A DNA stretch of 64,000 nucleotides from an uncultured Flavobacteriales bacterium (lineage in GTDB: Bacteria > Bacteroidota > Bacteroidia > Flavobacteriales_E > Vicingaceae), in NCBI GenBank assembly GCA_905479995.1, contig CAJQON010000006.1, positions 1 through 64,000 on the forward strand. Direction: 5' to 3'. Below are positions 1-64,000 of the stretch, piece by piece. The notes under the pieces are model-generated. The model did not search any database. It had not been told where the DNA came from and saw nothing but the letters and a program-made list of their open reading frames with translations. The position numbers and the translations under genes were made by a program. The number at the start of each line of letters is the position of its first letter. Position 1 is the stretch's first letter.

Positions 1-33
1 TATAATTACAACGATCAATAAAAAGGGGATAAA

Positions 34-768
34 ATGGCAAAATTTGGTAAATGGATAGGTGGTGGTTTAGGTTGGGCTCTTGGTGGGCCTATTGGTGCAT
101 TATTTGGGTTTACAATAGGTAGTGTTATTGATAAAGCAGTAGATGGAGAGATTGATCCGAGTCAAAGAGCAAGAGGCTATTCTAGTAAGCCTGGAGATTT
201 TGGTGCAAGTTTATTAGTGTTGGTTGCTGCAGTTATGAAAGCTGATGGAAAAGTGCTTAAAGTTGAATTGGATTTTGTAAAAAAGTTTTTCAATAAGCAA
301 TTCGGTTCAGAACGAACCAATCAACATATGCTTTTGTTGCGCGATTTGTTAAAACAAGATATCCCATTAGAAGATGTTTGCTTGCAAATTAAGACTTATA
401 CAATGTATCCAGCACGTTTGCAATTGCTTCATTTGCTGTTTGGTGTTGCTTCGGCAGATGGGCATGTAGATGTAAATGAACTAAATGTAATTAGTAAGAT
501 TGCAAGTTTATTGGGCATTCAAACAAAAGATTATGAGTCTATTAAGGCTATGCTTTTTAAAGAGGTTGATGGTGATTATAAAATATTAGAGATTACTAAG
601 GGTGCTACTGAATCAGAAATAAAAAAGGCATATAGAAAAATGGCTATTAAATATCATCCAGACAAAGTGGCGCACATGGGAGATGAGTATAAGGTTTCTG
701 CAAAAGAGAAATTTCAAAAAGTGCAAGAAGCATATGAAAATATAAAGAAATCTCGAGGAATTAAGTAA
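34..768 (+). CDS. TerB/DjlA-like protein with C-terminal J domain
   Basis: This is a 244-residue protein with a glycine-rich hydrophobic N-terminus (about residues 6-33, [17 protein letters not shown]), a central helical TerB/DjlA-like region (about 50-165) and a C-terminal J domain (about 180-244). The J domain carries the HPD motif at residues 208-210, which in this family stimulates the ATPase of DnaK. The order membrane-like segment, TerB, J domain is that of DjlA co-chaperones, so a membrane-anchored DnaK partner is the likely role. The start is ATG at 34 with an AAAAGGGG stretch just upstream. The next gene is convergent and almost abuts it. The partner chaperone and any specific client are inferred, not shown. 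Confidence 0.85.
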
Positions 769-769
769 T

Positions 770-1036
770 CTATGATTTTCTATTGTAGGTAGAAGTTATT
801 CTATTGTTTTTGGTTAACAATGAAGACTTATTGTGAGTTGTGGGTGTTGATTTTAAACTGTCTAAGTTTTGGTGTAAAGGCATGGAGAAAAGTTTAAAGA
901 TGTTAAAGTCGTACTTTGGTTTAACTTCCTTTTTTTGTTCTTCAGTTTGTGGGTCGGTTGTATTACCGTTGCCTGCATATAAATCAGATCCAACGACACC
1001 ACTCAATAAAATCAATAAAATAAATTGTACTTTCAT
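770..1036 (-). CDS. small exported hypothetical protein
   Basis: This 88-residue protein begins with a clear signal peptide (MKVQFILLILLSGVVGSDLYAG, cleavage probably after YAG). A short polar, Lys/Asn/Ser/Thr-rich mature part with no recognised domain follows. Its stop codon lies one base from the stop of the J-domain gene, so the two genes are convergent. An overlapping plus-strand frame (840-1064) lacks a signal peptide or any domain, and I treat it as the shadow. The protein has no cysteine. Function unknown. Confidence 0.55.
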   Translation of the reverse strand: MKVQFILLILLSGVVGSDLYAGNGNTTDPQTEEQKKEVKPKYDFNIFKLFSMPLHQNLDSLKSTPTTHNKSSLLTKNNRITSTYNRKS

Positions 1037-1115
1037 AACAATTAATTCAGTTTTTCAAATATAATAATTCATTTGGCAAAAGTCCAAATCAATTAACAAC
1101 TTTTAACGAGACTAC

Positions 1116-1144
1116 TGACAAAATAACAATGGCATAGTAGTGGA
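1116..1144 (+). promoter_or_regulatory. possible -24/-12-like promoter with TGACA site, upstream of rhomboid gene
   Basis: TGACA at 1116-1120 is followed by TGGCAT at 1130-1135, with GG (1131-1132) and GA (1143-1144) ten bases apart. The same CAATGGCATA string and GG-N10-GA spacing occur upstream of dnaK at 63809-63826. Sigma-54 promoters have GG-N10-GC, so the -12 base differs and the assignment is tentative. Confidence 0.2.
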
Positions 1145-1158
1145 TGTATTGATTTAGA

Positions 1159-1866
1159 ATGGATAAATTAGAAAAAGATAAAATTTTAAATGCGCTCATT
1201 TTTCCGGTGCTTTTTGTGCTGATATTGAGTTTGGTTCACTTTTTCTCGTACGCCTTAGATTTTTCTTTAACCTCTTTTGGCGTTTTTCCTAGAAAATTAT
1301 CAGGACTAATTGGCATAGTATCTTCACCTTTAATTCATGGAGATTTTAATCATTTATTTAATAATTCTATTCCTTTATTAATATTAGGTTCCGCTATGTT
1401 TTACTTTTATAAAGAAGTTGCTTTTAAGGTAAGTATTTGGATTTATTTAATGGTTGGTATTTGGACTTGGGTTTCGGCTAGAGAGGCTTATCATATTGGT
1501 GCTAGTGGAGTACTGTACGGAATATTTTCGTTTTTAATGATAAGTGGTTTTATTCGTAAAAATACCAATTTGATTGCTTTGTCTTTCGCTATGATTTTTC
1601 TTTACGGGAGTTTGGTTTGGGGTATTTTTCCAATTGATGTTAAAATTTCTTTTGAAGGACATATGTGGGGTTTTGTAGCGGGAGTGGTTTTAGCTTTTTA
1701 TTTTAAAAAACAAGGGCCACAAAAAACCGAGTACGTTTGGGATGAAGAAGAGGAGGAAGATGACGAAAATGACGAAAATGCTTATTGGAAGCAGATGGAG
1801 GTTCCAGCAAAGCCAGAACCTCCTACTTATAATTACATTTTTAAACCTAAAGAAGAAAAAGATTAA
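1159..1866 (+). CDS. rhomboid family intramembrane serine protease
   Basis: This 235-residue polytopic membrane protein has the rhomboid signatures. There is an HGDFNHLFNN segment in the first third, the catalytic serine in GASG (Ser116), and the catalytic histidine in EGHMWG (His168). Rhomboids cleave transmembrane substrates within the lipid bilayer. About six hydrophobic segments are visible. The C-terminal 50 residues form a strongly acidic cytoplasmic-looking tail (a run of Asp/Glu after WDEEEEEDDEN) that is not part of the catalytic core. The gene overlaps the convergent thioredoxin-like gene by four bases. The family call is firm, but the substrate is unknown. Confidence 0.9.
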   Translation: MDKLEKDKILNALIFPVLFVLILSLVHFFSYALDFSLTSFGVFPRKLSGLIGIVSSPLIHGDFNHLFNNSIPLLILGSAMFYFYKEVAFKVSIWIYLMVGIWTWVSAREAYHIGASGVLYGIFSFLMISGFIRKNTNLIALSFAMIFLYGSLVWGIFPIDVKISFEGHMWGFVAGVVLAFYFKKQGPQKTEYVWDEEEEEDDENDENAYWKQMEVPAKPEPPTYNYIFKPKEEKD

Positions 1867-2477
1867 ATGCTAAGGCAATCTTTGTTTAACCAAGCCTGCA
1901 TCAGGGTAATCATTTCTTTTTGTAGTGTTTGACCTTTGTCTTTGGTATACCAAACTTGAAATTGTTCTTTTAAAGCACTCATTTCCATTGTAGGGTTTGC
2001 CTTCTCTTTTACCAACCAATCCTTTAGTACTTTTGGTCTTGGACCCCAAGTTCCTAACTCTTTTAGGTTTTCATCTAAACAGATTAATTTTGGTATAGAC
2101 TTGCCTCCATTGGTTAAATACTGGTTCATTAAGTCCTCATTTTCATCACGCATTAAAATTCGGATGCTAATGTTTTTGTTGGCTTCTGCAATTTTGGAAA
2201 GTACTGGTAAGTTTTGTGCAGCATCTCCACACCAGCTTTCTGTAAGAACTACCCATGTTAATTTGTCGTCAAAACAAGTTACTGTTTCTAAAACCTCTGG
2301 AGCTATTGCAGTAGTTTTAACCAGTCGCTTCATTCTACTATAATTCAATTTGGTGTAGTTAATTAATGCTTCCGATTTGTTTTCACCTGAAGTCCCTCCA
2401 GATTTAGCTAATTGTTCTACTAATTGGTAGTATTCTTCAAATGATATACTTTTGTCAATGTCTTCCCTTGTTATCAT
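1863..2477 (-). CDS. thioredoxin-family protein (thioredoxin_9 type)
   Basis: This 204-residue cytoplasmic protein has a thioredoxin-like core. The motif TESWCGDAAQNLPVL holds a single active-site cysteine (WCGD, with no CxxC), and a later GGKSIPKLICLDE segment supplies the cis-proline strand. The family is common in Bacteroidota and its members are often annotated simply as thioredoxin family. Without the second cysteine a classical dithiol-disulfide exchange is unlikely, and a monothiol or binding role is possible. There is no signal peptide. A TACCTTTG box lies just upstream on the same strand. Confidence 0.75.
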   Translation of the reverse strand: MITREDIDKSISFEEYYQLVEQLAKSGGTSGENKSEALINYTKLNYSRMKRLVKTTAIAPEVLETVTCFDDKLTWVVLTESWCGDAAQNLPVLSKIAEANKNISIRILMRDENEDLMNQYLTNGGKSIPKLICLDENLKELGTWGPRPKVLKDWLVKEKANPTMEMSALKEQFQVWYTKDKGQTLQKEMITLMQAWLNKDCLSI

Positions 2478-2492
2478 AAATTTAAGTTTTTA

Positions 2493-2500
2493 CAAAGGTA
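2493..2500 (-). promoter_or_regulatory. putative -7 element TACCTTTG
   Basis: Read on the minus strand, this octamer fits the Bacteroidota -7 consensus TAnnTTTG. It lies about 16 bases from the start codon at 2477. I see no good TTG -33 element at the usual distance, so only half of the promoter is supported. Confidence 0.3.
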
Positions 2501-2547
2501 AGCGCAACAATTGTAATAGAATTGATTAAAATCATAAACGTCAAAAA

Positions 2548-3216
2548 TTGGACAAACCTAAACTAAAATTAACAGATGATGGCTCACATACTTTAATTGT
2601 TGAAAGCCTAGATGAAACTTACCATTCAACTCATGGTGCAATTCAAGAGGCAGTGCATGTTTACATTGATGCAGGATTTAATTGTTTCGAAAAATTAGCA
2701 TTAAATATTTTAGAAGTTGGGTTCGGTACAGGTTTAAATACTTTACTAACTTATATGGAAGCCATAAAAAAAGAGGTAAATGTCAACTACATTGCAATAG
2801 AAGCTTATCCTCTTGAACCTGGAATTGTTACTGAGTTAAATTACTTGGAGGAACTAGATGCCGATGAATCTGTTGAACAAATATTTAGCCGTTTACACAG
2901 TTGTGCTTGGGAACAGAAACAAGAAATAAGCAAAAGTTTTTCACTTCATAAAATTAACTTGAAATTGGAAGAATTTAGCGAGTTGAACGATTATGATGTT
3001 ATTTATTTTGATGCTTTTGGACCAAGAGTTCAACCAGAATTGTGGGAGGTGGAGATCTTAAGGAGAATGTTTGATGCGCTTAAAATAGGAGGAGTAATGG
3101 TTACCTATTGTGCTAAAGGAAGTGTGAAACGTGCATTAAAAGAGGTTGGATTTACCATAGAAAACATTCCTGGCCCTCCGGGAAAAAGAGAAATGACAAG
3201 AGCTTATAAATTATGA
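2548..3216 (+). CDS. mnmD: tRNA 5-methylaminomethyl-2-thiouridine methyltransferase, MnmD
   Basis: This 222-residue protein corresponds to the methyltransferase half of bifunctional MnmC. It would methylate 5-aminomethyl-2-thiouridine at the wobble position of tRNA using S-adenosylmethionine. The N-terminal DGSHTL and YHSTHGAIQEA motifs, the SAM-binding LEVGFGTGLN, the YFDAFGP motif and the C-terminal GPPGKREMTRA are typical of MnmD. The frame opens at a TTG (2548). An in-frame TAA at 2527 leaves no upstream ATG, and homologues begin at about this point, so TTG is the probable start. The gene overlaps the cysteine-cluster gene by four bases (ATGA). Confidence 0.9.
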   Translation: MDKPKLKLTDDGSHTLIVESLDETYHSTHGAIQEAVHVYIDAGFNCFEKLALNILEVGFGTGLNTLLTYMEAIKKEVNVNYIAIEAYPLEPGIVTELNYLEELDADESVEQIFSRLHSCAWEQKQEISKSFSLHKINLKLEEFSELNDYDVIYFDAFGPRVQPELWEVEILRRMFDALKIGGVMVTYCAKGSVKRALKEVGFTIENIPGPPGKREMTRAYKL

Positions 3217-3695
3217 AAGAAGAACTAAAAGCGAAACTCGTTTTAGCTGAAAAGAATAAAGCAGAGTATAAAGCTTTAGCCAAAAAACTAAAAAGAACAA
3301 AGCCAAAAAACTTAGATAAAACGGTTCATGAGCTTCACGATAAGGTGTTTGAAAAAATTGACTGTTTGGATTGTGCTAATTGTTGCAAAACCACTAGCCC
3401 AACTTTTTATGAGCGCGATATAGATAGATTGTCTAAGCATTTAAAGCTAAAACCTTCATCATTTATTGATAAATATTTGTCGGTAGATGAAGATGGGGAT
3501 TATGTATTAACAACTGCTCCCTGTCCTTTTTTAGATTATGAAAACTATTGTACGGTTTACGAAAGCCGACCGTTAGCATGTCGAGAATATCCTCATACCA
3601 ACAGAAAACGCTTCTATCAAATTTTAGATTTATCATTGATAAATACATCAATTTGTCCAGCTGTAGCTGATGTGTTTGAACGTTTGAAGGCTTAG
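3213..3695 (+). CDS. YkgJ-family cysteine cluster protein
   Basis: This 160-residue protein carries the cysteine cluster pattern CLDCANCC, then CPFL, then YCTVYESRPLACREYP, then a last Cys in TSICPA. The spacing suggests a zinc or iron-sulfur site (family UPF0153/CxxCxxCC). The first 50 residues are lysine-rich and helical. The start overlaps the end of mnmD by four bases, which implies translational coupling. The 3' end overlaps the convergent peptidase gene by four bases. The biochemical role of the family is not well defined, and a function in tRNA modification is only suggested by the neighbour. Confidence 0.85.
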   Translation: MKEELKAKLVLAEKNKAEYKALAKKLKRTKPKNLDKTVHELHDKVFEKIDCLDCANCCKTTSPTFYERDIDRLSKHLKLKPSSFIDKYLSVDEDGDYVLTTAPCPFLDYENYCTVYESRPLACREYPHTNRKRFYQILDLSLINTSICPAVADVFERLKA

Positions 3696-5812
3696 TCAAT
3701 CGTTAATCCAAATTGGTGAAAAGTAAAGGCATAAATATCTGCCCATTCTTCAATTAATTTCGATTTTGGTTTTCCGCTACCATGCCCAGATTTGGTGTCT
3801 ATTCTAATTAATACAGGATTCTCTCCTTGTTGATTTTTCTGCAATTCAGCAGCAAACTTAAAAGAGTGTGCAGGAACAACTCTATCGTCATGATCGGCAG
3901 TTAAAATCATGGTTGCAGGATAGTGAGTTGGTTTAATGTTGTGCAAAGGCGAGTATTTAATAAGGTTATTAAAGTGATCTTCTTTTTCGCTCGATCCATA
4001 TTCGCCAGCCCAAGCCCACCCAATGGTAAACTTATGGTAACGAAGCATGTCTAAAACACCTACCATAGGGAGGGCAACCTTTGCTATGTTTGGCTGCTGG
4101 GTCATTACTGCTCCAACTAATAAACCTCCATTAGATCTTCCATGAATAGCTAGCTTTTCAGTTTTGGTATAGTTGTTTTCTTTTAAATAGTTGGCAGCTG
4201 CAATAAAGTCATCAAATACATTCTGTTTGTTGTTTAGCATTCCGGCTTTATGCCATTTTTCTCCATATTCACTTCCGCCTCTAAGGTTTGCAACAGCATA
4301 AATACCTCCATTCATCATAAACACAGATTTAGCCACATCAAATTTTGGTTTGTAACTAATGTCAAATCCGCCATAACCATAGAGTAGGGTTGGGTTGTTT
4401 TGATCTAATTTTATTCCTTTTTTATGAGAAATGAACATAGGAATACTTGTTCCATCTATACTTTTGTAAAATACCTGTTCTGTAATGTAATCTTCTGTTT
4501 TAAAGGTTGTTTTAGGTTTAAAGTAAAGTTCGTAATCTAAGGTGTTAATGTCTAATTTGTAAATAGCAGTTGGGCTAATAAAGGAGGAAAAGGAAAAGTA
4601 TGCCGCAGTTTTTCCTTTTTTTCCGTTAATTCCATTGCAAATTCCAATGCCTGGAAGTTTAACATCATCAAGGTAAGTTCCATTCATGGAATAGGCTTCA
4701 ATTTTAGTTTTTACGTCTTTTAAATAGGTCGCAAATATTTTGTTGCCAACAATTGAAATCCCTTCTAACAAGTATTCTTTTTGAGGAATAAAGTCTATCC
4801 ATTTTTTTGGAGATGGATTATCTAGTGTAGTGGTAACTATCCTTTTGTTTGGTGCGTTGTGGCTGGTTTGCAAAAGTAAGGTGTCGTTCATGTTGTCAAT
4901 CAGCCAAGTGTCGTAATCAAACTGGTCAACAATTGTAATAAAAGCAGTATTTTCTTTAGTTAAATCTTTTGCAATTAGGTTGTTTCCGCTTGTTCCGATA
5001 GAGCCAGAAATAATTAAAAATCGTTCATCGTTGGTTACTTTACAGTAATGGTTTTTTAAAGGAGAATTATTGTCTTTAAAAATCGTTTTATCATCCGTTT
5101 GTTGGTTTCCAATTGTATGATAAAAAACAGTATGATACTCGTTTTTACTCGAAAATTCTTTGCCATTTTCAGGAGCTTTATATCCGCTGTAATAAAAGCC
5201 GTTTTTGTGCCAGGCTATACCAGAAAATTTAACCCATTCTATGCGGTCTTGTAGCTTTTCCTTAGTTGCAATTTCTAGAATAGCAATTTCCTTCCAATCT
5301 GAACCTGAGGAAGAAATCATGTAGGCCAAGTACTTATGGTCGTTTGAAATACTAACATTTGAAATTGAAACAGTTCCTTCTTCAGACAATTTATTTGGAT
5401 CTAGCAATATTTCTTCTTTACCACTTTTAATGTATTTTATATAATATACTGATTGGTTTTGTTTGCCATTATTTTTTGTGAGTACTTCGTAGTCTTCATG
5501 ATTGATGGGAGCTCCCATGGTAGGGTAGTCCCATAGTTCTGTTAATTGTTTTTTTATGTTATCTCTAAAAGAAATAGATTTTAAATAGTTGTTGGTAACA
5601 ACCATTTCTTTGTTTACCCAATTTTTTGTAGCTTCAGAATTGTCGTCTTCTAACCAACGATACGGATCTTTAATTTCTGTGCCAAAGTAATTGTCAACTA
5701 CTGTTGTGTCTAGGAATGTTGTAGGGTATTCAATTTTAGCTGTGTTGTCTTTTTTTGTTGAAGAACAACTTGTTAGTATCAATAAGCCTAAAGCGATGTA
5801 AAATAATTTCAT
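3692..5812 (-). CDS. prolyl oligopeptidase family serine peptidase (S9A), lipoprotein
   Basis: This 706-residue S9A enzyme cleaves after proline in short peptides. The N-terminus is a lipoprotein signal (MKLFYIALGLLILTSCSS), so the mature enzyme should be lipid-anchored in the cell envelope. A beta-propeller region (about 80-420) precedes the alpha/beta-hydrolase domain. Catalytic motifs are visible in order: GRSNGG (nucleophile Ser), ADHDDRVVPAHS (Asp) and SGHGSGKP (His). An NLRGGSEYG segment is also typical. The length matches the family. A 10-bp inverted repeat ends at its start codon. It lies downstream of lptD on the same strand with a 45-base gap. Confidence 0.93.
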   Translation of the reverse strand: MKLFYIALGLLILTSCSSTKKDNTAKIEYPTTFLDTTVVDNYFGTEIKDPYRWLEDDNSEATKNWVNKEMVVTNNYLKSISFRDNIKKQLTELWDYPTMGAPINHEDYEVLTKNNGKQNQSVYYIKYIKSGKEEILLDPNKLSEEGTVSISNVSISNDHKYLAYMISSSGSDWKEIAILEIATKEKLQDRIEWVKFSGIAWHKNGFYYSGYKAPENGKEFSSKNEYHTVFYHTIGNQQTDDKTIFKDNNSPLKNHYCKVTNDERFLIISGSIGTSGNNLIAKDLTKENTAFITIVDQFDYDTWLIDNMNDTLLLQTSHNAPNKRIVTTTLDNPSPKKWIDFIPQKEYLLEGISIVGNKIFATYLKDVKTKIEAYSMNGTYLDDVKLPGIGICNGINGKKGKTAAYFSFSSFISPTAIYKLDINTLDYELYFKPKTTFKTEDYITEQVFYKSIDGTSIPMFISHKKGIKLDQNNPTLLYGYGGFDISYKPKFDVAKSVFMMNGGIYAVANLRGGSEYGEKWHKAGMLNNKQNVFDDFIAAANYLKENNYTKTEKLAIHGRSNGGLLVGAVMTQQPNIAKVALPMVGVLDMLRYHKFTIGWAWAGEYGSSEKEDHFNNLIKYSPLHNIKPTHYPATMILTADHDDRVVPAHSFKFAAELQKNQQGENPVLIRIDTKSGHGSGKPKSKLIEEWADIYAFTFHQFGLTID

Positions 5813-5834
5813 AGAATCTTAATTTAAGATTCTA
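5812..5834 (-). promoter_or_regulatory. perfect inverted repeat ending on the start codon of the S9A gene
   Basis: Positions 5812-5821 and 5825-5834 form a perfect 10-bp inverted repeat (arm TAGAATCTTA) with a three-base loop. In the minus-strand transcript the 3' arm ends with the A of the AUG at 5812, so the helix would cover the ribosome-binding region. There is no T-run right after it, which argues against a simple terminator for lptD. Confidence 0.45.
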
Positions 5835-5857
5835 AAATTAGTCAATTCAGAGGTGGC

Positions 5858-8407
5858 TTAAAAAGCATTTGGAATACTTCTTCGAGTTAATTTAAGATCT
5901 TGTAATAATGAAGACTTTACTTTAATTGTAAAGAGATAGCTTTGTCTTTGTCCGAAAGGAATCCAGTTGAGGCTCATTTCCCAGCAATGTAGATCTCTAT
6001 AGAAATTAATGGAAGTATAAGAAAGGTCTTTCATAACAAAATCATAACCAGAGTTAAATCCAACCTTCCATTTTTCGGTTAGGCTAAAATCTCCAGCAAA
6101 GTTTAAGGTTTGAATAACAGAACTAGTATACTGTGGTTTGGAGTAGCGAATGTTATAATTAACACTAAGTGTCCAAGGTACATTAAAATCAATGTATGCA
6201 TCAGGATTAGCATTAATGTACTCTAGTTCTTCATCGCTACCATATTGGCTCGTTTTAGTTTTGTTGTTTGTTTTGCTTCGTAAAGAAAATCCTACTGCTA
6301 AATTTGAAGAGACGAGTCTTCCAAATCTCTTGCTTTTATTCCATTCTGCTTCATTTATTTTTGTAATAGTTCCTGTTGTATTATTGGAGTCTAAGGCATA
6401 AGGGTCAATACTTCCACTATAGTTTAGAGAGATTTTTTTTAAGATGTAAGTTCTTGCTCCAATTTGGATGTTGCTCCAGTTTAATGAATCGGCTATAAGG
6501 TTGTAGTTGGAAGAAAATCTTAAGTTCTCAAGCAATTTTATTTTGGTGTCAGCTCCTAAACTGTCTTTTCTATTTCTAACTTTCATTTCAAAGTTATTAA
6601 TTAAGCTCATGTTAATTAATCCTGCTTCAGAAGTGTTGGATGAACCATATATTCCATTTTGGAAAATAGAATATTCGTTAATGGTATTGCTAGAATCGAT
6701 GTAACTTCTTAATCCGCTTCTATTTTCAGGGATGTATGAGACACCAATGCTAGGAGTAACAACATGTCTTAGAGCTTTAATAACCTTACCTCGGTATTGA
6801 TACATTCCATAAAATTTGGTGCTAAAACTGGCATTTGCATTGTATGAGTTTCCTCTAACAAAACCGCCATTAGTTTGCTCTATAAGTGTATCGGAATCGT
6901 TATCCCATGTTTTGTTTTGTGATTCTAAGTACCAAATTTCAGAGTAATTTACATTTGGAGTTAAAGTAAAATACTTAAAGGCTTTTATTGATGTACTTAA
7001 TGGAATGGTGTGTTTCATTCCATTTCTAAACTCATCTGCCAATAAGTCAAGATTTCTAGTAGCAAATAATGTGTCTTGTGTGGTTACTTCATTTTTTGCA
7101 TTCATGGAATAGCTAATTCCAATTTTCTCATAAAAGTTTTGTTTGCCTACTTTGTTCTTGTTTTTAAAAGGGTAGAGTCTAGAAACATTAAATGCTAATT
7201 CAGGAAGCCTAACAGTTACAGTTTTATTTAATGTGTTTTGGCTGTGGTAACCGTTTAGAGATAAGTTAAATGGTTTTCCAGCCCACGATTTTCGATAGGA
7301 GATAGCAGAATTAAAAGAAGTGCTCAAGTAGTCGGTAGTGGAGCTGTTGAAGTTATTGGTGTAATTCTCGCTATTTCCAAAATTTACATTAGCAGAAAAC
7401 ACACTATTTGGTCTTGCCTTAGGATCTTGAGTATGTTTCCACTTAACCGAAAAGTTTCGCGATTCAGAAAAGTTGGAAAATTCTTTGTACCCATTTTTAA
7501 ATACAGAGTAATTTATATTTAGTGCTCCATTGTATTTGTATCGTTTTTTATATTGAGTTCTTAACTTACTAGCCCAACTTCCTTTAGAGTAAAAGTCGCC
7601 TGTAAAAGCAGCACTTAAATTATCGCTAACTGCCCAATAATATCCACCCTTTAGTAAAAAGAAACCGTATTGTGCACTTTCTCCTGGCTCGGGAATAATT
7701 ATGCCAGACTTTTGTTTGTTAGAATTAGGGAAATACCCAAAAGGAATGGCAATTGGAGTTGGAACACCTTCAATAACAAGGTTTGCTGGGCCTGTAATTA
7801 TTTTATCTTCTGGAATAATTTTTAATTTATTTGCGCTAAAAAAGTAATGAGGATGATCCAAATTACATGTGGTATATTTTCCATGTTTAATGTAAAGGAT
7901 GTCTTCAGGTGTTTTGTAAATTTTTTGTCCATGTATGTAGTTTTCACCTTCGTGAGTTAGAGCATCTATTATAAGCCCTTTTTCAGTTTTAAAATTATAC
8001 TTCATTTCGTGCGATTTAACTTCAGTTCCGTTTTCAGTAAATACTGGCTCCCCAAAAAACTTTCCAGTTGAATCTTGTTTACCTCTAGCAGTTACTTCAT
8101 TAGAGTCCATTGTAATTTCTATTTCTTCGGCTTTTAAAACAATGTCTTCATAATAAACTTCGGCATTACCATATAAAAAAACCAATTGTCTTTTTAAATC
8201 TACTCGAATAGAATCTTTAGCAATGTAAGTTACCTTAGATTTTAAGGCGTCAGGAGATGTAATGGTATCTACACTAAGTGTAACAGAGGAGGTGGTATCA
8301 TTATCTTGCCCAGAAGCAACAGAAAAGGAAAGTAGCATGAATATTACCGCCAATAGGCAGTGGTTCAGTATAAGTTGAATAACTATGGTATAAATGTTGC
8401 GACTCAT
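5858..8407 (-). CDS. lptD: LptD-family outer-membrane LPS assembly protein
   Basis: This 849-residue protein inserts lipopolysaccharide into the outer leaflet of the outer membrane in its family. A hydrophobic N-terminal export signal (about 12-33, ending SVASGQ) precedes an OstA/LptA-like jellyroll region (about 60-180, with the RQLVFLYGNAEVYYED segment). A long beta-barrel region of alternating aromatic strands follows, as in Bacteroidota LptD. The final strand motifs are replaced by a C-terminus ending RRSIPNAF. The gene diverges from the amidase gene, so two cell-wall/outer-membrane functions share a control region. An internal Met24 is an alternative start. The family call is confident, and transport of a particular LPS type is inferred. 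Confidence 0.88.
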   Translation of the reverse strand: MSRNIYTIVIQLILNHCLLAVIFMLLSFSVASGQDNDTTSSVTLSVDTITSPDALKSKVTYIAKDSIRVDLKRQLVFLYGNAEVYYEDIVLKAEEIEITMDSNEVTARGKQDSTGKFFGEPVFTENGTEVKSHEMKYNFKTEKGLIIDALTHEGENYIHGQKIYKTPEDILYIKHGKYTTCNLDHPHYFFSANKLKIIPEDKIITGPANLVIEGVPTPIAIPFGYFPNSNKQKSGIIIPEPGESAQYGFFLLKGGYYWAVSDNLSAAFTGDFYSKGSWASKLRTQYKKRYKYNGALNINYSVFKNGYKEFSNFSESRNFSVKWKHTQDPKARPNSVFSANVNFGNSENYTNNFNSSTTDYLSTSFNSAISYRKSWAGKPFNLSLNGYHSQNTLNKTVTVRLPELAFNVSRLYPFKNKNKVGKQNFYEKIGISYSMNAKNEVTTQDTLFATRNLDLLADEFRNGMKHTIPLSTSIKAFKYFTLTPNVNYSEIWYLESQNKTWDNDSDTLIEQTNGGFVRGNSYNANASFSTKFYGMYQYRGKVIKALRHVVTPSIGVSYIPENRSGLRSYIDSSNTINEYSIFQNGIYGSSNTSEAGLINMSLINNFEMKVRNRKDSLGADTKIKLLENLRFSSNYNLIADSLNWSNIQIGARTYILKKISLNYSGSIDPYALDSNNTTGTITKINEAEWNKSKRFGRLVSSNLAVGFSLRSKTNNKTKTSQYGSDEELEYINANPDAYIDFNVPWTLSVNYNIRYSKPQYTSSVIQTLNFAGDFSLTEKWKVGFNSGYDFVMKDLSYTSINFYRDLHCWEMSLNWIPFGQRQSYLFTIKVKSSLLQDLKLTRRSIPNAF

Positions 8408-8419
8408 TGAAAAGCTAAG

Positions 8420-8460
8420 TTCTTATCAATATAGATGATTAAAAAACGTTTAGATAAGAA
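8420..8460. repeat. inverted repeat in the lptD/amidase divergent region
   Basis: TTCTTATC at 8420-8427 is inverted as GATAAGAA at 8453-8460, with centres 33 bp apart (about three helical turns). The pair lies just upstream of lptD within the 168-base divergent region. It could be a regulator site or chance in AT-rich DNA. Confidence 0.25.
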
Positions 8461-8575
8461 TTATTAACATTAAAGTTGTGATAATTAACTGTAAATTAAG
8501 AGAAGTCAAAGCTAAAAAAAATAAAATTTGTACCATGATAAAAAAGGATTTTAACATAATTATAACTCCTATTCA

Positions 8576-9763
8576 ATGATAAAACGGATAATATATATCT
8601 TTCTTGTGTTTGCATTAACAATTCCTACTTGTTTTGGTTTCAACCTTAATAAGGCTGATTTTTTTGGGGTTAAAACAGTTTGTATAGATGCTGGTCATGG
8701 AGGTCATGATGGTGGTTGTCAAGGTCCAAACTCGCAAGAAAAACATGTTGCATTGGCAATAGCACTTAAATTGGGGAAACACATTGAAGAGAATTTTAAA
8801 GATGTTAAAGTTGTTTATACTAGAAAAACGGATGTGTATTTAAAATTATATGAAAGAGCAGCTGTAGCCAATAGGGCTAATGCAGATTTGTTTATTTGTA
8901 TTCATGCCAATGCTGCTGAAAATAAATCGGCTTTAGGAACAGAAACTTTTGTAATGGGATTACATAAGAGTGAGGCTAATTTAAAGGTTGCGAAGCGTGA
9001 GAATTCAGCCATTTTAATGGAAGATGATTATAAAACAAACTATAGTGATTTTGATCCTAATTCGCCAGAATCTTATATTGTATTAACGATGACACAAAAT
9101 GCTTTTATCGATCAAAGCTTAAGTTTTGCAGCAAAAATTCAAACGCAATTTACCGATAGAGTTGGGCGTAAGAATAGAGGTGTTAAGCAAGCCGGATTTT
9201 TGGTGTTACATCAAACCAGTATGCCAAGTGTTTTAATTGAAACGGGGTTTTTAACAAACGTTGAAGAAGAGAAGTTTTTGGTTTCAAATATAGGTCAAGA
9301 TTATATGGCTTCAGCTATTTATAGAGCGTTTAAGGATTATAAAAAAGAACTGGAGTTGAAACAAGATGATGGCGTTCCTTCTGAAGAAAAGCCAAAAGAA
9401 GTGGTAAAAGAAAAGAAAGCAGCTATTGAAACTAAACCAACTTCAAAAAAAGCTGACAAAAAGAAGAAAAAGAAGAAAGAGCCAGAAGTAGAAAAAGGAG
9501 TCTCTTTTAAAGTTCAAATAGCAACATCATCTACCAATAAAGAACTAACTCCAGCAAATTTTAATGGAGTAGAAGGCGTTTCTATGTATCAAGCTGGTGG
9601 ATTGTATAGATATACTGTTGGAAGTGAGAAGAGTATGTCTGCAGCAAACCAACTACAGATGCAGTTAAAAGTAAAGGGGTTTAAAGATGCTTTTATTGTT
9701 GCTTTTTCTGAAGGCAAAAGGGTACCAATAAGCGAAGCAATCAAACTACAACAGAATCAATAA
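8576..9763 (+). CDS. N-acetylmuramoyl-L-alanine amidase (Amidase_3) with SPOR-like tail
   Basis: This 395-residue exported enzyme hydrolyses the bond between N-acetylmuramic acid and the stem peptide of peptidoglycan. After a signal peptide (about 1-22) the Amidase_3 domain shows its zinc ligands in IDAGHGGHDGG, the Glu in QEKHVALA and the His in CIHANA. The catalytic Glu is in LIETGFL. A lysine-rich linker (about 275-305, several KKK runs) leads to a C-terminal domain (about 310-395) that looks like a SPOR domain, which binds denuded glycan at division sites. It precedes the MlaD-like gene by 69 bases and diverges from lptD. Confidence 0.92.
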   Translation: MIKRIIYIFLVFALTIPTCFGFNLNKADFFGVKTVCIDAGHGGHDGGCQGPNSQEKHVALAIALKLGKHIEENFKDVKVVYTRKTDVYLKLYERAAVANRANADLFICIHANAAENKSALGTETFVMGLHKSEANLKVAKRENSAILMEDDYKTNYSDFDPNSPESYIVLTMTQNAFIDQSLSFAAKIQTQFTDRVGRKNRGVKQAGFLVLHQTSMPSVLIETGFLTNVEEEKFLVSNIGQDYMASAIYRAFKDYKKELELKQDDGVPSEEKPKEVVKEKKAAIETKPTSKKADKKKKKKKEPEVEKGVSFKVQIATSSTNKELTPANFNGVEGVSMYQAGGLYRYTVGSEKSMSAANQLQMQLKVKGFKDAFIVAFSEGKRVPISEAIKLQQNQ

Positions 9764-9778
9764 TACCATTTGTTAAAC

Positions 9779-9809
9779 TTGCTAGATCAAATGACAATAA
9801 CGATATTTG
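9779..9809 (+). promoter_or_regulatory. putative promoter of the mlaD-like gene
   Basis: TTG at 9779-9781, a 20-base spacer and GATATTTG at 9802-9809 approximate the Bacteroidota TTG-N20-TAnnTTTG promoter; the first base of the -7 octamer deviates. It lies 24 bases before the ATG at 9833, giving a short leader. Confidence 0.35.
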
Positions 9810-9832
9810 CATCCTAAATTATTCATCTATTA

Positions 9833-10762
9833 ATGAAGCTAAGTAAAGAAGTAAAGGTAAGTGTTGTTGCTATTTTTGCAATTGGTATTTTAATTTGGGG
9901 ATTTAGTTACCTCAAAGGATCAAATATTTTTGTTAAAAGCAGTAGCGTGTATGCCGTTTATCCTAAGGTTCCAGGTTTATCAGTTTCTGCTCCAATTATT
10001 ATAAATGGGGTAAAAAGTGGAATTGTAGATGCTATTTATTTTCATCCCGATAATTCTAGTAGAGTGGTGGTGAGGTTAAATATTACTGAAGATAATTTAA
10101 TCATTCCAATTGATTCTAGAGCCGATTTAATTAGTTTAGATTTTTTAGGTTCTAAAGGTATAGGACTTAATCTGGGTAAATCTTCAGTAGGAATTGAAGG
10201 TGGTGATACATTAGAATCTTATAGTGAAAAATCTATGATGGATGATGTTTCTGAACAAATATTGCCAATTAAAGAGAAAACTGAAAACATGATGGATTCG
10301 TTGAGTTTGGCTGTTGTAGAGTTTAAAGCTACAATGAGTAATATGAACGAACTTTTTAGTACTAGAAACAAAAACAATTTAACAAGTGCAATTGCTAATC
10401 TAAATACAACGGTAATAAGTTTTAATGCATTAGCAACAAATATGAATAGTACCATTAATACTTCAGTTAAGCCAACTATGCGAGTGTATAAAAATTTGGG
10501 AGACTCATTAGCTTCTTTAGATTTAAAAACTACATTGGTAAAAGCTCAAACAACATTAACAGGATTGGCTGATGTGTTGGATAAGGTAAATAAAGGAGAA
10601 GGAACTTTAGGTCAGTTAATGACAAACGATAGTTTGTACAATAATTTGGAGGATGTAAGCAAAAGTATGGATAGGTTGATGATTGACATGCAAGAGAATC
10701 CAAAACGATACGTTCATTTTTCTATTTTTGGAAGAAAGGACAAGAAAGATAAAAAGAACTAG
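9833..10762 (+). CDS. MlaD/MCE-family lipid transport protein
   Basis: This 309-residue protein has one N-terminal transmembrane helix (about 8-25, VSVVAIFAIGILIWGFSYL) and an MCE domain (about 35-115, ending DFLGSKGIGLNLG). A long helical C-terminal region (about 135-290) and a basic end (KDKKDKK) follow. MCE proteins of this type form the periplasmic part of phospholipid transport systems between inner and outer membrane. The ABC ATPase and permease partners (MlaE/MlaF) are not in the window. The position after the amidase and before an iron-sulfur protein is a typical Bacteroidota neighbourhood, as I recall it. Confidence 0.88.
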   Translation: MKLSKEVKVSVVAIFAIGILIWGFSYLKGSNIFVKSSSVYAVYPKVPGLSVSAPIIINGVKSGIVDAIYFHPDNSSRVVVRLNITEDNLIIPIDSRADLISLDFLGSKGIGLNLGKSSVGIEGGDTLESYSEKSMMDDVSEQILPIKEKTENMMDSLSLAVVEFKATMSNMNELFSTRNKNNLTSAIANLNTTVISFNALATNMNSTINTSVKPTMRVYKNLGDSLASLDLKTTLVKAQTTLTGLADVLDKVNKGEGTLGQLMTNDSLYNNLEDVSKSMDRLMIDMQENPKRYVHFSIFGRKDKKDKKN

Positions 10763-10777
10763 CTAAATTTTAATTTA

Positions 10778-12097
10778 ATGAACATTTCTATAATTCTATT
10801 TGCCATTGCTTTAATTGTGGCAATTGCTTTATTTGCGAAAAATGTAAGAACGATTATTCGTAACATTAACCTTGGTAAAGATATTGACAGAAGCGATAGT
10901 AAAGCTAGTCGGTTTAAGTTAATGGCTAAAGTAGCTCTTGGCCAATCAAAAATGGTGGTTAAACCAACTGCCGGATTACTTCATATTATAGTTTATGTTG
11001 GCTTTGTAATTATAAACATTGAAGTATTAGAAATTGTAATTGATGGATTAACAGGGGAACATCGCGTGTTTTCATCATTAGGTGGTTTTTACTATGTTTT
11101 AATAGCTGCATTTGAATATTTAGCTCTTGCAGTATTATTGGCTTGTGTTATTTTTTTAATAAGAAGAAATGTATTGCGATTAAAACGTTTTTCTGGAAAA
11201 GAAATGACTGCTTGGCCTAAAACAGATGCCAATTTAATATTGATTACTGAAGTACTTTTAATGAGTGCATTTTTAATAATGAATGCTGCAGATAGTGCTT
11301 TACAATTGAAAGATGCAGAACACTATACTAAAGTAGGATCGTTTCCAGTAAGTGGGTTATTTGTTAGCGCCTTTAGCGGAATGGAAATGGGAAGCTTAAT
11401 TGTAATGGAAAGAGTTACGTGGTGGTTTCATATCTTAGGAATATTTGCTTTTTTAAACTACTTACCTTATTCAAAACATTTTCACATTATGTTGGCATTT
11501 CCTAATGTGTTTTACTCTAAACTTTCGCCATTAGGTCAATTTGATAATATGGCTGCAGTTAAAAATGAAGTAGAGTTAATGTTCGACCCAAACGCTGATC
11601 CTTATGCAGCTCCACCAGAACCAGTAGGTGAGCCAGAACGCTTTGGAGCAAAAGATGTAACTGATTTAAATTGGAAACAATTGATGGATAGTTATACTTG
11701 TACAGAGTGTGGTCGTTGTACAGATGTTTGTCCTGCCAATATTACAGGAAAGAGTTTGTCTCCTCGGAAAATAATGATGGATACCAGGGATAGATTGGAA
11801 GAAGTAGGAAAAGGCATTTCTAAAAATGGGAAAGACTTTGATGATGGTAAATCTTTATTGAGAGACTACATTCAAGAAGAAGAATTGTTGGCTTGTACTA
11901 GCTGTAATGCATGTACTGATGCATGTCCAGTAAACAATGATCCACTTTCGGTAATTGTAGATTTAAGAAGGTATTTAATAATGGAAGAATCTAAAGCTCC
12001 AGCAGAATGGACAGGATTTTTTACAAACATAGAAAACAATGGCGCACCTTGGCAATTTGCTCAGGCCGACCGATTGAATTGGAAAGATGAAGAATAA
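10778..12097 (+). CDS. membrane-anchored (Fe-S) protein, HdrC/GlpC-like
   Basis: This 439-residue protein has an N-terminal membrane domain of about five helices (roughly 1-240), reminiscent of nitrate-reductase gamma-type subunits. Two ferredoxin-like 4Fe-4S motifs follow in the C-terminal part, CTECGRCTDVCP and CTSCNACTDACP. This is the layout of a membrane electron-transfer subunit that pairs with a CCG-domain protein, and such a protein is encoded at 12512-13300. It probably transfers electrons to or from the quinone pool. The end overlaps the HAD gene by 11 bases. The donor and acceptor are unknown. Confidence 0.85.
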   Translation: MNISIILFAIALIVAIALFAKNVRTIIRNINLGKDIDRSDSKASRFKLMAKVALGQSKMVVKPTAGLLHIIVYVGFVIINIEVLEIVIDGLTGEHRVFSSLGGFYYVLIAAFEYLALAVLLACVIFLIRRNVLRLKRFSGKEMTAWPKTDANLILITEVLLMSAFLIMNAADSALQLKDAEHYTKVGSFPVSGLFVSAFSGMEMGSLIVMERVTWWFHILGIFAFLNYLPYSKHFHIMLAFPNVFYSKLSPLGQFDNMAAVKNEVELMFDPNADPYAAPPEPVGEPERFGAKDVTDLNWKQLMDSYTCTECGRCTDVCPANITGKSLSPRKIMMDTRDRLEEVGKGISKNGKDFDDGKSLLRDYIQEEELLACTSCNACTDACPVNNDPLSVIVDLRRYLIMEESKAPAEWTGFFTNIENNGAPWQFAQADRLNWKDEE

Positions 12098-12506
12098 TTT
12101 AGAAGAAATAGTCGTTGATGGAAAACGATTGAGTCCTGGACTTCCAGATGAGATTAAGAATTTCATGATCGATATTGATGGAACAATCTGTGATGATATT
12201 CCTAACGAAGAACCTGAAAGAATGGCTACTGCTCAAATTTATGATGGTGCATTGGATACCATTAATAAATGGTATGAGGAAGGGCATGTTATTACTTTCT
12301 TTACTTCAAGAACAGAAGAGCATAGAGGTGAGACGGAGGAATGGTTGAAAAGACATGGCTTTAAATATCATGGCATGTTGATGGGGAAACCTAGAGGTGG
12401 AAATTACCATTGGATAGACAATCACATTGTAAGAGCCACTCGTTACGAAGGGAAATTTACTGATTTAGAAATAAGAACTGCGAAAGTAGAAGTTTTTGAA
12501 AAATAA
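12087..12506 (+). CDS. small HAD-like phosphatase
   Basis: This 139-residue protein has HAD-superfamily motifs. The nucleophile pair is in MIDIDGTICDD (Asp29 and Asp31), the Thr/Ser motif is in ITFFTSRTEEHRGE, a Lys is in MGKPRGGNYHW, and an acidic motif is in WIDNHI. Short HADs of this kind are sometimes annotated as phosphoheptose isomerase in Bacteroidota, which the sequence does not support. It overlaps the membrane iron-sulfur gene by 11 bases and sits between the two iron-sulfur subunits. Co-transcription with them is therefore likely, although no substrate can be named. Confidence 0.75.
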   Translation: MKNNLEEIVVDGKRLSPGLPDEIKNFMIDIDGTICDDIPNEEPERMATAQIYDGALDTINKWYEEGHVITFFTSRTEEHRGETEEWLKRHGFKYHGMLMGKPRGGNYHWIDNHIVRATRYEGKFTDLEIRTAKVEVFEK

Positions 12507-12511
12507 AAAAT

Positions 12512-13300
12512 ATGAGCAATTTAAAAGTACCTACAATGGCCGAATTAATGGCTTCTGGTCAGCAACCAGAAGTGTTGTTTTGGGTTGGTTGCGCAGGGAG
12601 TTTTGATGATAGAGCAAAAAAAATTACCCGTGCTTTTGTTAAAATATTAAACGAAGTAGGTATTAATTTTGCTGTATTAGGAACAGAAGAAAGTTGTTCT
12701 GGAGATCCTGCAAAAAGAGCAGGAAACGAATTTTTATTTCAGATGCAAGCCATGGGAAACATTCAGGTGTTGAATGCTTATGAAGTAAAAAACATTGTAA
12801 CAACTTGTCCGCACTGTTTTAATACCTTAAAAAATGAATATCCAGAATTAGGTGGAGATTATACAGTAAAACATCATTCAGAATACTTACAAGAATTAAT
12901 TACTGCAGGTAAATTAACTGTTGAAGGTGGTACTTTTAAAGGAAAGAAAATTACATTTCATGACCCTTGTTATTTAGGAAGAGCAAATGATGTTTATGAA
13001 GCGCCAAGAGCGTTAGTAGAAAAGTTGGATGCGGAGTTAGTGGAAATGAAACGATGTAAAGCTAAGGGCTTGTGTTGTGGTGCAGGTGGAGCTCAAATGT
13101 TTAAAGAAGCAGAAAAAGGGGACAAAGAAATTAATGTGGAAAGAACTGAAGAAGCTTTGGAAATTAAACCAGATATTATTGCAACAGGTTGTCCGTTTTG
13201 TATGACGATGATGACCGATGGAGTTAAAATAAAGGAAAAAGAAAAAGATGTTCAGGTATTTGATTTGGCTGAGTTGATAGCAACAGCAAAGGAATTATAA
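12512..13300 (+). CDS. CCG-domain (Fe-S)-binding protein, HdrB/GlpC-like
   Basis: This 262-residue protein has two cysteine-rich CCG domains. The first shows FWVGCAGSFDDR, ESCSGDPAKR and TCPHCFNTL; the second shows FHDPCYLGR, CCGAGGAQM and TGCPFCMTMM. Such domains bind unusual iron-sulfur clusters in heterodisulfide reductase B and in glycolate or lactate oxidase subunits. The membrane subunit at 10778-12097 is the natural partner. The ATG at 12512 comes five bases after the HAD stop. No oxidoreductase flavin subunit is nearby, so the substrate is open. Confidence 0.87.
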   Translation: MSNLKVPTMAELMASGQQPEVLFWVGCAGSFDDRAKKITRAFVKILNEVGINFAVLGTEESCSGDPAKRAGNEFLFQMQAMGNIQVLNAYEVKNIVTTCPHCFNTLKNEYPELGGDYTVKHHSEYLQELITAGKLTVEGGTFKGKKITFHDPCYLGRANDVYEAPRALVEKLDAELVEMKRCKAKGLCCGAGGAQMFKEAEKGDKEINVERTEEALEIKPDIIATGCPFCMTMMTDGVKIKEKEKDVQVFDLAELIATAKEL

Positions 13301-13307
13301 GAAAAGT

Positions 13308-13796
13308 ATGGAAGATTTTAGAGTATACCCAGACAGTGCTAAAACATGGATTTACCAGAGCAGTAGAGTTTTAGATAAAGATGAAGTTGAATACATTAAA
13401 GTTGTGTTGGATGAGTTTATTTCTACATGGGAATCTCATGGCAGTATGTTAACTGCGGCTTACGAAGTTTTTGACAACCTTTTCATCGTGCTATTTGTGG
13501 ATGAGGAAGGTGATACTATGTGTGGAAGAGCTCAGGATGCATCAGTGAAAGTAATGAAAGAGTTAGAAGCACAATTGGAGACTTCTCTATTGGATAGAAT
13601 GGTGCAAGCTTACAAAAAAGATGATAAGGTAATGGTTGCTACTATGACAGAGTTTTCTCAATTAATAGCTGATAAAGAAATTGATGAGAATACCATTGTT
13701 TTTAACCATACCGTAACCAATAAGGCTGATTTTGATGAGAACTGGGAAGTTCCATTAAAAGACAGTTGGCACAAACAATTGTTGGTAGTAGCCTAA
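13308..13796 (+). CDS. conserved hypothetical protein (Bacteroidota, downstream of Fe-S module)
   Basis: This 162-residue soluble acidic protein has no signal peptide or membrane segment. It follows the CCG-domain gene by seven bases and looks like the last gene of that operon. Similar proteins in Flavobacteria are sometimes labelled ABC transporter ATPase, but there is no Walker A motif here, so I do not use that name. Visible features are an aromatic N-terminus (RVYPDSAKTWIYQSSR) and a C-terminal KDSWHKQL. A partner or assembly role for the iron-sulfur pair is only a guess from position. Confidence 0.6.
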   Translation: MEDFRVYPDSAKTWIYQSSRVLDKDEVEYIKVVLDEFISTWESHGSMLTAAYEVFDNLFIVLFVDEEGDTMCGRAQDASVKVMKELEAQLETSLLDRMVQAYKKDDKVMVATMTEFSQLIADKEIDENTIVFNHTVTNKADFDENWEVPLKDSWHKQLLVVA

Positions 13797-13912
13797 TTAA
13801 TTATTTCAATTAACATTTTTTAACGAATGCTAAATTTCGCCTATTTTAGTAGGGTGACGAAGTATATGTAATAAATTTATGTAATGTTTTTATGACTAAA
13901 AGATTGGCTTAC

Positions 13913-13943
13913 TTGTCTAAAAGTAAAGAATACCTTACTTTTG
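13913..13943 (+). promoter_or_regulatory. promoter with overlapping palindromic operator
   Basis: TTG at 13913-13915, a 20-base spacer and TACTTTTG at 13936-13943 match the Bacteroidota promoter consensus exactly. An 8-bp inverted repeat, AAAAGTAA (13919-13926) and TTACTTTT (13935-13942), covers the spacer and the -7 box. A repressor bound there would block the promoter. The downstream pair encodes an XRE-type regulator, so autoregulation is the simplest reading. Confidence 0.55.
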
Positions 13944-13967
13944 ATTTTAACTTTAAAACTTACAGTT

Positions 13968-14438
13968 ATGAAAACACGCTTTTTATTACCCAATCGTTAC
14001 AAGAAAATTGGATGGATATTATTAATTCCAGCATCATTGTTTGGTGTTTTTGTTGTTTTAACAGATTTTGAGCCAGATTGGCTTCGTTTACCAGTTTTCA
14101 CTTTCTTTTCTGAAGGTACACCATTTTCAGGCCAGGGAACAACCAGTTTTTCGACTATAAAAAATAATGTAGCCAACGAAATTGCAGGTATTCTCTTTTT
14201 AATTTCAGCCATGATGGTGGCTTTTAGTAAGGCCAAGGATGAGGACGAGTTTATTGTAAGAATTAGGTTAGAATCGCTGGTGTGGGCTACATATGTTCAT
14301 TTTGCGTTATTATTAATAGGCATGTTGTTTTTGTATGATTTTGAATTTTTTCATTTTATGATTTACAACATGTTTACGCTTCTAATTTTATTTATAGCCA
14401 AGTTTAACATTGCCCTGCATAAATCTAAAAAACAGTAA
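13968..14438 (+). CDS. four-helix integral membrane protein of a membrane/XRE pair
   Basis: This 156-residue protein starts at ATG 13968. The upstream TTG at 13941 lies inside the predicted -7 box and is rejected. Four hydrophobic segments are visible: residues about 12-33 (IGWILLIPASLFGVFVVLT), about 66-86 (EIAGILFLISAMMVAF), about 102-124 and about 127-148. Between the first two is a hydrophilic loop. No enzymatic motif is seen. The stop at 14436-14438 is one base from the ATG of the regulator, so the two are almost certainly co-translated. Such membrane-protein/XRE pairs are widespread, and the membrane protein is often of unknown function. Confidence 0.7.
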   Translation: MKTRFLLPNRYKKIGWILLIPASLFGVFVVLTDFEPDWLRLPVFTFFSEGTPFSGQGTTSFSTIKNNVANEIAGILFLISAMMVAFSKAKDEDEFIVRIRLESLVWATYVHFALLLIGMLFLYDFEFFHFMIYNMFTLLILFIAKFNIALHKSKKQ

Positions 14439-14439
14439 C

Positions 14440-14640
14440 ATGAAAAATTCACTGAAAGTAGAGCGCGCAATAAAAGACCTTACTCAAGAGGAATTAGCAA
14501 AACTGATTGGCGTAAGTAGGCAAACCATAAATGCGATGGAAAAGAACAAATATGTTCCATCAACAGTATTGTCACTTAAAATTGCTAGAGTATTTGGTAA
14601 AAAAGTAGAGGAGGTCTTCTTTTTAGAAGCAACAGATTAA
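14440..14640 (+). CDS. XRE-family helix-turn-helix regulator
   Basis: This 66-residue protein is essentially one HTH_3/XRE domain. The motif is DLTQEELAKLIGVSRQTINAMEKNKYVPS, split as helix 2 (TQEELAKLIGV) and recognition helix 3 (SRQTINAMEKN). The ATG at 14440 is used because the earlier frame opening lies inside the preceding gene. It belongs to the short regulators that lack a sensor domain. It probably binds the palindrome at 13919-13942 and represses its own operon. The 3' end overlaps the convergent MscS gene by four bases. Confidence 0.85.
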   Translation: MKNSLKVERAIKDLTQEELAKLIGVSRQTINAMEKNKYVPSTVLSLKIARVFGKKVEEVFFLEATD

Positions 14641-15695
14641 TCGTCCTTTTTGTGGTAAATGGTTTGGGTAGGGAAGGCCATATCCAAATCATTTTCTGCA
14701 AACTTGGTTAGTATTTGCAAATTAACATCAGTTTGGGTTTGCAATATATCTGCTTCTTTGTTAATGCGATAAATAAAGATTAATCCTAAAGAAAAGTCTC
14801 CAAAAGCATTAAATCCTACACTAAAATCTTCATCAACATTCTTATCGTTTGTTGCTATTTCTGTAAGAAGATCTATTCCTTTTTGCATTTGTTCGGCATT
14901 CATGTCGTAGGTTAACCCCAAGTTTAACACTACTTTTCGGGTAGGTTCTTCTGTAACATTTTCTACCATATTTCCAGTAAACTGAGAATTTGGAATAGTG
15001 ACTAATCTTCCTTCCAAGGTTCTCATTCTACTAGTTCTTAAGCCCACTTCAGAAATAGTACCATCAAAACCACCAATCTTAATTCTGTCTCCAACTTTAA
15101 ATGGTTTGTCGGTAAAAATCATGATACCACCAAAAATATTAGAAACAGAATCTTTTGCTGCCATAGCCAAAGCTAAACCTCCAATTCCTAATCCAGCAAT
15201 TAAAGCTCCAACATCGTAACCCGCATTGTTTAAAGCCACAATAATTCCCAATATCCAAATAGAAGTTCTCAACCCTTTTCTAACTACAGGAAGTATTTGA
15301 TCGTCTAAGTCACTTTCGGTTTTTTCTGTAAGTGGAACAATGTATTCTTGTATAATCGCATCAATCATTCTGGCAACAAGCCAAGTAATGTTAATGGTAA
15401 TTAAAATGTGGTACACTTTTTTTAACCATATATACCAGTCTGCTGGAAAATCTAATCGATGTAAACCATACCATAAACCGGCAATTGTTAATGCTAAAAC
15501 GACTGGTTCTTCAATCATGTCAACAATAATGTCGTCAATTTTTGTTTTGGTTTTTTCAGTTAGCTTTTTTATAACTGAGCCAAAAACCCAATACAATGCT
15601 TTTCCAGCAACTATTGAGGCTAATATAATTAATAAACTAACGCCCCAATTGGCAATAGTGTTGTGATAAAATTCTTGTGCTAAAAACTCTTCCAT
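14637..15695 (-). CDS. MscS-family mechanosensitive ion channel
   Basis: This 352-residue inner-membrane protein has about four or five transmembrane helices in the first 190 residues. The pore-lining helix of MscS channels is visible as GLGIGGLALAMAAKDSVSNI, followed by the beta domain start PFKVGDRIKIGG. The family opens when membrane tension rises and releases solutes on osmotic downshock. The C-terminal alpha/beta vestibule domain (about 250-345) is complete. The gene is convergent with the XRE regulator and preceded by a small hypothetical gene on the same strand. Confidence 0.92.
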   Translation of the reverse strand: MEEFLAQEFYHNTIANWGVSLLIILASIVAGKALYWVFGSVIKKLTEKTKTKIDDIIVDMIEEPVVLALTIAGLWYGLHRLDFPADWYIWLKKVYHILITINITWLVARMIDAIIQEYIVPLTEKTESDLDDQILPVVRKGLRTSIWILGIIVALNNAGYDVGALIAGLGIGGLALAMAAKDSVSNIFGGIMIFTDKPFKVGDRIKIGGFDGTISEVGLRTSRMRTLEGRLVTIPNSQFTGNMVENVTEEPTRKVVLNLGLTYDMNAEQMQKGIDLLTEIATNDKNVDEDFSVGFNAFGDFSLGLIFIYRINKEADILQTQTDVNLQILTKFAENDLDMAFPTQTIYHKKDD

Positions 15696-15734
15696 AATAA
15701 AAGTAAAACGGTAAAATTAAATAATCTTGGCTGT

Positions 15735-15989
15735 TTATTTTGCTTTTGTAGCGGTTTCTCTAGTTGTGTTGTATTCTTCTTCAGAACAGCTTACCCAATA
15801 CTTAGTATAGTCAAAGGTTAAGTCATGTATGTAGTTTCTATCGGGTAAAATTTTTGCAATAAAATTATGAATCTCTTTTGTTTGACCAGTAACCTTTATT
15901 TCTTCAAATTCTTGAGCTGAAATTATTTTAAAGAAGGACTGGCCATTGGCGTATTTACGGTATTGAGGAAAAGTAATCTCTTTAGGCAT
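15735..15989 (-). CDS. small conserved hypothetical protein
   Basis: This 84-residue hydrophilic protein has no signal peptide or membrane helix. It has a regular globular-looking sequence with an aromatic-rich middle (YTKYWVSCSEEEY). It lies 39 bases upstream of the MscS gene on the same strand and could be co-transcribed with it. The start follows a sensible gap from guaB (divergent). I do not recognise a family. It is listed as real because of the reasonable composition and placement. Confidence 0.6.
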   Translation of the reverse strand: MPKEITFPQYRKYANGQSFFKIISAQEFEEIKVTGQTKEIHNFIAKILPDRNYIHDLTFDYTKYWVSCSEEEYNTTRETATKAK

Positions 15990-16053
15990 AACAACTTATT
16001 ATTAGGATTCAAATTTAGTAACAAATAAAGATAAATTTACTCCTATTTTTTAC

Positions 16054-16061
16054 TAATTTTG
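16054..16061 (+). promoter_or_regulatory. putative -7 element TAATTTTG of guaB
   Basis: The octamer fits TAnnTTTG and lies 23 bases before the guaB ATG. A TTG at the expected upstream distance is not present, so support is partial. Confidence 0.3.
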
Positions 16062-16084
16062 TTCGAATTTTAATATCAAAATTC

Positions 16085-17557
16085 ATGAGCATACAATCAG
16101 ATAAATTTATTGGAGAAGGTTTAACATACGATGATGTTTTGATGGTACCTGCTTACTCAGAAGTACTACCTAGAGACGTGGACGTATCAACTCAGTTTAC
16201 AAGAAACATTCGCTTGAATGTTCCTGTATGTTCTGCAGCTATGGATACTGTTACAGAATCTAAGTTGGCAATTGCTATAGCTCAAGAAGGTGGAATAGGA
16301 GTTTTGCACAAGAGTATGACAATTGAGCAACAGGCAGATAAGGTGAGAGCGGTAAAACGTTCTGAGAGCGGAATGATTCAAGATCCTGTTACACTTAATG
16401 TAAACGCTAATGTGGGAGATGCATTAGATTTAATGGCAAAATATAAAATTGGTGGTATTCCGGTAACAGATGCTAATAACTTATTGGTTGGTATTGTAAC
16501 CAATAGAGATTTAAGGTTTCAAAAAGACATGAGTTCGTCTGTTAAAGACATTATGACTTCAGAAAATTTAATTACAGCAGCTGAAGGAACTGATTTAATT
16601 AAAGCAAGGGAAATTTTACAAGAATATAAAATTGAGAAATTACCAGTAGTTAACGATAAAAATGAGCTAATAGGTTTAATTACTTATAAAGACATTACTA
16701 AGTTAAAACAAAAGCCTAATGCTTGTAAAGATAAATATGGAAGGTTATGTGTCGCTGCTGGTGTTGGTGTAACTGGAGATGTATTGGATAGAGTAGGTGC
16801 ATTATATCAAGCTGGTGTAGATGCTGTTATTATCGATACTGCTCACGGTCATTCTAAAGGTGTAATTGACACCTTAAAAATGGTAAAAGAAAAATACAAA
16901 GACTTAGATGTAGTTGTAGGAAACATAGCAACAGCAGAAGCAGCAAAGGCATTGGCCGATGCTGGAGCAGATGCTGTTAAAGTTGGGATTGGTCCTGGAT
17001 CAATTTGTACTACAAGAATTATTGCTGGTGTGGGGGTTCCTCAACTTACAGCAGTAATGATGGTTGCTGAAGGATTAAAAGGAACTGGAGTTCCATTAAT
17101 TGCTGATGGAGGTATTCGATTTACTGGAGACATTGTAAAGGCCTTATCTGCTGGAGCAGATTCAATTATGGCAGGTTCTTTGTTTGCAGGAGTAGATGAA
17201 TCACCAGGAGATACAATAATTTTCGAAGGAAGGAAGTTTAAAGCCTACAGAGGAATGGGATCTATAGAAGCGATGCAAAAAGGATCAAAAGATAGATACT
17301 TTCAAGATGTAGAGGATGATATTAGCAAGTTGGTACCTGAAGGGATTTCGGGAAGAGTGCCTTATAAAGGCTACTTAAGTGAAGTTATTTACCAAATGGT
17401 AGGAGGAGTTAGATCTGGAATGGGATACTGTGGTGCTACTAGTATTGAAGAATTGAAAAAAGCAAAATTTATTAAAATAACCAACTCAGGAATGACAGAG
17501 AGTCACCCTCATAATATTAGTATTACAAGAGAAGCTCCAAATTATTCAAGAAGATAA
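16085..17557 (+). CDS. guaB: inosine-5'-monophosphate dehydrogenase
   Basis: This 490-residue enzyme converts IMP to XMP with NAD, the committed step of GMP synthesis. The N-terminal barrel segment is followed by two CBS domains (about 95-205), with [19 protein letters not shown] and [18 protein letters not shown]. The catalytic loop is [17 protein letters not shown] with the nucleophilic Cys, and the [14 protein letters not shown] and GMGSIEAM motifs follow. Length is standard. No guanine-sensing riboswitch is seen in the short upstream region. The next gene, encoding a parvulin isomerase, begins 21 bases after the stop. Confidence 0.97.
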
Positions 17558-17578
17558 ACCCAAGAAAACACTTAAATT

Positions 17579-19588
17579 ATGAAAAGCATAAGTACATTAT
17601 TACTAATTACCATTTTTGCGCTTAACATTAATGCACAAGAAAAAGACCCTACATTATTAACCATTGGCGGAAAAGATGTGAAACTTTCTGAGTTTAGCGC
17701 CATTTTTAATAAAAATAAATCAGACAAACCTTCAACAAAAGAAGAGATTGATGAGTACTTGGATTTGTATATAAAGTTTAAGCTTAAGGTTAGAGAAGCA
17801 GAGGAATTAGGGTTTGATACTTTGTCGAAATTTACCAATGAGTTAAAAGGATATAGAAAGCAGTTAGCTCAGCCTTACTTAACAGATAAAGAAGTTACAG
17901 AATCTTTAATAAAAGAAGCATACGATAGAATGAAACAAGATGTGAGAGCAAGTCATATTTTGGTTAGAATAGAACAAGAGGCAGATAGTAGAGATACGTT
18001 GAAAGCCTATAATAAAGTTATGAGCTTTAGAAGAAGAATAGTAAAAGGAGAATCTATTGAAAAAGTTCTTGAGGAAATAAAAACGAAAGAATACATAGCT
18101 AAAACTTCTAAAGAGTTGCCTTATTGGAATGTTTTAGCTGGCGATATTATTGATGGACAGGATTTGGGGTATTTTTCTTCTATGCACATGGTTTATTCAT
18201 TTGAAACAGCAGCATATACTACTAAAGTTGGTGAAGTTTCTATGCCAATAAGAACAAAGTTTGGTTACCATATTATTTATGTTATTGATAAAAGACCAGC
18301 AAGATCTCCTATTAATGTTTCTCACATTATGATAAAAACTGCAGAAGCTAAAGATGGAAGTGATAAGAAGAAAATTGATGAAATTTATGCTAAGTTAAAA
18401 GAAGGTGAAAGCTTTGTTACTTTAGCAAAACAGTTTTCAGATGATAAAGGGTCTGCTGTAAAAGGAGGAGAACTGCCAGAGTTTAATACTGGAAAAATGG
18501 TGTCAGAATTTGAAGAAGCTTCTTATGGTTTGAAAAAAGATGGAGACATTTCTGAACCTTTTAAAACACAATATGGATGGCATATTGTAACCAGAAACGA
18601 ACTAAAGGAAATAGAAAGCTACGATGCTATATATACTTCATTGAAAGCAAAGGTAATGAGAGATTCTAGGTCAAATAAGAGTAAAATTTCACTTTTAAGT
18701 AAAATTAAGGTTGAAAATGGCTTTAATGAAACTATTGCTGAACGAAATGACTTTTACAAATTGATATCTAATGAAGAGGTAACAAACGCTTCTTGGGATA
18801 TTAAAAAATCGGCTAAGTATAATAAGGTTATGTTTAGCTTGTCAGCTTCAGATGGAGAAGTGAGAACATATACACAACAAGATTTTGCTAAAGCTTTAGT
18901 TCAGTTAAAAAAACCGAATACGAAAAAGGAAATAAATGCTAGAGTTGAAATAGATAAGCTTTATACTAAGGAACAAGACAGGTTTATACTAAACTTCAAA
19001 GATTCAAGGTTGTCAAAAACCAACAAAGAGTTTAAGCTATTAATGCAAGAATATAGAGATGGAATTTTATTATTTGATTTAACTGATGAAAAAGTATGGT
19101 CGAAGGCAGTTAAAGATTCTGCTGGATTGGATGCTTTTTATGAGGCTAACAAAACCAATTATATGTGGGATAAAAGAGCAGATGCTACGTTATATAAATG
19201 TAGTGATGATGCTATTGCTTCTAAGGTTACTAAAATCTTAAAAAAGAAAGCTAAGAAAGGTTATACCAACGATCAAATTTTAGAAATGGTAAATGTTGAT
19301 AGCCAATTAGCTTTAAATATAGAAGAAGGAAAGTTTTCAAAAGGAGACAATGAAAAAGTTGATAAGGCAACATGGGAAAAAGGCGCTAAAACTTCTGTAA
19401 AGGTTGATGCTTCCACAGTTATTGTTGTTGTAAATGAACTATTAAACCCTGAACCGAAAGCTTTAACAGACATTAAAGGTTTAATTACTTCTGATTATCA
19501 AAACCATTTGGAAAAAGAATGGGTAAATGAGTTGAAAAAGAAATACATGGTAAATGTTAATCAAGAAGTGTTAAAATTAGTTAAGTAA
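17579..19588 (+). CDS. periplasmic parvulin-type peptidylprolyl isomerase
   Basis: This 669-residue protein has a signal peptide (MKSISTLLLITIFALNINAQ). There are two parvulin/rotamase domains: about 120-240 (RASHILVRIE, then FGYHIIYVIDKR) and about 245-345 (NVSHIMIKTAEA, then YGWHIVTRNE). The long C-terminal half is helical with no recognised domain. Parvulins speed proline isomerisation and chaperone outer-membrane proteins in the periplasm. It is the first of three consecutive genes related to SurA, followed by a MoxR ATPase. A hairpin with a T-rich tail lies directly after it. Confidence 0.9.
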   Translation: MKSISTLLLITIFALNINAQEKDPTLLTIGGKDVKLSEFSAIFNKNKSDKPSTKEEIDEYLDLYIKFKLKVREAEELGFDTLSKFTNELKGYRKQLAQPYLTDKEVTESLIKEAYDRMKQDVRASHILVRIEQEADSRDTLKAYNKVMSFRRRIVKGESIEKVLEEIKTKEYIAKTSKELPYWNVLAGDIIDGQDLGYFSSMHMVYSFETAAYTTKVGEVSMPIRTKFGYHIIYVIDKRPARSPINVSHIMIKTAEAKDGSDKKKIDEIYAKLKEGESFVTLAKQFSDDKGSAVKGGELPEFNTGKMVSEFEEASYGLKKDGDISEPFKTQYGWHIVTRNELKEIESYDAIYTSLKAKVMRDSRSNKSKISLLSKIKVENGFNETIAERNDFYKLISNEEVTNASWDIKKSAKYNKVMFSLSASDGEVRTYTQQDFAKALVQLKKPNTKKEINARVEIDKLYTKEQDRFILNFKDSRLSKTNKEFKLLMQEYRDGILLFDLTDEKVWSKAVKDSAGLDAFYEANKTNYMWDKRADATLYKCSDDAIASKVTKILKKKAKKGYTNDQILEMVNVDSQLALNIEEGKFSKGDNEKVDKATWEKGAKTSVKVDASTVIVVVNELLNPEPKALTDIKGLITSDYQNHLEKEWVNELKKKYMVNVNQEVLKLVK

Positions 19589-19604
19589 AACCTTAGTACT
19601 ATTA

Positions 19605-19635
19605 AAAGCATGTAATATTGTAGCATGCTTTGTTT
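19605..19635 (+). terminator. probable intrinsic terminator or attenuator
   Basis: AAAGCATG (19605-19612) pairs perfectly with CATGCTTT (19624-19631) across an 11-base loop, and a T-rich stretch follows. It separates the parvulin gene from the lipoprotein gene, so the latter may be expressed less or from its own promoter. Confidence 0.5.
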
Positions 19636-19644
19636 TTATTAACT

Positions 19645-20508
19645 ATGAAGATTGTCAGTTTTTTATCAATTATAATTGCCTTGATGTCTTGTTCAGGAAC
19701 ATCTACGGATGCAGATAAGACTAGATTGGCTAAGGTTGTTAGTAAAGTGCTATTTCTAAGTGATATTGAAGGGGTAGTGCCAGAAGATGCTACTGCTGAA
19801 GATAGTACGTTGATTGTTGGAAATTACATTCAGAGTTGGATAAAGGAAAATTTAATTTTGGAAAAGGCTGAATTAAATCTAAAAGAGAATCAGAAAAACT
19901 TTAATAAACAATTAGAAGACTATAGAAAGTCACTAATTATTTATTCTTACGAAAAGCAGCTGATTGAGCAAAAATTAGACACTACTGTAACTACTTTAGA
20001 GATTGAGCAATTTTATGAAGCTAACAAAGCAAACTTTGACTTAAAGGATGATATTGTTAAAGTGAAATATTTAAAAGTATTAAAAACTGCGCCAAAATTA
20101 AATAGAATTAGAAAGTTGTATAAATCTGAAAAAGAAAATGATGCAGAAGAGTTGAAAAGCTTGGCTCATCAGTATTCAGAGAAATTTCATTTAAATGATA
20201 AGCAGTGGATTTTATTTGATGAATTAAGGCAAGAGGTGCCATTGCAAGCTAAATCGGGAAAGGGATATTTAAAAAACATTAAAAATGTAGAGGTAGAAGA
20301 TTCGTTGTCTTACTACTTTGTTTACATAAAAGCGTACAAGTTAGAAAAGGATGTTGCTCCAATGAGTTTTGAAGCAAACAACATTAAAAATATTATAATA
20401 AACAGGCGAAAGCTTAAATTGATTAATCAGCTAAAATCTGAACTATATCAGGAAGCATTTTTAAATAAGGACATTGAAATTTATGAAGTTAACAATGATA
20501 AGATATAA
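19645..20508 (+). CDS. SurA-N-like lipoprotein lacking a clear rotamase domain
   Basis: This 287-residue protein starts at ATG 19645 (an upstream TTG at 19630 is rejected). It has a lipoprotein signal (MKIVSFLSIIIALMSCSG) with the lipobox Cys. The mature part is helical, and the 95-170 region resembles the N-terminal chaperone module of SurA/PrsA-type proteins (EQFYEANKANFDLKDD). The parvulin motifs seen in both neighbours are absent. It lies between two isomerase genes and overlaps the SurA-like gene by about 26 bases. It could act as a chaperone partner, but this is inferred from context. Confidence 0.7.
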   Translation: MKIVSFLSIIIALMSCSGTSTDADKTRLAKVVSKVLFLSDIEGVVPEDATAEDSTLIVGNYIQSWIKENLILEKAELNLKENQKNFNKQLEDYRKSLIIYSYEKQLIEQKLDTTVTTLEIEQFYEANKANFDLKDDIVKVKYLKVLKTAPKLNRIRKLYKSEKENDAEELKSLAHQYSEKFHLNDKQWILFDELRQEVPLQAKSGKGYLKNIKNVEVEDSLSYYFVYIKAYKLEKDVAPMSFEANNIKNIIINRRKLKLINQLKSELYQEAFLNKDIEIYEVNNDKI

Positions 20509-21841
20509 AATCGTTACAATTTTAGTTGCTTTTGTGTTGTGTAATGGATTATTTGCACAGCAAGAAGGAACCGTGATTGACAAAGTAGTTGCTGTTGTTG
20601 GAAGCAAAACTATTTTGAAATCTGAATTAGAAACTCAGATAGTTTCTATGAGAACAAATGGAGTTTTAGTAGATGATAAAATTAAATGTGAATTATTTGA
20701 AGAATTGCTTTTTCAAAAGTTATTGTTGAATCAGGCAGGGTTAGATAGTGTTACTGTTACTGAGGCGGAAGTTGAATCTGAAATAGATAGAAGATTGAAT
20801 TATTTTATTGCTCAAATAGGTTCTGAGAAAAAACTGGAGCAATATTATAAAAAAACAATGCTGCAGATTAAAGAAGAGTTTAGGGTTATAATTAAAGAAC
20901 AGATGACTTCACAGCGTATGAGAGGCCAAATTACAAGTGGAGTAAAGGTTACTCCTAAAGATGTGAAAACCTTCTTTAATGAAATGGAAAAAGATAGCAT
21001 TCCAATGATTGAGTCGGAGATAGAATATTCACACATATTAATTAATGCCAAAGAAAGTAAAGTTGCCAGAGAAGCAGCACATGATAGAATAAAAGGATTT
21101 AGAGAAAGGATAATGAAAGGAGAAGATTTTTCTACGTTAGCTATTTTATATTCTGAAGATGAAGGGTCAGCAAAGAATGGTGGTGAGTTAGGTTTTATGG
21201 GTAGAGCAGAGCTGGTAACTGAATTTTCTGTAGTAGCTTTTAAACTTAAAAATAAAGCGGTATCTGAAATTATAGAAACAGAATTTGGTTTCCACATTAT
21301 GGAATTAATTGAAAGAAGAGGTCAAAAAGTTAATGTTAGACATATATTGGTAAAGGTTAAAGTTGATGAAGATCAAGTAAAACTGGCGAATAACTTAGCA
21401 GATAGTGTTCACAATGTATTGTTAAATGATACCTTAACTTTTGAGGAGTTGGCAGCACTTTATTCTGATGACAAACAGACTGCAAAAAGTGGGGGAAGAG
21501 TGGTTAATCCTCAAGCAGGAACATCTATGTTTTTTATTGATCAATTAAATCCTCAAGTGTTTTATTCTATTGATAAAATGAAGGTTGGCGAAATTTCAAC
21601 ACCTGTTCCAGCACAAGGGCAGGATGGAAAAAAAGGGTATAGAATTATTCGATTGGAAAAGAAATCTGAACCACATAGAGCAACACTAAAATCTGATTAC
21701 GATAAAATTCAAGGTGCGGCACTCGCCAATAAACAAAACGAGATGACCCAAGAATGGATCACTAGAAAAATAAGCGCTACATACATTAAAATTGATGCTG
21801 ATTATCAAAGCTGTACCTTTGATAATGATTGGGTGAAATAA
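20483..21841 (+). CDS. surA: SurA-like periplasmic peptidylprolyl isomerase
   Basis: This is an exported chaperone-isomerase of about 452 residues for outer-membrane proteins. ATG 20483 or 20495 is the likely start; the frame opens earlier at a TTG inside the preceding gene. A signal peptide (ending NGLFAQQ) is followed by the SurA N-terminal segment (VIDKVVAVVGSKTILKSELE). Two parvulin domains follow, at about 175-275 (YSHILINAKES, FGFHIMELIERR) and about 280-395 (VRHILVKVKVDED). The gene overlaps the preceding lipoprotein gene by about 26 bases. The SurA name rests on domain order, not on tested function. Confidence 0.87.
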   Translation: MKLTMIRYKIVTILVAFVLCNGLFAQQEGTVIDKVVAVVGSKTILKSELETQIVSMRTNGVLVDDKIKCELFEELLFQKLLLNQAGLDSVTVTEAEVESEIDRRLNYFIAQIGSEKKLEQYYKKTMLQIKEEFRVIIKEQMTSQRMRGQITSGVKVTPKDVKTFFNEMEKDSIPMIESEIEYSHILINAKESKVAREAAHDRIKGFRERIMKGEDFSTLAILYSEDEGSAKNGGELGFMGRAELVTEFSVVAFKLKNKAVSEIIETEFGFHIMELIERRGQKVNVRHILVKVKVDEDQVKLANNLADSVHNVLLNDTLTFEELAALYSDDKQTAKSGGRVVNPQAGTSMFFIDQLNPQVFYSIDKMKVGEISTPVPAQGQDGKKGYRIIRLEKKSEPHRATLKSDYDKIQGAALANKQNEMTQEWITRKISATYIKIDADYQSCTFDNDWVK

Positions 21842-21879
21842 CTCAAAAAAATACTAACTTTACTTTCAAACACCCATTT

Positions 21880-22851
21880 ATGTCAGAAAATAGTAATAAA
21901 TCAGATGTTGAAGCAGTAGATGCTTTTGTAGGAAGGTATAAAGACCTTAGGAATGAAATAAGTAAGGTAATTGTTGGGCAGGATGAAGTAGTTAAAAACG
22001 TACTGATTTCAATTTTTAGCGGAGGACACTGTTTATTGGTTGGTGTACCTGGTTTAGCAAAAACATTATTAGTGAGTACTATTTCCGAATCATTAGGATT
22101 AGGGTTTAATAGAATTCAATTTACACCAGATTTAATGCCTTCTGATATTATTGGATCAGAAATTTTAGATGAAAACAAGAATTTTAAGTTTGTTAAAGGA
22201 CCCTTGTTTTCAAATATTATTTTAGCCGATGAAATTAATAGAACTCCACCTAAAACTCAATCGGCTTTGTTAGAGGCCATGCAAGAAAAAACGGTTACAG
22301 CTGCAGGAAACCAATACAAATTAGATCATCCATTTTTTGTGTTGGCTACTCAAAACCCAATAGAGCAGGAAGGGACTTATCCTTTACCAGAAGCTCAGTT
22401 GGATCGATTTATGTTTAATGTTTGGGTAGATTATCCTTCTTTCGAAGAAGAATTGGCTATTGTAAAAAATACGACAACAGATCATTCTGTTTCTATAAAA
22501 AAAATAATGGATGCTGAAGAGATTGTTGGTTTTCAAAAGCTTATTCGTAAACTACCAGTGGCAGATAATGTACTTGAGTATGCCGTTAAATTAGCTACAA
22601 GTACTCGTGTTGGTAGTGAACATGCCAATGATGTGGTAAACAATTATTTAAGTTGGGGTGCTGGTCCAAGAGCTTCACAATATTTAATTATAGGAGCAAA
22701 ATGTCATGCTGCAATTAATGGTAAATACTCTCCAGATATAGAAGATGTGAAAGCAGTTGCTAGTCCAATTTTGCGACATAGAATTGTACGAAACTACAAG
22801 GCTGAGGCAGATGGCTATTCTATTGATAAAATTATTGAGAGCTTACTTTAA
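21880..22851 (+). CDS. MoxR-family AAA+ ATPase
   Basis: This 323-residue protein starts at ATG 21880; the longer frame opens at a TTG inside surA. It has Walker A VGVPGLAKT, Walker B ILADEINRTPPKTQ and the arginine-containing ALLEAMQEKTVT segment typical of MoxR. The C-terminal lid domain ends YSIDKIIESLL. MoxR ATPases act as chaperones that insert cofactors or assemble complexes, usually beside von Willebrand A proteins. None of those genes is in the window. It is likely part of the isomerase operon and overlaps the convergent substrate-binding gene by four bases. Confidence 0.9.
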   Translation: MSENSNKSDVEAVDAFVGRYKDLRNEISKVIVGQDEVVKNVLISIFSGGHCLLVGVPGLAKTLLVSTISESLGLGFNRIQFTPDLMPSDIIGSEILDENKNFKFVKGPLFSNIILADEINRTPPKTQSALLEAMQEKTVTAAGNQYKLDHPFFVLATQNPIEQEGTYPLPEAQLDRFMFNVWVDYPSFEEELAIVKNTTTDHSVSIKKIMDAEEIVGFQKLIRKLPVADNVLEYAVKLATSTRVGSEHANDVVNNYLSWGAGPRASQYLIIGAKCHAAINGKYSPDIEDVKAVASPILRHRIVRNYKAEADGYSIDKIIESLL

Positions 22852-23726
22852 ACTTTACTTCTTTTCCAAATTAATTCAGGAATTTCGGTATGCTCAGGTA
22901 TAATTTGAGCTAATTTTAAATTGTAGACTACAGATTGTAGCATTTTGTCGCTTATCCAACCATTTACAGCCCATTCTGTTCTATGATACCAGTTTTCGGC
23001 ATCGTTTAATTTTAGGTTATACCTTTCTGCCACTTTAGGAATAACAGTTTCACTATTGGACATAAAGGAACTGCAGCTTTCATGGATAACATCTAGCAAT
23101 TCTATAACGGCTTCTTCTGATTCATTTAAAATGTTATTGGTAGCAGCTATAACAAATGATGACCAGGGAGTTGGAAACTCTCCAATTCGTTTTAATTCAC
23201 CCGCATCTACAAAAGGTTTAGTGGTAAATTTTTCCCAATAAAACACATCTGTCTCTAAATTTGCTAATGAAGGCAATGCTCCATCAATATTCTTTATTAT
23301 TTCAAATTGACTCTCTTTTAGTTGAATTCCTTGACCATTTGCATCAATAATTGCCATAAGGTGAGATCCTGACCCATTTCTACTTATAGCATATTGTTTG
23401 TCGTAAATTTTACTGTATTCGTTTAATGGATTGTTTACACTGGTGTGTATTCCCCAACAAAGTGGGGTGGTTACGTATTCGCTTATAATTTTTGATGGAT
23501 TTCCATTAATAATGGCATTGGTAATACCTTCTGTTAATAAGATGCAAATGTCAACATCATTATTTTCCAGTGCTGCTGTCATTTCTCCAGTTCCTCCAGC
23601 ATAAGTAACCCAGTCTATGTCAATGTTCTTATCAGCAAATAAACCTGCTTCATTAGCCAAATGAATGGGTAAGTTGAAATGTTCGGGTACGCCACCAATC
23701 CTAATCGTTTTCTTTTCTTGCTTCAA
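22848..23726 (-). CDS. orphan ABC-type substrate-binding protein without signal peptide
   Basis: This 292-residue protein has the fold pattern of NMT1/SsuA-like substrate-binding proteins (RIGGVPEHFNLPIHLANEAG, then a GGTGEMTAALENNDVDI segment). The N-terminus is MKQEKKTIRIGG, with no signal peptide or lipobox. The protein is therefore predicted cytoplasmic, which is unusual for the family. No permease or ATPase gene is adjacent. It follows the membrane protein gene at 23733-24629 by six bases on the same strand. It could bind a small metabolite, for example in thiamine-precursor chemistry, but nothing confirms that. Confidence 0.75.
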   Translation of the reverse strand: MKQEKKTIRIGGVPEHFNLPIHLANEAGLFADKNIDIDWVTYAGGTGEMTAALENNDVDICILLTEGITNAIINGNPSKIISEYVTTPLCWGIHTSVNNPLNEYSKIYDKQYAISRNGSGSHLMAIIDANGQGIQLKESQFEIIKNIDGALPSLANLETDVFYWEKFTTKPFVDAGELKRIGEFPTPWSSFVIAATNNILNESEEAVIELLDVIHESCSSFMSNSETVIPKVAERYNLKLNDAENWYHRTEWAVNGWISDKMLQSVVYNLKLAQIIPEHTEIPELIWKRSKV

Positions 23727-23732
23727 TGTAGT

Positions 23733-24629
23733 CTAATTTTCTAGCGAATCAATTGATTCATTTATGTCAATGTCTGCAACATTAGTTTCTTGGTAACGGT
23801 AAAATAAGCCTACAAATCCTGCCGTCATTACTGCCATCATAATGGCTCCAAAAAATATGTTAATTGCAGTTTGTACCACAACTCCTACTACTGGAATGAA
23901 GGAAAAAATTCCTGCAACTAGCCCAATGATAAGACTAACTCCCATAAGGATAAGAAGCATAAGGAAGGAAATACCAAAATATTTTAATGCTCTTTTCCAA
24001 TTGATGTGATGGAAGCTAAAAGCAAAAGAAGAACTGAAATCATAGTTGCCAATAATAAAGGCAGGAATTACTAAGGTAAATCGCATGCAAGCTATGCAGG
24101 CAACAAAAAATAGTATAAAGGCCAATAATCCAGATATAGCAACACTTGATAAGGCTATAAAGAATATTCCCCAAACAAGTATATTAAGAACAATTGATAA
24201 TCCGATTAATTTAAAAACTTCAATGCTAATGGATTGTTTTAAAAGTTCTTTAAACGACTTGTTTTCTCCTAATATTTCGCTATTGGTAGTTACAAAGGCA
24301 AAGTAATAATTCCAAGAGCCCATAATTAATAAGATAATAAAAAGAAGAATAAAGGGAATTAAAAACTCAGGAGTAGTTAACATCTCTGATAACTGCTGAA
24401 TCATAAATAGAGAGTCTTCTGGAGAAGGGTTGGGGTTGCCAATTACTTCAGAAAAGAAACTTAGGTCTAAGGATCCCATCAAGGCAATCATGGTAAATAC
24501 ACCGCCAATTATTAGCATACCAACATAATAAATCAAGTAGGAGAAGAGTATCTTTTTCCACGTTTGCTTAAATATAGCTAAAACGCCACTAAAAAAATCT
24601 GTTTTAAACAATTGTAAAATATCACTCAT
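23733..24629 (-). CDS. polytopic integral membrane protein, hypothetical
   Basis: This 298-residue protein has about six hydrophobic segments, including YLIYYVGMLIIGGVFTMIAL, FLIPFILLFIILLIMG and a long helix pair around 155-185. The N-terminal 20 residues and the C-terminus are hydrophilic. No catalytic motif is recognised. It lies between the PorE-like OmpA gene (seven-base gap) and the substrate-binding gene on the same strand, so it is likely in the same transcript. A glycerophosphoryl-type or transporter-like role is possible, but there is no specific evidence. Confidence 0.7.
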   Translation of the reverse strand: MSDILQLFKTDFFSGVLAIFKQTWKKILFSYLIYYVGMLIIGGVFTMIALMGSLDLSFFSEVIGNPNPSPEDSLFMIQQLSEMLTTPEFLIPFILLFIILLIMGSWNYYFAFVTTNSEILGENKSFKELLKQSISIEVFKLIGLSIVLNILVWGIFFIALSSVAISGLLAFILFFVACIACMRFTLVIPAFIIGNYDFSSSFAFSFHHINWKRALKYFGISFLMLLILMGVSLIIGLVAGIFSFIPVVGVVVQTAINIFFGAIMMAVMTAGFVGLFYRYQETNVADIDINESIDSLEN

Positions 24630-24635
24630 AAAAAA

Positions 24636-26771
24636 TTATTTAGATAAGATTTTAAATTCTGTTCTTCTGTTCTCTTGATGAGCAGTTTCCTTTTCATCTT
24701 CAAATTTTAATTTTGCGATTTCAGCATCTGTTTTAATTAAAACAGTTTCTCCAAATCCTTTAGCTACAAGTCTTCCATCGTCAATTCCTTTTTTAATAAG
24801 GTAGTCTACACAAGACTGTGCTCTTTTTTGAGACAGCTGTTGGTTGTACTTGTCACTACCTCTAGAATCTGTATGTGCAGAAAGCTCAATTTTTACGGTT
24901 GGGTTTTCGTTTAATAATTTTGTTAAACGATCTAACTCATTTTTTGAAGCATCACGCAAAGTGGCTTTATTGTAATCATAAAAAATGTTTTTAAGAACGA
25001 TGGCACTTCCTACTTTAATTTTCTTCAAATCAATGTTTTTCTCTACTTGTTGGTAGGCAGCAGTTTCAGGTATGTTAAAGTTTTCTGAGTGAAACAAATA
25101 ACCTTCTTCTCTAACAATAAGACCATAATTTTTACCTGAAGGCAATGAAACAAGGTACTTCCCAGTACTTTCATTACTTTCAAAAGTAGCTAGAGTGGTG
25201 TTTTCTTCAATGTCTATTAATTCTATTTCAGCACCTACAGGTTTTAATGTTTCAGCATCTCTAACAACACCTTTTAAAATGGTAATACGCTTACTTAGTG
25301 CATCAACTTGTTTTTCAATAACTTTCTCACTAACTGGTTTTGCAACACTCGCCAAAAGATTGTCTTCAGAGTTTAGTTGTAGTGGCTTTTCTGCACCTAA
25401 AAAGGTAATCATGTAAATGTCCTTTTCACCGTAACCATCAGATTTAAAAGAAGAATAGTAACCTCTTCTTCCACTGGCATTAATTACAAAAAATACATCA
25501 TCATCTACCGTGTTAATTGGATAACCAATGTTTTCTGGTTTACTCCATGATCCATCTTCTTTCAAGTTAGATTTCATAATGTCGTATCCTCCCATTGTTT
25601 CATGACCTTGAGAACTAAAATAAAGCGTTTTTCCATCAGGATGTATTAATACCGCTTCTTCATTGTATTTGGTATTTAAGGTAGGTCCTAGGTTCTTAGC
25701 TGGGCCCCAATCTTGGGTTGCTTCATCCCATTGTGTTACATACATATCGTGATGACCAAAACCTCCATCTTTATTACTTACAAAGTACAATGTTTTTCCA
25801 TCACTAGAGTAACTAGCCGAAGACTCATGGCTTTTAGTGTTGATGTTTTTGTTCATTTTTTTAGGTTTACTCCAAGAGTTTCCATCCAATTTACATTCGT
25901 ATAAGTTACCATCACCTTTATCATCAATGTAAATTATCATGCTTTGTGCATCAGGTGCAACAGCAGTTGTAGCATCATGACCATCTGTATTTATTGGAGC
26001 TCCCATGTTTTCTGGAGAAGTCCATTTACCATCTACTTTTTTGGTAATGTAAATGTCTTCCGAATAGTCTGTAGCGGCTTCGGGCAATTTGTCTGCACCA
26101 GTAGAAGTGTTTCTCCTTGAAGTAAACATCATAATTGATTCATCGGCTGAAATAATTGCACCATATTCTGGGTATTTAGAATTTACAGGTTTATTAAAGT
26201 TGTCAATAAATACACGTTCAGGCTTAGCTATTAATTTTTTAGCATATTCACATTCTTTAATTCTTTTATCAACGTCTTCTAATTCGGCAGGATTTTTAGA
26301 ACTTAGAGTTGCTTTATAACTTTTAAATAAAACCAAAGCTTTGTCAAACTGACCAGTAATATGATACCCTTGAGCCAAATGATAATCGATATCTGGAGCT
26401 ACTTGAGGATTTAATTTTTTTGCGGTTATATAATGTTCAATACATTCTTCTTTGTAAACCGCATTCATTAAATAACATCTTCCTAGTCTATAGTTAACTT
26501 GGGCATTTTTAGGGTTAAATTTATGGGCATTAAATAATGGAGTTAAAGCATCTCTATAGTACATCTGACGCTCTTTGAAATCGGGCTCATTTTTATCTAT
26601 AAATTCACTATTGATTATTTCAAACCTAGCGTTTCCAATTTCTAAGTTTTCTTTGGCTATTTTAAATTCATCTTTTCTTTCTTTAAATAATTTTTTATCG
26701 AAAGGAACATCTTGTGCAAATAGGGCAGATGCTGAAAATAAAATTGATAATATGTAGATATATTTTTTCAT
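24636..26771 (-). CDS. PorE-like OmpA-family protein with TPR, beta-propeller and CRD domains
   Basis: This 711-residue exported protein has a signal peptide (about 1-19). TPR-like helices (about 40-165) are followed by a WD40/PD40 beta-propeller (about 190-450, with repeated GKTLYFSS and GGYDIM-type motifs). A carboxypeptidase-regulatory-like domain (about 505-585) comes next, and then a C-terminal OmpA peptidoglycan-binding domain (about 590-711). In the OmpA part YDYNKATLRDASKNELD and SAHTDSRGSDKYNQQLSQKR are diagnostic. This order matches PorE of the type IX secretion system, although many paralogues exist in Bacteroidota. It would anchor an outer-membrane complex to peptidoglycan. A TPR gene is just upstream. 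Confidence 0.85.
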   Translation of the reverse strand: MKKYIYILSILFSASALFAQDVPFDKKLFKERKDEFKIAKENLEIGNARFEIINSEFIDKNEPDFKERQMYYRDALTPLFNAHKFNPKNAQVNYRLGRCYLMNAVYKEECIEHYITAKKLNPQVAPDIDYHLAQGYHITGQFDKALVLFKSYKATLSSKNPAELEDVDKRIKECEYAKKLIAKPERVFIDNFNKPVNSKYPEYGAIISADESIMMFTSRRNTSTGADKLPEAATDYSEDIYITKKVDGKWTSPENMGAPINTDGHDATTAVAPDAQSMIIYIDDKGDGNLYECKLDGNSWSKPKKMNKNINTKSHESSASYSSDGKTLYFVSNKDGGFGHHDMYVTQWDEATQDWGPAKNLGPTLNTKYNEEAVLIHPDGKTLYFSSQGHETMGGYDIMKSNLKEDGSWSKPENIGYPINTVDDDVFFVINASGRRGYYSSFKSDGYGEKDIYMITFLGAEKPLQLNSEDNLLASVAKPVSEKVIEKQVDALSKRITILKGVVRDAETLKPVGAEIELIDIEENTTLATFESNESTGKYLVSLPSGKNYGLIVREEGYLFHSENFNIPETAAYQQVEKNIDLKKIKVGSAIVLKNIFYDYNKATLRDASKNELDRLTKLLNENPTVKIELSAHTDSRGSDKYNQQLSQKRAQSCVDYLIKKGIDDGRLVAKGFGETVLIKTDAEIAKLKFEDEKETAHQENRRTEFKILSK

Positions 26772-26792
26772 AATTGATAGGGTCTATTTTTT

Positions 26793-27854
26793 TTAATCAC
26801 AGCTTTGTTGAACAAACAGTTTTCCGTTTTTCAATCCTAAAGAAGCAGCTTTACTCCAGTCTTCACAGGCTTTATTTTCTTCTCGTAACATTTCTCGGGC
26901 AATTCCTCTGTTTAAATAAGCAGCTGCATTGTTTTTATTTAATACAATTGCTTTGTTACAATCTTCAATCGCTTCTTTGTATTGTTTTAACTTAAATTTT
27001 GCAGCAGCTCTATTGCTAAACGAAAAATCATAGCTTGCTTTTAATCTTATTGCATCGTTAAAATCTTTAATAGCACCAGTGTAATCTCCTTTTTCGTATT
27101 TGGCTAAACCTCTATTATTGTAAGCAAGGTAATCATCAGATTTTAAGGCAATTGCTTTGGTATAATTTGATATTGCTTTATCATACTCTTTGTTGTTTCT
27201 TAATGCACTTCCTAAATTGGTGTAAACAAATGGTAGTTTTTTATCCAATAACAATGCTTTTCCATAATCTTTAATTGCGCCTTGGTAATTGTTTAATTGA
27301 CGTTTAGAGCTTCCTCTATCATTATAAGCATAAGTGTAATTGGGTTTGTTTTTAATGGCGTTGTCATAATCTACAATAGCTTTTTCGTATTTTCCTTCTA
27401 AAAATAACATTCCACCTCTATAGTAATAAGCTTGAGCGTTCGTTTTATCAACTCTTATTGCATCGTTAAAATTTTGAAAGGCTTGTTCCGGTTTATTAAG
27501 TTCTTGGTAAGACCTTCCTCTTAAAAAATAAGCATTATTGGTATCAGGGTTTAATTCAATAACCTTATTAAATTCAGTAATAGCATCATTAAACTTGTTT
27601 TGTTGATACATAATTGAACCTCTATTGAAGTAAGCTTTTCCAAAGGTTGGATTTAAAGCTATGGCTTGATTAAAATCTTCTAATGCTCCAGCTAAATCTT
27701 TTGCATTAAACTTTTCTATTCCAGCATTGTATAATTCTTGAGCCTTCATGCCATCTAGCGCTGTAGAGTCGCCAACATTAACTGCATCTTGAGCTCTTGT
27801 TGTTAAAGATGCAAATATGATACAGATACATGCAACTAGTTTTAATTTTTTCAT
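26793..27854 (-). CDS. exported tetratricopeptide repeat protein
   Basis: This 353-residue protein has a signal peptide (MKKLKLVACICIIFASLTTRAQ) followed by about nine tandem TPR units of 34 residues. They have the consensus A-x-x-x-Y-N-x-G-x-x-x-x-x-x-x-x-x-A-I-x-D (for example GALEDFNQAIALNPTFGKAY). TPR solenoids bind partner proteins. The gene is the first of a leftward run that continues into the PorE-like gene after 21 bases. Its role is therefore likely linked to that envelope complex, though the partner cannot be named from the sequence. Confidence 0.85.
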   Translation of the reverse strand: MKKLKLVACICIIFASLTTRAQDAVNVGDSTALDGMKAQELYNAGIEKFNAKDLAGALEDFNQAIALNPTFGKAYFNRGSIMYQQNKFNDAITEFNKVIELNPDTNNAYFLRGRSYQELNKPEQAFQNFNDAIRVDKTNAQAYYYRGGMLFLEGKYEKAIVDYDNAIKNKPNYTYAYNDRGSSKRQLNNYQGAIKDYGKALLLDKKLPFVYTNLGSALRNNKEYDKAISNYTKAIALKSDDYLAYNNRGLAKYEKGDYTGAIKDFNDAIRLKASYDFSFSNRAAAKFKLKQYKEAIEDCNKAIVLNKNNAAAYLNRGIAREMLREENKACEDWSKAASLGLKNGKLFVQQSCD

Positions 27855-27967
27855 AGACTATAATTGTGAATTCAGGAGCAAATTAGTCATTATTGATGTA
27901 TTTCAGTTTATCTTTAAATCTAAAGTTATTAAGAGTTAATAACACTTTAATTGCTCAATTATATTAA

Positions 27968-27975
27968 TATTTTTG
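27968..27975 (+). promoter_or_regulatory. putative -7 element TATTTTTG at the prmC start
   Basis: The octamer fits TAnnTTTG and lies only four bases before the prmC ATG at 27980. If used, the transcript would be leaderless or start within the gene. No TTG sits at the proper distance, so this may be chance in AT-rich DNA. Confidence 0.2.
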
Positions 27976-27979
27976 TTGT

Positions 27980-28843
27980 ATGAAAATGCCTGACAATACA
28001 ATTGCTTCTGCGGCCAATTATTTTAATGATGAATTAAATCACCTTTTCGATGAGTCGGAATTAAAGCAGCAATGGCATATTTTGGTAGATGTCTATTTTG
28101 GCATATCAAAATCAGACTTGCTTTTAGATAATGACAAACAGCTTTCTGAATCGGACTTATTAAAAATTATTTATGCCGTTAAAGCTTTAAAAGTAAATAA
28201 ACCCTTGGCCTATGTTTTAGGTCAATGGGAGTTTTATGGTATAAATTTTATGGTAAATGAACATACCTTGGTGCCAAGGCAGGAAACCGAAGAGTTGGTG
28301 GACTTAATTTTAAAAGAAAATAAGGAAACGAATATTTCTGTGTTAGACATTGGAACAGGCTCTGGTTGTATTGCAATTGCGCTTAAAAAAAATGGTTTGT
28401 ACAAAAATGTTTCTGCTTATGATATAAGTAAAGAAGCGTTGAATACAGCTAAACAAAATAGTGAAGTGAATGAGGTGGAAGTTAGCTTTAACGTTGTAGA
28501 TATATTACTCTGGGAAAAAGCTGATTTAGAGTGTAAAGTTGATGTGATTGTAAGTAACCCGCCATACATTACCATTACCGAAAAGGAATTGATGCATGAC
28601 AATGTGTTGGATTATGAACCTCACTTGGCCTTATTTGTAGCTGATAAAGAACCTCTAATTTTTTATGAGGCTATAGCTGATTTTGGATTGGAAAAACTAA
28701 TAAATAATGGAAAGATATACTTTGAAATTAATGAACAGTTTGGTGCTGAAGTGAAATCACTTTTAATAGATAAAGGCTATAAAAATGTTAATATTGTAAA
28801 AGATATTAATGATAAAGACAGAATAGTTTCTTGTAATCTTTAA
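27980..28843 (+). CDS. prmC: peptide chain release factor N5-glutamine methyltransferase
   Basis: This 287-residue enzyme methylates the glutamine of the GGQ motif in release factors 1 and 2. The N-terminal helical substrate domain (about 1-90) is followed by the Rossmann domain with LDIGTGSGCIAIAL and the catalytic NPPYIT motif. Length fits the family. A second ATG at codon 3 (MPDN) is an alternative start. The next gene, bshB1, begins four bases after the stop. The -7-like box at 27968 lies directly upstream. Confidence 0.95.
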   Translation: MKMPDNTIASAANYFNDELNHLFDESELKQQWHILVDVYFGISKSDLLLDNDKQLSESDLLKIIYAVKALKVNKPLAYVLGQWEFYGINFMVNEHTLVPRQETEELVDLILKENKETNISVLDIGTGSGCIAIALKKNGLYKNVSAYDISKEALNTAKQNSEVNEVEVSFNVVDILLWEKADLECKVDVIVSNPPYITITEKELMHDNVLDYEPHLALFVADKEPLIFYEAIADFGLEKLINNGKIYFEINEQFGAEVKSLLIDKGYKNVNIVKDINDKDRIVSCNL

Positions 28844-28847
28844 AATT

Positions 28848-29570
28848 ATGGAGTTAAAATTAGATATATTGGCAATAGGAGTTCATCCGGATGATGTGGA
28901 GTTGGGATGTAGTGGAACAATTTTAAAACACATTGCCCAAGGAAAAACCGTAGGTGTTTTAGATTTAACCAAAGGCGAATTAGGAAGTAGAGGAAGCGGA
29001 GAGTTAAGATTAATAGAAGCAGACAAAGCTGGAAAAATTTTAGGTTTAGCTGTTAGAGAAAACTTAGGTTATGCTGATGGATTTTTTAAAAACGATAAAG
29101 AACATCAATTGGGAATTGTTAAAATATTGAGAAAGTACCAACCCAAAGTAGTGATGGCTAATGCTCCTTTAGATAGGCATCCTGATCATGGAAGAGCAGC
29201 TCAATTGGTTACTGAAGCTTGTTTTTATGCTGGTTTAGTAAAAATAGAGACAGAACTAGATGGTGTTATTCAAGATGTTTGGAGACCAGAAGCAGTTTAC
29301 CATTATATTCAAGATAGATTCTTAAAACCCGATTTTGTTGTAGATGTAACTGAACACGTAGATAAAAAGATGGAAGCCATTATGGCATTTAGCTCACAAT
29401 TTTACAATCCGGATTCTGAATTACCAGAAACTCCTATTTCGAGTAAAAAGTTTTTGAATTTTGTAAAAGCTCGTATGGCAAATTTTGGTCGAGATATTGG
29501 TGCTGAATATGCTGAAGGATTTACAGTAGAAAGAGTAGTAGGTGTAGAAGATGTTACTCAACTAAAATAG
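28848..29570 (+). CDS. bshB1: bacillithiol biosynthesis deacetylase BshB1
   Basis: This 240-residue LmbE-like zinc deacetylase removes the acetyl group from N-acetylglucosaminyl malate, the second step of bacillithiol synthesis. The zinc and catalytic motif is AIGVHPDDVELGCSGT, followed by APLDRHPDHGRAAQLV with the second zinc ligand. The PFAM-type GLGYADGFF and KFLNFVKARM regions are also conserved. It follows prmC by four bases. Bacillithiol in Bacteroidota is known; the partner genes bshA and bshC are not in this window. Confidence 0.93.
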   Translation: MELKLDILAIGVHPDDVELGCSGTILKHIAQGKTVGVLDLTKGELGSRGSGELRLIEADKAGKILGLAVRENLGYADGFFKNDKEHQLGIVKILRKYQPKVVMANAPLDRHPDHGRAAQLVTEACFYAGLVKIETELDGVIQDVWRPEAVYHYIQDRFLKPDFVVDVTEHVDKKMEAIMAFSSQFYNPDSELPETPISSKKFLNFVKARMANFGRDIGAEYAEGFTVERVVGVEDVTQLK

Positions 29571-29574
29571 TTAA

Positions 29575-30381
29575 CTATAGTTTTTGAGCACTTAGTTTCA
29601 TACTAAATGATTTGCTAGGTGTTATACTTAACGGATTTATCGTGTTTAACGGTTTTTCGCAGTACATGGCACACAAAGTATTAGAAACTCCGTAAAGTTT
29701 ACTCCTCTTATCTTGTGGAGTGCCATCAATAATTCCTTTTAAAACATCCCATCGTATGTTTTTTAAATCTCTAGAATAGTCGTGCCAAATAATAATAGAG
29801 TTTTCGTCTTTTAATAGTTTAAAAGCAATTTCAGTATCATTTACAACGCTATCGTAACGATGGTCACCATCAATAAATACCAAATCACACTTTCCGTAAT
29901 ATGAAGAAAAATCAAAATCAAAAGAATTGCCTCTAAGATGGGTTACATTTTTAAGGTTTTTAGAATAAAGTCCTTGTTGGTTTAAGTATTCAGTATTGTA
30001 ACCTAAGTTAGATAACGCATTGTTAGATAAGTTTAGGGTGTAGCATTTATCAGCATGCTCAGCAACATTACTTACAGATTCACCTCTCCATGTTCCAATT
30101 TCAAAATAGGTGCAATTATCAATTTTTCTTGACAAGGCTTTTAATAAACCAATATCGGTAATAAGAGACCCACCATACAAAGAGGAGTAGGGACTTATAG
30201 TTTCATTAAAATCAGGAAATAGTTCAATAAAATCAACCAATGGTAAGCCGTTAATAAAGCTTGATTCTAACTTTATAACTTCCTCTTTTAAAGCACTATC
30301 GGCTTCAATAATAGTGTTGAGCACATAAGGCTTTTTTACAATTATTTTAAGGGCTTTTATGAATTTGGAAAGTTTACTCAT
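29575..30381 (-). CDS. class I SAM-dependent methyltransferase
   Basis: This 268-residue protein has a Rossmann methyltransferase core with YFEIGTWRGESVSNVA (SAM motif I) and CDLVFIDGDHRYDSV (motif II and III). A short WHDYSRD follows. The FIDGDH pattern is typical of the Methyltransf_24 type, often in surface-polysaccharide loci. It is the last gene of the operon with the flippase and glycosyltransferase and is convergent with bshB1. The likely substrate is a sugar or polysaccharide precursor, which is inferred from neighbours. Confidence 0.75.
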   Translation of the reverse strand: MSKLSKFIKALKIIVKKPYVLNTIIEADSALKEEVIKLESSFINGLPLVDFIELFPDFNETISPYSSLYGGSLITDIGLLKALSRKIDNCTYFEIGTWRGESVSNVAEHADKCYTLNLSNNALSNLGYNTEYLNQQGLYSKNLKNVTHLRGNSFDFDFSSYYGKCDLVFIDGDHRYDSVVNDTEIAFKLLKDENSIIIWHDYSRDLKNIRWDVLKGIIDGTPQDKRSKLYGVSNTLCAMYCEKPLNTINPLSITPSKSFSMKLSAQKL

Positions 30382-30399
30382 GCTATAACTAAGCGGCTA

Positions 30400-31671
30400 T
30401 TAATCTAATTTTGATAGGTAATTTCTGAAGGCAAGATAAGATAACAATCCTGAAATCCATAATAATATGGTGGTTGAATATGCAGCTCCAATAATGCCAT
30501 ACTCATCTACAAAATAGATGTTGAGCAACACGTCTAAAACTAAAACTACACAAGAAATTAAGGTGTTTGTTTTGGCCCAGCCAACTGCTGTTATAATGTT
30601 TCCGAATGGGATTCTAAAAATAAATGCGCCTACCAAACCAATTGCAAATACAGTAATTAAAGGGCCAATTTCGCTGTATTGTTCTCCAAAAAAAGATAAG
30701 ATGATTGGTGTAGAAAAATGAAGAATTATTAATAGTGCAATGGAAATGATGGAAAATAACTTGATGTAATTGGCAGCATATTTTTTTAAGAAGATCTTGT
30801 TTTTATACTGTTGTGTAATTTTGATTAAATCCGTTTTCATTACGCCTGAAGGAATAAACAATAGGGCCATAGGAATTAAACTTGCTGCTTTATAAAGCGC
30901 AACACTATCCGGGTTTTTTATAATAAACCCAATGGTTAAGATATCTACAGAGAAAATAAGCTGAGAAACGAGTCCACCCATACTGGTGTAGATGCCATAA
31001 CTCCAGATAGACTTTTTAAGGGACTTGGAATAGTTTGGGTTGGTGATGTTTAACAGCATTTTGTTTTTTACAATAATATAAACTGCTACAACTAATGGGC
31101 TAAACACCAGTGCCAACACATAGCCAGTTCCTCCTAAAAAGTAGGTGAGCAACAATCCAGAAACAAGCAATACAACACTCTGACTAATTTCAATGTAGGC
31201 AAAGAGTTTGTTTATGTTGTAAATTCGGTAGTATATTTTAACCATTTCTAAAATGAAAAGGTTGATGATAAGAACACTGATTTGTAGCAAATAATTGTAG
31301 CTGTTTGGAAGTGTTTTGACTAGCAATGGTGCCAGTACAATTATCAATAAAACAAGTACTATTGAAGCAATAATTCCTCTATAAAAAACGAATTTAAACA
31401 ACTGCTGTTTTTTTGTTTGCGAATCTTGTATTGCTCCATATCTGTTTAGGCTCTGGAAAATTCCAAAACCTGCAAAAGGAGTAATAAAACTTATAATGTT
31501 ATAAGCATAAGCAATAGATCCAAATTCAGATTTTGTAAGGAAATTGATAACAAATAGAGACAAGACAAAACCAAAAACGCGGTTAATTATTATGGCCGAA
31601 AATACATAGCCGCCTTTTCGTTTAAAAAAACCCGAAATAAAATCTTTAATGCTATTTAGTTCGCTATTCAT
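30400..31671 (-). CDS. polysaccharide flippase (MATE/Wzx-like)
   Basis: This 423-residue membrane protein has about twelve hydrophobic helices and the general signature of the polysaccharide-biosynthesis flippase family (N-terminal GYVFSAIIINRVFGFVLSLF, middle KTDLIKITQQYKNKIFLKK). Such proteins move lipid-linked oligosaccharides across the inner membrane. The ATG overlaps the glycosyltransferase stop by four bases, indicating translational coupling. Gene order is glycosyltransferase, flippase, methyltransferase. No Wzy polymerase or initiating glycosyltransferase is present nearby. Confidence 0.85.
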   Translation of the reverse strand: MNSELNSIKDFISGFFKRKGGYVFSAIIINRVFGFVLSLFVINFLTKSEFGSIAYAYNIISFITPFAGFGIFQSLNRYGAIQDSQTKKQQLFKFVFYRGIIASIVLVLLIIVLAPLLVKTLPNSYNYLLQISVLIINLFILEMVKIYYRIYNINKLFAYIEISQSVVLLVSGLLLTYFLGGTGYVLALVFSPLVVAVYIIVKNKMLLNITNPNYSKSLKKSIWSYGIYTSMGGLVSQLIFSVDILTIGFIIKNPDSVALYKAASLIPMALLFIPSGVMKTDLIKITQQYKNKIFLKKYAANYIKLFSIISIALLIILHFSTPIILSFFGEQYSEIGPLITVFAIGLVGAFIFRIPFGNIITAVGWAKTNTLISCVVLVLDVLLNIYFVDEYGIIGAAYSTTILLWISGLLSYLAFRNYLSKLD

Positions 31672-32840
31672 TCTAATAAAACGGAATGGTAGGCATTGTT
31701 TAGTTGCTTACCAACTTTGTTTATGCCGTATTTCTCTATAGCACCTATGCTTAAGTTGGCAATATTGTAGTTGCTGTAGTTTGTTATCATGCTATTTAAT
31801 GCAGTTTCCAATGCTTTTTCGTCTTTGGCTTTTACCAAGATACCGTTGCTAGAAACAATCATTTCATCTATTCCCCCAACATTTGAAGAGACAACAGGAA
31901 GCCCCATAATAAGTGCTTCGCTAATTACCACAGGTAAGTTTTCGTAATTGCTAAAAAGTAGAAAAACATCGTTTTTATTCATTAATTGGGCTACTTCCTC
32001 CGTGGTTTTTTCGGTTTCAAGTTGAAGTACTCCTTCAGGAATATTAAGTGCTTTGGCTTTCTCTTTATAAATTTCTACATCACCATCACCAGCAATAGTG
32101 AGTTTAAAATCGGTTCTATTATTGCTTAAGCTTTTAATGGTGTTTAATATGCCACTTATGTTTTTGTGATCGTCTTTAAGGTGCGATAAATGGAGTATTC
32201 GTAAGCATTCTTTGTTGTAAGTTTTGTTTTGATCTATCTTAAAATTAGCGGTGTTTACAACGTTTGGAATAACTTCAAATTTGTTTTGAACTCCAAAACG
32301 CTCCATATTGCTTTGCAAGTTTTTAGAAACCGGACAAATTAAACTTGCGTTAGCAGTAATTTTTTTAATAAAGTATTTTTCTATAGCACTAAAACGGTGA
32401 TTCGAGATACTCAAAAAGCCTGTCCAATGTTCTGTAATAATATAAGGGATATTGAATTTTCTTTTTAAATGTAAAGCAAAAATTCCAGCAGGGTAGGTTA
32501 CATTTAAATGAACCAAATCAATAGTGTTTATTTGCTTTTTTATTTCATTAAAAGCGAGTAGGTGAGCGGCTCTTCTTCTTTTTAGCTTTTTAAATTGACT
32601 CATTGGAGAGTTGCTGTTTATCTTCTTGTAATAAACAATTACTTCATTAACATTGTTTACAATCTGTTGTTCTAAAACAAAGGTTTTATCTTGATTTGCG
32701 GCAATAATGTGAATGGCCGAAATGTTAGCATAAGCAGCAACCGAACGAGCATGTTGTTGGATGAAATTGCCATTTTTTGGTTTCAATTTGTTGGGGTACC
32801 AAGAGGCTAGGAAAATGATATTTAGTTTTTTAAGGTCCAA
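31668..32840 (-). CDS. GT4-family glycosyltransferase
   Basis: This 390-residue retaining glycosyltransferase has an N-terminal Rossmann half that starts NIIFLASWYPNKLKPKNGNF. The GT4 C-terminal half has VIPNVVNTANF, LRILHLSHLKDDHKNI, FSNYENLPVVISEALIMG and LPVVSSNVGGIDEMI. The EX7E-type motif sits in PVVISEALIMGLPVV. It would add a sugar to a lipid-linked glycan. It is first in the leftward operon with the flippase and methyltransferase. Donor and acceptor are unknown. The 332-base region upstream is described separately. Confidence 0.9.
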   Translation of the reverse strand: MDLKKLNIIFLASWYPNKLKPKNGNFIQQHARSVAAYANISAIHIIAANQDKTFVLEQQIVNNVNEVIVYYKKINSNSPMSQFKKLKRRRAAHLLAFNEIKKQINTIDLVHLNVTYPAGIFALHLKRKFNIPYIITEHWTGFLSISNHRFSAIEKYFIKKITANASLICPVSKNLQSNMERFGVQNKFEVIPNVVNTANFKIDQNKTYNKECLRILHLSHLKDDHKNISGILNTIKSLSNNRTDFKLTIAGDGDVEIYKEKAKALNIPEGVLQLETEKTTEEVAQLMNKNDVFLLFSNYENLPVVISEALIMGLPVVSSNVGGIDEMIVSSNGILVKAKDEKALETALNSMITNYSNYNIANLSIGAIEKYGINKVGKQLNNAYHSVLLE

Positions 32841-33172
32841 TTAATCGAGCTAATTCTGCTAATTTATGAAATCTGAACTATACATACGATAGCGCTTAAG
32901 GAATATTGTGAGGTAAGCATTGTTTATAATGCTTTAGTAAATGTATGTTTTCTTTTTAAACGATCTATTAGGTAGTTGTTGATCCGTTAGAACCAACATT
33001 TTAATAAATAAAACCCATTTTTTTTAGGAAGAGGCTTAAATAATCAAATTCAAGTTTATAATTCTGAAAAATAGCGATAAAGACTAGAGTCTTGGATTTA
33101 TTAGACTTAATACGCTATTCTTTTTAATCATTATATTTTTTTAAAATGAATGATAGGTCTTTTTTTTGGGTT
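32841..33172. other. long AT-rich intergenic region with nested inverted repeats
   Basis: No convincing ORF occurs in these 332 bases, the longest gene-free stretch of the window. An outer pair AATAGCG (33070-33076) and CGCTATT (33113-33119) encloses a perfect palindrome, AAGACT-AG-AGTCTT (33080-33093). The flanks are T-rich, for example the run of T near 33163-33170. It lies between the glycosyltransferase start and the methyltransferase end, both on the minus strand, and may hold a promoter, terminator or structured leader. Nothing else is recognised. Confidence 0.4.
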
Positions 33173-33793
33173 TTATTTCTTTTTAAGCAAAAACCAAGTA
33201 ATATCATCTTGAGGGAATGCTTTATCACGTTTATAAGCAAAACCGTAATCAATCAATTCTAAATCGTCATAAGTTTCTAGTAATTCGCCAGCAAAATCTC
33301 TTTTAAACAGGCGATCATCATGGCCTCTATAGCTAACAGTTGTAGGAGAAGGGTTGTAGTATTCAGCTACCAAAATATACTTGTTACTTGAGTTATACAA
33401 TTTTTCATAAACAGTTGGAAGCATATCTGGGTTTATATGTATTAAAACTCCTTTTATAAGAGAAACATCAAACTTTTTAGTTGGGTTATAATTAAAAATT
33501 GAATCGTTAAATACATTTTCTTTCCCTATAAAATTAGAAAGCTCTTCTGCTGCGGTTTTGTTTATTTCTACTCCTGATAGTTCTATATTTGGAAAAAGAA
33601 GTTTAATTGCTCTTAAATTCATACCAACGTTTGGACCGAACTCAATTATACTACTAGGTCTGCCTAGTTGATTGAATGCTTTAGAAAAAAAATTTAAATT
33701 AGAAGCTAAGTATTCTTCACTCTTGTTTCGGCTAATGTAATCGGTTCCAAATGTTCCTGCCCAAAATTTTTCTTGCTCTGTTTTAAAGTCCAT
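33173..33793 (-). CDS. pseudaminic-acid-type SAM methyltransferase
   Basis: This 206-residue methyltransferase resembles the pseudaminic acid biosynthesis-associated methylase family. Visible segments are FWAGTFGTDYISRN at the start, SSIIEFGPNVGMNLRAI as SAM motif I, KGVLIHINPDMLPTVYEKL and EYYNPSPTTVSYRGHDDRLF. There are no pseudaminic acid synthesis genes (pseB, pseC, pseF, pseI) in the window, so the target may be another sugar or amino-sugar intermediate. The gene stands alone between a long intergenic region and an exported hypothetical gene. Confidence 0.75.
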   Translation of the reverse strand: MDFKTEQEKFWAGTFGTDYISRNKSEEYLASNLNFFSKAFNQLGRPSSIIEFGPNVGMNLRAIKLLFPNIELSGVEINKTAAEELSNFIGKENVFNDSIFNYNPTKKFDVSLIKGVLIHINPDMLPTVYEKLYNSSNKYILVAEYYNPSPTTVSYRGHDDRLFKRDFAGELLETYDDLELIDYGFAYKRDKAFPQDDITWFLLKKK

Positions 33794-33889
33794 GTATATT
33801 ATGTTTTTACTTGTTTATTAAATTCGTTCCTAAACTTCACCTTTCGTCACTAATTTTTAATTAGTCCTTAAAAGTATAAATTGTTAGGG

Positions 33890-34492
33890 TTAGTTTTTTA
33901 TGTTAGTAGCAATTTTTGTTTGTTTAATAATCAATTCAACTATTTCTGGGTTATTTGGGTAATCAGCTTTTAAGTTTTCTGGGGTTACTACTTTTAACAT
34001 TGAATTTGCATCAATAGAATAGAAGTAATGGTAACCGTCAACTAATAATAACGAACCAGAAACTGAAACTAAAGCTGATAAGATATTGGTTAATGGATCT
34101 TTACTTTCCTTAATAGGCGATTGATCACTAAGCATGCTATAAACAGTAGCTTCATTGTCATATATTATTTTGAAGTACGGTTGCCATTCCCAATTTAAAT
34201 CTTTTTGCTTGTAGTTGCCATAATACCTGTAAAGCTGACCTCTTTTTTTATATCCCCAAATATCACCTGGTTTATAGGTCGTTTTAGTGTCATTAATTTT
34301 TGTTTTTAGCCTAAATAATCCCGCTGGAATGGTAAAATTTATATTGTCCTTATTGGTATGGTCTACGGTTACATAAGGTGTATTGGTAGTGTATTCGTTA
34401 TAAGTTAAGAATATAAAAGACTTTGTAATGGTATCTTTTTGAGATAAGCCAAGGAGTGGAGTGAAAGCTAAGATACAAGCAATTATTTTCAT
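33890..34492 (-). CDS. exported hypothetical protein
   Basis: This 200-residue protein has a signal peptide (MKIIACILAFTPLLGLSQ). The mature part is rich in Asn, Tyr and Lys with aromatic strands (GYKKRGQLYRYYGNYKQKDL) and has no recognised domain. A hydrophobic stretch near residues 130-145 (LSALVSVSGSLLLVDG) could be a membrane or core segment. It lies among surface-glycan genes but is not clearly coupled to them. I see no family and cannot assign a function. Confidence 0.55.
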   Translation of the reverse strand: MKIIACILAFTPLLGLSQKDTITKSFIFLTYNEYTTNTPYVTVDHTNKDNINFTIPAGLFRLKTKINDTKTTYKPGDIWGYKKRGQLYRYYGNYKQKDLNWEWQPYFKIIYDNEATVYSMLSDQSPIKESKDPLTNILSALVSVSGSLLLVDGYHYFYSIDANSMLKVVTPENLKADYPNNPEIVELIIKQTKIATNIKN

Positions 34493-34666
34493 CCTTCTAA
34501 ATTACAAATTCCCAGTTAAATACAATACGCTGTGTCAACAGTTGAAGTAAATCTTCTCATAATGGTAAAATGAATTTTGTTTGAGAGGATGATTGGCTTT
34601 TAGGTTATTAATTTAAAGAGAGTTGGAAGTAGTTTTAAATTTCGAATCCAATTTCCTGGATATATT

Positions 34667-35389
34667 CTATTTTTTAAGACGTTTCATTATTCTCAAAAAT
34701 AAGCTTTCTTTTTTCTTCTTTTTTGTCACATTAAGCCTTAGTTGGGTGTTACTTTCATTTTCAATTTTTAATACTTTTAAAAATTCTTTGATATTGTCCT
34801 TCGGGTTATAATCAAAACATAGCACTTCATCAAAAACCTTAGAAAGTAAATTCTTTTTCCCATCATAATCAAGTAGCCATGAATCTTTTTTTGTGTAACG
34901 GTGAGATTCAGGATCATCTGAAGGTATTCCGCCCATCATTTTTTCATACGATTTAATATAACTTTTCTTATCTCTAAAACAACAAACAATAGTTACTTTA
35001 GATGAAAATGGTTTGAATAGGTTGAGTAGCTTTTCATATTCAATTTCAGAATTTAACAAATATAATCCTTCATTTGACCATATTATTTTGTCGCAATTCT
35101 CTTGAACTGCATTACTATAAATTCTCTCTATTTCTGCAGGAAGAGACTTGTCTAATTCGTTCAAGTATTCTATGCCTCTTGATTCAATAACTCTTCTTTT
35201 AGCACCAGATTTACGATCTTTCAACAGGGCGTAAACATTTAATATAATATGATTCGGTTTTTGATAATCTAAGATTTTATCTGTAAAATAAATTTTTTGC
35301 TCTTTAAGCTTCAATTTATTATTTAGTAAATACTTTTGGATTGAAGTTGTTGCCGTTTTATGTTGGCCTATATGTATTATTGTTTCCAT
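34667..35389 (-). CDS. sulfotransferase-like protein
   Basis: This 240-residue protein begins with METIIHIGQHKTATTSIQKYL, which is the PAPS 5'-phosphosulfate-binding loop of sulfotransferases (HKTATTSIQ). A later CCFRDKKSYIKSYEKMMG region resembles the 3'-phosphate-binding segment with Arg and Ser. The C-terminus ends in a strongly basic tail (KKKKKESLFLRIMKRLKK). It probably transfers sulfate from PAPS to a surface glycan. The PAPS-making enzymes are not in the window. It lies in the accessory glycan region. Confidence 0.75.
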   Translation of the reverse strand: METIIHIGQHKTATTSIQKYLLNNKLKLKEQKIYFTDKILDYQKPNHIILNVYALLKDRKSGAKRRVIESRGIEYLNELDKSLPAEIERIYSNAVQENCDKIIWSNEGLYLLNSEIEYEKLLNLFKPFSSKVTIVCCFRDKKSYIKSYEKMMGGIPSDDPESHRYTKKDSWLLDYDGKKNLLSKVFDEVLCFDYNPKDNIKEFLKVLKIENESNTQLRLNVTKKKKKESLFLRIMKRLKK

Positions 35390-35413
35390 ATTAATTTGTT
35401 ATAAATCGGTTAT

Positions 35414-35444
35414 AAAAAAGCCTCGCAATGCGAGGCTTTTTTTT
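35414..35444 (-). terminator. intrinsic terminator after fabG
   Basis: A stem GCCTCGC (35420-35426) and GCGAGGC (35430-35436) with loop AAT is flanked by A-run and T-run that extend it. It lies 22 bases beyond the fabG stop on the minus strand. It is GC-rich relative to its surroundings and would act in both directions. Confidence 0.8.
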
Positions 35445-35465
35445 ATTGTGTTTTTTAAAAAAAAA

Positions 35466-36212
35466 TCAAGTTTGCATACCACCACAAACGTTAAGCGTTT
35501 GTCCGTTAACATAAGTAGAAAGATCTGACGCTAAGAATAAACAAGCGTTAGCTACATCTTGGGGTGTACCGATTCTTTTCAAAGGAATATCATCTATCCA
35601 TCCTTGTTTAACTGCATCATCTAATTCAGCAGTCATTTCTGTTTCAATAAATCCAGGGCAAATTGCGTTAGATCTAATATTTCTTGACCCTAACTCTAGT
35701 GCTACAGATTTAGTAAACCCTATTATTCCTGCTTTAGAAGCGGCATAGTTAGATTGTCCAGCATTTCCTTCAATACCAACAACAGAGCTCATGTTAATGA
35801 TAGATCCTGATCGTTGTTTTAAAAGTGTTCTTAGAGCGCATTTGGTAATGTTAAAAACCGATTTAAGGTTAATGTTCATTACATCATCCCAATTTTCTTC
35901 ACTCATACGCATTAACAAACCATCTCTGGTAATACCTGCATTGTTTACAATGGCATCAATTTGTCCAAATTCTTCCACAACAGCGTTAATAAACGATTCA
36001 GCTGCTGCGTAATCTGCAGCATTAGATTTAAACCCTTTGGCTTTAATTCCTAAGGCATTCAATTCGTTTTCAAAAGCTTTGGCCTTTTCATCAGAAGAAA
36101 CGTAAGTAAAAGCGATGTTTGCTCCATTTTTTGCAAATGTTTCAGCAATCCCTCTTCCAATACCTCTTGTGGCTCCAGTAATTATTGCAACTTTTCCTTC
36201 AAGTAATTTCAT
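35466..36212 (-). CDS. fabG: 3-oxoacyl-[acyl-carrier-protein] reductase
   Basis: This 248-residue short-chain dehydrogenase reduces 3-oxoacyl-ACP in fatty acid elongation using NADPH. It has the cofactor motif ITGATRGIGRGIAETF, the NNAGITRDGLLMRM segment, and the catalytic Ser-Tyr-Lys in NMSSVVGIEGNAGQSNYAASKAG. The IETEMTAELDD loop and the QTLNVCGGMQT end match FabG. Length is standard. Upstream is sucD with a hairpin between them, so fabG may have its own promoter. A strong terminator follows. Confidence 0.95.
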   Translation of the reverse strand: MKLLEGKVAIITGATRGIGRGIAETFAKNGANIAFTYVSSDEKAKAFENELNALGIKAKGFKSNAADYAAAESFINAVVEEFGQIDAIVNNAGITRDGLLMRMSEENWDDVMNINLKSVFNITKCALRTLLKQRSGSIINMSSVVGIEGNAGQSNYAASKAGIIGFTKSVALELGSRNIRSNAICPGFIETEMTAELDDAVKQGWIDDIPLKRIGTPQDVANACLFLASDLSTYVNGQTLNVCGGMQT

Positions 36213-36231
36213 TTGTTAATTGTATTTAATA

Positions 36232-36261
36232 AAATAGCGAATAATTTCTTATTCGCTATTT
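36232..36261 (-). terminator. 13-bp hairpin between sucD and fabG
   Basis: AAATAGCGAATAA (36232-36244) and its inverted copy (36249-36261) form a perfect 13-bp stem with a TTTC loop. On the minus strand it lies just after the sucD stop and is followed by a T-rich stretch. A partial terminator or processing site between the two genes is most likely. Confidence 0.5.
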
Positions 36262-36281
36262 GTAAAGTTTTTATTTTGATA

Positions 36282-37160
36282 TTATGCAGTTACGTTCATC
36301 AACTCAGCCATAGCTTCACCAATGTCAGCAGGAGAATCAACAACAGTAATTCCGCATTCTCTCATAATTCTTTTCTTTGCTTGAGCAGTGTCATTTTCGC
36401 CACCAACAATAGCACCAGCGTGTCCCATTGTTCTTCCTACAGGAGCAGTTTCTCCAGCAATAAATCCTACAACTGGTTTTGTTCCATTTGCTTTAATCCA
36501 TTCAGCAGCATTTGCTTCAAGATTTCCACCAATTTCACCAATCATAACAATGCCAGCAGTTTCTGGATCGTTCATAAACAATTCTACAGCTTGTTGAGTA
36601 GTTGTACCAATAATTGGATCACCACCAATTCCAATTGCAGTAGATATTCCTAAACCAGCTTTTACAACTTGGTCAGCTGCTTCGTAAGTTAATGTTCCAG
36701 ATTTAGAAACAATACCAATGTTACCTGTTTTAAATATAAAACCTGGCATAATTCCAACCTTTGCACCATCTGGAGTCATAACACCAGGACAGTTAGGTCC
36801 AATTAATCTACAATCTTTATCTTTTAAGTATTCTTTTACAGGAATCATGTCTTTAACAGGAATTCCTTCTGTAATACAAATAATTACTTTAATTCCAGCG
36901 TCAGCTGCTTCTAAAATAGCGTCAGAAGCAAAAGCAGGAGGTACAAATAAGATAGAAACATCAGCTCCAGTTCCATTAACTGCATCTTGTACAGTGTTAA
37001 ATACTGGTCTGTCTAAGTGTTTTTGTCCACCTTTACCAGGAGTTACACCACCAACAACGTTTGTTCCATATTCAATCATTTGTCCAGCATGAAAAGTTCC
37101 CTCTCCACCTGTAAATCCTTGAACTATTACTTTTGAATTTTTATTTACTAATACACTCAT
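36282..37160 (-). CDS. sucD: succinate-CoA ligase, ADP-forming, alpha subunit
   Basis: This 292-residue subunit forms the phosphohistidine intermediate of succinyl-CoA synthetase in the citric acid cycle. It has the CoA-binding [18 protein letters not shown] and TPGKGGQKH segments, and the active-site His in [10 protein letters not shown]. The [16 protein letters not shown] region is conserved. The usual beta-subunit gene sucC is not adjacent here. A -7-type box lies upstream at 37185-37192. Length and all motifs are intact. Confidence 0.96.
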
Positions 37161-37184
37161 CGATTTTTATTTTTTTAGGATTAT

Positions 37185-37192
37185 CAAATGTA
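37185..37192 (-). promoter_or_regulatory. putative -7 element TACATTTG of sucD
   Basis: On the minus strand this octamer matches TAnnTTTG and lies 24 bases before the sucD start. A TTA rather than TTG is found about 21 bases further upstream. The match is moderate. Confidence 0.4.
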
Positions 37193-37246
37193 AAATTTTA
37201 AAGCTACATATGGTAATCGAATGATACTTTTTATAAACAAGTTATG

Positions 37247-37960
37247 TTAATCTCTTCTTCCAACTAATATGGATATGTAATACATTAATGTTACTAATGA
37301 ACCTAGAGCGGCAACAACATAAGTCATAGCGGCCCATTTTAAAGCATCTTTAGCGCTATCATATTCAGTAGAGTTAACAATTCCATTGCTTCTAATCCAA
37401 GTTAATGCCCTGTTACTTGCATCAAACTCTACCGGTAATGTTACCAAACTAAACAAGGTAATTACAGAGTAAGCTGATATAATTACATAAAGTACAAGGT
37501 TATAGGGTAGTGCATTAAACAAAAAGTAGCCTCCAAAAATGCTAATCATTACAATAGCATTGATAATTTTACCGCTTGCATTTTGAAAGGGTACAAGAGC
37601 CGATCGCAATTGTAACATGTTATATTGAGTAGCGTGTTGTACAGCGTGACCGCATTCATGAGCTGCAATTGCTGCTGCTGCGGCATTTCTGCCGTCATAA
37701 ACTTCCGGACTTAAGTTAACGGTTTTGTTGCTAGGGTTGTAGTGGTCGGTTAACTTTCCTGAAACGGATTTAATTTTCACATCAAAAATACCATGAGATT
37801 GTAGCATTTTTTCAGCAATTTCTTTCCCCGATAAGTTGGTGGAAAGATGCATTTTGGAATACTTCTTAAATTTAGATTTTAGGGTTCTGCTCACCAACCA
37901 TCCAATAGCCATAAAAGCTATGCCGATTAAAAATATTGGACTTGAAAACAAATAACCCAT
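37247..37960 (-). CDS. YugP-family zinc metallopeptidase
   Basis: This 237-residue membrane protein has an N-terminal helix (about 1-25), a HEXXH-type zinc site (AAHECGHAVQHA) after the NLSPEVYDGRNAAAAAIAAH segment, and three or so further hydrophobic helices. A downstream VEFDASNRAL motif matches the family. The active-site pattern suggests a membrane-bound metallopeptidase, although its substrates are unknown. It follows folE by 23 bases on the same strand, so these may share a transcript. Confidence 0.85.
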   Translation of the reverse strand: MGYLFSSPIFLIGIAFMAIGWLVSRTLKSKFKKYSKMHLSTNLSGKEIAEKMLQSHGIFDVKIKSVSGKLTDHYNPSNKTVNLSPEVYDGRNAAAAAIAAHECGHAVQHATQYNMLQLRSALVPFQNASGKIINAIVMISIFGGYFLFNALPYNLVLYVIISAYSVITLFSLVTLPVEFDASNRALTWIRSNGIVNSTEYDSAKDALKWAAMTYVVAALGSLVTLMYYISILVGRRD

Positions 37961-37983
37961 ATTAAACTTTTAGTTTAATTAAA

Positions 37984-38586
37984 CTATGATAACTTGCTAG
38001 ATATTAGGCTTATAAACTCTTTTCGTGTGCTGTCTTTTTCAAATGCACCTGTAAAAGATGAAGTAGTGGTGACAGAGTTTTGTTTTTGAATCCCTCTCAT
38101 TTGCATACACATGTGTTGTGCTTCAATTACTACAGCAACTCCAAAAGGTTTTAAGGTGTCTTGTATACAATCTTTAATTTGATCGGTTAAACGTTCTTGA
38201 ACCTGCAACCTTCTTGCGAAAACATCTACAACCCTAGGTATTTTACTTAACCCAACAATTTTTCCATTAGGAATGTAAGCAATGTGTGCTTTACCAAAGA
38301 AAGGTAGCATATGATGCTCACACATAGAGTATACTTCAATGTCTTTAACAATAACCATTTGATTATGGTTTTCAGTAAACATGGCGCTTCTCATAATCTC
38401 ACCAGCATCTAATTCATATCCGTGTGTGAGGTATTGCATAGCCTTAGCAACTCGTTCTGGTGTTTTTTCTAAGCCTTCTCTATCTGGATCTTCTCCAAGC
38501 TTTTGTAAAACATCTTTATAATGTTTTGAGAGTCCTTCAATTTGCTCCTCGTTATAATGCTCTTCTTTGCTATATCCCTTTTTCAT
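37984..38586 (-). CDS. folE: GTP cyclohydrolase I
   Basis: This 200-residue enzyme converts GTP to 7,8-dihydroneopterin triphosphate, the first step of folate and pterin (queuosine) synthesis. Zinc ligands appear as [14 protein letters not shown] and CMQMRGIQK. The [27 protein letters not shown] segment is conserved. It lies 10 bases downstream of queD, which uses its product, so a pterin/queuosine operon is well supported. Length and motifs are complete. Confidence 0.95.
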
Positions 38587-38596
38587 TCAATATATT

Positions 38597-39007
38597 TTAT
38601 CCGTAATATTCAATTGAGTTATTTTCTGTTTCAACCACTTTAACGCAATGTAAATGGCAGTCGTAAGCTTTTATATCAGCTTCAATTTCATTCCAAATGG
38701 CAATAGCGATGTTTTCTGCTGTGGTTATTTTACCTGCCATAAATTCAACATCAATGTTTAAGTTCTTGTGATCCATTTTGTCAATAATTCTTTCGCGAAC
38801 TATTTTACTCAAGGTTTTAAGGTTAATCACAAAACCGGTTTCATCACTTGTATCTCCTTTAATGGTAACAAAAAGTTCGTAATTGTGTCCGTGCCAATTG
38901 GGGTTAGAACATTTACCGAACACCTCAAAATTCTTATCATCACTCCATTCTTTTCTAAATAGGCGGTGAGCAGCATTAAAACGTTCTCTTCTTGTTAAAA
39001 AAATCAT
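38597..39007 (-). CDS. queD: 6-carboxy-5,6,7,8-tetrahydropterin synthase
   Basis: This 136-residue enzyme turns dihydroneopterin triphosphate into 6-carboxytetrahydropterin in queuosine synthesis. Zinc-binding histidines occur in FNAAHRLF and NPNWHGHNYELFV, the catalytic Cys in GKCSNPNWHGHN, and the MDHKNLNIDVE segment follows. The gene precedes folE by 10 bases. A 6-pyruvoyl-tetrahydropterin synthase-like role is the alternative, but the folE neighbour supports QueD. Confidence 0.9.
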   Translation of the reverse strand: MIFLTRRERFNAAHRLFRKEWSDDKNFEVFGKCSNPNWHGHNYELFVTIKGDTSDETGFVINLKTLSKIVRERIIDKMDHKNLNIDVEFMAGKITTAENIAIAIWNEIEADIKAYDCHLHCVKVVETENNSIEYYG

Positions 39008-39037
39008 AGTACAAATATAATGGATTCGAAATAATAA

Positions 39038-39655
39038 TTATTGAGAAATGGATTTAATATAATTAACAGAACTTGGACCCAAATTAAATAGGAGATCAAC
39101 AATGCTTAGATTTGGAGCAAAATCGTTCCTATCACCAAAAACCTGCATGTATTCTGGAAAGTTAATTGTAGTAAGCTTTTTAGGGGAAAGTGATGCTCTA
39201 TAATCAACCATTAAATCAGTAGCTTCTATATATTCTTCAGACTGCTCGCTGTTGACATCAAGTTGTAGTAATTCGATCATTTTTGCATGCATCTTAGTGT
39301 TTAAATCTATCAAATACTTGTTCTTCTCATGAAACAAAGGATAAATTTCATCCTCATAATATTCAAAATAAGGAGATCTTCTATAGCCTGATTCAAGTGA
39401 TTTCCAATGAATTTTTTGCCAATCTTCAGCATAAGATATCTTAATGTCTTTTAACTTTTGTCTTCTTTTTACATTCAATAAAGGAACAGATAAACACTGA
39501 ATACCAGTTGGGCTAAGCATGTAAAACCTGTTTCTAAACGTTTGTTTTACAAAATTCTCAAAAGTGTCTTCAATGTTACTTGAATGTTGGCTAAGTAAAT
39601 AATAGTATGAAAGAGGTCCTAAATAACAACTAGGAAACAAACCTGATTTTGGCAT
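39038..39655 (-). CDS. WbqC-family protein
   Basis: This 205-residue protein starts at the ATG at 39655 (MPKSGLFPSCYLGPLSYY); the ORF opens 27 bases earlier at a less likely start. It has WbqC-like motifs: KQTFRNRFYMLSPTGIQCLSVPL, ISYAEDWQKIHWKSLESGY and SPYFEYYEDEIYPLF. The family is found in polysaccharide loci and in Bacteroidota core gene sets, with no firmly established activity. It is the first gene of the queD-folE run, 30 bases upstream of queD. Confidence 0.8.
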   Translation of the reverse strand: MPKSGLFPSCYLGPLSYYYLLSQHSSNIEDTFENFVKQTFRNRFYMLSPTGIQCLSVPLLNVKRRQKLKDIKISYAEDWQKIHWKSLESGYRRSPYFEYYEDEIYPLFHEKNKYLIDLNTKMHAKMIELLQLDVNSEQSEEYIEATDLMVDYRASLSPKKLTTINFPEYMQVFGDRNDFAPNLSIVDLLFNLGPSSVNYIKSISQ

Positions 39656-39794
39656 AATTATAGTTAAATAAACAGAAATCAAAAATACAAATATCTAACA
39701 ATAATTAGGCGGACTAAGCTGTTAATTAATATTTTGATTTTCTTAAGATTCGTCTATCAAAATTTCGATATTTGTACACCTAAAACTAAGGAAT

Positions 39795-42752
39795 ATGTCA
39801 AAATTAAAAATGCTCTTTTTTCTTTTACTTCCGCTAACAATGATAGCGCAAGACGAAAACGAAAACAAGTTAATGATTTCAGGGAATGTTACTGATTATT
39901 TTAGCGAAAACTCCATGTCTGGAGTGAGTGTTAAACTTACTGTTGGAGGTCAATATGCAAACAGCACTGCAACTGATGGTAAGGGAAAATATGAATTGTA
40001 TATGGATTTTGAGAAGGAGTACTTAGTTCTTTTTGAAAAAGCGGGTTGTGTACCAAAAAAGATATTAGTAAGTACAAAAGGAGTACCACCAGCAAATAGA
40101 AAAAATTTGGCGGATCTTTTTGTAGAAATGACCTTATTTAAAAGAGAACCAGGCTTAGATGTTGGTTTTTTAAGTCAACCAATAGGTAAAGCACAATACA
40201 ATTCGCAAACCAATGAAATAGACTGGAATATGGGATATACTGGACCAATATCTCAACGTTTGGATGGAATATTGAAAAATCATGTTCAAAAGAAAGCAGC
40301 AGCAGAAGAAGCTGAAAAATTAAAAGAAAAACAATATGCTGAAGCAATGAAGCAGGGTGATAAAGCTTTTTTTAAGAAAGACTTTGAAACGGCAAAAGCA
40401 GCTTATACCAAAGCATTGGGTATAGATCCTACACAAGCTGACCCTAAAGCAAAGTTAGCTTTAATGAATAAAGCGAAAGAAAAACATGAAGAAGCAGAAC
40501 GATTAAAGAAGGAGGAAGAAGAAAGAGCGGCAGCCGAAGCAAAAGCTAAAGAAGAAGCAGAGGCTGCAGCAAAAAAAGCGGAAGAAGAACGATTAGCGAA
40601 AGAAAAAGCCGAAGCAGAAGCTAAAGCTGCGGCAGAAGCGGAAGCAAAGGCAAAAGCAGATGCGGAAGCTAAAGCTAAAGCTGAAGAAGAAAAACGATTG
40701 GCCAAAGAAAAAGCTGAAGCGGAAGCAAAGGCTGCAAAAGAGGCAGAGGCTAAAGCTAAAGCTGAAGAAGAAGCCGCAAAGGCTAAAGCTGAAGAAGAAC
40801 GCTTGGCGAAAGAAAAAGCAGAGGCAGAAGCAAAAGCGGCAGCAGAGGCTGAAGCTATAGCTAAGAAAGAGGCTGAAGCACAAGCAAAAAAAGAAGAAGA
40901 GGAAAAGTTGGCAAAAGAAAAAGCAAAAGCAGAAGCAAAAGCAGCAGCAGAGGCAGAAGCAAAAGCAAAGGCAGCCGCTGAAGCACAAGCTAAAAAAGAA
41001 GAGGAAGAACGATTGGCTAAAGAAAAAGCAGAAGCAAAAGCAAAAGCTGCAGCAGAAGCAGAAGCAAAAGCAGCAGCAGAAGCGGCAGCACAAGCTAAGA
41101 AAGAGGAAGAGAAAAAGTTGGCTAAAGAAAAAGCAGCAGCAGAAGCAAAAGCGGCAGCAGAAGCAGAGGCAAAAGCAAAAGCTGAAGCAGATTTACAAGC
41201 AAAGAAAGTTGAAGAAGAAAAGTTGGCAAAAGAAAAGGCAGAGGCAGAAGCTAAAGCTGCTGGAGAAGCCGAAGCTAAAGCAAAAGCAGAAGCCGAAGCA
41301 CAAGCTAAAAAAGAAGAAAAAGAAAGGCTAGCAAAAGAAAAAGCGGAAGCAAAAGCAAAGGAAGCTGCAGATGCTGAAGCAAAAGCAAAGGCAGCCGCTG
41401 AAGAACAAGCTAAAAAGGAAGCGGAAGAACATGCTGCCAAAGAAAAAGCGGAGCAAGAAGCAAAAGCGTCTAAGGAAGCTGAAGCAAAAGCTAAAGCTGA
41501 AGCAGCAGCTAAAAAAGCAGCATTAGCTGAAGAAAAGGCAAAAGCCGAAAAAGAACTTCAAGAGCAAAAGGAAGCAGAAGAACATGCTGCTAAAGAAAAA
41601 GCTGAAGCTGAAGCCTTGGCAGCAAAAGATGCTGAAGCAAAAGCTAAAGCAGATAAAGCATTGGCAAAACAACAAGAGGAACAAGATAAGTTAGCTAAAG
41701 AAAAAGCAGAGGCTGAAGCTAAGGCAGCTGCAGCTGCCGAAGCAAAAGCAGCTGCAGAAGCAGCAAAACAATCTAAACTAGAAGAAAAAGAACGTTTGGC
41801 TAAAGAAAAGGCTGAATTAGCTGCACAAGAAGCAGCAGCAGCCGAGGCAAAGGCAAAAGCTGATAATGAAGCAGCTGCAAAAGACAAAGAGGAACAACGT
41901 TTAGCTAAAGAAAAGGCAAAAGCAGCAGCATTAGCAGCTAAGGATGCTGAAGCTAGTGCTAAGGCAGCTAAAGAATTGGCGCTTCAAAAAGAGAAAGAAG
42001 ATAAGCTTGCTAGAGAAAAAGCAGAGGCTGAAGCAAAAGCAGCAGCAGAGGCAGAAGCGAAAGCAAAAGCAGCAGGAGATGCCGCAGCTAAAAAAGAAGA
42101 GGAACATCGCTTAGCAAAAGAAAAGGCAAGAGAAAAAGCAAAAGCGAAAGCTTCAGCTGAAGCAGCTTCTATAGCAAATATGATGGCAAAAGAAAAAGAA
42201 AAGAAAGCGAAGAAACTAGCTAAAGAACAAGCTGAAGTTGATGCATTAGCTGCAAAAGAAGCGGAAGCAAAGTTAAAAGCGGAAAAAGAACTGGCCGAGC
42301 AAAAACAAAAAGAAGAAAGTTTAGCTAAAGCTGCAGCTGATAAAGCAGCAGCTTTAGCAGCAAAAAATGAAGCTCAAGCAAATGCTGAGGCTCAAGCAGC
42401 AGCAAAGAAACAAGAAGAAGAACGTTTGGCCAAAGAAAAAGCGATGGCTGCAGCAAAGAAAGCGGAAGACGAACGATTGGCTAATGAAAAAGAAATAGAA
42501 GAGATGAACAAAAAGATTGCTGCTGAACAAGCAATATTGGCAGAGAAAGAAAGAGTTAGAGCAGAGGAGGCTGCAAAGAAAAGAGCTGAAGCAGAAGCTG
42601 CTGCTAAAAAAGCAGAAGAGGAACGTTTGGCAAAAGAAAAAGCAACAGGGTTTAAAGTTAAATCTTCAGGAACAACTGTAACCAAAAAGAAAAAAGGAAA
42701 ACTGTCTAAAGGTGCAAAACAATTTGGTGGCAGTAAAAGAATTACATTTTAA
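39795..42752 (+). CDS. exported CRD-TPR protein with a giant 35-residue-repeat coiled coil
   Basis: This 985-residue protein has a signal peptide (MSKLKMLFFLLLPLTMIAQ). A carboxypeptidase-regulatory-like domain (about 28-110) and a TPR-like pair (about 175-235) follow. Then comes a very long Ala/Glu/Lys segment built from 17 tandem units, residues 267-877. Sixteen units are exactly 35 residues (five heptads) and one is 51, each opening with a variant of LAKEKAEAEAKAA. A short linker and a basic tail end in GSKRITF. The predicted structure is an extended helix or coiled coil that could bridge the periplasm or form a filament. No catalytic motif is seen. Reversed-strand ORFs across it are shadows of the repeat. 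Confidence 0.85.
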   Translation: MSKLKMLFFLLLPLTMIAQDENENKLMISGNVTDYFSENSMSGVSVKLTVGGQYANSTATDGKGKYELYMDFEKEYLVLFEKAGCVPKKILVSTKGVPPANRKNLADLFVEMTLFKREPGLDVGFLSQPIGKAQYNSQTNEIDWNMGYTGPISQRLDGILKNHVQKKAAAEEAEKLKEKQYAEAMKQGDKAFFKKDFETAKAAYTKALGIDPTQADPKAKLALMNKAKEKHEEAERLKKEEEERAAAEAKAKEEAEAAAKKAEEERLAKEKAEAEAKAAAEAEAKAKADAEAKAKAEEEKRLAKEKAEAEAKAAKEAEAKAKAEEEAAKAKAEEERLAKEKAEAEAKAAAEAEAIAKKEAEAQAKKEEEEKLAKEKAKAEAKAAAEAEAKAKAAAEAQAKKEEEERLAKEKAEAKAKAAAEAEAKAAAEAAAQAKKEEEKKLAKEKAAAEAKAAAEAEAKAKAEADLQAKKVEEEKLAKEKAEAEAKAAGEAEAKAKAEAEAQAKKEEKERLAKEKAEAKAKEAADAEAKAKAAAEEQAKKEAEEHAAKEKAEQEAKASKEAEAKAKAEAAAKKAALAEEKAKAEKELQEQKEAEEHAAKEKAEAEALAAKDAEAKAKADKALAKQQEEQDKLAKEKAEAEAKAAAAAEAKAAAEAAKQSKLEEKERLAKEKAELAAQEAAAAEAKAKADNEAAAKDKEEQRLAKEKAKAAALAAKDAEASAKAAKELALQKEKEDKLAREKAEAEAKAAAEAEAKAKAAGDAAAKKEEEHRLAKEKAREKAKAKASAEAASIANMMAKEKEKKAKKLAKEQAEVDALAAKEAEAKLKAEKELAEQKQKEESLAKAAADKAAALAAKNEAQANAEAQAAAKKQEEERLAKEKAMAAAKKAEDERLANEKEIEEMNKKIAAEQAILAEKERVRAEEAAKKRAEAEAAAKKAEEERLAKEKATGFKVKSSGTTVTKKKKGKLSKGAKQFGGSKRITF
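40593..42425 (+). repeat. tandem 105-bp repeat array (17 units)
   Basis: Units begin with the codons for LAKEK and recur every 105 bp. Sixteen units are exactly 105 bp (35 codons) and one is 153 bp. Unit sequences are degenerate at the DNA level but constrained at the protein level, so this is a coding minisatellite rather than a noncoding repeat. Confidence 0.9.
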
Positions 42753-42777
42753 TAGATAGGTTCTAAAAAAGTAGTTG

Positions 42778-43698
42778 CTAATGTTCGGTGTGAGTTGATA
42801 GATTGTTGGTGATAAGTTGAACAATTTCTGTTCTATCATTTGGGTGAAACCATTGGTATTCTCCGTCTTTGGTAAACCAATTGATTTGCCTTTTGGCATA
42901 TCGCCTCGTGTTTACTTTAATGTTTTCTGTGGCTTGGTCTAAATTAGTTAAGCCTTCTAAATGTTCAAATAGTTCTGAATAACCTACGGTATTTAAGGCG
43001 TTGTAGGATTTATATTGGGTCACAGATTTTACTTCGTCTAATAAGCCTGTTTCCATCATTATATCTACCCGTTGGTTAATTCTGTCAAACAATTCGGTAC
43101 GATCTCTATTTAATGCAATTTTAAGCGCTCTAAATGGTCTTTTTTGTTTGTGTCCTTGCCGAAGTGCTGAGAAAGGTTTTCCAGTAATTAAGCAGACTTC
43201 TATTGCGCGAAACAATCTTTTGTGGTTGGATAAATCTATTTCTTTATAAAATTCAGGATCTAATTGGGCTAGTTTTTCTTGAAGAATGGAAATGCCATAT
43301 TTTTCATAAAGCCGTTCTAGTTCATGTCTAATTTCTTCATTGGCATCCGGAATTTCAGTATCAAATCCATTGCAAAGCGCATCAATAAACAAACCAGAAC
43401 CTCCAGTAAGAATAACAATGTTGTGCTTTAAGAAAAGTGTGTCTAAAAGGTTTAGGGCTTCTAGTTCAAAATCGTTAGCATTAAAACCTTCGGTTATTGA
43501 ATGAGAGTTAACAAAATGATGTGTTACGCCCTTCATCTCTGCCTCAGAAGGTTTAGCTGTTCCTATAGCTAGTTCTTTGTAAAATTGTCTTGAGTCTGCT
43601 GAAATTATTTCAGTATCGAATTTTTGTGCAATAGCTACGCACAAATCTGTTTTTCCTACAGCCGTTGGTCCAGTTATAACAACAAGAAGGGGAGTCAT
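42778..43698 (-). CDS. miaA: tRNA dimethylallyltransferase
   Basis: This 306-residue enzyme adds a dimethylallyl group to adenosine 37 of tRNAs that read codons starting with U. It has the P-loop ITGPTAVGKTDLCV, the ISADSRQFYKEL motif, the LTGGSGLFIDAL segment and the RRYAKRQINWF basic motif near the end. It abuts the pRiA4b-like gene (one base) and heads the translation-related leftward cluster. Convergent with the repeat-protein gene. Confidence 0.95.
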   Translation of the reverse strand: MTPLLVVITGPTAVGKTDLCVAIAQKFDTEIISADSRQFYKELAIGTAKPSEAEMKGVTHHFVNSHSITEGFNANDFELEALNLLDTLFLKHNIVILTGGSGLFIDALCNGFDTEIPDANEEIRHELERLYEKYGISILQEKLAQLDPEFYKEIDLSNHKRLFRAIEVCLITGKPFSALRQGHKQKRPFRALKIALNRDRTELFDRINQRVDIMMETGLLDEVKSVTQYKSYNALNTVGYSELFEHLEGLTNLDQATENIKVNTRRYAKRQINWFTKDGEYQWFHPNDRTEIVQLITNNLSTHTEH

Positions 43699-44253
43699 CT
43701 ATTGATAATTATCAAAATCATCGAAGCCATCAAAAATGTCACTTTCATTTTCGTCTTCTCCTTCTTCACCAAAACCTGCTTCGCTCAATAGTTTGTTAGC
43801 TAATTCTTCATCGCTCAATTCAGCACCTTCTTCTTTTCGAACAGGAACTTCTCCTTGACTATATACTACTTTGGAATAAAACCCTTTATCATCTTCTTTA
43901 ACTTGAACTTCAATAAGCTCCACAAAGAAATTCTTCATGTTTAAAAAATCGTAACTATAAATAAGGTGAGCTCCAACACAAGTAACTTGAGTGTTAATAA
44001 TCGTTTGTTCCATCACCAAAATTTTAGTTTGGTCGCTTTCCATATTTAAGTCAAACAAAGAGATTTCTTGACCTTTATTCCATTCTTCATCACAAACGTA
44101 AAAAGAAGCCATTTGTGAATTGTCAAAACCAAACGCAGCTACAATTATTTCGTGAAAATCATCAAAGTTTTGTGTGCTTTTAATTGCTATGTCTCTATAT
44201 ATCGTCTCTTCTGAAGGATCTTCTAAAAGGACTCTGAATTTAAAAATACTCAT
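43699..44253 (-). CDS. pRiA4b ORF-3-like protein
   Basis: This 184-residue protein has the pRiA4b ORF-3 (IS1096 passenger-like) fold: FKFRVLLEDPSEETIYRDIAI, then FDDFHEIIVAAFGFDNSQMASF. The C-terminal 45 residues are strongly acidic (EEGEDENESDIFDGFDDFDNYQ). It lies directly upstream of miaA with no gap and downstream of a CCA-adding gene. The family name comes from mobile elements, but here it is a chromosomal single gene among core genes. Function unknown. Confidence 0.75.
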   Translation of the reverse strand: MSIFKFRVLLEDPSEETIYRDIAIKSTQNFDDFHEIIVAAFGFDNSQMASFYVCDEEWNKGQEISLFDLNMESDQTKILVMEQTIINTQVTCVGAHLIYSYDFLNMKNFFVELIEVQVKEDDKGFYSKVVYSQGEVPVRKEEGAELSDEELANKLLSEAGFGEEGEDENESDIFDGFDDFDNYQ

Positions 44254-44278
44254 TTTCTAGGGTTTCTTTTTTATAAAA

Positions 44279-45691
44279 TTACGACAAATTTGTATTGAGG
44301 CCCATCTCTAAACCTTTTTTTAGCATAAATTGTTGGGCAGCCTCATAATTGTTTTCAATGGTTCCATCTAAAATAGCTTCTCTAATAGCATCTTTAATCG
44401 CTCCAACTTCATAACAAGGCTTTAAGTTAAAGACTTTCATCACCTCTCCTCCAGAAATAGGAGGTTGCCAATTTCTTAGATTGTCCTTTTCTTCAACCTC
44501 TTTTAGCTTTTGTTGTACGTGGGCAAAGTTTCTAATGTACTTTTTAACCTTCTCCTCATTTTTTGAGGTAATGTCAGCATTACAAAGCGTCATTAAATCC
44601 TCAATGTCTTCACCAGCTTCAAATAATAATCTTCTAATGGCACTGTCGGTAACCGTATTTTTAACCAAAGCTATTGGTCTTAAATGCAAAAAAACCAATT
44701 TCTGAACATACTTCATTTTATGATCTAGCGGTAGTTTAAGTTTTTTGAAGATTTTAGGAACCATTCTCGCACCCTTGTCTTCATGACCATGGAAAGTCCA
44801 GCCATGGTTTTTGTCGAATCGTTTCGTAGCAGGTTTAGCAATGTCATGCATAATAGCAGCCCATCTCAACCATAAATTATTAGTGTTAGGACAAATGTTG
44901 TCGAGCACTTGTATGGTATGGTAAAAGTTATCTTTATGGCCTTTTCCATCAATAATATCAACACCTTTTAAATCAACCATTTCAGGAAAAATAAAATGCA
45001 ATAAGCCAGTATTTAACAAAAGTTTAAAACCTAAAGAAGGAATAGGTGCTAATATAATTTTATTCAATTCATCAATAATCCGTTCTTGAGAAACAATTTT
45101 TATTCGATCTGCATTTTTCTCAATGGAAGCAAGTGACTCGGCTTCAATGGTAAAGTTTAATTGAGTGGCAAAACGAATGGCACGCATCATTCTTAATGGA
45201 TCATCAGAATAGGTAATGTCTGGATTAAGTGGCGTTTTTAGTATTTTGTTGTCAATGTCTTTAATCCCATCAAAAGGGTCTAATAGTTCACCAAAAGAAG
45301 TTTTATTTAAACTAATGGCCATGGCATTAATGGTAAAGTCTCTTCTGTTTTGATCGTCTTCTAAAGTGCCATCTTCAACTATTGGTTTACGAGAACCTCT
45401 ATCATAAGACTCTTTTCTGGCGCCAACAAATTCAACTTCTAAGCCTTTGTATATTAACATGGCAGTACCGAAATTCTTGAAAACGGTTACTTTTGTTTTA
45501 GGTCCAATTAATTGAGCAACTTTTTGAGCCAACTCTATACCAGATCCTACCGCAACAACATCAATATCTTTAGATGAACGCTCTAGAATTATATCTCTAA
45601 CATACCCTCCAATAACGTATGCATCTACATTAATTTCTGTAGCAGCTTTCGCTATAATAGTAAAAATAGGATGGTTTAAGTGTTTTTTCAT
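44279..45691 (-). CDS. cca: CCA tRNA nucleotidyltransferase / poly(A) polymerase family, HD domain
   Basis: This 470-residue enzyme has the nucleotidyltransferase head (YVIGGYVRDIILERSSKDIDVVAVG) and the DDQNRRDFTINAMAI motif. The RNA-binding helical region is DPLRMMRAIRFATQLNFT. A downstream HD hydrolase domain carries AAIMHDIAKPATKRF. It would repair or add the CCA end of tRNAs, and the HD domain suggests phosphatase activity, as in the long family members. Head, neck and HD parts are complete. It is grouped with tsaC and rlmD upstream and miaA downstream. Confidence 0.9.
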   Translation of the reverse strand: MKKHLNHPIFTIIAKAATEINVDAYVIGGYVRDIILERSSKDIDVVAVGSGIELAQKVAQLIGPKTKVTVFKNFGTAMLIYKGLEVEFVGARKESYDRGSRKPIVEDGTLEDDQNRRDFTINAMAISLNKTSFGELLDPFDGIKDIDNKILKTPLNPDITYSDDPLRMMRAIRFATQLNFTIEAESLASIEKNADRIKIVSQERIIDELNKIILAPIPSLGFKLLLNTGLLHFIFPEMVDLKGVDIIDGKGHKDNFYHTIQVLDNICPNTNNLWLRWAAIMHDIAKPATKRFDKNHGWTFHGHEDKGARMVPKIFKKLKLPLDHKMKYVQKLVFLHLRPIALVKNTVTDSAIRRLLFEAGEDIEDLMTLCNADITSKNEEKVKKYIRNFAHVQQKLKEVEEKDNLRNWQPPISGGEVMKVFNLKPCYEVGAIKDAIREAILDGTIENNYEAAQQFMLKKGLEMGLNTNLS

Positions 45692-45725
45692 TTCACAGTA
45701 AAATTAGCTTTTTTTTGTGGTGTTA

Positions 45726-46289
45726 CTATTTTCTTAGAATAGATATTTTACCATCTACAGCTAGTTTTATAATCGATGATGGTTGTCCTTTTGTTTGATC
45801 GAATTGTGTTGAAACAATGTGGTCAACTTGAGTCTTGACCTCTTCTGAGATGTCTAAAAAATTGCTTGGAGAATTTGCTCCACTTATGTTGGCAGAGGTT
45901 GATACTATTGGTCTATTAAATCGATGTATTAATCTATTACAAAAATCATTTTTAGTCATTCGTATGCCAATGGATCCATCAGTTGCTAGCACATTTTTAG
46001 CCAAATTCCTACCGTTTTCATACACAATGGTGGTAGGAGTTTCTGATAAGTCAATCAAATCCCAAGCTAATTCAGGTACATCTTTTACCGACTTATTTAG
46101 CATGGCATCGTTGGCAATTAAAACAATTAAGCTTTTGGCATCACTCCGTTGCTTCAATTGATAAATTTTTTCAACTGCAGCTTCATTTGTGGCATCGCAA
46201 CCAATTCCCCATACGGTATCGGTAGGATAGAGGATAAGGCCTCCAGCTTTTAAAATTTTTATGCATTTGTTTATTTCTTCTTGCATCAT
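45726..46289 (-). CDS. tsaC: L-threonylcarbamoyladenylate synthase (TsaC/Sua5 type)
   Basis: This 187-residue enzyme makes threonylcarbamoyl-AMP for t6A formation at tRNA position 37. Conserved motifs are YPTDTVWGIGCDA, KIYQLKQRSDAKSLIVL, GSIGIRMTKNDFCNRLI and STSANISGANSP. The short length means the C-terminal Sua5 domain is absent, so this is the TsaC form. It shares one base with the rlmD stop and lies 34 bases upstream of the CCA gene, consistent with a tRNA-maturation operon. Confidence 0.93.
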   Translation of the reverse strand: MMQEEINKCIKILKAGGLILYPTDTVWGIGCDATNEAAVEKIYQLKQRSDAKSLIVLIANDAMLNKSVKDVPELAWDLIDLSETPTTIVYENGRNLAKNVLATDGSIGIRMTKNDFCNRLIHRFNRPIVSTSANISGANSPSNFLDISEEVKTQVDHIVSTQFDQTKGQPSSIIKLAVDGKISILRK

Positions 46290-47725
46290 TACTTGGTAAA
46301 AAGAGCAATGGCTTCCACATGAGATGTATGCGGAAATTGATCTACTAAACTTAATTTATTTAGTTGGTAACCTGCAGCAAATAAATCTTCCATGTCTCTT
46401 GCTTGTGTTGCTGGATTGCAGCTAACATAAACAATGTGTTGGGCATTGAGTTCAATTACTCGCTTTAATGCTTTTCCTGAAATTCCTGCTCGAGGAGGAT
46501 CCAAAATAATGGTTCCTATTTTGTTTTTATATTCAGGATATTCAAATAAAAATTTATTAACATCAGCTGCAAAAAATTCTACATTTTCAACTTTATTACG
46601 TTGAGCGTTTTCCTTGGCATTTTTAATGGCATCCTCCACAATGTCTACACCAATAACCTTCGCGTTTGTTTTTGAGGCTATAATCTGACCAATGGTTCCT
46701 GTTCCACAAAACAAATCCATTACCACTCCATCACCAATATTGCTATTACCTTCTAAGGCGTATTCTATGGTTTTGTTGTACAGTAATTCTGCACATTTCG
46801 GATTGGTTTGAAAAAAGCTTTGCATGCTTATTTCAAATGTTAAACCTAAAAGGTTTTCTTTTATAACTTTTTCTCCAAAAAGGATGGTTTCTTTTCCAAT
46901 TCTCGATTGAGCATTGTCTCCTATGTCATCATTAATAGTATGAATCAGTCCACATAGCCTCTCTCCTAAAAGACTTTGTACCAAGTTGGTGAAATCATCA
47001 AACTTAAATTGTTCTATTCCATCGCTACTAGTAACCAACTTAATTAAAAACTGATCGGTTAAGTAGCTTTTACGAACCACTAAATAGCGATAAAAGCCTT
47101 CTTTTTTTGGTGGATGCCAAGCAGGTAAACCAGAGTTTTCACAAAATGCTCTAATCTCTTTCAATTTATTTTCAAATTCAGCATCAAACAAACCACTGTC
47201 TTTTTCTAAATTTTCTACAATCCACCAAGTCCCACGTTTTTTAAATCCTAACGCAAAACCATCAAACTCTTCTTTTTTCTCCACATCATACCCAATTGCA
47301 CTAAAAGAGTATTCCATTTTGTTTCGATAATGAAATGCTGTTGGTGAGGCAATGTATTCATCAAAAACAGTGTCCATGTTCTCCACTTTTCCTATTCGTT
47401 CGTAAACGTTTTTGCACGAATTAAGCTTAAACTTGTTTTGTATATCTATAGGTAAGTTAATATAAGGAGCTCCAGAAATAGGTTGGTAGGGAACATCATA
47501 CTCTACATCTGAACGTTTAATTACTTCAACCAACTTACATTCGGCATGTTTTTTTCGTTTTTTAACAATACGTGCTTTTACAGTTTGTCCAGTAAATGTG
47601 TTCGGAGCAAAGATGACATAATCTCCTTCTTCGGTATTTATTTTTGCAATACCTTTTCCTCCAAATGCAGTGTCGGTAATTTCAACTTCAATGACATTAC
47701 CTCTCTTTAAATCTTTTACTTCCAT
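46289..47725 (-). CDS. rlmD: 23S rRNA (uracil-5-)-methyltransferase RlmD
   Basis: This 478-residue enzyme methylates uracil 1939 of 23S rRNA with SAM. The N-terminal TRAM domain (about 5-65, GKGIAKINTEEGDYVIFAP) is followed by a central RNA-binding part and the methyltransferase core with MDLFCGTGTIGQIIA, LDPPRAGISGKAL and the catalytic cysteine motif YVSCNPATQARD. It begins the leftward operon; the tsaC start overlaps its stop by one base. The gene upstream is divergent (rocD). Confidence 0.92.
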   Translation of the reverse strand: MEVKDLKRGNVIEVEITDTAFGGKGIAKINTEEGDYVIFAPNTFTGQTVKARIVKKRKKHAECKLVEVIKRSDVEYDVPYQPISGAPYINLPIDIQNKFKLNSCKNVYERIGKVENMDTVFDEYIASPTAFHYRNKMEYSFSAIGYDVEKKEEFDGFALGFKKRGTWWIVENLEKDSGLFDAEFENKLKEIRAFCENSGLPAWHPPKKEGFYRYLVVRKSYLTDQFLIKLVTSSDGIEQFKFDDFTNLVQSLLGERLCGLIHTINDDIGDNAQSRIGKETILFGEKVIKENLLGLTFEISMQSFFQTNPKCAELLYNKTIEYALEGNSNIGDGVVMDLFCGTGTIGQIIASKTNAKVIGVDIVEDAIKNAKENAQRNKVENVEFFAADVNKFLFEYPEYKNKIGTIILDPPRAGISGKALKRVIELNAQHIVYVSCNPATQARDMEDLFAAGYQLNKLSLVDQFPHTSHVEAIALFTK

Positions 47726-47830
47726 AAGATGCTATATAAAAAGCGAAATTAAATTAATTTAATACGAGAGTGAGTTTCGTTGCATCATTTTTTCAAAATA
47801 ATATGAATATTTATAGCTAATTTTGATTTT

Positions 47831-47895
47831 GGATGATTTCTCTCCATTTAACCGAGTGTTCTTTTGGTGAAATGAGGAAAGGATGAATGCTCTCC
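47831..47895 (+). repeat. imperfect direct repeat upstream of rocD
   Basis: GGATGATTTCTCTCC (47831-47845) and GGATGAATGCTCTCC (47881-47895) are 13/15 identical and start exactly 50 bp apart. They lie within 105 bases of the rocD start. Possible paired regulator sites; could also be chance. Confidence 0.25.
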
Positions 47896-47934
47896 GTGAT
47901 GAGTTTTTTACTTAATCAATTAAATGAAAAAATT

Positions 47935-49176
47935 ATGGAAACTACTGCAAACAAAAAAATCACTTCAGAACAGGCAATTGCCTTAGAAGACAAATATGGC
48001 GCTCACAACTACCACCCACTGCCAGTTGTATTAAGCAAAGGTGAAGGGGTGTATGTTTGGGATGCTGAAGGAAAACGATATTATGATTTCTTATCTGCTT
48101 ATTCAGCAGTAAATCAAGGTCATTCTCATCCAAAAATTGTGAAAGCATTGATAGATCAAGCTTCAACATTAGCCTTAACTTCTAGGGCTTTTTACAACGA
48201 TGTTTTAGGTGAATATGAAAAATATGTAACAGAGTATTTTGGGTTTGATAAAGTATTGCCAATGAATTCTGGTGCTGAAGCAGTAGAAACAGCAATTAAA
48301 TTAACGCGTAAATATGCCTATGAAAAGAATGGTATAGCAGAAAACGAAGCTAAAATTATTGTTTGCGAAAACAATTTTCACGGTAGAACAACAACGATAA
48401 TATCTTTTAGTAACGATCCAGATGCACGTAAAAACTTTGGCCCTTATACTCCTGGGTTTATTAAAATACCTTACAATGATATTGATGCGCTAGAGCAGGC
48501 TTTATCTGAAGAAAATGTAGCTGGTTTCTTAGTGGAACCAATTCAAGGTGAAGCTGGTGTTTATGTGCCAGATGAAGGTTACTTGGAAGAAGCCTATGAA
48601 TTATGTAAAGCTGCTGGAGTTTTATTTGTTGCAGACGAAGTTCAGACTGGAATTGCACGTACAGGACAATTGTTAGCAGTAGACCATGAAAATGTTCAGC
48701 CTGACATATTAATTTTAGGTAAAGCCATTTCAGGAGGAGTATATCCAGTGTCTGCAGTTTTAGCAAACGATCATATTATGGAAGTAATTAAGCCAGGCGA
48801 ACACGGTTCTACTTTTGGTGGAAACCCTGTCGCTGCAAAAGTGGCAATGGCAGCATTAGAGGTTATTAAAGACGAAAAATTGGCAGACAATGCAGAAAAA
48901 ATGGGGCAGTTGTTTAGAAAAGAAATGAACCAATTAATTGAGGGAACCGAATTGATTAATGCTGTGAGAGGAAAAGGGTTGTTAAACGCTATTTTAATTA
49001 ATGATACTGAAGAGAGCAGCACTGCTTGGGACATTTGTATAAAATTAAGAGACAATGGCTTGTTGGCTAAACCTACTCATGGAAACATTATTCGTTTTGC
49101 ACCACCATTGGTAATAACTGAAGAGCAATTAATGGATTGTGTTCAAATTATTAGAAAAACAATTTTAGAGTTTTAA
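47935..49176 (+). CDS. rocD: ornithine-oxoacid aminotransferase
   Basis: This 413-residue PLP enzyme converts ornithine to glutamate-5-semialdehyde. The start at ATG 47935 is preferred because the region before it has no family features. Active-site motifs are the [19 protein letters not shown] region, [25 protein letters not shown] and the PLP lysine in [17 protein letters not shown]. Length and spacing fit the ornithine type better than the acetylornithine type. A terminator follows directly. Two imperfect repeats and a hairpin-free leader precede it. Confidence 0.93.
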
Positions 49177-49190
49177 AAAACGATTATACA

Positions 49191-49230
49191 AAACTAAAAG
49201 TGCGCTATAATATAGCGTGCTTTTTAGTTT
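49191..49230 (+). terminator. intrinsic terminator of rocD
   Basis: AAACTAAAAGTGCGCTATA and its imperfect inverted copy (49210-49230, TATAGCGTGCTTTTTAGTTT) form a long stem with one bulge, followed by a T-rich stretch. It lies 14 bases after the rocD stop. Confidence 0.6.
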
Positions 49231-49246
49231 TAATTAAGTTAAACCA

Positions 49247-50566
49247 ATGCAAATGTTACCAAATATAGGTTGGTTTGATATCGGTTTAAGTGTTCTTTAT
49301 CTTGTTGTTATCTATTTTTTTGCATTTCGGTATCAACAAAAAAAAGTAGAAACAAACTTAGTATATCGCTATTATTTGTTGGGGCTTTCTGCTAAAATTA
49401 TTGGAGCGATATCTTTCGTTTTAATCTCTATTTATTATTACAATGGAGGCGATACTTTTGTATATTTTAAAATTGCAGAAAGGGTTAGAACGCATTTACA
49501 AGTTGATTTTTCCGAAACGATAAATTTACTTTTTACCTCTTATGAAGATTTAGGGTCACTCGATTACAATCCTTTTGGTAAAGGTGATATTTATGAAAGA
49601 AATTCTACCTGGGTTTTTGTTCGAATAATCTTTGTTTTTAATGTGTTAGGTTTTGGCTCATACTTAGTCTCTTCCATTTTAATTGGTGTATTTTCTTTTT
49701 TCGGGGTTTGGTTGGGCTATTTTAGCATTAGCCGTCTTTATTCAAAATCATCAAAACTATTGCTTGTTCCATTTTTCTTAATTCCTACTGCAACTATTTG
49801 GAGTTCAGGTTTACTAAGAGATACTATAGTTATAGGAGCTTTTGGAGTGTTATTGTATTCTTGTTCAAATCTGTTTATTTATAAAACGCACCTATTTTGG
49901 AATACAATCATAACGGTATTGGGTGGAGCATTGCTTTTGTTTTTGAAACCAATCTTTTTTGTTATACTCTTTCCTTGTTTAATGATTTGGGCATTGCTTT
50001 ATTTTGTTATACATGTAGCTTCATCTACTAATAAAACAATGGTAATAGTTGCCGTTTTATCTATTACTGTTGGCTTTGGTTATGTCTTAAATGAAACGGT
50101 GTTAATTAATAATTCAAATTATCAATTTGGAAATTTAATGCACACCTTAAAAGGTTTTCAAACCATTCATCCAGATTACCCTAATGCAAAAAGTATTTAT
50201 GCAGTAAGCGAGATGGAATATACACCATTAGGATTATTTTTTAAGATTCCTGAGGCGCTACAAGTAACCTTTTTTAGGCCCTATTTATGGGAGGTGAGTA
50301 GTTTTTCAATGTTGGTTGCGGGAATAGAATCGTTATTATTATTGATTTTCTCTCTAATTGTACTTTTCGCCTTTCGGTTAATGGCATTTAAAATTATAAT
50401 TCAAAATAAAGAAATTGTTTTTTTGTTATTACTCGCTCTCAGTTATGCGGTATTAACCGGTTTGAGCGCATCTAATTTTGGAGCATTGTCTCGCTTTAAA
50501 ATACCCGCAGTACTTTCATTGTCTGTTGCCTTAATATTAATTTATGACAACAAAAAAGCCGACTAA
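49247..50566 (+). CDS. polytopic integral membrane protein, hypothetical
   Basis: This 439-residue protein has about ten hydrophobic segments spread across the sequence, for example ISFVLISIYYYNGGDTFVYFK, FNVLGFGSYLVSSILIGVFSFFG, LLRDTIVIGAFGVLLYSCSN and the final KIPAVLSLSVALILIYD. It resembles polysaccharide or oligosaccharide polymerase/glycosyltransferase-type membrane proteins in layout, but I see no specific motif. A second ATG at codon 3 is also possible. Its stop lies within the hairpin of a bidirectional terminator. Confidence 0.65.
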   Translation: MQMLPNIGWFDIGLSVLYLVVIYFFAFRYQQKKVETNLVYRYYLLGLSAKIIGAISFVLISIYYYNGGDTFVYFKIAERVRTHLQVDFSETINLLFTSYEDLGSLDYNPFGKGDIYERNSTWVFVRIIFVFNVLGFGSYLVSSILIGVFSFFGVWLGYFSISRLYSKSSKLLLVPFFLIPTATIWSSGLLRDTIVIGAFGVLLYSCSNLFIYKTHLFWNTIITVLGGALLLFLKPIFFVILFPCLMIWALLYFVIHVASSTNKTMVIVAVLSITVGFGYVLNETVLINNSNYQFGNLMHTLKGFQTIHPDYPNAKSIYAVSEMEYTPLGLFFKIPEALQVTFFRPYLWEVSSFSMLVAGIESLLLLIFSLIVLFAFRLMAFKIIIQNKEIVFLLLLALSYAVLTGLSASNFGALSRFKIPAVLSLSVALILIYDNKKAD

Positions 50567-50579
50567 TTAGTCGGCTTTT
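50554..50579. terminator. bidirectional intrinsic terminator
   Basis: AAAAGCCGACT (50554-50564) pairs with AGTCGGCTTTT (50569-50579) across an AATT loop. It overlaps the stop codon of the membrane-protein gene and lies nine bases from the stop of the convergent small gene. Confidence 0.75.
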
Positions 50580-50587
50580 GGAAAATT

Positions 50588-50899
50588 TTACTTTTTCTTG
50601 TCAGTAGGTAAATCTTTTACTTTGGCGTCAATCATTTTTCCTTTAACAACAGTCGCTTTTTTCTTAGAATCTGTATCTTTCATTTTAGGAGTAGGAGCGT
50701 CCAATACTTTTGGTGGTGTTTTAGTACCTTTTACCAATTTGTCCATTTTTTTTGGAGCAACAGCCTTTGTATTTGGCATATCTTTAAGCTCTTTAACTTG
50801 GGTTGCTTTTTGTGCTTTGGCTTTAGTGCTTTGAGCTTTAACAGAAGATACACTGCAAATTATAGCTAGCGTAAAAAGTATGCTGATTGATTTTTTCAT
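50588..50899 (-). CDS. small basic exported protein
   Basis: This 103-residue protein starts at the ATG at 50899 (a longer opening at 50926 is rejected). It has a signal peptide (MKKSISILFTLAIICSVSSVKAQ) followed by a Lys-rich, Ala/Thr/Pro-rich low-complexity mature part with repeated KDxPN/KxKD-like segments (VKELKDMPNTK, AKVKDLPTDKKK). No cysteine or domain. Likely a periplasmic basic peptide of unknown role. Convergent with the preceding gene. Confidence 0.6.
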   Translation of the reverse strand: MKKSISILFTLAIICSVSSVKAQSTKAKAQKATQVKELKDMPNTKAVAPKKMDKLVKGTKTPPKVLDAPTPKMKDTDSKKKATVVKGKMIDAKVKDLPTDKKK

Positions 50900-50976
50900 G
50901 ATTTTTATTTTTTTGGTTAATGACACTTGATAATCAATTATCGAACCAAGTTAATGATAAAAGTGTTGAAACAAAA

Positions 50977-51005
50977 AAAAGCTAGTACAAATTGCACTAG
51001 CTTTT
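50977..51005 (-). terminator. intrinsic terminator of pckA
   Basis: AAAAGCTAGT (50977-50986) and ACTAGCTTTT (50996-51005) form a 10-bp stem with a nine-base loop. On the minus strand it lies 20 bases after the pckA stop and ends in a T-run. Confidence 0.7.
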
Positions 51006-51024
51006 AAATTATTTTGCATAAATA

Positions 51025-52659
51025 TTATGCTTCAACACTTAATGTTGGTCCAGCAGCAACTAGTGCTTTTCCTTCATCGTTGTCGGTGTACATTTCAAAA
51101 TTGTCTATGAATAAACCAGCCAATTTAGTCGCTTTTTCTGTCCATTCATTCGCATTACCATACGTATCTCTAGGGTCTAAAATTTCCGATTGTACTCCAG
51201 GTAATGAAGTAGGTACTTCTAAATTGAAAATAGGGATCATTTTTGTTTCCGCTTTTTCTATAGAACCATCTAAAATAGCATTAATAATACCTCTGGTATC
51301 TTTAATAGAAATTCGTTTTCCAGTTCCATTCCAACCAGTATTAACTAAATAAGCTTCAGCGCCATTGGCTTCCATTCTTTTTACTAACTCTTGACCATAT
51401 TTTACTGGATGAAGCGTTAAGAATGCTGCACCAAAACAAGCAGAGAAAGTTGGAGTAGGTTCAGTTACACCTCTTTCTGTACCAGCTAATTTAGCTGTAA
51501 AGCCTGATAAAAAGTGGTATTTAGTTTGATCTGGAGTTAATTTAGATACTGGAGGCAAAGTTCCAAAAGCATCTGCCGATAAGAAAATTACTTTTTGTGC
51601 TGCTCCAGCTTTAGAAATTGGTGTTACAATATTCTCAATGTGATTAATAGGATAAGATACTCTTGTGTTTTGAGTAGTTGAACCATCTGTAAAATCGATT
51701 TTACCGTTGCCATCAACAGTAACGTTTTCTAATAATGCATTTCTTTTAATTGCAGCGTGAATTTCTGGTTCAGAGCTTTTGTCAAGGTCAATTGTTTTTG
51801 CATAACAACCACCTTCAAAGTTAAAAATACCATCATCATCCCAACCGTGCTCATCATCACCAATTAACTGTCTGCTAGAATCTGTAGATAAAGTTGTTTT
51901 TCCTGTACCAGAAAGGCCAAAGAAAACAGCTGTACTCCCATCATTACCAACATTTGCTGAACAATGCATAGAAGCAATTCCTTTTAATGGAAGGTAATAA
52001 TTCATCAAGGCAAACATTCCTTTCTTCATTTCACCACCATACCAAGTACCACCAATCAACTGAATTTTTTCAGTTAAATTAAAAACTACAAAGTTCTCAG
52101 AGTTTAATCCTTGTTCTTTATAATTAGGGTTAGTTGTTTTGGAACCATTCATAATAACAAAGTCAGGCTCACCAAAATTTGCTAGTTCATCAGCACTTGG
52201 CCTAATAAACATGTTGGTTACAAAATGCGCTTGCCATGCTACTTCTACAATAAATCTAACTTTTAATCTAGTATTCTCGTTGGCACCACAAAAAGCATCT
52301 ACAACAAATAGTCTGTTGTTAGATAGCTGATCCGTAACCAATCCTTTTAATTCATTCCAAACTTTTTGAGTAGTTGGTTTGTTGTCATTTGGAGCCTGTT
52401 CAGAATTCCACCAAATAGTATCTTTGGTAACATCATCCTCAACAATATATTTATCCTTAGGAGATCTTCCAGTAAATTCACCAGTCATTACATTAACAGC
52501 ATCTAATTCTGTTACTTGGCCTACATCATATCCTTCTAAAGAAGGATCCATTTCATATTGATACAACTCTTCGTAAGAAGGGTTGTAAATTAATTCTTTA
52601 ACATCTTTGATGCCTAAGTTATCTAACGATTTTACAATTGATTCTTTGTGAACTTCCAT
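51025..52659 (-). CDS. pckA: phosphoenolpyruvate carboxykinase (ATP)
   Basis: This 544-residue enzyme interconverts oxaloacetate and phosphoenolpyruvate, the entry step of gluconeogenesis. The preferred start is at 52659 (MEVHKESIV); the longer opening has no family match. The kinase loop is [11 protein letters not shown], with the preceding [20 protein letters not shown]. The [22 protein letters not shown] segment is also conserved. Length and all motifs fit. A terminator follows it. Confidence 0.96.
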
Positions 52660-52772
52660 TGAATGTATTTTAGTATAATACTTTGTTAAAATTAAATTAA
52701 TGTGCATTTAACCTAATATGGTTACGCATTTAACAAAGGTCTGATTACTACCTTAAATACCAAACAATGAAA

Positions 52773-53180
52773 TTATCTTTTATGAACAGATTTTTGATCA
52801 TAAGAAATTAAGATAAGTTCCTCAGAGCCCACAATAGCTTTAATGTTGGCTTTAATTGCCTTTTTTTGCTTTGTTGATAAGTTTTTTAGGTTAAAAAGAT
52901 AATCCACTTCGCCTTCGCGACCCCAGCCAAGTTTTTCAGGAACAACGGTTGTATTGTTTGTTTCGTTAAATTGATCAATAGTCGTATCTAACTCTTTTTT
53001 CAAATCTCTTTTTATCCCTTCTCCGGCACTTGCAAAAGAAACAATCATATCATAAATAATTTTTTTATCTTCAGTAATACTTTCGGTAGTAGTATTTGTA
53101 GTTGTTTTTATTTCTGATGATGTTTTGCATGAAGCTAATGCAAGAGCCAAAACAATGCTTATTAGAAGAATATTTTTCAT
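52773..53180 (-). CDS. small lipoprotein, hypothetical
   Basis: This 135-residue protein begins with a lipoprotein signal (MKNILLISIVLALALASCKT). A Ser/Thr-rich region is followed by a helical C-terminal part (FNLKNLSTKQKKAIKANIKAI) with no recognised domain. It lies between pckA and the divergent peptidase gene. Function unknown; likely attached to a membrane by the lipid. Confidence 0.6.
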   Translation of the reverse strand: MKNILLISIVLALALASCKTSSEIKTTTNTTTESITEDKKIIYDMIVSFASAGEGIKRDLKKELDTTIDQFNETNNTTVVPEKLGWGREGEVDYLFNLKNLSTKQKKAIKANIKAIVGSEELILISYDQKSVHKR

Positions 53181-53330
53181 AATGGGTTAAATTTTAATGG
53201 AATTGGATAAAGACAAATAGCTTGCCATTTTATTCAATACAAAATAAAGAAATAATTTATGGTTTATTAATTGTATTAATAATAGTGCTAAAAGTTATTT
53301 TATTAAATTCGTCATCACAAATTATATAGT

Positions 53331-55499
53331 ATGAAAAATATCGGTTTCCTAGTTTTATTCCTTGCTATTATGGCTCAAGGTAGTGCTCAAAAAAAAGCTG
53401 TTTCTATAACAGATATTTGGCAAGATTATAAATTCTATTCAAGAACGGTAAATGGCGTACGTTCATTAAATAATGGGGTTGATTATACTTCTATAGTATC
53501 AGCAGAGAAAGGAAGTGATGTTGTTAAATATTCTTATTTAAAGGCTAGTGAAGGTGAGGTGTTAATCAATAATACTGATTTGGTTTTTGACAATAAAAAA
53601 ATTCCTTTAAACAATTATGAATTTAGTAGTGATGAAGCAAAGGTCTTAATTTCTTCTAATACAGAAGGAATTTACAGGCATTCCTCTAAGTCTGATTATT
53701 ATACCTATGATTTGGCTACAAAAAAAATGGATAAAGTTTCAACTGGCGAAAAGCAACTTTATGCTACTTTTTCTCCTAATGCCGATAAAGTTGCTTTTGT
53801 AAAATCGAACAATTTGTATTTCAAAGATTTAAAAACAGGAGCGGAAATTCAAATTACCAATGATGGTAAAAAGGGATCGATAATTAATGGAGCTTCTGAT
53901 TGGGTGTATGAAGAGGAATTGGTATTGGTAAAAGCTTTTAAGTGGTCTCCTGATGGAAGTAAATTAGCTTTTTACAAATTTGATGAAAGTGAAATAAAAG
54001 AATGGAGTTTAAAATATTATGACAATTTGTATCCTTCTGAAGAACGATTTAAATATCCTAAAGCAGGAGAACCTAACTCTAAAATAGAAATTTACACGTA
54101 TGATTTAAATACAAAAAAAGTAGAGAAAGCTAATATTACTGGTAACTTTGAATATGTTATTCGTATTAACTGGACCAATGATTCAAAGCAGTTGGCTGTT
54201 CAAACCATGAACCGTCATCAAAGCAATTTAAAAATGCATTTAATTGATGTTACCACTAATACTGATAAGGTAGTTTTTGAAGAGTCTCATGATAAGTATG
54301 TTGAAATACCAACGACTATATTTTTACAAAGTAAAAACCAATTTTTAATAACCAGCGAGAAGGATAATTACAATCATATATATTTGTATAATATTGATGG
54401 AACATTGGTAAAACAATTAAGTAATGGTAATTGGGAAGTTACAGATATTTATGGTGTTGATGAGAAAAATGGAGTAGTATATTACCAATCTACAGAACAA
54501 GGTGCTATTTATAGAGATGTTTATAGTGTAAAACTAAATGGTAGTTCAAAAAAGCGTTTAAGTAAGAGGTCTGGTAATAATTCAGCAAAATTTAGCAGTA
54601 CTTTCAAATACTTTATCAATACCAACTCTTCAGCAAAAACTCCACACTATGTTTCGGTAAATTCAAATTCAGGAAAAGAGTTAAGGTTGTTAATAGATAA
54701 CGCTGGACTTTCAAAAAGGGTAGAAGAGTATAAAATCTCACCTAAAGAATTTACGACATTAAAAATTAATGACAATGATTTAAATGCTTGGATAATGAAA
54801 CCTGTGGATTTTGATGTTACTAAAAAATATCCTGTATTTATGTTTGTTTATGGTGGAGATGGAAACCAAACGGTTGTTGATAGATGGGATAGTTTTAATG
54901 CTTTTTGGTTTAACCATTTAACTGCTTTAGGATATATTGTTGTTTCGGTAGATAATAGAGGTACAGAGGGGAACGGAGCTGAATTTAGAAAAACCATTTA
55001 CAAACAATTGGGTAAATATGAAACAGAAGATCAAATAGCTGTTGCTAAATATTTTGCTGGATTGCCTTATGTTGATGGAAGTAGAATTGGAATATTCGGT
55101 TGGAGTTTTGGTGGTTACCTTTCAACTTCTTGTATATTAAAAGGAGCAGATGTATTTAAAACGGCAATAGCTGTTGCGCCAGTAACCAACTGGAGGTTTT
55201 ACGATAACATTTATACAGAACGTTACATGCAAACTCCTCAAGAAAATGGTGCCGGTTATGATGAGAATTCACCCATAAATCATGTAGAAAAATTAAAAGG
55301 AAACTACTTGTTAATTCATGGAATGGCAGATGATAATGTTCATTATCAAAATACGGCTGAAATGGTAAATGCATTAATTAAGGCAAACAAACAGTTTACA
55401 CAGTTTTCTTATCCGAACAAAGCGCACGGTATTAGTGGCGGGAATACTAGATTGCATTTATATAATATGATGACAAACTTTTTAATTGAAAACTTATAA
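53331..55499 (+). CDS. dipeptidyl peptidase IV (S9B)
   Basis: This 722-residue exported enzyme cleaves dipeptides from the N-terminus of peptides after proline or alanine. After a signal peptide (about 1-19) the beta-propeller DPPIV_N domain (about 60-470) is followed by the hydrolase domain. The catalytic triad is Ser592 in GWSFGGYLS, Asp667/668 in MADDNVHYQN and His699 in KAHGISGGN. The WVYEEELVL segment holds the Glu pair that binds the peptide N-terminus. It precedes a peptide transporter gene by 48 bases. Confidence 0.95.
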   Translation: MKNIGFLVLFLAIMAQGSAQKKAVSITDIWQDYKFYSRTVNGVRSLNNGVDYTSIVSAEKGSDVVKYSYLKASEGEVLINNTDLVFDNKKIPLNNYEFSSDEAKVLISSNTEGIYRHSSKSDYYTYDLATKKMDKVSTGEKQLYATFSPNADKVAFVKSNNLYFKDLKTGAEIQITNDGKKGSIINGASDWVYEEELVLVKAFKWSPDGSKLAFYKFDESEIKEWSLKYYDNLYPSEERFKYPKAGEPNSKIEIYTYDLNTKKVEKANITGNFEYVIRINWTNDSKQLAVQTMNRHQSNLKMHLIDVTTNTDKVVFEESHDKYVEIPTTIFLQSKNQFLITSEKDNYNHIYLYNIDGTLVKQLSNGNWEVTDIYGVDEKNGVVYYQSTEQGAIYRDVYSVKLNGSSKKRLSKRSGNNSAKFSSTFKYFINTNSSAKTPHYVSVNSNSGKELRLLIDNAGLSKRVEEYKISPKEFTTLKINDNDLNAWIMKPVDFDVTKKYPVFMFVYGGDGNQTVVDRWDSFNAFWFNHLTALGYIVVSVDNRGTEGNGAEFRKTIYKQLGKYETEDQIAVAKYFAGLPYVDGSRIGIFGWSFGGYLSTSCILKGADVFKTAIAVAPVTNWRFYDNIYTERYMQTPQENGAGYDENSPINHVEKLKGNYLLIHGMADDNVHYQNTAEMVNALIKANKQFTQFSYPNKAHGISGGNTRLHLYNMMTNFLIENL

Positions 55500-55547
55500 A
55501 AGAATTATCGTAAATTCGAATTTTTAAAAACTACTCAAAAAATAAAT

Positions 55548-57125
55548 ATGGAAAATAATACACCAACAATTTTAGGGCATCCAGCAGGACTGTTCACCTT
55601 GTTTTTTACGGAAATGTGGGAACGTTTCTCTTATTATGGAATGAGAGCTTTATTGGTACTCTTTTTAGTAAGTGATATTGCTAAAGGAGGCTGGGAGTGG
55701 TCTAATGCTGAGGCAGGACAATTATATGCGTTATATACAGGGTTAGTTTATATAACTCCCATATTTGGAGGTTTGTTAGCTGATAAGGTGCTTGGTTATA
55801 GAAAAGCAGTGGTACTTGGAGCTATCTTAATGACTGCAGGTCACGCTTCAATGGCTGCAGAAACACCATTTTTCTTTTATTTAGGATTAACCTTATTAAT
55901 TTTAGGAAATGGAGCATTTAAACCAAATGTATCTTCAATAGTTGGTGGTCTTTATCCATTGGGTAGTGATAAAAAAGATGGTGCTTATACCATATTCTAT
56001 ATGGGAATTAATGCGGGAGCTTTTCTTGGAATTCTTTTGTGTGGATACATTGGTGAGAAAGTAGGTTGGAGCTACGGTTTTGGATTAGCTGGTATCTTTA
56101 TGTTTGTTGGAATGATTCAATTCTGGTTTGGACAAGGGATATTTGGGAACGTTGGACTGAGTCCAAAAGAAGTTCGAAATGCAAATGTTGCAGTTCATGA
56201 AGAGGCTGCAATGGATGCAACTAACGAGAATGATAAGCCAAAAGAGGAAGTTGAAGAAATTTCGCCCAAAGTTGTAAAAGATAGATTGATAGTGATCGGT
56301 ATACTAGCCTTCTTTACCATATTCTTTTGGTGGGCTTTTGAGCAAGCAGGAAGTAGTATGACTATTTTTGCAAGTGATTTTACTGAAAGGACATTATCTG
56401 GAGATGGTGCCATTATGTTTAAATGGGTGAACACTATTTTAACTGTGGTACCGCTCGGTATAATTACATGGGTGCTAATATTGTTGTTTAGAAAAACAGT
56501 AAAAAAATACCCTATATCAGTAATTGCACTAGGAGCTAGTTTTACAGCAATTTGGGCCATAGCTATATGGATGTTGGCAAGAGAGTTTAGTTCTGATAAA
56601 ACTGAGGTTGCAGCATCATGGTTTGGAATATTAAACTCTTTATTTATAATCGTATTTGCACCACTTTTCTCTAAACTTTGGGAGAGTAAATACAACCCTT
56701 CAGCTGCAATTAAATTTGCAATAGGGTTAATTCTTTTGGGAATAGGATTTGGTATTTTGGCTTATGGAGCTTCGGCTATTCCATCAGGAGCAGAAGTTGG
56801 GTCTGTTAAAGTGAGTATGATGTGGTTAATTTTTGCATATCTTCTTCATACATTAGGTGAATTGGTATTGTCCCCTGTCGGGCTGTCTTATGTAAGTAAA
56901 TTAGCTCCTGCTAAACTTGTTGGGTTGATGTTTGGATTATGGTTTACAGCTACAGCTATTGCTAATTTTGCAGGTGGAATTACTGCAAGTTTTATAGATA
57001 AGATTAGTGAAGAGTATTCATTAACTATATTCTTCTTATTATTTTTCTTTATTCCTATAGGAGCAGGTATTATATTAATAGCTTTATCTAAAATGATTAA
57101 AAAGAAAATGCACGGAATACATTAA
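55548..57125 (+). CDS. proton-dependent oligopeptide transporter (POT/PTR2)
   Basis: This 525-residue membrane protein imports di- and tripeptides with protons. The signature FTEMWERFSYYGMRALLVLF lies near the N-terminus (the ExxERFxYY motif), followed by about twelve or more helices. A GNGAFKPNVSSIVG segment is typical of helix 4, and a LVLSPVGLSYVSKLAPAKLVG segment occurs near the end. It directly follows dipeptidyl peptidase IV, so dipeptides released outside would be imported. A thioredoxin-like gene follows. Confidence 0.93.
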   Translation: MENNTPTILGHPAGLFTLFFTEMWERFSYYGMRALLVLFLVSDIAKGGWEWSNAEAGQLYALYTGLVYITPIFGGLLADKVLGYRKAVVLGAILMTAGHASMAAETPFFFYLGLTLLILGNGAFKPNVSSIVGGLYPLGSDKKDGAYTIFYMGINAGAFLGILLCGYIGEKVGWSYGFGLAGIFMFVGMIQFWFGQGIFGNVGLSPKEVRNANVAVHEEAAMDATNENDKPKEEVEEISPKVVKDRLIVIGILAFFTIFFWWAFEQAGSSMTIFASDFTERTLSGDGAIMFKWVNTILTVVPLGIITWVLILLFRKTVKKYPISVIALGASFTAIWAIAIWMLAREFSSDKTEVAASWFGILNSLFIIVFAPLFSKLWESKYNPSAAIKFAIGLILLGIGFGILAYGASAIPSGAEVGSVKVSMMWLIFAYLLHTLGELVLSPVGLSYVSKLAPAKLVGLMFGLWFTATAIANFAGGITASFIDKISEEYSLTIFFLLFFFIPIGAGIILIALSKMIKKKMHGIH

Positions 57126-57163
57126 TGGTATAGTACTTGCAATTAGATTTAAAAAATTACACA

Positions 57164-57679
57164 ATGAAAAAACTAATTATACTCACATTTTCAATATTAA
57201 TGTTAAATGCCGTTATGGCACAAACAGGTGTTTTGTCAAATGTGCCAGAATATAAGGCACATGCTGAAGGTTGGGAAGTAGACATTAATAAAGCCTATGA
57301 AATATCTAAAAAAACGGGTAAACCTATTATGGCAAACTTTACTGGAAGTGATTGGTGTGGTTGGTGTAAGAAGTTAAAATATGAAGTTTTTGATAAAGCT
57401 GAGTTTAAAACTTGGGCTGATAAAAATGTAGTTTTGGTTGAGTTAGATTATCCTAGAAGGTTTAAGCTCCCACCAAACATTCAGCAACAGAATGCAGGTT
57501 TAGCTCAAACTTTTAAAGTAACAGGATATCCAACTATTTGGGTGTTTAACTTGGGTAAAGATGATAAAGGACAATATACTATTTCTGCTCTTGGTAAAAC
57601 TGGGTATGTTAAAGGTGTTGCTGGCTTTACAAAAGGAGTGGATGAAATGATTGCAAAAGGAAAGGCTTCTGCGCAATAA
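57164..57679 (+). CDS. periplasmic thioredoxin-family protein
   Basis: This 171-residue protein starts at ATG 57164 (an upstream TTG at 57137 is rejected). It has a signal peptide (MKKLIILTFSILMLNAVMAQ). The thioredoxin-like domain holds the active site SDWCGWCKKLKYEVF (CxxC) and the cis-Pro in VTGYPTIWVFN. It is predicted periplasmic, so a role in disulfide or thiol chemistry of exported proteins is likely. A GC-rich hairpin terminator follows directly. Confidence 0.88.
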   Translation: MKKLIILTFSILMLNAVMAQTGVLSNVPEYKAHAEGWEVDINKAYEISKKTGKPIMANFTGSDWCGWCKKLKYEVFDKAEFKTWADKNVVLVELDYPRRFKLPPNIQQQNAGLAQTFKVTGYPTIWVFNLGKDDKGQYTISALGKTGYVKGVAGFTKGVDEMIAKGKASAQ

Positions 57680-57700
57680 CTCGCTTTAAATATATACCAA

Positions 57701-57726
57701 AAAGAGCTCCAAATTTGGAGCTCTTT
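57701..57726. terminator. bidirectional intrinsic terminator
   Basis: AAAGAGCTCCAAA and TTTGGAGCTCTTT form a perfect 13-base palindrome (57701-57726), followed by T-rich DNA on both sides. It lies between the thioredoxin gene and the degP-like stop, so it ends both convergent transcripts. Confidence 0.75.
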
Positions 57727-57743
57727 TTGGTTGTATTCATATG

Positions 57744-59207
57744 CTAAATACCAAACCCATAAAACTCTCGATGCCCATTTTCATACATGCCTTCAATTAA
57801 AACTCCATTTGTTGCACTATCGACTGTTGCAACTAGTTCTTCTATTGATTTAATAGGCTTATGGTTTATTCTCGTAATAATGAACCCTTCTTGAATTCCA
57901 ACCTTTCTCATTTTACCATTGAACAACTGATCTACTTGCACACCACCTTTTAAATTGAGCGCAAGTGCCTTGTTTTTGTCTATTGGTTTAAAAGTGGCAC
58001 CTAATGCTTTCATAATTTCAGTTTCATTACTTGAATTTGAAATAAGTTTTTCAGTTCCATTTTTATTTTTTAAAACAACTGGTAGCATTATCTTTTTGTT
58101 GTTTCTTAGCACAGTTATCTTTGCTTTGTCTCCCGGTCTAAACTGACTAATTTCTTCTTGCAATTCAGCTACATCATTTATGGTTTTGGTTCCTATCATT
58201 TTAATAATATCTCCTTTTTTTATGCCCGATTTCCCAGCAGAACCTTTAGGAGTGGTTTCGTTTACATAAATTCCACTTAAATTTTCAATACCTGCTTCAT
58301 TGGCGAGGTGCTCATCAAGGTTTCGTATACTAACTCCAATAAAAGCACGTTGAACAGACCCAAACTCTTTTAAATCCTTAACCACCTTTTTTACAATGTT
58401 TACCGGAATAGCAAATGAATAGCCTGTATATGATCCAGTGTTTGATTTTATTGCCGAATTAATGCCAATTAATTCACCAGTACTTGCAACTAATGCTCCA
58501 CCGCTATTTCCGGGATTCACTGCTGCGTCTGTTTGTATAAACGATTCTATGGCCGACATGCCGCTATAAGGATCATTTCTCAAAATGTTAATGTCTCTAC
58601 CTTTAGCACTAACAATTCCTGCAGTAACAGTTGATGTTAAATTAAAGGGGTTTCCAACAGCAATAACCCATTGTCCAACATTAACATCATTGCTGTTTCC
58701 ATAGCTTATAAATGGCAGCTTGTCAACATCAATTTTAAGTAAGGCTAAATCTGTGTTTGGATCTGTACCAATAACTTCAGCTTCATATGTTTTTTTATTG
58801 TTTAAGGTCACAGCAATTTTTTCGGCTTCATCAATTACATGATTGTTGGTAACTATATAACCATCTTCAGAAATAATAACACCTGATCCAGTTCCTTGAG
58901 CAATTTTTGGCTGTGGACTTTTACCGTATAGATATCGATACAATTGATCGTTAGGATGGCTAACAACCGATGCTGTTTTAACGTGAACCACAGCATGAAT
59001 TGATTGAGTTGCTGCCATTTCTAAATTAACCATATCATTAGTTAATGTTGTTTTGTTGGAAGTGAACTGATTGTTTCCCTCATTGTGAACAGTTTCATAA
59101 GAGACTATGGGCTCTTTTTCAATCATTTTATAAATGATTACAGAACATATGCCACTTGAAATTGTTAGTGTTAAACCTAAGGTTAACATTTTGATTGTAT
59201 TTCTCAT
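57744..59207 (-). CDS. DegP/HtrA-type periplasmic serine protease
   Basis: This 487-residue protein degrades misfolded periplasmic proteins. It has an N-terminal membrane or signal segment (about 8-28). The protease domain holds His (VTNNHVIDEA), Asp (NTDLALLKID) and Ser (NPGNSGGALV). Two PDZ domains follow, at about 275-370 (GVSIRNLDEHLANEAGI) and about 390-480. The single GNSGG and both PDZ domains are intact. It is convergent with the thioredoxin gene. Confidence 0.93.
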   Translation of the reverse strand: MRNTIKMLTLGLTLTISSGICSVIIYKMIEKEPIVSYETVHNEGNNQFTSNKTTLTNDMVNLEMAATQSIHAVVHVKTASVVSHPNDQLYRYLYGKSPQPKIAQGTGSGVIISEDGYIVTNNHVIDEAEKIAVTLNNKKTYEAEVIGTDPNTDLALLKIDVDKLPFISYGNSNDVNVGQWVIAVGNPFNLTSTVTAGIVSAKGRDINILRNDPYSGMSAIESFIQTDAAVNPGNSGGALVASTGELIGINSAIKSNTGSYTGYSFAIPVNIVKKVVKDLKEFGSVQRAFIGVSIRNLDEHLANEAGIENLSGIYVNETTPKGSAGKSGIKKGDIIKMIGTKTINDVAELQEEISQFRPGDKAKITVLRNNKKIMLPVVLKNKNGTEKLISNSSNETEIMKALGATFKPIDKNKALALNLKGGVQVDQLFNGKMRKVGIQEGFIITRINHKPIKSIEELVATVDSATNGVLIEGMYENGHREFYGFGI

Positions 59208-59306
59208 AATTTTTAATTTTAATGTTCAACTTATTACAAAGTTTAGCATCAAAACGTAAAAAATAAAAGAGAAAATATAATTCTGTTGTTAAAAGATGTT
59301 AAAGGT

Positions 59307-60011
59307 TTATTTTCCTTTAAATAACTCAGCAGCATCTTTCCACAAAGGGTCTTTTGAAATAGGGTTGGCAGTAATGGTCATGTTTTCTTTAGAAACTGGA
59401 TGAACAAATTCAATTTTGCGTGCATGCAAGCTTATTGAAGCATCTGGATTAGATCGTGCAGCACCATATTTTAAATCGCCTTTAATTGGGCAGCCTATTG
59501 TAGATAATTGAACCCTAATTTGATGGTGTCTTCCAGTTAAAGGTAAAACTTCTATTAAATGGTAGTTGTTAAAGTTGTGAATGACTTTATAGGTTAGCTC
59601 AGATCTTTTGCTTCCGTTAGAATCATTTGAATAAGCTACAGAACGATTCTTTTTTTCATTTTTCTTTAAAAAGTGTATCAGTCTATCTTCTTTTTGTTTT
59701 GGTTCCGTTTTGGTAATGGCCCAATATGTTTTTTGCACTTCCTTGTCGTGAAACATTTTGTTTATTCTTGTAAGGGCTTTACTTGTTTTGGTAAACATTA
59801 TAATCCCACTAGTTGGCCTGTCTAAACGATGTGGTGTGCCCAAATAAACTTCTCCAGGTTTATTGTATTTCAGCTTAATGTATTCTTTAACCAATTCGTT
59901 TAAAGGCTTGTCACCAGTTTTATCACCTTGAACAATGTCTCCCGATTTTTTGTTAATCACAATTAGGTGGTTGTCTTCATAAATAACGTCAATATTTGGC
60001 AATTGTGTCAT
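59307..60011 (-). CDS. RluA-family pseudouridine synthase
   Basis: This 234-residue enzyme makes pseudouridine in tRNA or rRNA. The catalytic Asp is in GTPHRLDRPTSGIIMFT (the motif varies slightly from HRLDKETSG). Conserved LTYKVIHNFNNYHLIEV and TGRHHQIRVQLSTIGCPIKGD segments follow. Its short length and lack of an S4 domain fit a stand-alone RluA type. It precedes the PorE-like paralogue on the same strand with a three-base gap. The RNA target is unknown. Confidence 0.88.
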   Translation of the reverse strand: MTQLPNIDVIYEDNHLIVINKKSGDIVQGDKTGDKPLNELVKEYIKLKYNKPGEVYLGTPHRLDRPTSGIIMFTKTSKALTRINKMFHDKEVQKTYWAITKTEPKQKEDRLIHFLKKNEKKNRSVAYSNDSNGSKRSELTYKVIHNFNNYHLIEVLPLTGRHHQIRVQLSTIGCPIKGDLKYGAARSNPDASISLHARKIEFVHPVSKENMTITANPISKDPLWKDAAELFKGK

Positions 60012-60014
60012 AAG

Positions 60015-61598
60015 CTAATTTTCGGTTGCTGCGTTGGTTTCAAAAGAAATAGTAATGTTTCGTTCCATTTCTTTTCGATATAAGTTTCTCCCAGGAACGA
60101 CATAAGACTGTTTAAAGTATCCTTTGTCAGCAACATCAATATTAATTTCGTAATCGTTAGGAGGAAGTATCATAAGGTAACTGCCTTTTTTTTGATTGAC
60201 CTCAAATACACCATAAAGCTCTTCTGTTTTTTTGTTAAAAACTTCTATGCGTAGTGGCTCTTTTATAGTGTTAGAGTCGACATCTAATAAATACCCTTTA
60301 ATAGTAGTTAAAGAAGGAGTGTTGTCTTTAAAGTTAACCCTGTAAATATCTAAATCACCATAAGAGTCGTTTTTGTGTGTGGCAACATATCCGTATTTTC
60401 TATTTTCAGAAAATGAAACCGTAAAATTATCGTAAGGAGTGTTGAGTGGGTAACCTAAGTTAGTTGGTTTTGACCAGGTTTCTTTCTCATCATCAAAATG
60501 AGAAACAAATATGTCGTAACCTCCAATTGTTTTATGTCCAGTAGATGAAAAGTATAGGGTTTTACCATTGTTACATAAGTAAGGATAAGCCTCATCATAA
60601 ATTGTATTAATAGTATTTCCTAGGTTAACCGATTTCCCCCATTTACCATCAGGTAATTTTCTGCAAAAGTATAGGTCTTTTTTTCCTGTTCCTCCAGCTC
60701 TATCACTAGAAAATATTATGTAATCGTTGTCATCGGATAGTGCTGCTGAAGAATGAACTCCATCATTACTGTTTATCTCTTTTGAGTCTATTTTAATAGC
60801 TTTTTTAAATGAAGACTTGGTTTTTTTTGAAATTTGAAGGTTGTTTTTACTTTTTGGGCTGTTTACATAATAAAGTATAGATTTCCCATTTTCAGTAATT
60901 CCTGCTGTAGATTCGTTTCCGTAACTGTTGGGTGGGCCAATAGATCTTGCTCGACTCCATTTGCCATATTTATATTTAGACATATATATGTCTGATGTAT
61001 AGTAGCCTTCAAGATCATAAACCCGGCCAGTTGTTCCTTCTCTTCTAGTGGTAAAAAACAATAGTCCTTCATCAGGAGTAATAAAGGGTAAATATTCTCT
61101 TCCTTTAGAATTAACGCGTTTTCCTAAGTTCTCAAATTCTAAGTTTAAAGTGTTTTGAATGAGATTTTTTGCATTAATACACATTGTTATATTTCGTTCA
61201 GAGTCAGTAATAAGTACTTCTTTAGCTCCAGATTTTGCAATGTATTTTTTATACAATTTAATTGCTTTGTCATATCTGTTAGATAAATGATATGCTCTAG
61301 CTAAATGGTACCAAATTTCGGTTGGAGTAGATTGGGCTAAAGAAACGCTTTCAAGCATTTTAATTCCATCCTTAATTTCGTAAGAGTATATTAAGCATAT
61401 ACCAAATCGGTACTTTATTTTTTTGTCAGATAAATCTTTTTTAAATTTTTCTCTATAAAGTTCCTTTGCTCTTTGGTAGTTTTTCAATTCAAACATACGA
61501 GAAGGATTGTCTGAAATTTCATAATTCAATTTTTGGCTAAAACAGTCTTGAATAGAGGTTGCTAGCAATAAAGTGATTATGAAATACTTAAAACTCAT
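60015..61598 (-). CDS. PorE-like paralogue lacking the OmpA domain
   Basis: This 527-residue exported protein has a signal peptide (about 1-22) and TPR-like helices (about 35-140). A PD40 beta-propeller (about 155-400) repeats GKTLYFSSTGHKTIGGYDIF-type motifs. A carboxypeptidase-regulatory-like end (TTIKGYLLDVDSN) follows. It stops at about residue 527 without the OmpA domain found in the related protein at 24636-26771. So it would not bind peptidoglycan in the same way, and may work as a partner or secreted subunit. It lies four bases upstream of the RluA gene. Confidence 0.8.
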   Translation of the reverse strand: MSFKYFIITLLLATSIQDCFSQKLNYEISDNPSRMFELKNYQRAKELYREKFKKDLSDKKIKYRFGICLIYSYEIKDGIKMLESVSLAQSTPTEIWYHLARAYHLSNRYDKAIKLYKKYIAKSGAKEVLITDSERNITMCINAKNLIQNTLNLEFENLGKRVNSKGREYLPFITPDEGLLFFTTRREGTTGRVYDLEGYYTSDIYMSKYKYGKWSRARSIGPPNSYGNESTAGITENGKSILYYVNSPKSKNNLQISKKTKSSFKKAIKIDSKEINSNDGVHSSAALSDDNDYIIFSSDRAGGTGKKDLYFCRKLPDGKWGKSVNLGNTINTIYDEAYPYLCNNGKTLYFSSTGHKTIGGYDIFVSHFDDEKETWSKPTNLGYPLNTPYDNFTVSFSENRKYGYVATHKNDSYGDLDIYRVNFKDNTPSLTTIKGYLLDVDSNTIKEPLRIEVFNKKTEELYGVFEVNQKKGSYLMILPPNDYEINIDVADKGYFKQSYVVPGRNLYRKEMERNITISFETNAATEN

Positions 61599-61651
61599 CG
61601 ATGAAAATTAATCAATTTGAAAAATATCAACTAACATCTATGGGTAAAAAT

Positions 61652-62470
61652 TTAATATTGTTCTTTTTCGTTCGGAAAGTCTTTAGATTTAACATCTTTA
61701 ATGTACGTTTCAAAAGCACCTTTCATTTCTGAGTATAAGTTGTGGTACCTTCTTAAAAATCGAGGACTAAATTCATGAGTAATTCCAAGCATATCATGTA
61801 CAACAAGGACTTGACCATCTACACCATTTCCAGCTCCAATACCTATTACAGGAATTTTTACTGTTTGAGCTACTCGAGTGGCTAAATTTGCAGGAATTTT
61901 CTCTAAAACAATAGCAAAACAACCTGCTTCTTCTAATAGTTTAGCATCTTCTATTAATTTTTCAGCTTCCTCATCTTCTTTAGCTCTAACAACGTAAGTC
62001 CCAAATTTATAAATAGATTGAGGAGTTAATCCTAAATGTCCCATTACTGGTATTCCTGCCGATAAGATTCTGTTAATCGATTCAAGAATTTCGCTTCCAC
62101 CTTCTAATTTAACAGCATGAGCACCCGATTCTTTCATAATTCGAATGGCAGAAGAAAGTGCTTCTTTTGAATTTCCTTGATATGTACCAAAAGGCAAATC
62201 AACCACTACTAAAGCCCTTTCAACAGCTCTAATTACAGAAGAAGCATGATAAATCATTTGGTCTAAGGTAATTGGTAAGGTAGTTTCATGGCCAGCCATT
62301 ACATTCGATGCGGAATCGCCAACTAAGATAATATCTACACCCGCACTATCAATAATTTTAGCCATTGAGAAATCGTAGCCTGTAAGCATCGAAATTTTTT
62401 CGTCTTTCGTCTTCATCTCTTGAAGAACATGAGTAGTAACGCGTTTTATGTTTGAACTGTGAATAGACAT
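61652..62470 (-). CDS. panB: 3-methyl-2-oxobutanoate hydroxymethyltransferase
   Basis: This 272-residue enzyme transfers a hydroxymethyl group to 2-oxoisovalerate, the first committed step of pantothenate (CoA) synthesis. The motifs [49 protein letters not shown] and [16 protein letters not shown] are all present, along with [20 protein letters not shown]. Length is typical. It is divergent from the lipoprotein gene. A TAGTTTTG box lies upstream on the minus strand. Confidence 0.96.
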
Positions 62471-62544
62471 ATTTGTTTAACCTTTAATGATTTTTAATTT
62501 ACCGTTTACCTTCAATTTTAACCAATGGTATAATAGGAAGGTAG

Positions 62545-62552
62545 CAAAACTA
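62545..62552 (-). promoter_or_regulatory. putative -7 element TAGTTTTG of panB
   Basis: On the minus strand this fits TAnnTTTG about 75 bases before the panB start. No good -33 element is seen, so support is weak to moderate. Confidence 0.25.
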
Positions 62553-62582
62553 CAAATAATGTTTCTTTTTAATTATATTTAA

Positions 62583-62590
62583 TACTTTTG
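62583..62590 (+). promoter_or_regulatory. putative -7 element TACTTTTG of the lipoprotein gene
   Basis: The octamer fits TAnnTTTG and lies 25 bases before the ATG at 62615, giving a short leader. A true TTG -33 element is not obvious at the usual spacing. It faces the panB box across a short AT-rich region. Confidence 0.4.
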
Positions 62591-62614
62591 CAATCAACAT
62601 TAAATTATATCACT

Positions 62615-63709
62615 ATGAAAAAGCTTCTATATATATTTGTTGTATTCGCATCACTTTCTATTGTTTCTTGCAAAACAGATATAGATGCAAATGCTGAATA
62701 TCAAGACATTACGGTTGTGTATGGTTTAATTGATCCTGCAGATTCAGTTCATTATGTAAAAATTACAAAAGCTTTTTTAGGTGAAGCTAATGCGTTGGAT
62801 TTGGCTGCAGACGCAAACAACTTTAATTATGAAGCAGGTGAGTTAGAAGTAACAATTGAAGCTTTAAGTGGCGGAGTTGTTGTTGGTACAAATGTTTTAA
62901 CCAGAACTGTGAATGAGCTACCTAAGGATACAGGAACTTTTGATAACACTAATAATGTACTTTATAAATTTGTTGAACCAAACATTGGGAAATACAATAC
63001 GTACAGATTAAAAATCCATAATGTGACATTGGATAAAGACATTACTTCAGAAACATTTATTGTTAAAGGTGCAGATATTTCAACTCCTTCTGTTGGTCAA
63101 AAGCTTGCTTTTTGGATAGGTCCAGTATCTTCTCCAACTAGTGTTTATGTAGATAGAGATATTGAGATAGTAACCAGAGCTGATATGGGAAGAATGGATG
63201 CAACAGTTGTATTTAACTATACTGATAATTATACAACTGCAAGTGGTTTAGCTCCAGTGTTAAAATCGGTAAGAATGTTTGTTGGTGAAGTAGAAACTAT
63301 TGGAAATGAAGGTGGGGAATCGCTAACTTTAACATTAAAAGGAGCTACCTTTTTTGAAAATGTAGTAGCAAATGTACCTTCACAAAGCACTATTCCATTT
63401 TTCTCGCATAGAGAGTTGGTAAATGTTTCAATGGAATTTAATGTTGCTGGTACTGAATTAAGTACTTATATGTTAGTTACAGAACCTTCAACTAGTATTA
63501 ACCAGAACAAACCGAACTATACTAATGTAGAAAATGGTTTGGGAATATTTTCGTCAAGAACGGTATTGGATTGGATATCTTCTATTGATCCTGCTGCTGG
63601 ACAGGTTAACTTATCGCCAAATACGGTAAGTAAATTACATTCTCTTGGATTAGGTTTTTGTTTTGGAACAAGCCCAACCTCACTTACTAGATGTAATCAA
63701 TTGCCTTAA
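62615..63709 (+). CDS. lipoprotein, hypothetical (DUF4249-like layout)
   Basis: This 364-residue protein starts at ATG 62615 (the longer opening at 62588 is rejected). The lipoprotein signal is MKKLLYIFVVFASLSIVSCKTD. The mature protein is beta-rich with Asn and Thr and no catalytic motif. ITVVYGLIDPADSVHYVKI near the N-terminus resembles a Bacteroidota lipoprotein family whose members I recall as hypothetical or DUF4249-like. A cell-surface or substrate-binding role is possible. It is the last complete gene before dnaK. Confidence 0.6.
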   Translation: MKKLLYIFVVFASLSIVSCKTDIDANAEYQDITVVYGLIDPADSVHYVKITKAFLGEANALDLAADANNFNYEAGELEVTIEALSGGVVVGTNVLTRTVNELPKDTGTFDNTNNVLYKFVEPNIGKYNTYRLKIHNVTLDKDITSETFIVKGADISTPSVGQKLAFWIGPVSSPTSVYVDRDIEIVTRADMGRMDATVVFNYTDNYTTASGLAPVLKSVRMFVGEVETIGNEGGESLTLTLKGATFFENVVANVPSQSTIPFFSHRELVNVSMEFNVAGTELSTYMLVTEPSTSINQNKPNYTNVENGLGIFSSRTVLDWISSIDPAAGQVNLSPNTVSKLHSLGLGFCFGTSPTSLTRCNQLP

Positions 63710-63724
63710 TTTTTGGTGAGAAAC

Positions 63725-63826
63725 TGACTAATTGTCATTTACTGTCATAAAATTTATTGCTAATCATCTAATTTCTGTCAATTTTACTGTGATTTTCATG
63801 TCATAATGCAATGGCATACGATTTGA
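63725..63826 (+). promoter_or_regulatory. dnaK upstream region: phased TGTCA sites and TGGCAT-N5-TTGA
   Basis: TGTCA occurs at 63733, 63743, 63776 and 63799, so successive starts are 10, 33 and 23 bases apart, close to whole helical turns. TGAC (63725) and GTCA (63734) also form an inverted repeat. TGGCAT at 63812 and TTGA at 63823 resemble a -24/-12 promoter (GG-N10-GA in place of GG-N10-GC). This suggests activator sites upstream of a sigma-54-like promoter. Confidence 0.3.
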
Positions 63827-63850
63827 CTATGGCTTATCGAATATAATTTG
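63823..63850 (+). promoter_or_regulatory. alternative sigma-70-type promoter of dnaK
   Basis: TTG at 63823-63825, a 17-base spacer and ATAATTTG at 63843-63850 approximate the Bacteroidota vegetative promoter, with an off-consensus -7 octamer and a short spacer. It overlaps the -24/-12-like element, so only one of the two readings need be right. Confidence 0.25.
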
Positions 63851-63861
63851 ATAAAAAATAA

Positions 63862-64000
<139 letters not shown>

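What the first reader, a model, noticed from the sequence alone, without database searches (positions are those of the whole stretch)
39795..42752. 985-residue exported protein with seventeen 35-residue Ala/Glu/Lys repeats
Seen: residues 267-877 form 17 units; 16 are exactly 35 residues (five heptads, 105 bp) and one is 51. The repeats are preceded by a CRD-like and a TPR-like part and end in a basic tail. Known: a regular heptad repeat favours a long coiled coil. Inference: the 611-residue array could reach roughly 90 nm if fully helical, enough to cross the periplasm several times or form a filament. The repeat number may vary between strains.
Basis: partly seen in the sequence, partly recalled or inferred. 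Interest (0 to 1): 0.6.

Follow-up and report, generated by a model that had tools for sequence, protein, structure and literature searches.

The report
Giant single-helix exported spacer protein
An uncultured flavobacterium carries an exported protein whose small folded head is attached to what looks like one unbroken helix of about 700 residues, roughly a tenth of a micrometre long, held together by internal salt bridges rather than wound into a coiled coil; relatives keep the same 35-residue repeat and a similar total length, so it probably acts as a long spacer or tether in the cell envelope.

Summary
The gene and array are real: 985 aa at 39795-42752 (+), residues 267-877 being 16 units of 35 and one of 51. 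The coiled-coil reading is not supported: a/d positions are no more apolar than in shuffled sequence (GCN4 and Lpp controls score strongly) and there is no 3.5-residue apolar periodicity. Instead opposite charges sit four residues apart far above chance (159 vs 72.5 with permuted unit columns, 0/1000), as in E. coli TolA domain II. AlphaFold2 models the last part of the array as one unbroken 178-residue helix followed by a disordered basic tail. The head is a Q-rule signal peptide, a transthyretin-like CRD and one TPR whose capping helix runs into the array. Fourteen further genomes in three genera of the family (Vicingaceae MAGs) carry orthologues; the 35-residue period, the tail and the length (599-759 residues, CV 8%) are kept. 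Units are re-amplified in some genera; here codons between units are randomised. Best reading: a TolA-II-like single-helix spacer or tether, about 110 nm in contour, between a head-bound partner and a polyanion bound by the tail. Function and location are inferred. New variant of a known kind, in an unnamed Bacteroidota family.

The parts
39795..42752 (+). whole gene, 985 aa
39795..39848 (+). signal peptide, residues 1-18 (..TMIA|Q19), no lipobox cysteine; fits the Bacteroidetes Q-rule for signal peptidase I substrates (PMC5837995)
   Evidence: sequence; Q19 nearly invariant in the alignment
39870..40226 (+). CRD / transthyretin-like beta domain, residues 26-144 (core 26-118)
   Evidence: weak Pfam CarboxypepD_reg; AF2 pLDDT 89 for the 239-residue head; structural matches to carboxypeptidase D TTL domain and SusC NTE domain
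40329..40511 (+). single TPR plus capping helix, residues 179-239; capping helix runs into the array
   Evidence: phmmer to consensus TPR proteins E 6e-6; VIA match to FKBP51 TPR Z 9.8, rmsd 1.2 over 61 residues
40512..42644 (+). continuous A/E/K-rich helical region, residues 240-950
   Evidence: composition and i,i+4 charge pairing; AF2 model of its last 178 residues is one helix
40593..42425 (+). 17-unit array, residues 267-877 (35-residue units)
41433..41585 (+). the one irregular unit (51 residues, 547-597); +16 residues, not a multiple of 7
42645..42749 (+). conserved basic tail, residues 951-985 (TGFKVKSSGTTVTKKKKGKLSKGAKQFGGSKRITF); no acidic residue; predicted mostly disordered
   Evidence: alignment; (pLDDT about 48-59)
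39038..39682 (-). divergent neighbour, WbqC-like protein; next to orthologues in two of the three genera
   Evidence: PF08889, 1.4e-30

Best explanation
The protein is exported by Sec/SPI and works as a very long envelope spacer or tether. A small head (CRD beta-domain plus one TPR) binds a partner. The TPR capping helix continues as one A/E/K-rich single alpha-helix of about 710 residues, kept helical by i,i+4 Lys-Glu salt bridges and alanine, with no seam for a coiled-coil partner. A conserved, strongly basic, mostly disordered tail with a C-terminal aromatic residue holds the other end, most plausibly on a polyanionic envelope component (cell wall or LPS) or an outer-membrane protein. Contour length is about 110 nm at 0.15 nm per residue, far more than a periplasm is wide, so if periplasmic it must lie along rather than across the envelope; with a persistence length of 15-20 nm (literature value, from memory) the average end-to-end distance would be 50-60 nm. 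Shown here: domain anatomy, repeat, charge pattern, absence of heptads, conservation. Predicted: helix and head fold. Inferred: location, binding partners, spacer role.
For: Opposite charges at i+4: 159 against 72.5 +/- 16.6 when unit columns are permuted (0/1000), same charges at i+4 20 against 66.8 (2/1000), no excess at i+3, i+5 or i+7. The same in all 12 orthologues, z = 7 to 23, and in E. coli TolA domain II, z = 5.6. Apolar 3.5-, 3.67- and 3.75-residue periodicity no better than permuted columns; best-register a/d apolarity 0.34 vs 0.34 shuffled, while GCN4 and Lpp controls give z 3.7 and 5.5. LIVMF only 6%. AF2: one helix, residues 2-179 of the 213-residue C-terminal fragment, pLDDT mostly above 90, then disorder. 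Head model pLDDT 89, CRD and TPR matched. Codon identity between units equals chance (0.57 vs 0.57) although amino acids are kept; in L043 amino-acid identity is 0.81 with codon identity 0.49 against chance 0.45: selection acts on the protein unit. Array length 599-759 residues in ten complete orthologues (window included) although some genera re-amplified units. No T9SS C-terminal domain or lipobox found.
Against: No experiment on any member. Charged residues make up 50% of the helix region, less than the 76% of published myosin SAH domains (PMC5378345), so it is an alanine-rich variant. AF2 on a lone chain cannot exclude self-association, and only the two ends of the molecule were modelled, not the middle of the array. 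Cell-surface location is not excluded. No partner gene identifies a pathway; the conserved WbqC-like neighbour has no clear function. Length conservation may partly reflect shared ancestry.
Confidence: 0.55

Rival explanations
1. A long two- or three-stranded coiled coil or filament built on the 35-residue (five-heptad) repeat.
For: 35 is a multiple of 7 and one Leu/Ile recurs every 35 residues; the period is conserved across genera.
Against: No heptad or hendecad apolar seam above chance; a/d positions hold few large apolar residues (5%); array length differences among orthologues are mostly not multiples of 7, and the 51-residue unit breaks register. Coiled-coil programs are known to mistake SAH regions for coiled coils (PMC5378345).
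Confidence: 0.12
2. A cell-surface or matrix fibre: the protein is passed over the outer membrane and the long helix projects outward or lies on the cell as a coat.
For: The contour length far exceeds a periplasm; repeat-built fibres are common on bacterial surfaces (general knowledge).
Against: No T9SS C-terminal domain in Pfam or NCBIfam scans, no lipobox; the CRD resembles the periplasmic NTE domain of SusC transporters.
Confidence: 0.17
3. A low-complexity expansion without a length-dependent role: the head is the working part and the tract is a tolerated, slippage-made linker.
For: Units have been re-amplified in other genera (codon identity 0.65-0.84 vs chance 0.52-0.66); the short paralogue on contig C19 has only about 190 residues of such sequence.
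Against: Codons between units are randomised in the window while amino acids and the i,i+4 pattern are kept; the total length stays within 8% CV; the unit-15 type keeps its place 213-214 residues from the C-terminus in four species; the tail is conserved.
Confidence: 0.12
4. A polyanion- or partner-sequestering buffer: charge-patterned helix and basic tail act by binding along their length, not by spanning a distance.
For: Strong charge content and basic tail.
Against: The helix itself is near-neutral (net -14 over 719 residues) and opposite charges are paired within the helix, which leaves little for partners.
Confidence: 0.04

Closest known systems
TolA domain II (E. coli and other gamma-proteobacteria)
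   Same: Periplasmic, Ala/Lys/Glu-rich helical stalk with i,i+4 charge pairing and no heptads; tandem repeats in the gene, copy number variable (PMC3477136)
   Different: TolA has an N-terminal membrane anchor and a C-terminal domain III; domain II is 110-335 residues long in Proteobacteria (PMC12204202) against about 710 here; here head and tail are CRD-TPR and a basic peptide; Bacteroidetes lack identifiable tol-pal loci (PMC12204202)
Stable single alpha-helices (SAH / ER-K helices), e.g. myosin 6 and 10
   Same: i,i+4 salt bridges, very few apolar residues, no i,i+3,i+7 seam; used as semi-flexible linkers (PMC5378345)
   Different: Less charged (50% vs about 76%), more alanine, much longer (myosin SAHs reach about 200 residues), exported, regular 35-residue unit
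PorE (Bacteroidota OM-peptidoglycan protein, T9SS and gliding)
   Same: Exported Bacteroidota protein combining a CRD and TPR (PMC12204202)
   Different: PorE is a lipoprotein ending in an OmpA-like peptidoglycan-binding domain; none of these here
CRD-TPR giant proteins of the same bacterial family (own contig C13, 1640 aa; L054, 903 aa)
   Same: Homologous CRD and first TPR (E 5e-29 and 7e-43); L054 appears to share the basic tail (by eye)
   Different: Middle is a TPR array with short A/E/K linkers rather than the 35-residue helix array; C13 has another C-terminal domain

Membership tests
Heptad coiled coil | apolar residues at a and d in a continuous register | tested here: not met
   with GCN4 and Lpp as positive controls
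Single alpha-helix (SAH) | excess of opposite charges at i,i+4 (and/or i,i+3) | tested here: met
   159 vs 72.5 expected, 0/1000; all orthologues; only i+4, not i+3
Single alpha-helix (SAH) | apolar residues rare and without a seam | tested here: met
   LIVMF 6%, no periodicity
Single alpha-helix (SAH) | charged residues about three quarters of the domain, as in myosin SAHs (PMC5378345) | tested here: not met
   50% charged, 38% Ala; at best an Ala-rich variant
Single alpha-helix (SAH) | monomeric and helical in isolation | not testable with these tools
   needs CD and sedimentation; AF2 single-chain model shows one helix
TolA | uncleaved N-terminal TM helix with SHLS motif | tested here: not met
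   cleavable signal peptide with Q+1, no SHLS motif (sequence)
TolA | C-terminal globular domain III | tested here: not met
   ends in a short disordered basic tail; no Pfam hit there
PorE | lipobox and OmpA-like domain | tested here: not met
   no Cys in the signal region, no OmpA hit
CRD (carboxypeptidase regulatory-like / transthyretin-like) domain | sequence match and fold | tested here: met
   Pfam below the curated cut-off (22.4 vs 32.3 bits), but Foldseek and VIA match TTL domains (5aq0 Z 9.7, rmsd 1.9, 81 aligned; 9hfj Z 9.3, rmsd 2.9, 80 aligned)
TPR | 34-residue helix hairpin | tested here: met
   one repeat only
T9SS cargo | C-terminal T9SS domain | tested here: not met
   no hit in Pfam or NCBIfam

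The most novel reading that the evidence does not exclude
A molecular ruler of the Bacteroidota envelope: an uninterrupted single alpha-helix of about 100 nm whose length is held by stabilising selection while its 35-residue units turn over, made by elongating the capping helix of a TPR protein.
Probability: 0.25. Interest if true: 0.7.

Novelty: new variant of a known kind. Interest (0 to 1): 0.42.

Why it matters
Long exported helices of this sort are normally filed as coiled coils. If this one is a single helix, it would be about twice the longest TolA stalk quoted in PMC12204202 and over three times the longest myosin SAH in PMC5378345, in a phylum that lacks recognisable tol-pal loci. A family in which units turn over while total length stays within 8% offers a natural test of whether an envelope spacer is selected for its length. 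It also hints at a route for making one: extension of a TPR capping helix, with a CRD-TPR-array relative carrying a similar tail.

Tried and rejected
Heptad or hendecad coiled coil: tested with periodicity, register and column permutation, rejected. First shuffle test of charge pairs over-counts because units repeat; redone with column-consistent permutation. Slippage-made recent array: rejected for the window (codon identity at chance) but true in other genera. Length changes as multiples of 35 or 7: not found. Loss of the gene together with the WbqC-like neighbour in some genus members: looked like co-loss, but in G009 and G011 the contigs end near this place, so absence is not established. 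Sigma-54-like or regulon reading of the conserved upstream element: the window copy lacks the -24 GG, and no convincing second copy exists in the genome. Solved structures like the array by sequence: only designed toroids and a ribosomal protein at E 0.04-0.2, uninformative. Phylum-wide search with the head profile found one further genome of 296, but scored only nine candidates per genome, so it is a lower bound. Paper searches found no study of this family.

Full report
OBSERVATION. The window encodes a 985-residue protein at 39795-42752 on the + strand. Units starting at LAKEK-type motifs run from residue 267 to 877: 16 of 35 residues and one of 51. Identity at lag 35 is 0.555 and at lag 70 is 0.544, against at most 0.39 at other lags. 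Tandem Repeats Finder sees 105-bp copies over 40532-41509 only, because the 3' units have diverged.

ANATOMY. Residues 1-18 are a signal peptide; the mature protein would begin with Gln19, as the Bacteroidetes Q-rule predicts for signal peptidase I substrates (PMC5837995), and there is no lipobox cysteine. Residues 26-144 form a beta domain: Pfam CarboxypepD_reg is only weakly matched (22.4 bits, cut-off 32.3), but an AlphaFold2 model of residues 1-239 from 12 homologues has mean pLDDT 89 and matches the transthyretin-like domain of carboxypeptidase D (5aq0, Z 9.7, rmsd 1.9, 81 aligned) and the N-terminal extension of a SusC transporter (9hfj, Z 9.3, rmsd 2.9, 80 aligned). Residues 179-239 are one TPR with its capping helix (FKBP51, Z 9.8, rmsd 1.2 over 61 residues). 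That capping helix continues directly into the array. The A/E/K-rich region runs to residue 950, followed by a 35-residue basic tail without any acidic residue that is conserved in orthologues and ends in Phe in nearly all.

NOT A COILED COIL. Permuting the 35 columns in the same way in all units keeps composition and repetition but breaks spacing. Under this control apolar periodicity at 3.5, 3.6, 3.67 and 3.75 residues is unremarkable, whereas opposite charges four residues apart number 159 against 72.5 +/- 16.6 (0 of 1000), and equal charges four apart 20 against 66.8 (2 of 1000); i+3, i+5 and i+7 show no excess. In 28-residue windows the best heptad register is no better than in shuffled sequence for the window protein or any of 12 orthologues, while GCN4 and Lpp stand out; the i+4 signal is present in every orthologue (z 7 to 23; the shortest fragment, 57 residues, gives 7) and in E. 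coli TolA domain II taken from MG1655 (z 5.6). AlphaFold2 on the last 213 residues gives one helix over residues 2-179 and then disorder. This is the pattern of a stable single alpha-helix as described in PMC5378345, except that it is richer in alanine and less charged (50% against about 76%). That paper also notes that coiled-coil programs mis-call such regions.

RELATIVES. A search of the own genome shows three further proteins with this head: contig C19 (496 aa, about 190 residues of irregular A/E/K helix), C13 (1640 aa, TPR array) and C46 (169 aa, CRD only). Orthologues at 49-67% identity over the head lie in eight of 14 genus members (own included) and in two further genera of the family; named records show these are Flavobacteriales/Vicingaceae MAGs. 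Every orthologue with a readable array has autocorrelation peaks at 35 and its multiples. From the TPR to the tail the ten complete ones measure 599-759 residues (mean 671, s.d. 55, computed by hand), and the differences are mostly not multiples of 35 or 7. In a further genus L054 (903 aa) has the same head and, by eye, a related tail (GFRVNSTGG...VKVKVSF) around a TPR array with A/E/K linkers, which suggests that the array was made by expanding a linker or capping helix of a TPR protein (inference).

HOW THE ARRAY EVOLVES. In the window, codons at positions where two units have the same amino acid agree in 57% of cases, the chance level: the DNA copies are old and the amino acids have been kept by selection. 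L043 is more extreme (amino-acid identity 0.81, codon identity 0.49, chance 0.45). In L042, L045, L046 and L048 units are recent copies (codon identity 0.65-0.84 against chance 0.52-0.66). The unusual unit 15 is found 213-214 residues from the C-terminus in the window protein, L039, L040 and L041, so the C-terminal part is inherited unit by unit while the N-proximal part is more homogeneous. Several MAG contigs end inside the array (L045, L049, L050) and L038 has an N gap there, so assemblies do suffer here, but the full-length copies from separate assemblies agree.

SURROUNDINGS. The gene stands alone. A WbqC-like gene (39038-39682, -) is transcribed away from it and is the neighbour in the g1 and g5 genomes with the orthologue, but not in g4. 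Within the genus the genomes without the array gene also lack this neighbour, but contigs of two of them end near the expected place, so this may be assembly. Downstream lies a convergent miaA.

MECHANISM. The best reading is a long semi-flexible spacer or tether: the head binds a partner, the salt-bridged helix sets a distance, the basic tail binds a polyanionic or membrane component. Helix residues 216-950 give a contour of about 110 nm; with a persistence length of 15-20 nm (from memory of the ER/K literature) the root-mean-square end-to-end distance is 50-60 nm. It cannot stand straight across a periplasm, so it would lie along the wall or be on the surface. Anatomy, charge pattern, lack of heptads and conservation are shown; folds are predicted; location, partners and role are inferred.

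COMPARISON AND NOVELTY. It works most like TolA domain II, whose repeats vary in number and affect stress tolerance (PMC3477136) and whose length is 110-335 residues (PMC12204202), but it is not TolA: no membrane anchor, no domain III. It is not PorE either. It is a new variant of a known kind: an unusually long exported single helix in a family without a Pfam or NCBIfam model of its own.

Noticed in passing
39720-39775: Upstream block TGTTAATTAA...AAGATTC.T...AATTTCGATATTTG is conserved before orthologues of the genus (L039, L040, L041, L043, L047), and a GG(C/T)AAGATT core also before those of another genus (L045, L046); no convincing second copy in the genome. Probably promoter or regulator site.
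   Followed up: partly
L052:5787-10709 (own contig C13): 1640-aa exported CRD protein with many TPR-like repeats of about 65-70 residues and a distinct C-terminal domain (GITEEVV..YERVFYTWGGTYYYKNG); relatives of 1400-2250 aa occur in nearly every genome of the family and beyond, also without a Pfam name for the whole.
   Followed up: partly
L054:7125-9836: 903-aa relative with the same head and a similar basic tail but a TPR array in the middle: a possible evolutionary intermediate.
   Followed up: partly
39038-39682: WbqC-like gene kept next to the array gene in two genera; genus members without one also lack the other, but contig ends make this uncertain.
   Followed up: partly
L045, L049, L050, L038: Contigs of relatives stop, or hold N runs, inside the array: this locus is a systematic break point for short-read MAGs.
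   Followed up: no
L053:4802-5311 (own contig C46): 169-aa exported CRD-only relative that ends in a short basic helix, a possible stand-alone head.
   Followed up: no
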